A stretch of 26,098 nt of DNA, taken from positions 1-26,098 of IMG/VR virus record IMGVR_UViG_3300049846_000073; one strand, written 5' to 3'. The position numbers were made by a program, and so were the translations under genes. Origin of the DNA: a virus. Positions 1-26,098 of this stretch are shown here, one piece after another. The notes below the pieces were generated by a model. That model did no database searches, had not been told where the DNA came from, and saw only the letters and a list, made by a program, of their open reading frames with translations. Every line of letters starts with the position of its first letter. Within the stretch, counting starts at the first letter, position 1.

Positions 1-137
1 ATATTAATATGCGTGTAGACGCATAAAGGTGTAAATAAGACATGCTATTGACTTGCAACAGCGTTGTCTATTGAGAATAGCTAGGCACGATCGTTAGATT
101 GAGCATCTAGCGATAAGTATTTCCAGGGCTGGACATA

Positions 138-170
138 CCCCTATGGGGGGAGTACGTCCTTGGTCTCCCC
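138..170 (-). other. Two mutually exclusive G/C stems
   Basis: On the plus strand, CCCC (138-141) can pair with GGGG (145-148) across a 3-base loop. Alternatively GGGGAG (147-152) can pair with CTCCCC (165-170) across a 12-base loop. The middle run is shared, so only one stem can form at a time. No U-tract follows, so this is not a standard terminator. It begins just downstream of the possible promoter at 171-198. Confidence 0.4.
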
Positions 171-198
171 GCTATATGGCTTCAGAAAATTATGTCAA
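171..198 (-). promoter_or_regulatory. Possible host sigma70-type promoter
   Basis: Read on the minus strand, a perfect -35 box TTGACA (193-198) is followed after 16 bases by TATAGC (171-176), which matches TATAAT at four of six positions. Transcription would start near 160-165 and run off the left edge of the window. T7-like phages use host RNA polymerase promoters at the left end of the genome for early genes, which in a concatemer or circularised assembly would lie just beyond the last late gene. The match is suggestive only. Confidence 0.35.
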
Positions 199-201
199 AA
201 T

Positions 202-444
202 TTATTGGCAGTACGTTGTACCATAGACACCAGTACCATAAGTTGTACAAGTCGTCTTAGGAACATTATCCTGATACAAGATCTCCTGCCTATAATCAGG
301 ACCAACTCTATACCGCTGTATCTGATAGGTAGTAGGTCCTGTACCGTAGCTATAACCAGTAGGACTAGACGGATCAGGTACCAACGTATAACCCATCACA
401 GGACCAGCTGAAAGAAGACACAAAGCAATGAGATACTTCATCAT
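202..444 (-). CDS. Small secreted Tyr/Gly/Thr-rich protein, unknown
   Basis: This is an 80-aa protein of unknown function. Residues 1-18 form a probable signal peptide: MMKY, then a hydrophobic core LIALCLLSAG, with a likely cleavage site near VMG-Y. The single Cys in the leader is not in a good lipobox, so I do not call a lipoprotein. The mature part is short and rich in Tyr, Gly and Thr, with repeated YGTG motifs and two Cys near the C-terminus. The ATG overlaps the thyX stop as ATGA, which suggests coupled translation. A periplasmic or envelope role, perhaps in lysis, is possible from the signal peptide, but nothing in the sequence establishes it. Confidence 0.7.
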   Translation of the reverse strand: MMKYLIALCLLSAGPVMGYTLVPDPSSPTGYSYGTGPTTYQIQRYRVGPDYRQEILYQDNVPKTTCTTYGTGVYGTTYCQ

Positions 445-1070
445 TCACCCCATACAGCTTGATAGGTATTAGGGAAGGCTTCCCTTACCAACTCCTTACA
501 CTCTACTGCCAACACCCTATGTTCAAACTGTGTCTCAGGACCACTCCTCAGATCAATGTAATGAATCCAGGACCTAAGACTACCATTCATATACAGACGT
601 GTAGGCGTAGCCAAAGGCAGGATATCCCTAGCACATTCTTTTGCTACACCAGCTGCTACCATATCTTTATAGAGCTGATAACCATCACCATACAGTTGAC
701 CTATACGGTATTCAAAGGTACGTTTAACTACATCATCCAGATCATCGATACTATTCTGTCTATTAGTTAGATCTTGTCTACGCAGGTTAGGCAGGTTAGC
801 GGGAGAAGGGACTTCAGCATAACGTTGACTAAACTCTTGGAAGGAGAAGGACCTATGTCGAAGGATTTGAGCTGCTATAGCTCTAGTAGTATTAATTTCT
901 ACACACATATTCACCATCTCAAAGGGAGACCAGTGTTTATGTTTAATAAGGTACTTAATCAGTTTAGCACTGGTCTCAGTGTTGTGTTGATTAGCAGGGT
1001 TACTGACTCTTGCCATGTAAGCAATGAGGTCATCACCATTAGGAGTGGAGTGGATGAGTTCTACTGACAT
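441..1070 (-). CDS. thyX: Flavin-dependent thymidylate synthase ThyX
   Basis: ThyX makes dTMP from dUMP using methylene-tetrahydrofolate and FAD/NADPH, supplying thymidine for phage DNA synthesis. The diagnostic motif RHRSFSFQEFSQRY spans residues 71-84 and fits the ThyX signature RHR-X7-S. The N-terminus VELIHSTPNGDDLIAYMARVS and the C-terminal GSLRSWIHYIDLR segment are also family-typical. At 209 aa it is close to the usual phage ThyX length. I chose the ATG at 1070. A GTG at 1115 would add 15 residues, but that extension does not look like ThyX and the GTG lies within an inverted repeat. No strong Shine-Dalgarno precedes the ATG. The gene follows the terminase large subunit after about 260 non-coding bases and is translationally linked to the small secreted protein. 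Confidence 0.95.
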   Translation of the reverse strand: MSVELIHSTPNGDDLIAYMARVSNPANQHNTETSAKLIKYLIKHKHWSPFEMVNMCVEINTTRAIAAQILRHRSFSFQEFSQRYAEVPSPANLPNLRRQDLTNRQNSIDDLDDVVKRTFEYRIGQLYGDGYQLYKDMVAAGVAKECARDILPLATPTRLYMNGSLRSWIHYIDLRSGPETQFEHRVLAVECKELVREAFPNTYQAVWGE

Positions 1071-1083
1071 AGGTGGGTTAGTG

Positions 1084-1115
1084 GTGGGAGTGATATCTTC
1101 TCTACTGCCTCCCAC
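1084..1115 (-). promoter_or_regulatory. Inverted repeat in the thyX leader
   Basis: GTGGGAG (1084-1090) and CTCCCAC (1109-1115) are perfect 7-bp complementary arms separated by 18 bases. In the minus-strand transcript the hairpin would end about 13 bases before the thyX ATG, close enough to influence ribosome loading. It could also be a protein-binding palindrome or a neutral structure. Confidence 0.4.
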
Positions 1116-1234
1116 GCCTTCGGCTGTGGTCGAGAGGAGAGTTACTCAGTTATTAGTAGTAGTGGAGTAGATGAATGAACCAAGAGGGTGTATTGTTTGT
1201 CTTTGGAGCCTTGGCTCCCTCACTGTTCATTAGG

Positions 1235-1286
1235 AAAGGGAGAGATTGTGTCGTTTAGCGAAGCTAAATGGCATGTCTCTCCCCTT
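1235..1286 (-). promoter_or_regulatory. Long two-part hairpin, possible RNase III site
   Basis: The outer arms are 1235-1245 (AAAGGGAGAGA) and 1276-1286 (TCTCTCCCCTT); they form 11 pairs including one wobble. An asymmetric internal loop separates them from an inner perfect 6-bp stem at 1254-1259 and 1263-1268 with a 3-base loop. In T7, late transcripts are cut by RNase III at long irregular hairpins between genes, and this structure resembles those. No U-run follows, so it is unlikely to be an intrinsic terminator. The function is inferred from shape and position only. Confidence 0.45.
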
Positions 1287-1334
1287 ACAGCGTCGGGTCC
1301 ACCCTTCCCTCGGCTGTTTAAGTGAGGGATCGGA

Positions 1335-3098
1335 TTAAACCCAGGTGGGGACAGGCTTTTTACCAGCGTATCCTCTAGCCTTTTTACGTTGCTCTAGAGA
1401 CATACCAAGACACATATGATTAGCTGCTTGTTGAGGGTCATCTAACCAGCATTCAATGAGGTCTTGGAAGTCTTCTTGTCGTCTTAGCTTCACGGTTTCG
1501 TAAGCTGAGATAGCTAGGGACTCGGTAAAGTATTTAACGCCTTGAGCAAGGGAGTCTAATCTGTCGTCGTGTTTAACTGCGCCTTTCTCACGACACATTC
1601 TACTCATCTGGTAGAAGAGCATGTAGAGGAGTCTGTCTTCTGGAGGAGCGTCGGGGTTGGACTTGTAGTCCCACTCAACCACACCACGGTCAACAATAAG
1701 ACGATGTTGATTAAGAACAGGTTCAAGGGCGTCGATGATCCTGTCTTCCTTACGGACATTAGCGCGGACCTCTTCGATGTCTATGGCTTGTTTGGTCTGT
1801 TGGAGGTGTTTTCTAAACAGCTCTGACACGATGCCATCACCGAAGTTGGTTTCGATGAGTAGCTTTGTAACGTTAAACTTCTTACAGCCACGAAGGATAT
1901 CAAGGAGAGTGTTGTCGCTATAGCCATCGCGGTAAGCTCTAACTTCGTGAACATAGAGGAAGCCGTTCTTTTGACTTATGAAGGTTGCTGCTGTTTCGTC
2001 GGTACCTCTACCCGAAGGGTCAACGGAGCAAATTGTTTCGGTGTAGTTTGTCCATTCCCCTTGTAGCTGCATAGGAGAGTAGAAGTAATCACCTGGGAGT
2101 CCGACTGTTGGGAGGTCTTTGATGACGTTTCGAGGGTCAGAACACCACACAACGGAATCCGGAGCTTGAGTTGGATTAACACTTGTAATGACTAGATCTT
2201 GGAACTTAAGTGGGAACTTCTCAGCGTCACTCAATGACGTATCCAGCATGAACTGCAACATGAAGTTGCTACGGCCCATAGCTGCTTCACGTTCTATTAG
2301 GTCATCATTAGAGAAGCGATCAGGGTCTGTTACCTCCCACTTGTCTGCTCCCATGTCGATGTCTTCCTGCAACTGAGGAGCAATCAAGCCCTCATAGTTA
2401 GACAACTCCCTTGGGTAACGTGCAGGCCAGACAAAGGGACGGTAGTTCCGTTCTGCTAGCTTCCTGTAAATAGTAAAGGTTGTCTGGGGAGTACCCAGGT
2501 ACATAATACGGGAGTCTGGCTTAGGAGTCAGGATCGACTCAGCCTCAGTACACAGCTGCAAGAGCTTCTCACGCATCAATTCAGTGAGAGAGTTGCCCGG
2601 GACCTCTACGTCATCCAAAATCATTAGATCGGCACGAGAGCCCGTCAATTGCCCGGTAATTCCGACTGACTTAACTGATGGGGCCTGGTGAGGAGTGCAC
2701 TTAATGTCAAAGCTAATACGAGACCAACGAGCGGAGTCATCAGTTGGCTTCATGTGGCTAAGCCAAGGTGTATCTGTAATCAGCTTCTGACAAAAGATTG
2801 AGAAGTTATCAGCTCGCTCTTTTGAAGCACTGATAACCATCACTTTCTTCTCAGGGTCATTAAACAGCGTCCACAACACAAACCCTGCAGTCAACCACGA
2901 TTTGCCGACTCCACGAAATGCTTGTATTTGCAGTCGTTTTGGTCCGTGTTGGAGATAGTCACAAATAGCATATTGAGCACGTGTTGGGGACGGTAGACCA
3001 AGTTGATGCCACAACGCTTGAGCAAAAAGCTTAAAGTCTGCTTTCAACAAACTCAGTGAGTCTTGTTGCGATGGCAAGGAGTTCTTCTGGTGTGGCAT
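1335..3098 (-). CDS. terL: Terminase large subunit (T7 gp19-like)
   Basis: This is the packaging motor and nuclease that drives DNA into the prohead and cuts the concatemer. The 587-aa product matches T7 gp19 in length and motif order: Walker A RGVGKS at residues 62-67; SVKSVGITGQLTGSRAD and Walker B LMILDDVE at about 141-164; LGTPQT coupling motif at 201-206; a nuclease domain with VDPSGRGTDET at 359-369, FGDG at 419-422 and the acidic HDDRLD at 510-515. I chose the ATG at 3098, which shares its A with the stop of the preceding gene (TAATG) and has GGAG a few bases upstream. A GTG at 3110 is the alternative. All key catalytic residues appear intact. Confidence 0.97.
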   Translation of the reverse strand: MPHQKNSLPSQQDSLSLLKADFKLFAQALWHQLGLPSPTRAQYAICDYLQHGPKRLQIQAFRGVGKSWLTAGFVLWTLFNDPEKKVMVISASKERADNFSIFCQKLITDTPWLSHMKPTDDSARWSRISFDIKCTPHQAPSVKSVGITGQLTGSRADLMILDDVEVPGNSLTELMREKLLQLCTEAESILTPKPDSRIMYLGTPQTTFTIYRKLAERNYRPFVWPARYPRELSNYEGLIAPQLQEDIDMGADKWEVTDPDRFSNDDLIEREAAMGRSNFMLQFMLDTSLSDAEKFPLKFQDLVITSVNPTQAPDSVVWCSDPRNVIKDLPTVGLPGDYFYSPMQLQGEWTNYTETICSVDPSGRGTDETAATFISQKNGFLYVHEVRAYRDGYSDNTLLDILRGCKKFNVTKLLIETNFGDGIVSELFRKHLQQTKQAIDIEEVRANVRKEDRIIDALEPVLNQHRLIVDRGVVEWDYKSNPDAPPEDRLLYMLFYQMSRMCREKGAVKHDDRLDSLAQGVKYFTESLAISAYETVKLRRQEDFQDLIECWLDDPQQAANHMCLGMSLEQRKKARGYAGKKPVPTWV

Positions 3099-4381
3099 TA
3101 TCGTCTCCACTGGAATTGGCGTTCATGTAAGGCATCGATAGTGCTCATCATTCCACCAGGACCAAACCGCTCTTGGGAGGGAGGAGTAACGTCTGACAAC
3201 CGAACATTTGCGGTACCTCTAGCTGGTTTGGTGTTAGCCTTAAGGGAGGATTTGTTGGTATTTGGAGTGCTACTACGACGTGTATTAGATGAGTTAGTAA
3301 GTCTGTTAGGAAGGACGTTAACCCATTTCTTACCATTCCAGACAACAGCCTTACCGTTTAAAGTAGCTTGAGAGCCAACAGGTCTAACTGGTACTCCGTA
3401 TTGAGTAGCAGCTTTAGCTTCTGCTACAGCAACAACAGGAGGGATAGCAGGTTTAGATGTTGGCTTACCCATCCCAAGCGGTACCCTAGCTCCAGGTACA
3501 GCAACAGTTACGTTAGGGATACCACCAGTCTTTTGCATACCTGGGAACCGATCCAGGTTCTTAGAGATGGTAGTAGCGTTAATGCCTTTAGCTTTAGCTT
3601 GAGCATTCTGAGCAACAAGAGCTGCTTTATCTCCTTTAGCGTCCCATTTGATCTCCCCACCAAAGGCTTCCTGAGCACGTTGTCTCATTAGTGCTTCAGT
3701 GGGGTGGTTATAGGCACGTTCATTCAGAGTACGCTGTTCATCAAGGATTGGTTGTAAGACCTTCCAGGCATCAGCTGCTGTAGTCCCCTTAGGGAGAGGT
3801 TCTGTCTTAAATCGTCCAGGGTCAGGTTGTCCGTCCTTACCGACGTGTGCGTAGTCATTACCCCAGTTCTTACCACCAGTTGTATGAGCTGGTTTAGAAA
3901 GGGGAATAAAGCCTTCAGCTTCTGAACCAACAACATACCCATTCTTCTTTGCAATATCCCAAAGGGATCTCACTTCAAACTCATCCATATTCTGGACAAG
4001 AGCTTCAGTGGAAGATACCGAAGCAGGGTGATGTGCTTCAGTACCAGGAATGGGTTGAGAGACCTTACGTGCTGCTGATTCAGTCGTATTGACATCAGCA
4101 ATGAGATCTGTTGGTTGAGTACCTAAGGCATTGTTGAGAAGATCATTCTCAAACATGTAAGAGCCTTCAGAGACAATATCTCGTCTGGCTCTACGTGTTT
4201 GGCTGATCTTGTTGGAGATGTAGTCATCAAGCCCTTCAACTAAAGTACCGTCTTGTTGAAAGGCTACCTTAAGTCTATTAAGGTGACGCTCCTTATCAAG
4301 AGCCTGATTGCGTCCTATCTGTAGAGCTTGTTGATAGTTCTGTTCACGTTCTTGAAGGAGCCGCAGGGCTCGATCAATCAT
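3098..4381 (-). CDS. Unknown 427-aa low-complexity protein
   Basis: I do not recognise this protein. Residues 1-70 are rich in Arg, Gln, Glu and Lys and look helical or coiled-coil. The middle (about 130-260) contains a more complex segment with NWGNDYAHVGKDG and AWKVLQPILDEQ. The C-terminal third is low-complexity and basic (Ser, Thr, Asn, Lys, Pro). A short element VVWNGKKWVNV at 347-357 resembles the W-x-x-x-W modules of the tail-fibre genes in this window. It lies immediately before terL with a TAATG overlap and follows the 276-aa gene by 15 bases, so it is likely made with the packaging proteins. T7 has no equivalent between genes 18 and 19 of this size. It could be a minor virion or packaging accessory protein, but that is inference from position. 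Confidence 0.8.
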   Translation of the reverse strand: MIDRALRLLQEREQNYQQALQIGRNQALDKERHLNRLKVAFQQDGTLVEGLDDYISNKISQTRRARRDIVSEGSYMFENDLLNNALGTQPTDLIADVNTTESAARKVSQPIPGTEAHHPASVSSTEALVQNMDEFEVRSLWDIAKKNGYVVGSEAEGFIPLSKPAHTTGGKNWGNDYAHVGKDGQPDPGRFKTEPLPKGTTAADAWKVLQPILDEQRTLNERAYNHPTEALMRQRAQEAFGGEIKWDAKGDKAALVAQNAQAKAKGINATTISKNLDRFPGMQKTGGIPNVTVAVPGARVPLGMGKPTSKPAIPPVVAVAEAKAATQYGVPVRPVGSQATLNGKAVVWNGKKWVNVLPNRLTNSSNTRRSSTPNTNKSSLKANTKPARGTANVRLSDVTPPSQERFGPGGMMSTIDALHERQFQWRR

Positions 4382-4396
4382 TTATACCTTAGTGGA

Positions 4397-5227
4397 CTAG
4401 TTAGACACAGAGATGCTCAGCTTCTTACGATTAAGAAGATCGCCAAGAAGTTTCATCGGGTTCTCTGCTTGACCCAATGCACCAGGCTCATCGTTACCGT
4501 TGTATTGAGGAGAGGTTTGTGGTTGCTGTGGTTGTGCAGGGGCAGCAGGTTGCGGTTGCTGTGCTCCAGGATGTTGCCCTGTCTGATAACCGAAGGTCCG
4601 TTGCATCAACGGATTGTAGTTACCACCAGTGGCTTTGACATACTCTTCAGAGCCTTTATAAAGACCCTTACCGCCATCACGATAGGAAGATGAGGAGGGT
4701 TGAGGGGCATTAGGACGAGGTGCTTGTCCTACTTGAGGAGCGTAAGCAGAGGGTTGAGGGCGAGCACTAAGGATGCCATTCTGTAGTTGAGTAGCAGAAC
4801 CAAAGGCTGAGGGTCTAGCATGAACAGGAGCACCAATAGCAGGGCTACGGAACTTGACTTGCTGACCACCAGGAACATAACGACCAGTATCAGCAAGAGG
4901 TACTTCAGGTTTAACACCACCTTGAGGGCGTTGCTTCTCTACATAGGCAAGGTCATTCTTGAGCTTCTTATCAACTGCAGCACCACCTCCCCAGATACGA
5001 GAGACTTCAGCTTGTTTAGTCAGGCGCTCTCGCTCGTTATTAAGGTTACGATTACGAATGTCCCTTCTAAACTGCTCACGAACTTGAGCTTCTTTTTTAG
5101 TTTTAGCTTCAGCGTCCTTCTGAGCCTTAGCCCTTTCAGCTTTCTTTTTTTGAATTGTAGAGCCAAGCTTGTCACTTTGCCGACGAAGCTCTTCTTGCCG
5201 TTTCTTCTCGGCAGCAGATAGTGCCAT
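4397..5227 (-). CDS. Unknown 276-aa coiled-coil and Pro/Gln-rich protein
   Basis: The protein is not recognised. Residues 1-75 are highly charged (Lys, Arg, Glu, Gln) and predicted by eye to be a long helix or coiled coil. Residues about 100-250 are rich in Pro, Gln, Gly, Ala and Tyr, including QQPQPAAPAQPQQPQ, and look disordered. The C-terminal MKLLGDLLNRKKLSISVSN could form a short amphipathic helix. No enzyme motif or membrane segment is visible. The ATG lies 2 bases after the HNH stop and lacks a clear Shine-Dalgarno, which suggests coupled translation. The layout (helical N-terminus, disordered linker) is shared with the following 427-aa gene, so the two may work together. Confidence 0.8.
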   Translation of the reverse strand: MALSAAEKKRQEELRRQSDKLGSTIQKKKAERAKAQKDAEAKTKKEAQVREQFRRDIRNRNLNNERERLTKQAEVSRIWGGGAAVDKKLKNDLAYVEKQRPQGGVKPEVPLADTGRYVPGGQQVKFRSPAIGAPVHARPSAFGSATQLQNGILSARPQPSAYAPQVGQAPRPNAPQPSSSSYRDGGKGLYKGSEEYVKATGGNYNPLMQRTFGYQTGQHPGAQQPQPAAPAQPQQPQTSPQYNGNDEPGALGQAENPMKLLGDLLNRKKLSISVSN

Positions 5228-5229
5228 AG

Positions 5230-5556
5230 TTAGTTAATATGTTGAAGAATAAGTTGTTCACGAGAGGTAGGACCGAAAGTCTGCCTCATCCATTGGAGCC
5301 AGTTATTACTGCCTTTTGCCTGATTGCACTTCTTACAGGATGGTACAAGATTTGATGTAAGAGTTGGTCCGCCATAGCAACGAGGATATACATGATCAAG
5401 TGTAAGTTCATTGAGTTCATAATGTTTTCCACAGTAGACACAGGTGCAATTAAAATGTTCCTTAATGGCGCGTCTCCAAAGACGCTTTGCTTCGGGACTT
5501 GTCATTGCTATTAGATTGTGGAGATAGTGGTCAGGCTTGGGGAACAGCGGGGTCAT
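5230..5556 (-). CDS. HNH endonuclease
   Basis: This small 108-aa protein is a probable HNH-family DNA endonuclease. The zinc-binding pairs are CVYC (39-42) and CKKC (74-77). Between them lie the catalytic LDHVYPR segment (His55) and the Asn69-containing SNLVPSCKKCNQAKGS. These are the standard ββα-metal features of HNH nucleases. The start overlaps the previous gene as ATGA. HNH nucleases near terminase genes are common in tailed phages, where some support packaging-related cleavage and others are mobile homing nucleases. The sequence alone does not tell which applies. Confidence 0.92.
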   Translation of the reverse strand: MTPLFPKPDHYLHNLIAMTSPEAKRLWRRAIKEHFNCTCVYCGKHYELNELTLDHVYPRCYGGPTLTSNLVPSCKKCNQAKGSNNWLQWMRQTFGPTSREQLILQHIN

Positions 5557-5813
5557 CTTGGAGCGTACTTCTTACCTTTTCTTGGACGGGTACGGTTAGC
5601 TTTAGGTGATTCAAGCTTGCCGGTATTAGGTCCGGTATGACTTGCATCTTTACCATCACCATTGCCGTATGTCCCAAGTTGTCGGTTAAGTTTGTTAGCC
5701 GCTGAGCGAATCTGTAATCCTTTACGGGTCTTGTTGTATTTCGCCTGTTGCTGTAGACGCTTCCGCCTTGCTTCAGGATTTGATTTGTAATAGTTAGAAG
5801 TCTTTCCTGCCAT
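5553..5813 (-). CDS. Small basic protein, unknown
   Basis: This 86-aa protein is very rich in Lys and Arg. The N-terminus MAGKTSNYYKSNPEARRKRLQQQAKYNKT resembles small basic proteins I have seen encoded in marine phages, sometimes near HNH genes, but no function is known to me. The overall charge suggests nucleic-acid binding. The ATG starts 20 bases inside the terminase small subunit gene, with AAGGA upstream as a Shine-Dalgarno, and the stop overlaps the HNH start. It may assist the adjacent nuclease or packaging proteins, but this is inference only. Confidence 0.8.
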   Translation of the reverse strand: MAGKTSNYYKSNPEARRKRLQQQAKYNKTRKGLQIRSAANKLNRQLGTYGNGDGKDASHTGPNTGKLESPKANRTRPRKGKKYAPR

Positions 5814-6048
5814 ACAACCTAGTCCTTACAAGTTCAGGGTCTACCTTTGGCATGATGTTGGCGAGCTTATCGAGAGGGTTACCGTCGTAAGCAACACCAG
5901 AGATATCGTTCTTAGCTAACCAGTCACAGGCAGCCTTAAGGTCCTGAGTAGAGGCTTCACCAGATTTGATGCGATTGAGGAGTTCCTGAGTCACCATGTT
6001 ATGGAGCTCATTGAACATATCCTCTGTAGCTTTCTTATTCGTGCTCAC
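5794..6048 (-). CDS. terS: Terminase small subunit (T7 gp18-like)
   Basis: This protein would recognise phage DNA and regulate the large terminase during packaging. The 84-aa length fits T7 gp18 (89 aa). The core ELLNRIKSGEASTQDLKAACDWLAKND followed by PLDKLANIMPKVDPELV is typical of cyanophage and related small terminases as I remember them. The start is a GTG at 6048, which overlaps the endolysin 3' end and has AGAGG 7 bases upstream; this favours it over the ATG 10 codons later. Position directly after the lysis genes matches the T7 order 17.5-18. Confidence 0.85.
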   Translation of the reverse strand: MSTNKKATEDMFNELHNMVTQELLNRIKSGEASTQDLKAACDWLAKNDISGVAYDGNPLDKLANIMPKVDPELVRTRLYGRKDF

Positions 6049-6442
6049 GGATTAACCTCTGGAGCTTGATAACATAGTTGGGATCAGTAGCGTAACCTTC
6101 AGCTTTCAGCAGCTCACAGCATTGAGCAGCAGAACTAGCACGGTTAACCCCACGATACCCGTTGTAATCTTTGTACCAACGAGTAACAAGGTAATCAATA
6201 CAGTCATAAAGACTGTTGAAATCACGGAATGAAGCATTGACATGTACCATTCCATGTCCATAGTTTTCAGTGGTGTTGCAGACAGTACCTGCTCCTTTGA
6301 TACCAAAGAAGTTATTCTTTCCAGAGGTAGCAGTACCATGAGCACTCTCAAGGGACCACTGTGCTGCAACGACTTCAGGGAACTTAGCGCCAGCAGCCTT
6401 AGCAGCTTCTTTAACGCCTTCCCAAGTATTAGAGTATGTCAT
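6035..6442 (-). CDS. Endolysin, GH73-type glucosaminidase
   Basis: This 135-aa enzyme probably cleaves peptidoglycan between sugars to release progeny. The segment AAQWSLESAHGTATSGKNNFFGIKG (residues 26-50) carries the catalytic Glu32 and the N-N-F-F-G-I-K-G motif of the β-N-acetylglucosaminidase (GH73/LYZ2) family. The C-terminal part with FNSLYDCIDYLV and AEGYATDPNYVIKLQRLI also fits this family. I chose the ATG at 6442; an upstream TTG at 6475 would overlap the holin-like gene. No signal peptide is seen, so it would need the neighbouring holin-like protein to reach the wall. T7 uses an amidase (gp3.5) elsewhere, so this is a different lysis arrangement. Confidence 0.9.
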   Translation of the reverse strand: MTYSNTWEGVKEAAKAAGAKFPEVVAAQWSLESAHGTATSGKNNFFGIKGAGTVCNTTENYGHGMVHVNASFRDFNSLYDCIDYLVTRWYKDYNGYRGVNRASSAAQCCELLKAEGYATDPNYVIKLQRLIREHE

Positions 6443-6446
6443 AAGA

Positions 6447-6632
6447 TTATTGCGGTGGGTTTGCCATCCAGGCAAAGACAGTAGTAACTACAGCCTGTAC
6501 CATCTCTGGTACTTGACCATCAGGGTCACATTCTTTTCTTACTTTGCTGTGCGCCCAGCAGTTAGCTACCATCTCTGCTGCTAGAAGTAATGGAGCCGTC
6601 ACCGCAATAAGGACGACGGCTTGTTTGTTCAT
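6447..6632 (-). CDS. Holin-like small membrane protein
   Basis: This 61-aa protein has one clear N-terminal hydrophobic segment (about residues 5-24, AVVLIAVTAPLLLAAEMVA) followed by a charged linker (HSKVRKECDPDG) and a second moderately hydrophobic stretch (about 43-56). This layout and its place directly before the endolysin suit a holin, like T7 gp17.5 between the fibre and terminase genes. The ATG overlaps the preceding mini-gene stop as TAATG. A spanin or pinholin is an alternative; holins share little sequence, so the assignment is by context. Confidence 0.7.
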   Translation of the reverse strand: MNKQAVVLIAVTAPLLLAAEMVANCWAHSKVRKECDPDGQVPEMVQAVVTTVFAWMANPPQ

Positions 6633-6721
6633 TAGGCCAAGGTGTAGGAACCGCCGAGCTTACGTCCACCAGTACCACCAGAGATAGGCTTAGAATCTGT
6701 AGTAGGTCTATTTCTAGTCAT
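6632..6721 (-). CDS. 29-aa mini-gene, unknown
   Basis: A very short reading frame runs from the ATG at 6721 to a TAA that overlaps the holin start as TAATG. It begins 1 base after the 809-aa fibre stop. The product starts MTRNRPTTDSKPISGG and ends RKLGGSYTLA; it is basic and Gly/Thr-rich with no recognisable motif. The tight fit between two genes, using the same stop-start overlap seen elsewhere in the window, is the main support. It may be a real small protein or a relic that keeps ribosomes coupled to the holin. Confidence 0.5.
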   Translation of the reverse strand: MTRNRPTTDSKPISGGTGGRKLGGSYTLA

Positions 6722-6722
6722 A

Positions 6723-9152
6723 TTAGTTTACTTTGATGAAGTAGTTTACGGCGTAGGACTTTGGCTTAGTTTCAGTGTCACCGCCCCCTGCGATTTGAAC
6801 GGTGTGGGAGTGGTTGCCCTCGCTACTTGTGTATGGGTTCTGGGGGCTCCAATCATCCCAGTTGGCGACACGTTTGTTGACACCCATGTTCTTGGTCCCG
6901 TGCCAAGCTGCATCGCCGCCCCACGAAGCCGCGCCGTTGGTGTGTACGTGAGCGCCTTCATAGTTGGTAGCGCCTGTGAATGCAGTATTTGGTCTCTTGG
7001 TTGAATCTTCCGAAAAGGCGTTCAACGCACCACCATCCCAGCCAGACAGGCTCTGCCCAGCCATCCGCAAGAACGCACCCCGCAGGTCAGGCAGTGTCGT
7101 GGCACCCGTCAGCGTTGCGTAGGCAGTACCTACACAGTCACCACCAGCCGCAAGACGCCACTTGGCACCATCGGCACCCATTGCAGTCTGGAACTGCTGA
7201 GGGGTCAGCACCGACTGAATGATTGTTCCAACAGGAGTAGTGGAAACAGCCGCTGCTGTTGTGGCTGCTGCCACCTTCACCCAAGCCGTTCCGTTCCAGT
7301 GCCAGGTCTCGGCAACGTCTTCAACAAGGTGGGTTTCTTTGGTGCGTGGGTCAGTGAACTGCCAAGCAGCGCCATCCCAGCGAGCCAGCTTCCCTGCCTT
7401 TCCAGTCCATAGCCCTGTCGGGGCTGTGCCTGTGATGTAGAGATCGTTGAGGGTCGGGACTGCAGGAGGGTCATTGGCAATCGCCATGACCGACTCCTCG
7501 TGTTCCAGCGTGGTGGTGAGGGTGGTGAGCTTGGTATCAACTTCAGCCTTGCTGTAGGCCGTAGTGGCGTTGTAGTAATCAGGTGTCCAGTTTTCCCAGT
7601 GATCAGTGTTAAACCGCAGCAGCTGGTTTGTGGCTGGGGTGGTGATAGTTACATCGTTCAGATCATTCAGACCATTGGGCACCAGATCTTTTGGTGATGC
7701 ACCACCGATGACATTCCCAACATTGCGATCAGGAGGAGAGGCAGGGTTAGTGCCTGCAGCGGCGGTAAAGACCGTCACATCTCCAGTAGACAGGTCGATG
7801 TACTGGTCACCTGCAATAGGAGCCCAGGTCTTGGGATCAGGCTGCGTATCAGCAGGCATCCCGTAGTTATCAGCCTTGCTAGCAACCTTGCTGGCATCCC
7901 AGGCGCCAGTACCCAGGTAGATGATCGGGCTGGTAAGCGTCTTGGGTTCCCAGACACCAGTGGTGTCATTCCAGACAGGCACCTGCCCTTCTGTCGCCTT
8001 GGCTAGTTCGGCGCAATCAGCAAGGTCTTCAAGGTTCAGGTTGGTAACGTAGTTCTTGACCGCCTCAACCGATGGAACAGCGGAGTCGTCGTTGGTGGCA
8101 GCGTTGATGTCACTGACGAACTCCTCGATCACCTGACCGGGGTGGCCGTCAAAGGTGATGCCAGCCACGTCGTCGAGCGTGGTGCTGGCTACCCACTGAT
8201 CATTGACCGGATCCCAGCAGAGGAACCTGCTCTCGCCGTAGCTACCAGCTGGCAGGGTCTCAACGTTGTTCAGGTCTTCCAGCCGCATGTGGGGCAGAGG
8301 AGTGATATCAACCCACTTGTTGCCAGGAGAACCATCACCTGGAGGAGCATCACCACCAACAACGTTTGTCGTGCTGCGGAAGAATGCTTGTTGATAGGAG
8401 ACAACAGAACCTGCTTCCCAGCTGGTATCCGACCAAGGAAGGAAGGAACCAAGGCTTACCCAACGCTGTTTAGACAGCAGGTCACCAGCAACGTGGACGT
8501 ATTGAGTTCCATCCGACTGGAGCCAGTCTCCTGGGTTAAGTACAGCTCCGGTTAGCGCAGGTGCCAGGGGAGTATCTGTGGACTTGACGATATAACCAGA
8601 AGCCCCTGCCCACGTCCAGTAGTAACCACGGTTACCAGCAGCAGGTGCAGGGAGAGTTGAGATCCCAGCTTCAACAAGGGTTGAGCGGAAGAGCGATCCA
8701 GCAGCAATCCACTGCTTAATTGCATCCTCATTCAGAACATCGACCCAAGCCGTACCATCCCAGACCTTGATCTCCTTGTGCAGGTTCTCCAGAGTCGTCT
8801 GCAGCATCCCCGATTTAAGGGTCTGCGTGGGGTTAGTAGGATCAGGAGGATTAGGGGTGTCAGGGGCTGCCTGAGTGCCCTTAGAGAAGGTCCCACCGGA
8901 GCCACCGCTAGCAGTGGGAGCCTTGGCTACCCATTTGTTCTGAAGACGATCCCAGGTAATCACCTGTCCATCAGCAGTTGGTTTAACTTGGATGGGAGGG
9001 TTACCAGTAATAGTTGTAGGAGCGGGAAGGTCCCGACGGACCTCCCACTCATTCTTATTTGCTTTATATGTGGCGGTCAGAATTGACCCATCAGCTTGGG
9101 CTTCCGTATGGACCTGACCGTCAGTTGGGTTTAACGGAAAATTAAATGCCAT
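6723..9152 (-). CDS. Large tail-fibre protein with gp12-like tip
   Basis: This 809-aa protein probably binds the host surface. The N-terminus MAFNFPLNPTDGQ resembles that of the 467-aa fibre (MALNFPNTPTNGQ), suggesting a shared attachment motif. Residues 60-625 hold repeated short modules with a hydrophobic residue, WDG/WN and a second Trp (for example near 67, 131, 313, 394, 591 and 619), several preceded by L-x-D-L-x-D/N-V. The C-terminus has PDLRGAFLRMAG (688-699), HVH (735-737), HSH (781-783) and TKPKSYAVNYFIKV (795-808), as in phage collar/short-tail-fibre domains, where HxH motifs in T4 gp12 coordinate metal at the tip. By eye it is GC-richer than the core virion genes, consistent with exchange of host-range genes. 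Confidence 0.85.
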   Translation of the reverse strand: MAFNFPLNPTDGQVHTEAQADGSILTATYKANKNEWEVRRDLPAPTTITGNPPIQVKPTADGQVITWDRLQNKWVAKAPTASGGSGGTFSKGTQAAPDTPNPPDPTNPTQTLKSGMLQTTLENLHKEIKVWDGTAWVDVLNEDAIKQWIAAGSLFRSTLVEAGISTLPAPAAGNRGYYWTWAGASGYIVKSTDTPLAPALTGAVLNPGDWLQSDGTQYVHVAGDLLSKQRWVSLGSFLPWSDTSWEAGSVVSYQQAFFRSTTNVVGGDAPPGDGSPGNKWVDITPLPHMRLEDLNNVETLPAGSYGESRFLCWDPVNDQWVASTTLDDVAGITFDGHPGQVIEEFVSDINAATNDDSAVPSVEAVKNYVTNLNLEDLADCAELAKATEGQVPVWNDTTGVWEPKTLTSPIIYLGTGAWDASKVASKADNYGMPADTQPDPKTWAPIAGDQYIDLSTGDVTVFTAAAGTNPASPPDRNVGNVIGGASPKDLVPNGLNDLNDVTITTPATNQLLRFNTDHWENWTPDYYNATTAYSKAEVDTKLTTLTTTLEHEESVMAIANDPPAVPTLNDLYITGTAPTGLWTGKAGKLARWDGAAWQFTDPRTKETHLVEDVAETWHWNGTAWVKVAAATTAAAVSTTPVGTIIQSVLTPQQFQTAMGADGAKWRLAAGGDCVGTAYATLTGATTLPDLRGAFLRMAGQSLSGWDGGALNAFSEDSTKRPNTAFTGATNYEGAHVHTNGAASWGGDAAWHGTKNMGVNKRVANWDDWSPQNPYTSSEGNHSHTVQIAGGGDTETKPKSYAVNYFIKVN

Positions 9153-9309
9153 TAGTATCTGATGGGGTATAAGGCGCAGCCGTCTCGCCGCTGGCTAGGA
9201 ACTCCGCGTAATCCGCGTTGTCTGCATCAGCCGGAATACAAGCCCCGTCACTGCGAAGCAACACAACTTTGGAAGAATCAGACCATTGGTAAGAGAAAGA
9301 AGTCATCAT
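9142..9309 (-). CDS. 55-aa fibre-associated small protein
   Basis: A short gene fills the gap between two fibre genes. It starts at an ATG overlapping the 467-aa fibre stop (ATGA at 9309; a second ATG at 9306) and ends at a TAA 11 bases inside the 809-aa gene. The product begins MMTSFSYQWSDSSKVVLLRSDG and continues ACIPADADNADYAEFLASG. The pattern LLRSDGAxIPADxxNxDYxxFLASG resembles small proteins next to phage tail fibres and parts of tail-fibre assembly proteins. A role as fibre chaperone or small fibre subunit is plausible but unproven. The fit to neighbouring starts and stops supports translation. Confidence 0.75.
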   Translation of the reverse strand: MMTSFSYQWSDSSKVVLLRSDGACIPADADNADYAEFLASGETAAPYTPSDTNGI

Positions 9310-10709
9310 TTAATCTCCGCGTCAAGGATAAGGTCGCAAAGCTCGGCTACTGTTTTGCCGATGTAACACATATCTGGGGTTAAGACGCCGGAGGTTGTGA
9401 AACCAGCGTCACCGCTTGGGGCATTTCTTATAGACGCAGTTGGCGCTGCTCGCATCTTTGTGTTGTAGACAAAAGGCACGGCGGCTGTCGGGACAAATAC
9501 CGAGTAGACCCCGCAAAAACGACGGCACATGGCAAGCACGAGAGCAGTTGGGCGGTGTTCAAAAGGCGTCGCCACTGGCCCCTCCTCCATCTGAGCGCCT
9601 GTAAGCGTGATCGTCGCGCCGCTGTTGTTGCTAATCGTGAACTGCAAATAAGCTGCAGCGGAATCAGCGGTGAACGTGTGCGTATAGGTATAGCGGGTGG
9701 ATCCGTTAGACGCTACACCAGTAGCCACTCCAGCCGCGCCACCGGGAATGTGCTGAGTGCCGGCACTGTCAACAAGAGAGAAAGTCGGCACTCCTGTTGA
9801 CCAGACGCTTAGTGTCCAGGTGCTACCAGAAGCAAATCTCTGAGCGAACTCAATGCGTTGCCCAAGTGTGTTGTTATTGGCCAGATTGATTCCGGCGACA
9901 AGCCCCTTTGGGACGCCTGTGTTTGCTATTTCACCTGTCGTTGATGTGCCACCAACCAAGCCCCAGCGATCTGCAGAGCCATAGGCAATGGCTGCACCAC
10001 CGCGGCTGAACGCAGCTGTTCCTCGCTGCCAAAAAATAAACTCTCCATTGATTAGGACGTTGCGGAAACCCAGCGCACCATTGGTCGGTAGCAGCTGACC
10101 CTTGATCGTGTCACCAGCCGTTGCTGGTGTTAGCACCGTGCCGGTGCGTTTCCAGACGTTGCTGCCGCTAGTCGCATTGTAGACAAAAGCCGTTGTCGCT
10201 AGCTGCGTCGTATTGGTACCTGCTGCAGCGGTAGGAGCAGTTGGAGTACCCGTCAGCGCAGGGCTTGCCAGCGGCGCCTTTTTATTCAGCTCAACCTTCA
10301 ACCCAGCAGGATGCACCGCCCTGGTGTTATCCGTGCCAGTGGTGGTCTCTGCTGCTGTTGCTAGCTCAACAATGCCAGCCAACGTCTCCGAAGCAGGAGC
10401 AGAAGAGCCAGACAGTTGCTGCCAGTTAGAGCCATCAAAGATGATCTGGGAGCCTTGTGGGATGTTACCCGTCAGACCAGTGAAACCGGCATTAGCAGTA
10501 CCACCAGTAGTGACGCTATAAGTCCAACCAGAGGCTGCTCCAGTCGGAGGAGCTGCGGTGATGTCAAGACCACCTTTATAAACCATGCCACCAGTAAGGG
10601 TACTGCCTGCAGTCCAGCTATTTGTAGCTGTTTCATAGACCCACGGAGTACCGTTAGGGTCGGTATATTTCTGCCCATTAGTGGGCGTATTTGGAAAATT
10701 AAGAGCCAT
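9306..10709 (-). CDS. Tail-fibre protein with predicted sugar-binding region
   Basis: This is a 467-aa fibre protein. The N-terminus (1-35) is the MALNFPNTPTNGQ type. Residues 105-180 contain fibre repeats typical of long side tail fibres: LAGIVELATAAETTTGTDNTRAVHPAGLK and ALTGTPTAPTAAAGTNTTQLATTAFV. Residues 215-400 (FRNVLINGEFIFWQRG, ADRWG, LGQRIEFAQRF, TLSVWSTG, LTGAQMEEGPVATPFEHRP) form a β-rich pattern found in many cyanophage and marine phage tail proteins and resembling carbohydrate-binding jelly rolls. The C-terminus (400-467) is less familiar and may hold the variable tip. The ATG at 10709 overlaps the preceding stop as TAATG and has GTAGG upstream; a TTG at 10721 is the alternative. 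Host-range role inferred. Confidence 0.85.
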   Translation of the reverse strand: MALNFPNTPTNGQKYTDPNGTPWVYETATNSWTAGSTLTGGMVYKGGLDITAAPPTGAASGWTYSVTTGGTANAGFTGLTGNIPQGSQIIFDGSNWQQLSGSSAPASETLAGIVELATAAETTTGTDNTRAVHPAGLKVELNKKAPLASPALTGTPTAPTAAAGTNTTQLATTAFVYNATSGSNVWKRTGTVLTPATAGDTIKGQLLPTNGALGFRNVLINGEFIFWQRGTAAFSRGGAAIAYGSADRWGLVGGTSTTGEIANTGVPKGLVAGINLANNNTLGQRIEFAQRFASGSTWTLSVWSTGVPTFSLVDSAGTQHIPGGAAGVATGVASNGSTRYTYTHTFTADSAAAYLQFTISNNSGATITLTGAQMEEGPVATPFEHRPTALVLAMCRRFCGVYSVFVPTAAVPFVYNTKMRAAPTASIRNAPSGDAGFTTSGVLTPDMCYIGKTVAELCDLILDAEIK

Positions 10710-10903
10710 TAACCTACCCAATGCGTGCTGTTATAAACATAAGTAACACCATTGCCGGTGTTATGCCAAAGTGATCCTTTCTGAGGTGAAGCCGGTGGGG
10801 TGGCACCAACCGACACCACTTGGTTCAGATCACTAAACTCAGCCTTGAACGTGGCGGCACCACGACCTACGGCTAGGAGATCAGTACCAAGTAATGATTT
10901 CAT
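10709..10903 (-). CDS. Small fibre-like protein, 64 aa
   Basis: The N-terminal half (MKSLLGTDLLAVGRGAATFKAEFSDLN) resembles the start of the next upstream fibre protein (MALQNNDLFVVNRAGTSYKLDYQSL), so the two probably share an attachment motif. The C-terminal half, PPASPQKGSLWHNTGNGVTYVYNSTHWVG, resembles the G-x-LW-x-N...YVY...W-V module of the gp17-like protein (residues about 258-285). It may be a small fibre or connector subunit, or the remnant N-terminus of a former longer fibre. It begins 2 bases after the previous stop and overlaps the following start by one base. Confidence 0.75.
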   Translation of the reverse strand: MKSLLGTDLLAVGRGAATFKAEFSDLNQVVSVGATPPASPQKGSLWHNTGNGVTYVYNSTHWVG

Positions 10904-10905
10904 GA

Positions 10906-11607
10906 TCAGGGAAGGGCAGTGAGGGTGGTCAGATTGAGAGGCATATAGGTAGCTTTACCAGCAGCAGGCGTAACGGACTTATTGGTGATAGTGCCAGCTT
11001 GTGTTTCAGCGGTGCTTGCATAGACAGCAGCTGCTGCAGCAAGCTGTGCAGCATCAACTACACGACCAGCGGTACCAGCAGTAATGGCACCAGCATCAGC
11101 CAGTTGAACAACACCAGCAGCAGTAGTAGAGGCAGCAGAGACGCCAATCAGAGGCTGTGCAGCAGTACCAGCTTTTGTGATAGGTGCGGTTACATCAACA
11201 CCAGTGACACCACCTGCGCCACCAGCAGAACCGACGTGATCCCAGGCAGTACCGGCATAAACCAGCATGTCGCCTTTGTTAACATCAGTGTTCTGGAGGG
11301 TACCCCAGGAAGCATCAGTCAGTTTGCCAGCAGAGCTGAGCAGGTACACAGCACCAGAGGTAACACCAGTAGGTGCAGGTGCTGAGTTAGCAATAACACC
11401 TTTATAGACCAGAGCACCAGGCAGGTTGGCGCTAAGAACACCTGTGCCATCAATGCTAAGGTTGGTGCCAACTTTGATACCACCAAGGACAGTGCCAGAA
11501 GCAGTAGGCAGGGTATAGGCAAGAGCAGCAGCGAGGGACTGATAATCAAGCTTGTAGCTAGTACCAGCACGGTTGACCACAAACAGGTCGTTATTCTGAA
11601 GAGCCAT
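10906..11607 (-). CDS. Tail-fibre protein, 233 aa
   Basis: The N-terminus (1-25) has the NDLFVVNRAGTSYKLDY motif common at the start of cyanophage fibre-like proteins. Residues 31-65 (LPTASGTVLGGIKVGTNLSIDGTGVLSA) and 157-195 (ASTTAAGVVQLADAGAITAGTAGRVVDAAQLAAA) are recognisable phage fibre repeats. The C-terminus ends NLTTLTALP, resembling the PLTTLP end of the preceding gp17-like protein. The sequence is Ala/Gly/Thr/Val-rich and probably forms a trimeric shaft. It starts 2 bases after the gp17-like stop. It probably extends or attaches to the gp17-like adaptor; the exact partner is unknown. Confidence 0.85.
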   Translation of the reverse strand: MALQNNDLFVVNRAGTSYKLDYQSLAAALAYTLPTASGTVLGGIKVGTNLSIDGTGVLSANLPGALVYKGVIANSAPAPTGVTSGAVYLLSSAGKLTDASWGTLQNTDVNKGDMLVYAGTAWDHVGSAGGAGGVTGVDVTAPITKAGTAAQPLIGVSAASTTAAGVVQLADAGAITAGTAGRVVDAAQLAAAAAVYASTAETQAGTITNKSVTPAAGKATYMPLNLTTLTALP

Positions 11608-11609
11608 GA

Positions 11610-12710
11610 TTACGGAAGAGTAGTAAGAGGAATCGGATCGAATGTAAGATCAACGTTTGTGCCAACAGTTGTGGCAGTGATTGGAGCGTGTCCAGTTACG
11701 GTGGGAGCAGGACCAGGAGGGCCAACAGGACCAGGAATTGTTGAAGGAGCGCCTGGAGGTCCAGGAATACCTTGCAAACCTTGGTCACCTTTTTGTCCAG
11801 CAGGACCAGTAGCACCAGTAGCACCAGCAGGACCCTGAGCGCCTACCTTGCTAATAGAGACCCACTGAATGGAATCACCGTCGTCGTAATAGACAAAGCA
11901 GAAACCAGTCAGGGAGTTAAACCAAAGGTCACCATTAAGGATTGGAGTACCATCATTTCTCGTTGTCGGAGGAGTCTCCGAAACAATGGCCTGATAGGAA
12001 TCACCTTTAGGACCAGTATTAGCCAGGGTTACCCAGGCATTAGCTGCATCATCCCACACCCTCAATACAAGATCTTGGGTATCAAACCAAGTCTTACCCC
12101 GCTGCTCTGAATTAGGCAGAGGAATAGGTGCAGGAGTAGTGTCTTGGAAGTAGGGATCTAGTCGCTGGCTGATAGCATCAGTAGTGGCGATGTATTGATC
12201 GTTTTGGAATGGTTTCCATGCACCGCTTAGTTGATCCTTGCGGAAGATAACATCACCATATGCTGCAGTGTCAGCAACACTGTACTTATTCCAATAGCCA
12301 GTCTTTAAGAGGTTCTGAAGATCCCCATAGACCTCACACTTAGCCTCTTGGATAGCAAGCCGTAGTTGATCGAAATCATCATTCAGATCCTCAGCACGGA
12401 TTGCAGAGCCCGGATAGAACTCGGCAATCATCTTACTAAGATCTGTCGTTCTTGCGATCTTAACGTTAAAGACCTGTTGCTTCCCCGGATCAGGTACCGG
12501 AGGAGCAGGAGGTGCGTCTTTAAATTGAATTGTCGTAGGATTAGCAAAGGACCATTTGTCCCGTGCTACCTCTAAATATGTTTTTGTAGGGTCATCCCAA
12601 AGCAATACATGGACATGCTCACGAAGCATGTATGTAAAGGGGAAGGTAAATAATTTAGTTGTACCGTCACCTTTGTAAGTGATCTGTACGTTATCGCAGA
12701 TCGTAGCCAT
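11610..12710 (-). CDS. Tail-fibre adaptor (T7 gp17 N-terminal domain) with collagen repeats
   Basis: Residues 1-130 match the tail-attachment domain of T7 gp17: ITYKGDGTTKLFTFPFTYM, DKWSFANPTTIQFKDAPP, FNVKIARTTDL, and FYPGSAIRAEDLNDDFDQLRLAIQEA. This domain anchors fibres to the tail. Residues 250-290 hold a GDLWFN...YYDDGDSIQWVS module. Residues 290-322 form 11 consecutive G-x-y collagen-like triplets, with three more at 327-335. The 366-aa length is shorter than T7 gp17 (553 aa), and no receptor-binding tip is visible, so distal parts are likely supplied by downstream fibre genes. The ATG overlaps the gp16-like stop as TAATG. Confidence 0.93.
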   Translation of the reverse strand: MATICDNVQITYKGDGTTKLFTFPFTYMLREHVHVLLWDDPTKTYLEVARDKWSFANPTTIQFKDAPPAPPVPDPGKQQVFNVKIARTTDLSKMIAEFYPGSAIRAEDLNDDFDQLRLAIQEAKCEVYGDLQNLLKTGYWNKYSVADTAAYGDVIFRKDQLSGAWKPFQNDQYIATTDAISQRLDPYFQDTTPAPIPLPNSEQRGKTWFDTQDLVLRVWDDAANAWVTLANTGPKGDSYQAIVSETPPTTRNDGTPILNGDLWFNSLTGFCFVYYDDGDSIQWVSISKVGAQGPAGATGATGPAGQKGDQGLQGIPGPPGAPSTIPGPVGPPGPAPTVTGHAPITATTVGTNVDLTFDPIPLTTLP

Positions 12711-15700
12711 TATTTGTTCTGCATGTTAATTGCGGAGTAGTCCCTTGAGCCTTGAGCCCTACGATTCTTAGCAGCAGCAAGTTCTGCCTGTCTAATCTCT
12801 GGTATCTCAGAAGCTAGTTGTCGTTTAGCGTGATTAACGGTTTGGGTGATTAACCGCTTAATGCGAATATGGGTGTAGGTGTCAGCAAGATCAGCTTGTT
12901 CAGAGGTAATCCCTCTGTCACGCATAGCTTTAATGTTCTTGATATCATCCAGTACACGTTTGTCCTTCATCAGTAGTTCAAGACCTGTACGTAAGTGACC
13001 AGCTTCACCCATGATTTGAGCAAGTCTGGCGCGTTGTTCTGCGTTGTAGGCAACACCTTTAAGTGAAGTTTTAAAGGCAGGCTGTACAGGAAACTCAGAG
13101 TCAATAAGGAACTGCTTAACAGGAGAAGGATCAGAGTTAATCTTGAACGGTAGTGTATTGTTCAGAGCATTAGTGAACGGGTCATTATACCCAACCTTGG
13201 AGCCATCAATCGGATCAATCGCATAAGGGAGAGATTTACCAATACCAACAGCATCAAGGATGTTCCACTTGTTCCTCATCATTGAACCCAGATCACTGTC
13301 TACTTCCCTCAGACCAGGCATCATCATCCTGGACATTTGATTGAAGAGACCGACACTCATGGTGTTAGAAGCCCAACGATTGATAGCATCACCATTACCA
13401 CTAGCCATCTCAGCAATAGGTTGTAGACCTTGGAGGAATGACTTATTGGTAAGGTTCATCGATACTGCAAAGCCAAGCTTATTGAGGAGCTGTTCAGACT
13501 TTGTGGTACCCAGTGTATTAATGTTCTCCAGAACGTCCGCTGTAAGCGCCAGGAAGGTGGCTATAGGCTCAACGCCGTCATAGCTTACCCATTGACCTGT
13601 AGGGGTCCTCCAGGACCTCAGAGGACGCTCTCCGAAGTTCTGTTGGAACTTGTTGGTTTGTTTGTTGTAGCTACCGTTACCTGTGAGGTTACCTGAGGCA
13701 TACATCCAACCACCCATGGTGACCAGTGCAGTACCCATAGCTACACGACCTTCTACTTCAGCACGATAAGTTTTCCAAGCCTGATCAAGTGGTTGCTTAG
13801 TAACATCAATACCCTTAGTAGCAAGGTATTGAGCAACAGCATCAGCATTCTGAGCCCAAGACTTTTCGTCACCAGTCATGCCAGACAACTGCCTTACCTT
13901 TTGAAGGTCACCAATGAAGTAAGACAAAGGTGAATGCTTATGTACAAAGTCCAATACGTTAACCGAAGTACGTGGGAACAGTACAACAGTCTTCAAGATA
14001 GGGGCTTTACTCAGTAGCTTATTAAGGCTCTCAGCGTACTCATTATCCAGGCTCATTGAGATCTCTTGAGAGGCATACTTAGCAGCACTGTCAGTCAGAA
14101 CATCATTATCATCAAACATTGTCCTGTAGATCTTCTGTGCTGCTTCCTGAAGTTGATCAGCATTAGGTGCTTTACCTGTTGCCTTGAGGATCTCATCGTA
14201 GGCTCTACCCCTTGCTTCAGACATAGCCAGTGTTGCCTTAACAAAACCATCACCAGCTTCCATTATGTTCATGGAGTAACGAACCCATGGATGGTTGTTG
14301 ATCTTCTGCATGGTATCCACGAACTGCATCTTGAATGCAGGACCATGGTTACCTTTCAATGCCTCAGCATTGGCGTACTCCCTTGCCAGTTCAAGCATCT
14401 CATTGTTGAGAGTTTTGAAATCAGCTCGTTGAGTGATGGTTGGATCAGCAGCTACCTTACGGAACATCTGTTGCATGTACTGCCCAGATGCTTTCATTGT
14501 GGTATCCATATGGGTAGCGTATTGCATCCATCCACGATGAAGTGTCTGCCAGTCTTGACGAATAATGGCTCCTAAAGCAACGTTTGCAGGCTTCATAAGA
14601 AGCAGTGCAAAGTTGTTAGTAAGGGCTTTAACAGGAGTCAGAAGGGAGGACAGCTTAGCGTTGTAGAGAGCAGCCCACATCCCTTGTACAACTTGACTAG
14701 GGACCTCAGGTTTACCATCAATGAATGCCTTGTTAGTAATGCCAAGGACTTCTGCCATGTAGTTGTTCAGTTTATGGAGACTGTTTACATCACCATCAGA
14801 CAACTCATAAGCCCTCATCAATGGAGAGACATAAGCAGGGTGCTCTTTGTTCATAGTCTTGAGTTCAGTCCAGAACAGACGCTTCCGTTCGGCTTTCAGT
14901 TTCTGTGCAGCCTTGAACTCATCAAGAGTTTTCTTAGCAAACTTAGCAGCTTCATCAGGGCTTTGAGACTTCAGGGTTTCTTGCCAGATCTTTTCATTGT
15001 TCAACCGCCAACCGGCAATCGAACTAGACATATCTGTTTCATACCATAGCACCTGCATCTTATCCAGAATACGCTCTTGGATCTGAGCAACATCTACCTC
15101 CTCTCCAACAACTCGTGCAGCATTAGCAAGGTCAGAGGATTCACCAGCCAGAGCTACCTTCCAATAGGCAGATGCTCGATCGGCATCCATATTCAGGAAG
15201 AACTTAGAGAACTCACTAAGGGCTCTACCTGCTGCAGCTTGAGCTTCAGAGTCAAGAGGAGTAGCCCGTCCAGCACCCATGACTACCTTGATACTATCTC
15301 GATAACCATCAAGGATCTTGTACATATCCGTAGGACGAATCCTAGGATCAAGTAGTTGCATTGCTAGCTTGTCACCAGCAGACATAAGCTCCTTGCTGTC
15401 AGCCATCCTTCCATTAGGAAGAACAACTTCAAAGTTACCTGTCTCTTTGATACGATTGTCCAGTTCAGTAACAAGCTTCCTACTAGTGATCTGATCCAGA
15501 TCCATGCTCTTCAGGAAAGCATCAGTATGAAACTTTTGTGGACGACCATACAAGGTATCAATGTTCTCAGTGATCCTCCAGTTATCCACCAGCATCTGGG
15601 GGATAGCATCCGGCTTCACTGCATGAGGAATGGTCTCATAGGTATCAGAGATTTGACTATGAATGTTAGGCGAGTAGTAGTTGAGGTAGTCAATACCACC

Positions 15701-16612
15701 AATCTGATCAAGTTCTACTTGACCCATCTCATCGATGTGTTGTTGACGGTAGTTCTCATCCTTCAAGATACGATCAAGGAAGGGGTGAGCTGACTTAGTT
15801 TGAGGGGACTTATTCGTGATGGAATCAAAGGCAGCCTTAGCTGTATCATCCTTAGGTTTGAAGGTAACACCAGGAGCCTTACCTTTCAGTGCCTTAGCCC
15901 AGGCAATACTGCCTTCTAAAGCAGAAGCAAGCAGACCTAAGCCTGCCCCTTCCATCACATTCTTATTTCGTTTGATATCAGGACTATCAGAATCAAGCGT
16001 AGCCCAGTCTTCAGGAATCCAACCAACAGCTTGAGGGAGGTTATCCTTCAAGACACGAATAAGGTTGTCCCCTTCTGAGTTACGATTCAGGTAATCAACA
16101 GCTGTACCAGCAGCCATATCAACACCAATGTTTCCAAGCATAGCTACTGCTTTGGATGTATTGGCATACTTAGCCATCTTGGCTACCTGAAGGATGCCTG
16201 CCTTAGTAAGGCTTCCAATACCAATAGTAGGACCAATGAATGAGACAATAGATCTCAGACCTTTACCCCACTCTGTCTTATTTTGAGGACCCCAGTCTTC
16301 AGGAATAAACTCCCAGTCTTGACCACCAAGGGTACCTACTGCTTCAACAGTATCGTCAACAAAGTCAACCATACCACCAACAGCAGCTGTCCCTATTTCA
16401 GCAATAGGGTTAGCTGACTGAGCTTCTTGTTGTTGCTTTTGTTGTTCAGCAGCTTGTGCTTCTTGTTGAGCAACAAGCTCTTCTTGTTTTCTACGCTCCT
16501 CTTCCTCTCGTTGCAGCTGTTCATTCTGCTCGTAAGCTTGCTGCTGATCAAGAGGGTCGATGGATGCAGGCGTTGTACCAGACAACATGTTGCCTATTGG
16601 ATCGTAACCCAT
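12710..16612 (-). CDS. Internal virion protein, T7 gp16-like
   Basis: This 1300-aa protein occupies the position and size of T7 gp16 (1318 aa), which is ejected to form the channel through the cell envelope. Residues 22-66 are a Glu/Gln-rich coiled coil. Several weakly hydrophobic stretches follow (for example about 115-140 and 225-245). The rest is a long, mostly helical sequence. No transglycosylase motif is seen at its N-terminus, unlike T7 gp16; that activity lies in the preceding gp15-like protein. The ATG overlaps the gp15-like stop as TAATG. Identity is by synteny, size and composition rather than a domain. Confidence 0.85.
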   Translation of the reverse strand: MGYDPIGNMLSGTTPASIDPLDQQQAYEQNEQLQREEEERRKQEELVAQQEAQAAEQQKQQQEAQSANPIAEIGTAAVGGMVDFVDDTVEAVGTLGGQDWEFIPEDWGPQNKTEWGKGLRSIVSFIGPTIGIGSLTKAGILQVAKMAKYANTSKAVAMLGNIGVDMAAGTAVDYLNRNSEGDNLIRVLKDNLPQAVGWIPEDWATLDSDSPDIKRNKNVMEGAGLGLLASALEGSIAWAKALKGKAPGVTFKPKDDTAKAAFDSITNKSPQTKSAHPFLDRILKDENYRQQHIDEMGQVELDQIGGIDYLNYYSPNIHSQISDTYETIPHAVKPDAIPQMLVDNWRITENIDTLYGRPQKFHTDAFLKSMDLDQITSRKLVTELDNRIKETGNFEVVLPNGRMADSKELMSAGDKLAMQLLDPRIRPTDMYKILDGYRDSIKVVMGAGRATPLDSEAQAAAGRALSEFSKFFLNMDADRASAYWKVALAGESSDLANAARVVGEEVDVAQIQERILDKMQVLWYETDMSSSIAGWRLNNEKIWQETLKSQSPDEAAKFAKKTLDEFKAAQKLKAERKRLFWTELKTMNKEHPAYVSPLMRAYELSDGDVNSLHKLNNYMAEVLGITNKAFIDGKPEVPSQVVQGMWAALYNAKLSSLLTPVKALTNNFALLLMKPANVALGAIIRQDWQTLHRGWMQYATHMDTTMKASGQYMQQMFRKVAADPTITQRADFKTLNNEMLELAREYANAEALKGNHGPAFKMQFVDTMQKINNHPWVRYSMNIMEAGDGFVKATLAMSEARGRAYDEILKATGKAPNADQLQEAAQKIYRTMFDDNDVLTDSAAKYASQEISMSLDNEYAESLNKLLSKAPILKTVVLFPRTSVNVLDFVHKHSPLSYFIGDLQKVRQLSGMTGDEKSWAQNADAVAQYLATKGIDVTKQPLDQAWKTYRAEVEGRVAMGTALVTMGGWMYASGNLTGNGSYNKQTNKFQQNFGERPLRSWRTPTGQWVSYDGVEPIATFLALTADVLENINTLGTTKSEQLLNKLGFAVSMNLTNKSFLQGLQPIAEMASGNGDAINRWASNTMSVGLFNQMSRMMMPGLREVDSDLGSMMRNKWNILDAVGIGKSLPYAIDPIDGSKVGYNDPFTNALNNTLPFKINSDPSPVKQFLIDSEFPVQPAFKTSLKGVAYNAEQRARLAQIMGEAGHLRTGLELLMKDKRVLDDIKNIKAMRDRGITSEQADLADTYTHIRIKRLITQTVNHAKRQLASEIPEIRQAELAAAKNRRAQGSRDYSAINMQNK

Positions 16613-19371
16613 TACGCACTTCTACCGTGTAAGAATGTATATTGTTTGCCGTTAGGCAGTTGAATAGTTAGCTGATCTCCGTGTTTTGTACGGACTGAAC
16701 CAACAACCTTTGCTCCACCTTTGAGGTAGACCTTAGAGCCAGAGGCAGTCCGATAATCAATACCGTGAGATCCTCGTGCTCGATGCTCAGCTTGACCATC
16801 AGAGGTTCCAACTTTGCTGAGTGGTACGCGACCGTATTGCGGATCATCGACCATCACATAGCGGTCTAGATCAGTAGGTTTGAAGTTACCCCTATCAACT
16901 CTTTTGACATCAAGGTGAGGACCAGTAGATGTAGGACCTTCATTCCCTGTAACGTAGGCAAGCCTAGGACTCATGAAGGCAGGGTTCCTCCAGGGACTAC
17001 CACCAGTTGGGTTATAGCCGTACTTAGCAGCAGCTCTTAACACCTTAGGTTGATATGCTCTGTTCTCTGCTGACTTACGGATGCCACCAGGACCACCGTT
17101 GTAAGCGTAGATAGCTTCCATTGGATCACCTAGTTGAGCAGTTAGTTCACGGAGATACTTAGCTGCATAGTGAATAGAGGCAGTAGCGTTAGTCGGATCT
17201 ACAGTCGGGTGATAACCAGGCATGATCTGTGCAATACCCACAGCACCAGCTACACTCCTTGCCTTTGGATTGAAGTTACTTTCTACCTCAATAAGACCAG
17301 CAAGAATAGCGGGATCAACACCATTAGCAGAAGCCGCTTGAAGAATGACACTGCCATATCCATTAGGGACTCGACTAGGGTCGAAGCTTCCTGTACTTGC
17401 ATAGGCTCTAGCTACTCGATTATAGGAAGGTTTATAGTGAAGCAACCTCACCATCTCTGGTGACATACCAGCAGTCTGCCGCTGTAGATGAGGGTTCATC
17501 GGAAGCTGACCCAACCCTCTTGCTTGTGCTTGACGATTAAGCACTTCCCAAGGACTGATCGTACCTCCAAACCGATTGGAGATATAGGTAGCAATAGCAG
17601 GATACTGATAACTAGGGTTGTTGACATTCTTCAGTGCATCATTGAGAGTAGCAACTGGAATCAATGCATGACTATCTAAGGTGCTAGCACCAGAAGACAA
17701 GATGTTATCAATCTTAGCCTTGTGTTGTATCCAGTTACTGGAATACCCCTTAGGCATAACATTCTTGAAGCCATCTTTATCGTCTACATAGTAGATGCCT
17801 GCTGGGTTGTCTGGAGTAGAGAGTTGAAGGTCTCGTTGGAAGTTAGCGTAGGCATTAGCTGCAGCTTGTTCAGCAGACATAGTGCCAGTATTAAGTGCAG
17901 CAGCAAAGTCTCGTTGGAACTTACCCTGAGCTTTAGCAACAGCCAACTCAAGTCCAGCTTTACCTAGGTCAGTTACGGACTCATTACCAGAGTGACGCTT
18001 GAGATCCTCTTCAATCTGTTTGGTGTACTGCTTGAACTCAGGAGTATCTTTGCGAGCCTTATCTAGGGTCTGTGCTCTAGCAAGGAACGACTGTCTAACT
18101 GAGTAAGGAACAGCAGGATCGTTGAGCATTGCTTCAGTAAGCATCCCTGCTCTATCCAGTTCTTGGAACTGTTGGGTGTAGTAGTTCTTTGATTCAGCAT
18201 CAGTAGACCTACCCTTCCAACGCTCTAGTCGTGGATCAGTGTAGCCTTGGAAGTCATCTTCCAGCTTCTGTTGGACAGCTTCAATCTCCTCCTCTGAAGG
18301 CGGATTCTGTTCCCAGCTATCAACGACTTGATCTAGCCACTGCTTAGCTTCAAGGTGAAGTTCAGCCTGAGATTCATCATAGTCTGCTTGTTCTCGCTTA
18401 GCAGCTTGACGACGTGCTTCTCTAAATTCAATAGGATACTTCTCAGCCCAGGTAAGCTTCCCATCCCAAGAGAGTTGATTACCAATGTCATCAATCTCTT
18501 CGGTAGTAGTGAGTAGTTTGAGAGCCTCTTCCCGTGCCTTACCTCTCGTCATCCCAGCTCGGGTGAAGGTATCAATAACCTTGGAGAAGTTACCTGTGGG
18601 ATCAGCAGCGATCAGCTGTTGACCTTCTGCAATGATCTCTTCCTTAGCTGCATCTTCATCTTGCTTCCTCCACTTATTGAGGTAAGCACTATCCACTTCC
18701 CTCATACCAGGGAAGGCATACTTATTGAGGAGTGCAGGGTTGATACCCATCAGTCCTGTTTGCTGGAAGAACTGTGCCCTTGCATTAGACAAGTAAGCAG
18801 CCTTCTCAGCCGAAGACAGGTTAGGTGGCATATCCTTTAGGAGAGTCTCTAGTGACTGTCCATAGGCGTTCTGAGCATTCTGTGCTACACCCATGGCATA
18901 GCCGTATTGCTTCCAACCACTAAGGGAACGTAGCTTCTGTACTCCCATGAAGGGAGCACCGGATGCTTGGGCAGCATCTCCTACAGCTTGGATCTGATCA
19001 TCTGTATCTTTGAGGTAGCCTTCAGCAATGTTGAAAGCCATCTCTTCTGCAGGGTCAATACCATCAAGGTATGCCTGCATCAGACCATCTTCCATATCAC
19101 GTTGGCTTTGACGCTGAGTCTCCTCTACTAGGTACTTGGAGAGCGTTCCACTGAACTGAGAGAGGGACTCCCAGTTACGTGCAGTGTTATCAGCATTAGC
19201 CTTGCTAACAGCATTCAGGTTCCTACCCTCTGCCTGTTGGTAGAGAGCAAGGTTCTGTTCCTGCTGTTGGTTATGTTCCTGCATCGCAGGGATCAAACTT
19301 CCAAGGTCTCGGGGAGCAAACCCTTTAGCTCGGGCTGAGCCTTGGAATTGAAGTTGTTGAGGTTGGTTCAT
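16612..19371 (-). CDS. Internal virion protein gp15-like with lytic transglycosylase
   Basis: This is a 919-aa core protein likely ejected at infection. Residues 1-650 are largely helical and Gln/Ala/Glu-rich, as in T7 gp15. Residues about 672-785 are a lytic transglycosylase (SLT) domain: catalytic Glu697 in EVESNFNPKA, GIAQIMP at 712-718, and AYNGG near 757-761. It would open peptidoglycan locally during DNA entry. The C-terminus has two pieces resembling an M23 (LytM-type) fold: STGPHLD at 815-821 and GSHGIDY...GDQLTIQLPNGKQYTFLHG at 867-916. Their order is reversed compared with classical M23, and some zinc ligands are altered. The start overlaps the gp14 stop as ATGA. In T7 the transglycosylase is on gp16, so the domain is placed differently here. 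Confidence 0.92.
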   Translation of the reverse strand: MNQPQQLQFQGSARAKGFAPRDLGSLIPAMQEHNQQQEQNLALYQQAEGRNLNAVSKANADNTARNWESLSQFSGTLSKYLVEETQRQSQRDMEDGLMQAYLDGIDPAEEMAFNIAEGYLKDTDDQIQAVGDAAQASGAPFMGVQKLRSLSGWKQYGYAMGVAQNAQNAYGQSLETLLKDMPPNLSSAEKAAYLSNARAQFFQQTGLMGINPALLNKYAFPGMREVDSAYLNKWRKQDEDAAKEEIIAEGQQLIAADPTGNFSKVIDTFTRAGMTRGKAREEALKLLTTTEEIDDIGNQLSWDGKLTWAEKYPIEFREARRQAAKREQADYDESQAELHLEAKQWLDQVVDSWEQNPPSEEEIEAVQQKLEDDFQGYTDPRLERWKGRSTDAESKNYYTQQFQELDRAGMLTEAMLNDPAVPYSVRQSFLARAQTLDKARKDTPEFKQYTKQIEEDLKRHSGNESVTDLGKAGLELAVAKAQGKFQRDFAAALNTGTMSAEQAAANAYANFQRDLQLSTPDNPAGIYYVDDKDGFKNVMPKGYSSNWIQHKAKIDNILSSGASTLDSHALIPVATLNDALKNVNNPSYQYPAIATYISNRFGGTISPWEVLNRQAQARGLGQLPMNPHLQRQTAGMSPEMVRLLHYKPSYNRVARAYASTGSFDPSRVPNGYGSVILQAASANGVDPAILAGLIEVESNFNPKARSVAGAVGIAQIMPGYHPTVDPTNATASIHYAAKYLRELTAQLGDPMEAIYAYNGGPGGIRKSAENRAYQPKVLRAAAKYGYNPTGGSPWRNPAFMSPRLAYVTGNEGPTSTGPHLDVKRVDRGNFKPTDLDRYVMVDDPQYGRVPLSKVGTSDGQAEHRARGSHGIDYRTASGSKVYLKGGAKVVGSVRTKHGDQLTIQLPNGKQYTFLHGRSA

Positions 19372-20141
19372 AGCCCGAACGTATTAGTAGGGTTGTATTT
19401 CCAGTCCACACCAAACGCTGGACCGTAGTACGGCTTGCCACTGGGAGCAGTGAATGTTTGAGCTTTAGGTGGTTCAAATCCCTTCGGTGCCTTCATACTG
19501 GCGTAGGTACCAAACCCACCAAGAGCTGCTCCTGCAATACCCAATGCAAGACTTGAACCACTCGGTCCAGGTACTGCCATAGGCTGTGGTACAGCCATCG
19601 GTTTCTGCGGGGGAATGATGACTTGGTTATATGCTCTCTGGTTAGCAGCTTGTAGTTGAAGGGAGTTATCGTAGAGGCGCTGTCTCATAGCACCCTGAGC
19701 AGAAGTCAGGTTGGCTGCAATGACAGCATTGTTTCTACCAAAGGCTCCAACTGCTGCAGTATCTAGTCGTTGAACACTTCGACCTGAACGTTCACTGGCA
19801 GCGTTGGTACCACGTAGACCAACAAGCTGTTGCATCATGTCCTGCTTCTGGAAGAGGGCTTGTTGGAACTGTTCGTTCATCTGTGCCTGCTCTGAAGCAA
19901 AGGCTCTATCAGATGCGGAGAAGTTCTCATCAACACCTTGTTTGTACTCAAGGCGTTTCTGTGCCCAGATACCAAGTTGGTTCTGCCAATCTAGTTTCTG
20001 CCTTTGGTTGTTGTAATTGTATTCACGCTGGGCAACTTCGTTTTGATAGTCAGCTTGGGCTTGGGCTGATTGATGAGAGCCTACGGCTCCTATTGCCCCC
20101 TGAGCAAATGTTGCTACGCCCGCTGTAATCGGATCGCACAC
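19368..20141 (-). CDS. Internal virion protein B (T7 gp14-like)
   Basis: In T7 gp14 is an internal core protein ejected into the outer membrane at infection. This 257-aa product has the MCDP N-terminus, a weakly hydrophobic start (ITAGVATFAQGAIGAVGSH), a long Gln/Asn/Ala-rich helical middle (about 25-170), a repeated PMAVPQPMAVPGP stretch and a second Ala/Gly hydrophobic segment (SSLALGIAGAALGGFGTYA). The start is a GTG at 20141 with no good Shine-Dalgarno. The MCDP start is what I recall for gp14 homologues, and no other start is near. It overlaps the 3' end of the gp13-like gene by about 92 bases. Position between gp13- and gp15-like genes supports the call. Confidence 0.88.
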   Translation of the reverse strand: MCDPITAGVATFAQGAIGAVGSHQSAQAQADYQNEVAQREYNYNNQRQKLDWQNQLGIWAQKRLEYKQGVDENFSASDRAFASEQAQMNEQFQQALFQKQDMMQQLVGLRGTNAASERSGRSVQRLDTAAVGAFGRNNAVIAANLTSAQGAMRQRLYDNSLQLQAANQRAYNQVIIPPQKPMAVPQPMAVPGPSGSSLALGIAGAALGGFGTYASMKAPKGFEPPKAQTFTAPSGKPYYGPAFGVDWKYNPTNTFGL

Positions 20142-20565
20142 GGCAAAATTCTATAAAGGTTAGATTATTGGGACCATGGGTAACTTCCCTTAGGAACTTG
20201 AACCCAAGAAATTTAAGGAGTTTCAGGTGGATAGTATTTCGTTTATCAGCGATGTTCCAAAGAAGACGATCCTCTCTGGAGTCAACAAAACGTTTTGCTT
20301 CCCTTGCAAAGGTCATCGGGAAGTCTTCAATAGCTGGTGTACATACCATCCAGATAGATCCATCAGGATGTACTCCCGCCAGTCCGGCAATCCTGCCGTC
20401 TGGCACCGTGAAAGACACCGTAGAGGGGAAGGAAGCAGCCTGTAAGAGGATCTCCTTAGGGTCATGGCCGTGACCTTCTACGACCTCTCTACGGTCATCT
20501 GGACGCAAGTTAGAGGCCACCTCTAGGGCAGCCTCAACTGTGCATGGGTGAATAAAGTTAGACAC
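20050..20565 (-). CDS. gp13-like internal core protein
   Basis: Residues 1-140 resemble T7 gp13 and related phage proteins with an acetyltransferase-like fold: EAALEVASNLRPDDRREVVEGHG, IAGLAGVHPDGSIWMVCTP, FAREAKRFVD, LLKFLGFKFLREVTHGPNNLTFIEF. In T7, gp13 is needed for infective particles. At 171 aa it is longer than T7 gp13 (138 aa). The extra tail, about residues 142-171 (Arg/Ser-rich), comes entirely from sequence that overlaps the gp14 start in another frame. This may be a natural extension after loss of a stop. The start is a GTG at 20565, overlapping the gp12 stop by 8 bases. Confidence 0.85.
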   Translation of the reverse strand: MSNFIHPCTVEAALEVASNLRPDDRREVVEGHGHDPKEILLQAASFPSTVSFTVPDGRIAGLAGVHPDGSIWMVCTPAIEDFPMTFAREAKRFVDSREDRLLWNIADKRNTIHLKLLKFLGFKFLREVTHGPNNLTFIEFCRVRSDYSGRSNICSGGNRSRRLSSISPSPS

Positions 20566-23338
20566 TCTTATAGGACTTGGGTGATATCTTCCCTTCCCAT
20601 TCCATACTCAACAATGAAGCAGGTGTGGGGTGGTAGCTAGTCAAATGAATCGTGTTAAAGACGTTCTTCTCATAGACAGGTACAGTCTGGAAGACAGTAG
20701 GCATCACCTCATGGGTGTTTAACTCATAGTGATCACCAGGACTCATCTCCCATTGATCAACGTAGTCAGGCTTGCCTTGCTTCTTAACCGTTGTCTTGAA
20801 CATTCCCACATCAGCAAACTGAAGCTTGATACGATGTACAGTGAGATACCTCCGAGTATCAGACTTCACCTTGTCTGAGTCCTCCTTCGTCATGAAGATG
20901 GTGGGGAAGTGAATAGCCATCTGGTATGGATAACCAATCACAATGTCTGTACCGGTCCAGTCACCATGCAGGGTAACGTCAGACCATCCAAGACCAGCAG
21001 GTTGAATGTCTGCTGTAGGAGATACTCTGCCTTGGAATCTACCGGGACCAATACCAAAGACAACACAGTCAGAGGTATAGGGATGTTCGACAGTGAAGGT
21101 AGTGACGTTATAGTTAGGATCGTAGGTGAGATCAGTACGAGGTACGTTACTCCGAACATCTAGTCGGGGTGTGTAGGTGACCTCAGTGGTAGCTACGATG
21201 TAGTCATCTGCACTAAGGGACAGGTTAGTCTTGACAAGATAGACACGGCTGCCAATCTCCAAGACTTGGTAATAGGTATCCTTATCAACGAAGTGGTAGC
21301 AGAGCTTACCGGGGAATGTCCACTTAAACCAGCTGCTCATCAGACGCTTGTTACCGTCATTGAAGTAGCGGTAGTAGATACCCTCAGTGGCATAGCGTTC
21401 TGCCATACCAAGCAAGGTGTTCTCCTTACTCTGAGCAATCTCAGTCAGCTTGGAGCTGAGGAGTTCGTTGACAATCTTGGATTGTTCTAGGATCTCAGGA
21501 GCATCATTATTACCAATACCCGTCATCTCAAAGAAACGGGAGTAGTGATTGGTAGAAGAGAGGAAGCCTAACGTAACTCCCATGTCAACCACATCAGTGT
21601 GTTCGTTCCACTGATAGGTACTCATCGTTTCAATCTTCGCTGTGATAGGACTCAGGATGTCCTGGCTTGTCCCATACAGGAACTGCTTATCACGACTAAA
21701 GAGGATCAGACCAACCTTCATTGGAATAGCATCATGTAGCTCACAGGGAGTGGTACTAGATGCAGCCAGGTCAATCGGATCATTGTCAGTCACTGTCATT
21801 GCAGTGTTGACAAAGAAGTTGAAGTAGTCACCACTCTGACTTTGGATGAGGTTCTCATTACTGAGGAAGGTTAGACGATTACGATAGAAGACAGCCTTGT
21901 TAATGGTCTTCCCGACAAAGCTGGGATCAGGGTTCGTCTTCTCATCACCTACTAGCCTCTCCTCCCATTCAATAGGACACAGCATGAAGGTGCCATCAGG
22001 CATCCTCACAAGCTGGTGAGGCATGGTGGTGATGTTGAACTGTGTGGGGATACCAGGCTTGACTGTCTCCTCCCACGTACCAGCTCCATCAGAACCCTCT
22101 TCGTTACCGATGAACTTCAGGTAGTAGTCATCCTCATCAGCTGCTGAGTTAGTAACACGGACAACATAACCATCCTTACACTGGGGAGGCAGCTGTCCTA
22201 CATCATTGATCTTATGGGTGAAGGCAGTGATGGCTTGGTTGCTACGACCACCAGAGGAAAAGATTTGGAACTTACGATCAGCTTTAATGTAAAGACCATT
22301 ACCAATGATCTCACAGGTGAAGCCAGGGGTTGTTTCAATTTGAGTCTTAATGTCAGTCAGGATGTCCTGAGCACTAACACTCCCAGAAGCTGAGTCCTTA
22401 ACAGTGAGGTGATAGGCAGAAGCAAGGGACTGATAACCAGTGGACTTGGATTCACCAGTGACATTGACGGTATAGTTCTGACCCTTCATAGTCACTGTAG
22501 CTGTATCACCAATCCTCCAACCACTACCACCGTTGTTCAAGACAACAGTTGTTCTGTATGAAGTTTCATCGTAGTAGCCAGGGACAGAAGAGTTCCAACC
22601 TTGAGTGATTAGAGTGAAGCGAAGACCAACCTTGCTGCCTTGATTGACAGTGAAGGTTTGCTGGTCTACATACCGCATCCCGTTGTCATCCCTGACATGC
22701 CATTGACTGGGGTTAACGCTGAGGTTGGTTGCCTTCCATGTATCAATCTGTGTTGGGTTAGGCTCAGTAAGATCTACCCTGTACTCAGAGTTGTACTCAA
22801 TCTGATTGATGGATATGAATGCTTCATAGGGACGCTCATTATCCTTACGACCTCCCATCGATACCTCAACACCTGTGTTAACAATGATCGTGTAATCATT
22901 GATAGTTAGGAACTTTAGGTTCTCCGGGTTAGCATTAGCTAGGTAAGGAAGGTCAGCAATAGAAGTCGGCTTTGGGTTGGGATTGGTGCTACCTGGAGGT
23001 AGTCCTGTTCCCCCATCCTCAGGCTCTTCAAGGTCTGGTGTGCTGTTATAACGGATGGTCTTCTCCTCACCAGTCAGGATATTCCAGATACGGAAGTCAC
23101 CGTTGACATACTGTCCGATGTACTTCTCATTGTTATCTCTGAGGATATGAAACCACTTACCTTCCTTGACGGTATTGAGGGTATCAATAAGCTCTGAGCC
23201 AGGTCTCTTCACAAGACCAAACGTCACATCAGGTAAGCCATTAACAAGGTCTCTGACTTGACCAGGACGCTTCAGGTGGTCAGGTTGAAGAGAGATACCG
23301 TGGACATATGATGTGACTTTCTGTGTGACATTTGTCAT
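20558..23338 (-). CDS. Tail tube protein B (T7 gp12-like)
   Basis: T7 gp12 forms the hexameric nozzle at the end of the tail. This 926-aa product is longer than T7 gp12 (794 aa) but has the expected landmarks: an N-terminal QKVTSYVHGISLQPDHLKRPGQVRDLVNGLPDVTFGLVKRPGSE; a central KAVFYRNRLTFLSNENLIQSQSGDYFNFF; PCELHDAIPMKVGLILFSRDKQFLYG; and a C-terminal region with LSMEWEGKISPKSYKSV. A Gly/Pro/Asn-rich linker lies near residues 103-125. The ATG shares its A with the gp11 stop (TGATG). The sequence is intact with no frame disruption. Confidence 0.95.
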   Translation of the reverse strand: MTNVTQKVTSYVHGISLQPDHLKRPGQVRDLVNGLPDVTFGLVKRPGSELIDTLNTVKEGKWFHILRDNNEKYIGQYVNGDFRIWNILTGEEKTIRYNSTPDLEEPEDGGTGLPPGSTNPNPKPTSIADLPYLANANPENLKFLTINDYTIIVNTGVEVSMGGRKDNERPYEAFISINQIEYNSEYRVDLTEPNPTQIDTWKATNLSVNPSQWHVRDDNGMRYVDQQTFTVNQGSKVGLRFTLITQGWNSSVPGYYDETSYRTTVVLNNGGSGWRIGDTATVTMKGQNYTVNVTGESKSTGYQSLASAYHLTVKDSASGSVSAQDILTDIKTQIETTPGFTCEIIGNGLYIKADRKFQIFSSGGRSNQAITAFTHKINDVGQLPPQCKDGYVVRVTNSAADEDDYYLKFIGNEEGSDGAGTWEETVKPGIPTQFNITTMPHQLVRMPDGTFMLCPIEWEERLVGDEKTNPDPSFVGKTINKAVFYRNRLTFLSNENLIQSQSGDYFNFFVNTAMTVTDNDPIDLAASSTTPCELHDAIPMKVGLILFSRDKQFLYGTSQDILSPITAKIETMSTYQWNEHTDVVDMGVTLGFLSSTNHYSRFFEMTGIGNNDAPEILEQSKIVNELLSSKLTEIAQSKENTLLGMAERYATEGIYYRYFNDGNKRLMSSWFKWTFPGKLCYHFVDKDTYYQVLEIGSRVYLVKTNLSLSADDYIVATTEVTYTPRLDVRSNVPRTDLTYDPNYNVTTFTVEHPYTSDCVVFGIGPGRFQGRVSPTADIQPAGLGWSDVTLHGDWTGTDIVIGYPYQMAIHFPTIFMTKEDSDKVKSDTRRYLTVHRIKLQFADVGMFKTTVKKQGKPDYVDQWEMSPGDHYELNTHEVMPTVFQTVPVYEKNVFNTIHLTSYHPTPASLLSMEWEGKISPKSYKSV

Positions 23339-23946
23339 CAGCGTTGCAGTGCGTGATAGGGACGGTAGTTATGACCTCGTGTACCTCGTGGATAACCAAG
23401 GAAGTTATAGTCACCTTGATTGCACTCATACTCCATGCAGATAGCACGGGCTACACCTTCCTGTTCTTGGAACAAGGCGTAGAGCTGAGGGTCAGCAGTC
23501 AGCTTGCTAACAGCAAGACGTGCTGCTCTGTAGGTGATGTATTGCTTGAATGGGTGGGGGAGATCCTCGAAGTCAAACTTCCACACGATGTCGTAGTGGA
23601 GCTTATGGGTGAACTCAAAGGTATGGTTTAGCTTGTCGTACAGTTTGCCGTTACGCTTGACGGTATCAATACCAGGCAGCTCACAGTCCGAGAGATCCAT
23701 CTGTAGGACGTTCTCTGGAATCTTGATCTCGTTCTGATTGTCAGGAACAAGGGGGTAGGCGTACTCAGTATTGAATACCCACCCTTCTGATTGAACACTG
23801 GAGCTGACCTCAGCTAGGGTCCTAGCAACGAGAGCAACCTCCGGGTTGTCATAGTTCAGAGTCGTAACGGGAGACTGTCCAAGGCTCCCCAGAATTGAGT
23901 TCACTGCGGAGAGTTCGGTCTCGGTGTCAAATGTCGTAGGGAACAT
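23338..23946 (-). CDS. Tail tube protein A (T7 gp11-like)
   Basis: T7 gp11 forms the adaptor ring joining portal and nozzle. The 202-aa length matches T7 gp11 (196 aa). Family-typical segments are TELSAVNSILGSLGQSPV (11-28), ARTLAEVSSSVQSEGWVFNTE, a central IDTVKRNGKLYDKL, and FKQYITYRAARLAVSKL followed by an acidic C-terminal helix. It starts about 25 bases after the U-run of the terminator and has no strong Shine-Dalgarno. It is the first gene after the capsid terminator, so its expression likely depends on read-through or a separate transcript. Confidence 0.95.
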   Translation of the reverse strand: MFPTTFDTETELSAVNSILGSLGQSPVTTLNYDNPEVALVARTLAEVSSSVQSEGWVFNTEYAYPLVPDNQNEIKIPENVLQMDLSDCELPGIDTVKRNGKLYDKLNHTFEFTHKLHYDIVWKFDFEDLPHPFKQYITYRAARLAVSKLTADPQLYALFQEQEGVARAICMEYECNQGDYNFLGYPRGTRGHNYRPYHALQR

Positions 23947-23971
23947 TGATAATCATTCTCAAAATAGAGTT

Positions 23972-24000
23972 AAAAAAAAGGGACCCCCGAAGGAGTCCCC
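23972..24000 (-). terminator. Intrinsic terminator after the capsid cluster
   Basis: On the minus strand an 8-bp G/C-rich stem (GGGACTCC / GGGGTCCC) is closed by a UUCG tetraloop on a C-G pair and followed by eight U residues (23972-23979). One pair is G.U on the minus strand but C.A on the plus strand, which supports the minus orientation. It lies between the 67-aa gene and gp11, the place of the T7 late terminator after gene 10. Partial termination here would make capsid transcripts more abundant than tail transcripts. Confidence 0.93.
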
Positions 24001-24009
24001 AAAGATGAG

Positions 24010-24213
24010 TTACGGGATAGCAGGAATGTTGCACTCCTGTCCGGCGTAAGCGGTACGCATCCCCTTGCTCTCCGACTTCACAGTGGAAGCAGGAACAGCA
24101 GTGCCACCAAAGGCACGACGGGTACGAGCAACGCTAACGCGCACAGTCGGATCACCGCAGACGCCACGAGTGGCAGCAGCAGTACCGGCTTCAGTCGCTT
24201 TGTTAGCAGCCAT
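24010..24213 (-). CDS. Small protein downstream of capsid, unknown
   Basis: This 67-aa protein (MAANKATEAGTAAATRGVCGDP...) is rich in Ala, Thr, Val and Arg. It has two Cys but no recognisable motif, membrane segment or signal peptide. It starts 2 bases after the stop of the 62-aa gene and ends just before the terminator, so it belongs to the capsid transcript. A capsid decoration or minor virion role is possible because of abundance and place, but there is no direct sequence evidence. Confidence 0.75.
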   Translation of the reverse strand: MAANKATEAGTAAATRGVCGDPTVRVSVARTRRAFGGTAVPASTVKSESKGMRTAYAGQECNIPAIP

Positions 24214-24215
24214 GA

Positions 24216-24404
24216 TTAATAAGGACGAGGGTCGTATGTTTCAGATTTGATAGAGTAAGCAGCAAGCCCAGCGTCGAGATTACGACGAGGGAAAGTTACT
24301 TCCGTTGCAGTATGTACTCCCACAGTAGGGAGGACATTAGCCCTGGGGGCAGGGGGAAGCCCGCCACCACCAGTACCAGAGCCAGAACCACCACTCATAG
24401 TCAT
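24216..24404 (-). CDS. Small Gly-rich protein downstream of capsid, unknown
   Basis: The 62-aa product begins with a Gly/Ser run (MSGGSGSGTGGGG) and continues with LPPAPRANVLPTVGVHTATEVTFPRRN and a Tyr/Pro-rich end. No known domain is visible. It has one of the best Shine-Dalgarno sites in the window, GAGGAGGA 8 bases before the ATG at 24404, whereas the capsid gene before it has none. This suggests it is translated well. A flexible N-terminus with a more ordered tail would suit a small structural or decoration protein, but that is inference. Confidence 0.8.
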   Translation of the reverse strand: MTMSGGSGSGTGGGGLPPAPRANVLPTVGVHTATEVTFPRRNLDAGLAAYSIKSETYDPRPY

Positions 24405-24420
24405 GTAGGTTCCTCCTCTA

Positions 24421-25494
24421 TCAGACTGCCTGCAGTTCGATAGCTGCAGCAGGGTTCAGGGTGCCAACGCCCATGGCAAGACGACCAACGATGATGTCAC
24501 CTTGGTACATCACGCTCACATCACCAGAGGTGGTTTGAACTTGAGGACCAATGGCTTCCACAACAGCAGCAGCATCTTTGTAGTAGATGAGGCCACAGGG
24601 GTTGGAGAAGTCACCGCTGTAGTCATTGTTCTCACCGTCCACACGGGCAACGCTACCAGCCTTGAAGGGCAGGTTGTTGGAACGACGGATGCTGATACCA
24701 GCGATCTCATAGAGACCTTCACCGCTGTTCAGGCTGCCACCTTGGGCACCGAAGTCACGGTTGAGGATGTTGGTATCGACCTGAGAGATCAGGGCATAGT
24801 ATTGACGAGGGGACAGCACAGCAGTCCGACCATTCTTAGGCAGGTTCTTCTCATCGAGAATAGCTGCAGCTTCAAAGAAGGCATCGACAATATGCTGGGC
24901 GCTGTACTCATTGCCAGCACCAAGCTTGATGATGGAACCACCGGGCTCTGCAGGAACTGCAGGAGTCACAGGGGAGGTACCAGCAGAGGCACCGATCGGA
25001 TGAGCTTCACGGGCAGCCTTAGCGATGGTGCGGAAGATCTTCTTGTCATAGGCTTCAGCCAGGGCGTAGCCAATCTTCGAAGCGATCTCACCACGCAGGG
25101 AGTAGTGAGCAAGGGTCTCATCAAGGTCATAGACGAAGGCGCTGGACACCAGCAGGTCATCCATGATGATGGTCTTCTCTGCCACCGGGGGATCCCCAGA
25201 ACCCATGATCGGAGTTCCGGGTTGATGATACGCCGCATTCATACGGCCCGTGAAAATGAATTGGGCTGCTTTGGCGTTCTTCAGTTGACGGCTTTGAACA
25301 GTGCCCTTAGCAATACAGGCAGCTTCATAAGCCTTGAACATCTCCCCAGAAAATATCTTGAGATATGTCGCATATTTAGCATCGTAGTCAGCACCACCTT
25401 GGGTGAGGCCAAGACCGGGATGCTTGTTAATGGAACCGACGGAAGTGATAGAAGTGTTCGGTGCGGTTCCGGGGAGAGGACTCCAGGTTGTCAT
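24421..25494 (-). CDS. Major capsid protein (T7 gp10-like)
   Basis: This 357-aa protein forms the icosahedral shell. It matches the T7 gp10A type: N-terminal SITSVGSINKHPG, DAKYATYLKIFSGEMFKAYEAA, KNAKAAQFIFTGRMNAAYHQPG, EKTIIMDDLLVSSAFVYDLDETLAHY, EIGYALAEAYDKKIFRTI-like helix (SKIGYALAEAYDKKIFRTI), LSPRQYYALISQ, and the C-terminal GDIIVGRLAMGVGTLNPAAAIEL. Length is close to T7 gp10A (345 aa). The ATG at 25494 fits the family start, but no Shine-Dalgarno precedes it; the leader is U/C-rich. No sign of a T7-style frameshift extension was noticed. It is preceded by a structured leader and followed by two small genes and a terminator. Confidence 0.96.
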   Translation of the reverse strand: MTTWSPLPGTAPNTSITSVGSINKHPGLGLTQGGADYDAKYATYLKIFSGEMFKAYEAACIAKGTVQSRQLKNAKAAQFIFTGRMNAAYHQPGTPIMGSGDPPVAEKTIIMDDLLVSSAFVYDLDETLAHYSLRGEIASKIGYALAEAYDKKIFRTIAKAAREAHPIGASAGTSPVTPAVPAEPGGSIIKLGAGNEYSAQHIVDAFFEAAAILDEKNLPKNGRTAVLSPRQYYALISQVDTNILNRDFGAQGGSLNSGEGLYEIAGISIRRSNNLPFKAGSVARVDGENNDYSGDFSNPCGLIYYKDAAAVVEAIGPQVQTTSGDVSVMYQGDIIVGRLAMGVGTLNPAAAIELQAV

Positions 25495-25526
25495 TGTTAG
25501 AAAAGAGAGAAGTTAAAGTTACTTGC

Positions 25527-25540
25527 TCTCAAGCTTGAGA
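25527..25540. other. Perfect 14-base palindrome
   Basis: TCTCAAGCTTGAGA reads the same on both strands and lies 33 bases before the capsid ATG. As RNA it has too little loop to fold without opening central pairs. As DNA it could bind a dimeric regulator. On the plus strand it is followed by a short T-run, but no plus-strand gene ends here, so a plus-strand terminator is unlikely. Confidence 0.4.
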
Positions 25541-25591
25541 AATTTTTTGCGCTATATTTTTTATGGGTGTCTGTCTCTCCAGACTGTCAAT

Positions 25592-25626
25592 GACTATCGG
25601 GTGTCCAGCGTACCGGGCCAATAGTC
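25592..25626 (-). other. 9-bp hairpin in the capsid leader
   Basis: Minus-strand GACTATTGG (25626-25618) pairs with CCGATAGTC (25600-25592) over nine positions including one G.U wobble, with a 17-base loop. The same pair would be C.A on the plus strand, so the structure favours minus-strand RNA. Its 3' arm overlaps the possible phage promoter at 25595-25607. Confidence 0.5.
25595..25607 (-). promoter_or_regulatory. Possible phage RNA polymerase promoter
   Basis: The minus strand reads TGGACACCCGATA here. The promoter I recall for the cyanophage Syn5 RNA polymerase is ATTGGGCACCCGTAA, so the core TGG-x-CACCCG is shared. A second, weaker GACACCCATAA copy lies at about 25560-25570. The location before the capsid gene mirrors the T7 gene 10 promoter. 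The phage RNA polymerase gene is not in this window, so the assignment is tentative. Confidence 0.35.
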
Positions 25627-25629
25627 AAT

Positions 25630-25675
25630 ACCTGAGGGAGGACTTGCACCTCCCAGTCCGCTTAACGGATCAGGT
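25630..25675 (-). other. Compact three-way junction RNA candidate
   Basis: Three perfect stems close on each other. P1 pairs ACCTGA (25630-25635 on the plus strand) with TCAGGT (25670-25675). Inside it are GGGAGG/CCTCCC (25636-25641 with 25649-25654, 7-base loop) and TCCG/CGGA (25657-25660 with 25666-25669, 5-base loop). Only two bases (25655-25656) are unpaired at the junction. On the minus strand P1 includes the last sense codon and stop of the 56-aa gene. It does not fit a canonical tRNA. Function unknown; candidates are a processing site, transcript stabiliser or regulatory element. Confidence 0.55.
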
Positions 25676-25840
25676 CGCTACCTTCTCTGCACCCTTAGGG
25701 CTAAGCTTCTTACACTGGGCAAGAGAGTTAGCTTTGTTATAGGGTTCAGGGTAGGCAGTACGAAAGAACTCATCACCAGTAGTCTTCACTACATAGTCGA
25801 TGGTTACACCAGTAGATTTGGGATTGTATCCAAGTGCCAT
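25670..25840 (-). CDS. 56-aa protein between psbA and capsid, unknown
   Basis: I do not recognise this protein. It begins MALGYNPKSTGVTIDYVVKT, continues with TGDEFFRTAYPEPYNKANSL and ends with a Lys-rich KKLSPKGAEKVAT. It appears soluble, with no membrane segment, so it is not a high-light-inducible protein. The ATG at 25840 lies 4 bases after the psbA stop; a TTG at 25852 would add four residues and overlap psbA. There is no clear Shine-Dalgarno. Its position suggests expression with psbA, so it could be a photosynthesis-related accessory gene or a small virion protein. Its stop codon lies within the three-way junction. Confidence 0.7.
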   Translation of the reverse strand: MALGYNPKSTGVTIDYVVKTTGDEFFRTAYPEPYNKANSLAQCKKLSPKGAEKVAT

Positions 25841-25844
25841 AGCA

Positions 25845-26098
25845 TTAACCAATAGCAGGAGCTTTCAAAGCGATGGGAACAATGTTGTTAGCTGCCAAGT
25901 CCAGAGGGAGGTTGTGAGCGTTTCTTTCATGCATCACTTCTAGGCCAAGGTTGGCACGATTAAGAATGTCCGCCCAAGTATCAACTACTCGACCTTGACT
26001 ATCGAGAATAGACTGGTTGAAGTTAAGCCCGTTCAGGTTGGTCGCCATAGTGGCAACACCAAGAGCGGCGAACCAGATGCCGACAACAGGCCAAGCCG
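25845..26098 (-). CDS. psbA: Photosystem II D1 protein, 3' part (cut by window edge)
   Basis: D1 is the reaction-centre protein that turns over fastest in light; phage copies keep photosystem II working during infection. Only the last 83 codons are present; the gene continues past the right edge. The segment AWPVVGIWF...[16 protein letters not shown] and [28 protein letters not shown] is unmistakable. By homology it retains the oxygen-evolving cluster ligands His332, Glu333, His337, Asp342 and the Ala344 cleavage site, followed by a 15-residue processed tail ending APAIG, as in Synechococcus and Prochlorococcus. Unusual residues include Leu for the common Phe in HNFPLDLA and Ala-Thr-Asn where A-F-N is usual. 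Psb genes in cyanophages come from hosts. Confidence 0.96.

Follow-up and report, generated by a model that had tools for sequence, protein, structure and literature searches.

The M23 family represents one of the main peptidoglycan-hydrolase folds. In a virus record of 26,098 bases (IMG/VR record IMGVR_UViG_3300049846_000073; the whole stretch is referred to as the window), the C-terminal part of a putative ejection protein carries M23-like motifs in an order opposite to that of canonical M23 domains, which raises the question of whether it is a rearranged M23 domain and, if so, whether such a domain could still act on the cell wall. Its metal-site residues are kept so strictly in related viruses that we regard a functional cell-wall module as more probable than a remnant without function.

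Gene and genomic setting

The gene (positions 16612-19371, minus strand) is an open reading frame for a 919-amino-acid protein, which was assigned as a gp15-like internal virion (ejection) protein on the basis of its homologues and its PHROG match (phrog_24152, E 1.1e-73), a family of unknown function. It sits in a cluster of internal-virion-protein genes: the upstream gene (19368-20141) and the downstream gene (12710-16612) matched the internal virion protein families phrog_15746 and phrog_6651, respectively, and two more genes further upstream had PHROG matches to tail proteins. By the C-terminal domain, the nearest named phages were Synechococcus phages DSL-LC07, S-CBP1 and P60. The homologous gene of P60 is annotated as an internal virion protein, and that of S-CBP1 lies between tail tubular genes on one side and internal core genes on the other. 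When the complete gene was compared with phages at the DNA level, no match was obtained.

An SLT lytic transglycosylase domain occupies residues 675-772 of the protein (17056-17349, minus strand; PF01464, E 8.3e-21), and T7 gp16 chains were matched in the PDB sequence search; the adjoining transglycosylase domain reported by the first-pass annotation was thus recovered. Weak Pfam matches to BCNT and Ntox37 in the same protein were rejected. Elsewhere in the window, a separate 146-amino-acid glucosaminidase (6035-6475, minus strand; PF01832, E 5.2e-20) is probably the endolysin, and genes resembling a ThyX-like thymidylate synthase (441-1115), a terminase large subunit (1335-3110) and an HNH endonuclease (5230-5556), all on the minus strand, were recognised by eye.

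Motif order and circular permutation

On the basis of profiles, alignment and a structure model, the candidate M23 domain was placed at the extreme C-terminus (residues about 802-919; 16615-16968, minus strand). Its motifs, all on the minus strand, are STGPHLD (residues 815-821; 16909-16929), which aligned with the canonical C-terminal motif STGPHL; then GSHGIDY (residues 867-873; 16753-16773), in which the alignment puts S868 at the canonical place of the ligand His and D872 at that of the ligand Asp; and then FLHG (residues 913-916; 16624-16635), the counterpart of canonical YxHL in the profile alignment, with an invariant H915. The reversed order that the first-pass annotation had noticed is therefore present.

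We compared the domain with a canonical M23 profile of 48 non-redundant domains out of 80, drawn from viral loci, Escherichia coli MepM, a tectivirus peptidase and a domain of cyanophage S-H9-1. Among the 80 canonical loci examined, the motif order was uniform in all 77 domains with a recognised GxD, a control set drawn with a canonical query, whose uniformity therefore says nothing on how common permutation is. A profile of 41 rows of the window family aligned with the canonical profile in two segments of swapped order, positions 66-126 matching 1-68 (score 38.0) and positions 18-31 matching 88-100 (score 32.3). When the canonical profile was written twice, a single alignment ran across the join (18-126 to 88-185; score 60.3, probability 96), while 200 column shuffles reached at most 24.3. 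In the hmmsearch against the PDB, 5kqb and LytM were each matched as two swapped segments, weakly (E 0.026-0.033), and a canonical-order tectivirus peptidase was matched by the family profile with an E of 1.1e-8 over 63 positions. The score to Pfam M23 (PF01551) was 13.6 bits, below the gathering score of 28.7. In the window family, nothing was seen that corresponds to the part of the canonical profile from after YxHL up to the IG strand (positions about 70-83). Sequence-profile homology to M23 peptidases extends over the fold, with the segments in a different order. The swapped-order matches, the single match to the doubled profile, the shuffle controls and the second permuted group described below support the proposal of the first-pass annotation that the domain is a circularly permuted M23 domain.

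The AF2 model of residues 790-919 had a pLDDT of 91.1 and a pTM of 0.84. In Foldseek and VIA-align searches of the PDB, which are order-dependent, no M23 structure was listed either for the whole-domain model or for a model of the C-terminal 78 residues, which we read as a result of order dependence and small size and not as a sign of another fold. The best VIA-align rows, LecB-type lectins at Z 4.0, were rejected as noise at the level of common arrangements. In BFVD, which holds folds of viral proteins, the model matched cyanophage S-TIM5 (E 8.1e-4, TMq 0.68, rmsd 6.1).

The new order could be described as follows. The segment with the last motif (STGPHLx) would have moved to the front, a connector (LDxYV...PLS) would bridge the two original termini, and the YxHL-type strand would form the new end of the chain.

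Conservation and the predicted metal site

Relatives were collected in three scans of IMG/VR (10, the best 80 of 158, and 2), together with the three named phages. The conservation alignment contained 87 rows, that is, the window and 86 locus rows, of which 66 were distinct and P60 was present twice. The domain was found at the extreme C-terminus in the relatives examined, one of which (L055) ends at a contig edge. Two scans of genome contigs revealed no cellular homologues of the domain. In two loci (L003 and L004, match 6001-6438), GGARSE was observed in place of the STGP stretch, with H-L-D kept.

From residue 800 onward, 18 of 120 positions were invariant, and these included all five residues mapped to the active site, H819, D821, H863, D872 and H915 (87/87 rows each). 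The corresponding hypergeometric probability (4.5e-5) is only indicative, as positions were treated as independent and the rows are related.

The first-pass annotation had described an H-x3-D motif shortened to H-x2-D. Such a spacing is literally there (H869-x2-D872), but H869 does not correspond to the ligand His of M23: it stands three residues before the Asp (D-3), at a place that is variable in canonical M23, and is replaced by Phe in 3 of the 87 rows. The canonical ligand position (D-4), which was His in 45 of 48 canonical domains, is taken by S868 and was Ser in all 87 rows. An invariant His, H863 (16783-16785, minus strand), lies nine residues before D872, and we propose it as a relocated zinc-ligand His in an H(x)8D motif; the spacing of 8 was observed in all rows, in place of the canonical 3. 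The replacement of the second HLH His by Asp was borne out (D821), and H819-L-D821 stood for HxH throughout the alignment; Asp is able to act as a zinc ligand. H915, the counterpart of the extra active-site His of YxHL, is invariant but comes later in the chain than the HxD motif. If H863 does serve as proposed, the sole remaining ligand change would be that from HxH to HxD. In the relevant passages of PMC9662197, the n of H(x)nD varies, being 12 in LasA and 7 in phi29 gp13, and zinc is not bound by the first His of HxH.

Several relatives bear on this arrangement. Gp17 of LuzDeMundo has the canonical order and an intact HLH, with an upstream His at the same spacing of 8 and no His at D-4, and two Microbacterium endolysins also contain an upstream His and none at D-4. 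HLD occurs together with an intact H(x)3D in the permuted domains of Acinetobacter and Moraxella phages. S868 and D821 had at first pointed to full degeneracy, a view that was dropped once relatives of canonical order proved to lack the D-4 His and to have one upstream. The suggestion that the domain is probably non-catalytic is not established: the argument had used the wrong His (H869), an H(x)8D motif is formed with the invariant His at D-9, and the spacing of H(x)nD is known to vary.

It was also observed that the HxGxD (D-4) His is missing from five Streptomyces phage tape-measure M23 domains (L180 and L186-L189), in which HLH, YAHL and, upstream, a YAxH His are present; the YAxH His is a possible relocated zinc ligand in M23 domains of canonical order.

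A wider group of permuted M23 domains in phages

Swapped order was also found in proteins with canonical residues. The S-TIM5 protein (AEZ65701.1) reads ...GAHLHMEI...HTGVDIAD...FLAHLL, and in four S-TIM-type sequences the M23 profile mapped in chain order to 66-87, 83-108 and 1-69. Judged from these alignments, the S-TIM-type domains are fully permuted and the segments overlap briefly at YxHL, which would be expected for an origin by tandem duplication and trimming. The final viral scan gave 14 loci, two of which (L193 and L194) were contigs already counted as L098 and L099. All ten IMG/VR loci L195-L204 were permuted (two swapped segments in hhalign), and L205 and L206 were canonical and aligned in one piece, serving as a control for this test. 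L098 was permuted as well, alongside S-TIM5 and S-TIM66, and so were S-TIM54 and tail proteins of Acinetobacter and Moraxella phages; a faecal phage match (L209) was canonical. The window family shares the order HLx, connector, GxD and xHx with this group and was co-linear with 13 permuted domains (score 84.6, probability 98.3; at most 21.2 in 200 shuffles). The connectors also looked alike by eye (LDRYV...PLS in the window family, LDPYI...PPS in the other permuted domains). Scans with the S-TIM66 domain alone and with the LuzDeMundo domain alone found nothing.

Two side observations concern the evolution of these genes. S-TIM5 (L095:7129-10122) and S-TIM66 (L096) look nearly identical outside the permuted domain, whereas the domain itself is only about 40% identical between them; this suggests that it was exchanged as a module. 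In Moraxella phages Mcat18, Mcat21 and Mcat22 (H232-H234), the permuted domain is divided between two annotated tail proteins, compared with one tail protein in Mcat19, Mcat20 and Mcat23; this is a split gene or a frame change within the domain.

Comparison with known systems

With the canonical M23B peptidases LytM and MepM, the window domain shares motifs and strand segments that align piecewise, and both non-ligand His residues are kept; it differs in its swapped segments, in H(x)8D for H(x)3D and in HxD for HxH. The phi29 tail-tip lysin gp13 contains a lysozyme domain plus an M23 domain, the latter with HxH and canonical order, unlike the window domain. It is similar in that it serves phage entry, includes an M23 domain and has a long H(x)nD (n=7, in a passage of PMC9662197). 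The S-TIM5-type cyanomyovirus structural proteins (S-TIM5, S-TIM66, S-TIM54 and L195-L204) are co-linear with the window domain and have the permuted order and a similar connector, whereas their HLH (HAH in S-TIM54) and H(x)3D are intact and the domain is internal in the protein. The tape-measure or tail proteins of Acinetobacter and Moraxella phages (L207 and L208) share both the permuted order and HLD but have an intact H(x)3D, and their hosts are gammaproteobacteria. Gp17 of LuzDeMundo, a Microbacterium tectivirus, and the endolysins of Fransoyer and Pabst contain a DxxAxHxxxGS..GxDY-like stretch with the upstream His; unlike the window domain, they have the canonical order and HxH, and the spacing is 8 in LuzDeMundo and longer in the endolysins. 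Finally, the degenerate LytM factors EnvC and NlpD are alike in having an M23 fold with a zinc-site residue changed, whereas the window domain has a permuted order and shows no variation at the mapped site residues.

Among the papers searched, no description of a permuted M23 domain was found; in the portions of PMC6403190 that deal with the subject, circular permutation is described for NlpC/P60 enzymes and not for M23. The permuted branch escapes order-dependent tools, as seen from the Pfam score below threshold and the PDB fold searches without M23, and therefore the annotation of phage entry proteins may overlook a wall-cleaving module.

Partner domains and possible roles

Among 23 proteins examined, the permuted domain followed an SLT domain in eight, a glucosaminidase in six and a phage lysozyme in one (below the Pfam cut-off), and no Pfam partner was recognised in the other eight. 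One of the latter (L007) had an upstream PHROG endolysin match at 349-659. Four loci (L006:3436-6393, L039, L074 and L078) had the permuted domain and no Pfam hydrolase at E 0.01; in L006, a stretch before the domain looked lysozyme-like by eye. A constant module with a changing glycan-cleaving partner fits better with peptide-side activity or wall binding than with a function that depends on a particular enzyme.

Short-tailed phages eject core proteins that form a trans-envelope channel, as described in parts of PMC8954989, PMC11440229 and PMC11784390. We infer that the ejection proteins bring the domain into the host, where it would act during DNA ejection on peptidoglycan stem peptides beside the glycan-cleaving domain, most likely as a metallopeptidase. 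Its metal site would be remodelled and not lost, with H863 replacing the HxGxD His, D821 standing in for the second His of HxH, and H863, D872 and D821 together with H819 and H915 making up a complete invariant set. We consider this reading, from the permuted fold to the peptidase activity, to have about an even chance of being correct. A broader proposal, to which we give slightly less than even weight, would place the window domain in a clade of phage entry proteins with active permuted M23 domains, in which the metal site of the cyanopodovirus branch is H-D-D (the upstream His, the motif Asp and the Asp that stands for the HxH His) and the unit is shuffled behind a transglycosylase, glucosaminidase or lysozyme.

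It should be noted that strict conservation could also reflect a binding or folding role. The strongest competitor, a serious one though tentative, is that the domain is permuted but degenerate, without peptidase activity, that it binds peptidoglycan or activates a neighbouring hydrolase, in the way that EnvC and NlpD activate amidases, and that it positions the transglycosylase. The change from HxH to HxD in every row would fit such a role, as would the retention of the domain while the linked enzyme differs, and degenerate M23 folds are known protein-interaction hubs according to a section of PMC9662197. On the other hand, the five mapped site residues are invariant, including both non-ligand catalytic His, beyond the hypergeometric expectation, and there are other permuted domains in which HLD stands beside an intact H(x)3D. 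On balance we slightly prefer a metal-dependent peptidase to a non-catalytic binder. Since the rest of the site is invariant, the HLD variant allows one to ask directly if Asp can replace the M23 HxH ligand.

A role in virion assembly or in the ejection channel only, in which a domain of M23 ancestry would provide a contact surface for the internal core and have no peptidoglycan role, appears improbable: the domain does end an internal virion protein, and the gene of that protein adjoins or overlaps the following core gene, but all mapped site residues are invariant and the recognised domains that precede it in the protein are wall hydrolases. Chance likeness of short motifs in an unrelated fold is very improbable, since the M23-free order-dependent structure matches and the lectin rows are set against profile scores far beyond the shuffles, the match to the canonical-order tectivirus M23 and the co-linear match to permuted domains bearing canonical residues. 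At the level of sequence, the motif resemblance is more than chance, because the domain is conserved in the 86 other locus rows and the M23 profile match greatly exceeds all 200 shuffles.

Follow-up and report, generated by a model that had tools for sequence, protein, structure and literature searches.

A conserved tRNA-like element upstream of the capsid gene of T7-like cyanophages is a candidate signal for mRNA processing

We analysed a virus sequence record of 26,098 bases, referred to below as the window, in which all genes around the studied site lie on the minus strand. In the coding direction, the 3′ end of psbA, encoding photosystem II D1 (25845..26096; phrog_182, E 2.5e-31), is followed by a 56-aa ORF (25670..25840, an ORF call), for which Pfam and PHROG searches returned no matches, and then by the major capsid protein gene (24421..25494; PF21703, E 6.9e-73; phrog_267, E 8.2e-76). 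A folded domain that resembles part of a tRNA is found at 25630..25675 on the minus strand, about 130 nt from the capsid start. An earlier note had described these 46 bases as a three-way junction, and its stems of 6, 6 and 4 bp with two unpaired junction bases (CU) were present as claimed. Read as RNA, the reverse complement of 25630-25675 begins with the 5′ strand of an acceptor-like stem, ACCUGA (25670..25675), which holds the stop codon of the 56-aa ORF (UGA at 25672-25670), as the note had also stated. A side hairpin, UCCG-UUAAG-CGGA (25657..25669), replaces the D and anticodon arms and is followed by CU; in related loci this hairpin is kept, with variable sequence. The T-arm, GGGAGG-UGCAAGU-CCUCCC (25636..25654), carries a 7-nt T-loop, and the 3′ acceptor strand, UCAGGU (25630..25635), completes an acceptor and T-stem stack of 12 bp. 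Next comes a discriminator-like A at 25629, whose spacing to a following UUG equals that of the real tRNAs found at this site in other phages. The window therefore shows the geometry of a tRNA gene, with 6+6 bp in a coaxial acceptor/T-arm, the 7-nt loop UGCAAGU, a single A and then UUG.

The note had taken the junction as the complete structure. However, the junction is only half, the 5′ half, of a conserved element which extends to about 25569. The second part is stem P4 (25591..25627, minus strand), composed of a C / AYAM internal loop and a UACG-capped hairpin, and is supported by conservation and covariation; its R1 match (E 7e-13) follows by construction, as the window sits in the model seed. 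The third part is a hairpin, GUCUG-GAGAGA-CAGAC (25569..25584, minus strand), of which the GAGAGA loop is constant in related phages, with a changing stem. From the spacing shared with real tRNAs, we infer that host RNase Z would cut after the discriminator-like base, between 25629 and 25628, and P4 begins 1-2 nt past this predicted cut.

We then examined the folding energy of the region. The junction on the minus strand folded at -21.3 kcal/mol (z = -2.6), with 2 of 200 shuffles as stable, and a 266-nt context gave z = -3.6 (0/200 shuffles). The plus strand of the junction folded almost as well, and neither the structure nor its strand can be established from energy alone. ARAGORN detected no tRNA, that is, no complete cloverleaf, in the window. 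Rfam searches of the window, with tRNA, tmRNA, twister-sister and PhotoRC among the families covered, gave no family match at gathering and lax cut-offs and just one chance-level match at E up to 10, in agreement with the note, which had recognised no known RNA family; below-threshold matches to RAGATH-25 and tRNA-Sec occurred in relatives only. Three other candidates were rejected. By inspection, the sequence that comes after the element is AUUGAC, with no U-run, which does not fit an intrinsic terminator. A twister-sister ribozyme, considered for what we took to be a likeness of the GGUGCAAGUCC loop, had no Rfam match. A promoter of a phage single-subunit RNA polymerase was dismissed, as the sequence was not reiterated in the 26-kb window and the capsid-upstream region of Syn5 was not reiterated in Syn5.

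To compare the element across phages, we assembled 80 contigs with related capsid genes, the hits of a scan for the 3′ core that ignored genomic context, and the annotated cyanopodoviruses. In an alignment of 54 sequences built without structure, the T-stem was 99.4% paired, with two-sided changes at five of its six pairs, and the P4 hairpin was 100% paired, while pairing in the lower P4 stem (74.8%) was held down by length variation. The covariation score was 0.480, compared with 0.160 for shuffled alignments (0/500) and at most 0.152 for slid pairings; the signal was lost when partners were slid by 1-3 columns. For the acceptor stem, the single-sequence shuffle test was too weak and a pooled swap control was chosen: 3′ strands paired best with the upstream region of their own phage, with a mean score of 4.97, against 3.79±0.14 when strands were swapped among phages (0/5000). 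A MAFFT alignment of the 3WJ subset misaligned the acceptor strand and was left out of the counts. These results show that acceptor stem and T-arm are both conserved by base pairing, as in a minihelix, and the compensatory changes that the note had set as its test were found in the T-stem, the P4 hairpin and the acceptor stem. A chance fold could appeal to the modest energy z-score and to the folding of both strands; it is refuted by the covariation, and also by the fixed spacing and recurrence described below, and we consider its probability negligible. The junction is thus confirmed, at the level of comparative analysis, by covariation, by its unchanging geometry and by its repeated occurrence across dozens of phages.

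The P4 core was located upstream of the capsid gene in 196 of the 204 loci that hold the 5′ part of this gene, in 168 distinct versions, and a capsid gene was also present on 106 of the 120 contigs retrieved by the core pattern alone. Most loci lacking the core were truncated contigs or variants outside the strict core definition. We also observed, by inspection, an apparent inserted gene upstream of the capsid gene in L024, where no element was found, and a similar insert in L003, possibly a homing endonuclease, that parts the core and element from the capsid gene. Upstream of P4, one of four structures was found. Class A, the type of the window, has a UGCRA T-loop and a side hairpin (55 loci). 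Class B (35 loci) has a UUCRA T-loop and, in many cases, a D-loop-like UGGUG stretch. Class C is a hairpin with CACCUCRRWGUMGGA (95 loci). The fourth group, detected by ARAGORN, consists of five bona fide tRNAs from four lineages: Trp in L056 and L069, Asp in L076, a degenerate one in L201, and Gly in cyanophage NATL1A-7, which is annotated in GenBank too. The loop of most class C elements is unlike the canonical T-loop, so that their putative recognition by tRNA enzymes is less obvious. This strikingly constant loop (e.g. L097, L007, L048) resembles a stretch of the 23S rRNA peptidyl-transferase centre, GGCACCUCGAUGUCGG.

The real tRNAs end directly before the same UUG as the mimics, and the two are exchangeable at this junction. 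We examined 69 distinct elements of classes A and B. In 55 of them, 12 nt and one further base separate the T-loop from UUG, and in the other 14 the distance is one base longer, although the capsid-site TTG positions were picked within a short range and the shuffle-controlled genome scan described below is the cleaner test. The corresponding distance in the five ARAGORN tRNAs was 13, 13, 13, 13 and 14. The T-stem and outer stem usually trade pairs as 6+6 or 7+5, with a total of about 12, which is as long as the acceptor/T-arm stack of a tRNA; some outer stems have 4 bp only. In class C, the distance to UUG was 11 nt in 79/81. Based on sequence, fold and these comparisons, the element is a conserved tRNA mimic that combines an acceptor-like stem with a side hairpin and a T-arm closed by a T-loop of 7 nt. 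Before the capsid gene of CRP-125 (L214) and HTVC019P (L357), we also saw hairpins that resemble P4, have a C / ACAA internal loop and lack a tRNA-like part. As these are non-cyanobacterial T7-like phages, P4 may predate the tRNA-like part.

The note had placed the structure before the capsid gene, which holds, but it missed further copies between early genes of related phages. We built a covariance model from capsid-site sequences, with the early-region copies outside the seed, and it matched 25 of 26 phage records, as a rule at the capsid element, with Roseobacter phage CRP-125 as the exception. The additional copies carry the tRNA-like domain with the same spacing to UUG and a different downstream hairpin (loops AMUGA), and most of them lie in the early region. 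They were found in P-SSP7 (624, 1021 and 2580), S-SBP1 (609, 951 and 1347), P-SSP10 (35952 and 35262, minus strand), S-CBP2 (1299), NATL1A-7, S-RIP2 and P-SSP2, mostly before early genes. The junction in the window has a near twin in S-SBP1, the copy at 1347 (CCTGATCCGTTCAAGCGGGTGGCAAGGTGCGAACCCTTGCCCAGGTATTG). We compared the extra copies with the annotation in four genomes, and there they were intergenic and sense-oriented; in S-SBP1, the first copy overlaps a start annotated at 649. A strict scan gave 1-3 matches per genome, exactly one in the window (the junction itself) and none in 120 genome shuffles, and a slightly looser scan gave no match in T7 or pelagiphage HTVC019P. ARAGORN found no tRNA at the early-region copies. 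A pattern scan for early-type copies mixes in ordinary tRNAs, and we kept the non-tRNA matches with a 7-bp hairpin. We observed similar non-tRNA T-arm elements in early regions of other phage contigs, at about 1052 in L297 and at two places in L279. Both contigs carry integrase and MarR-like ORFs, L297 also has a large RNAP-like ORF, and one of the two is very AT-rich. The tRNA-like device may reach beyond the known cyanophages.

The extra copies bear on whether the elements are relics of tRNA genes or integration (att) sites without an RNA function. Cyanopodoviruses do carry an integrase, and real tRNAs do occur at the site. However, such remnants would not account for strong compensatory changes across lineages or for several diverged sense copies per genome placed between genes, and a 24-mer of the window matched none of 84,980 prokaryotic genomes. 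We regard this explanation as very improbable.

We also considered whether P4 is the true signal, as an RNase III site or a sequence like a phage RNA polymerase promoter, with the tRNA-like part as an accessory. T7 RNase III sites contain an asymmetric internal loop, to which the asymmetric internal loop of P4 was likened. Moreover, the 5′ strand of P4 is loosely like the Syn5 promoter, and CRP-125 has a P4-like core without the tRNA-like part. However, the early copies keep the tRNA-like domain and UUG and have another hairpin in place of P4. In S-CBP42, P60 and SS120-1, P4 is shifted about 100 nt downstream, and the T-arm element, or minihelix, retains its own discriminator and TTG (TTA in SS120-1). 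In addition, the P4 stems are free to vary in sequence as long as pairing is compensated, which is not promoter-like, and no second copy is present in the window. A leading role for P4 is therefore quite unlikely.

We next examined the small ORF upstream. A mechanical ORF check, in which some frames may be spurious, showed that a stop codon overlaps or abuts the 5′ acceptor strand in 23 elements of class A and 14 of class B, so the overlap seen in the window is shared by many other phages. In 33 of 39 class A elements, the acceptor strand is where a conserved small ORF of the YRGV type ends. In several phages, an Rfam Glutamine-II riboswitch precedes this ORF. Such riboswitches lie upstream of the capsid element at L205:895-948, L210:810-863, L040:2667-2719 and L097:543-626. 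In P-SSP7 and S-TIP37, the riboswitch comes after psbA and is followed in turn by a small ORF whose end falls at the acceptor stem of the tRNA-like element. This layout of riboswitch and small ORF matches the Downstream-peptide arrangement (PMC2864571). Ribosomes that finish the small ORF on this strand would open the signal, as the note had proposed; such unfolding is compatible with the sequences and is speculative.

The position of the stop codons could also mean that the element stays uncut, either blocking 3′ exonucleases as a tRNA-like 3′-end protector or acting on translation termination and re-initiation. The very stable fold and the nearby next start codon at the early copies point the same way. 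However, this leaves the fixed position of the discriminator and UUG unexplained, as well as the replacement of the element by real tRNAs, which are functional only when excised, and the distance of about 130 nt to the capsid start is too far for re-initiation. We judge an uncut element unlikely.

Taken together, the results favour the reading that the element mimics a tRNA and serves as an intercistronic signal for mRNA processing, at which tRNA-maturation enzymes of the host cut, to which we assign a probability of about two in three. The link to the capsid message proposed in the note is best read in this way, as mRNA processing, with the cleavage itself predicted; the tRNA mimicry had been missed. 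Acceptor plus T-arm hairpins are cleaved by RNase P (PMC11143913), and cyanobacteria encode both RNase P and RNase Z (PMC10989914). Host RNase Z would cut after the discriminator, possibly with RNase P acting at the 5′ side. The 3′ cut by RNase Z is more likely to be the productive one, because a 5′ cut by RNase P would remove the stop codon of the small ORF. After a single cut, the mRNA on the psbA side would carry a tRNA-like fold at its 3′ end, and the capsid mRNA would begin with 5′-UU and P4, a stable stem almost at once. The folded ends would shield both mRNAs from exonucleases and RNase E, a proposed role that fits the finding that P-SSP7 raises host RNase E during infection (PMC10989914). 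More speculatively, transient unfolding by a terminating ribosome might adjust the ratio of uncut to cut mRNA. Using the Syn5 RNAP promoter sequence (PMC3950665), we found exact copies in Syn5 at 4929 and 44797 only, and none before the capsid gene, so the 5′ end of the Syn5 capsid mRNA is plausibly made by processing. The signal would fill the role that belongs in T7 to RNase III sites and internal phage promoters. A wider proposal, that T7-like cyanophages punctuate long transcripts with degenerate tRNAs rather than with RNase III sites or internal promoters and that ribosomes finishing the ORF set the release of capsid mRNA, is tentative, and we hold it to be rather doubtful.

The element can be compared with several known systems. 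As in mitochondrial tRNA punctuation by RNase P and RNase Z, intergenic tRNA shapes would mark the cuts, and some phages carry a real tRNA; unlike there, the phage mRNA element is mostly a mimic without an anticodon arm, and its cuts are predicted. MALAT1 mascRNA and the TYMV 3′ end are likewise acceptor/T-arm mimics at an RNA end, which tRNA enzymes recognise as pre-tRNA and cut, whereas the phage element is unrelated in sequence, intercistronic in DNA phages and multicopy, with a stop codon in the acceptor strand. T7 similarly has structured early intercistronic sites and a device that creates the 5′ end of the capsid mRNA; however, T7 RNase III sites are long irregular duplexes and the cyanophage element has tRNA geometry, and T7 has the phi10 promoter before the capsid gene, where no phage promoter was seen in Syn5. 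Minimal RNase P model hairpins (acceptor, T-stem and T-loop) share the 12-bp acceptor/T-arm architecture, while the phage element is natural, has a side hairpin, and carries 3′ UUG and no CCA. In open PMC papers, we found no earlier description of tRNA-like or capsid-upstream elements in cyanophages. If cut as predicted, the element would show how T7-like cyanophages use host tRNA-trimming enzymes to produce a distinct capsid mRNA at a site with no observed phage promoter, and would join two known ideas, tRNA punctuation and T7 mRNA processing, in abundant marine viruses. The partitioning of psbA and capsid mRNA would become testable at the single-nucleotide level, and the requirements of RNase P and RNase Z could be studied on a natural series that runs from real tRNAs down to minimal mimics.

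Finally, we identified a perfect palindrome, TCTCAAGCTTGAGA (25527..25540, minus strand), in the capsid 5′ UTR of the window, about 37 nt before the capsid start. A palindrome of at least 10 nt was present in 88.6% of 167 distinct capsid 5′ UTR regions, compared with 10.9% of shuffles, and comprised 70 different sequences. Palindromic symmetry was retained as the sequence changed and extended through the centre, more than a plain hairpin calls for; RNA dimerisation is one idea that may explain it. Some capsid leaders carry GTGGGATAGACCACAA (e.g. L205, L206, L211), which resembles the T7 phi10 transcript start (GGGAGACCACAACGG).
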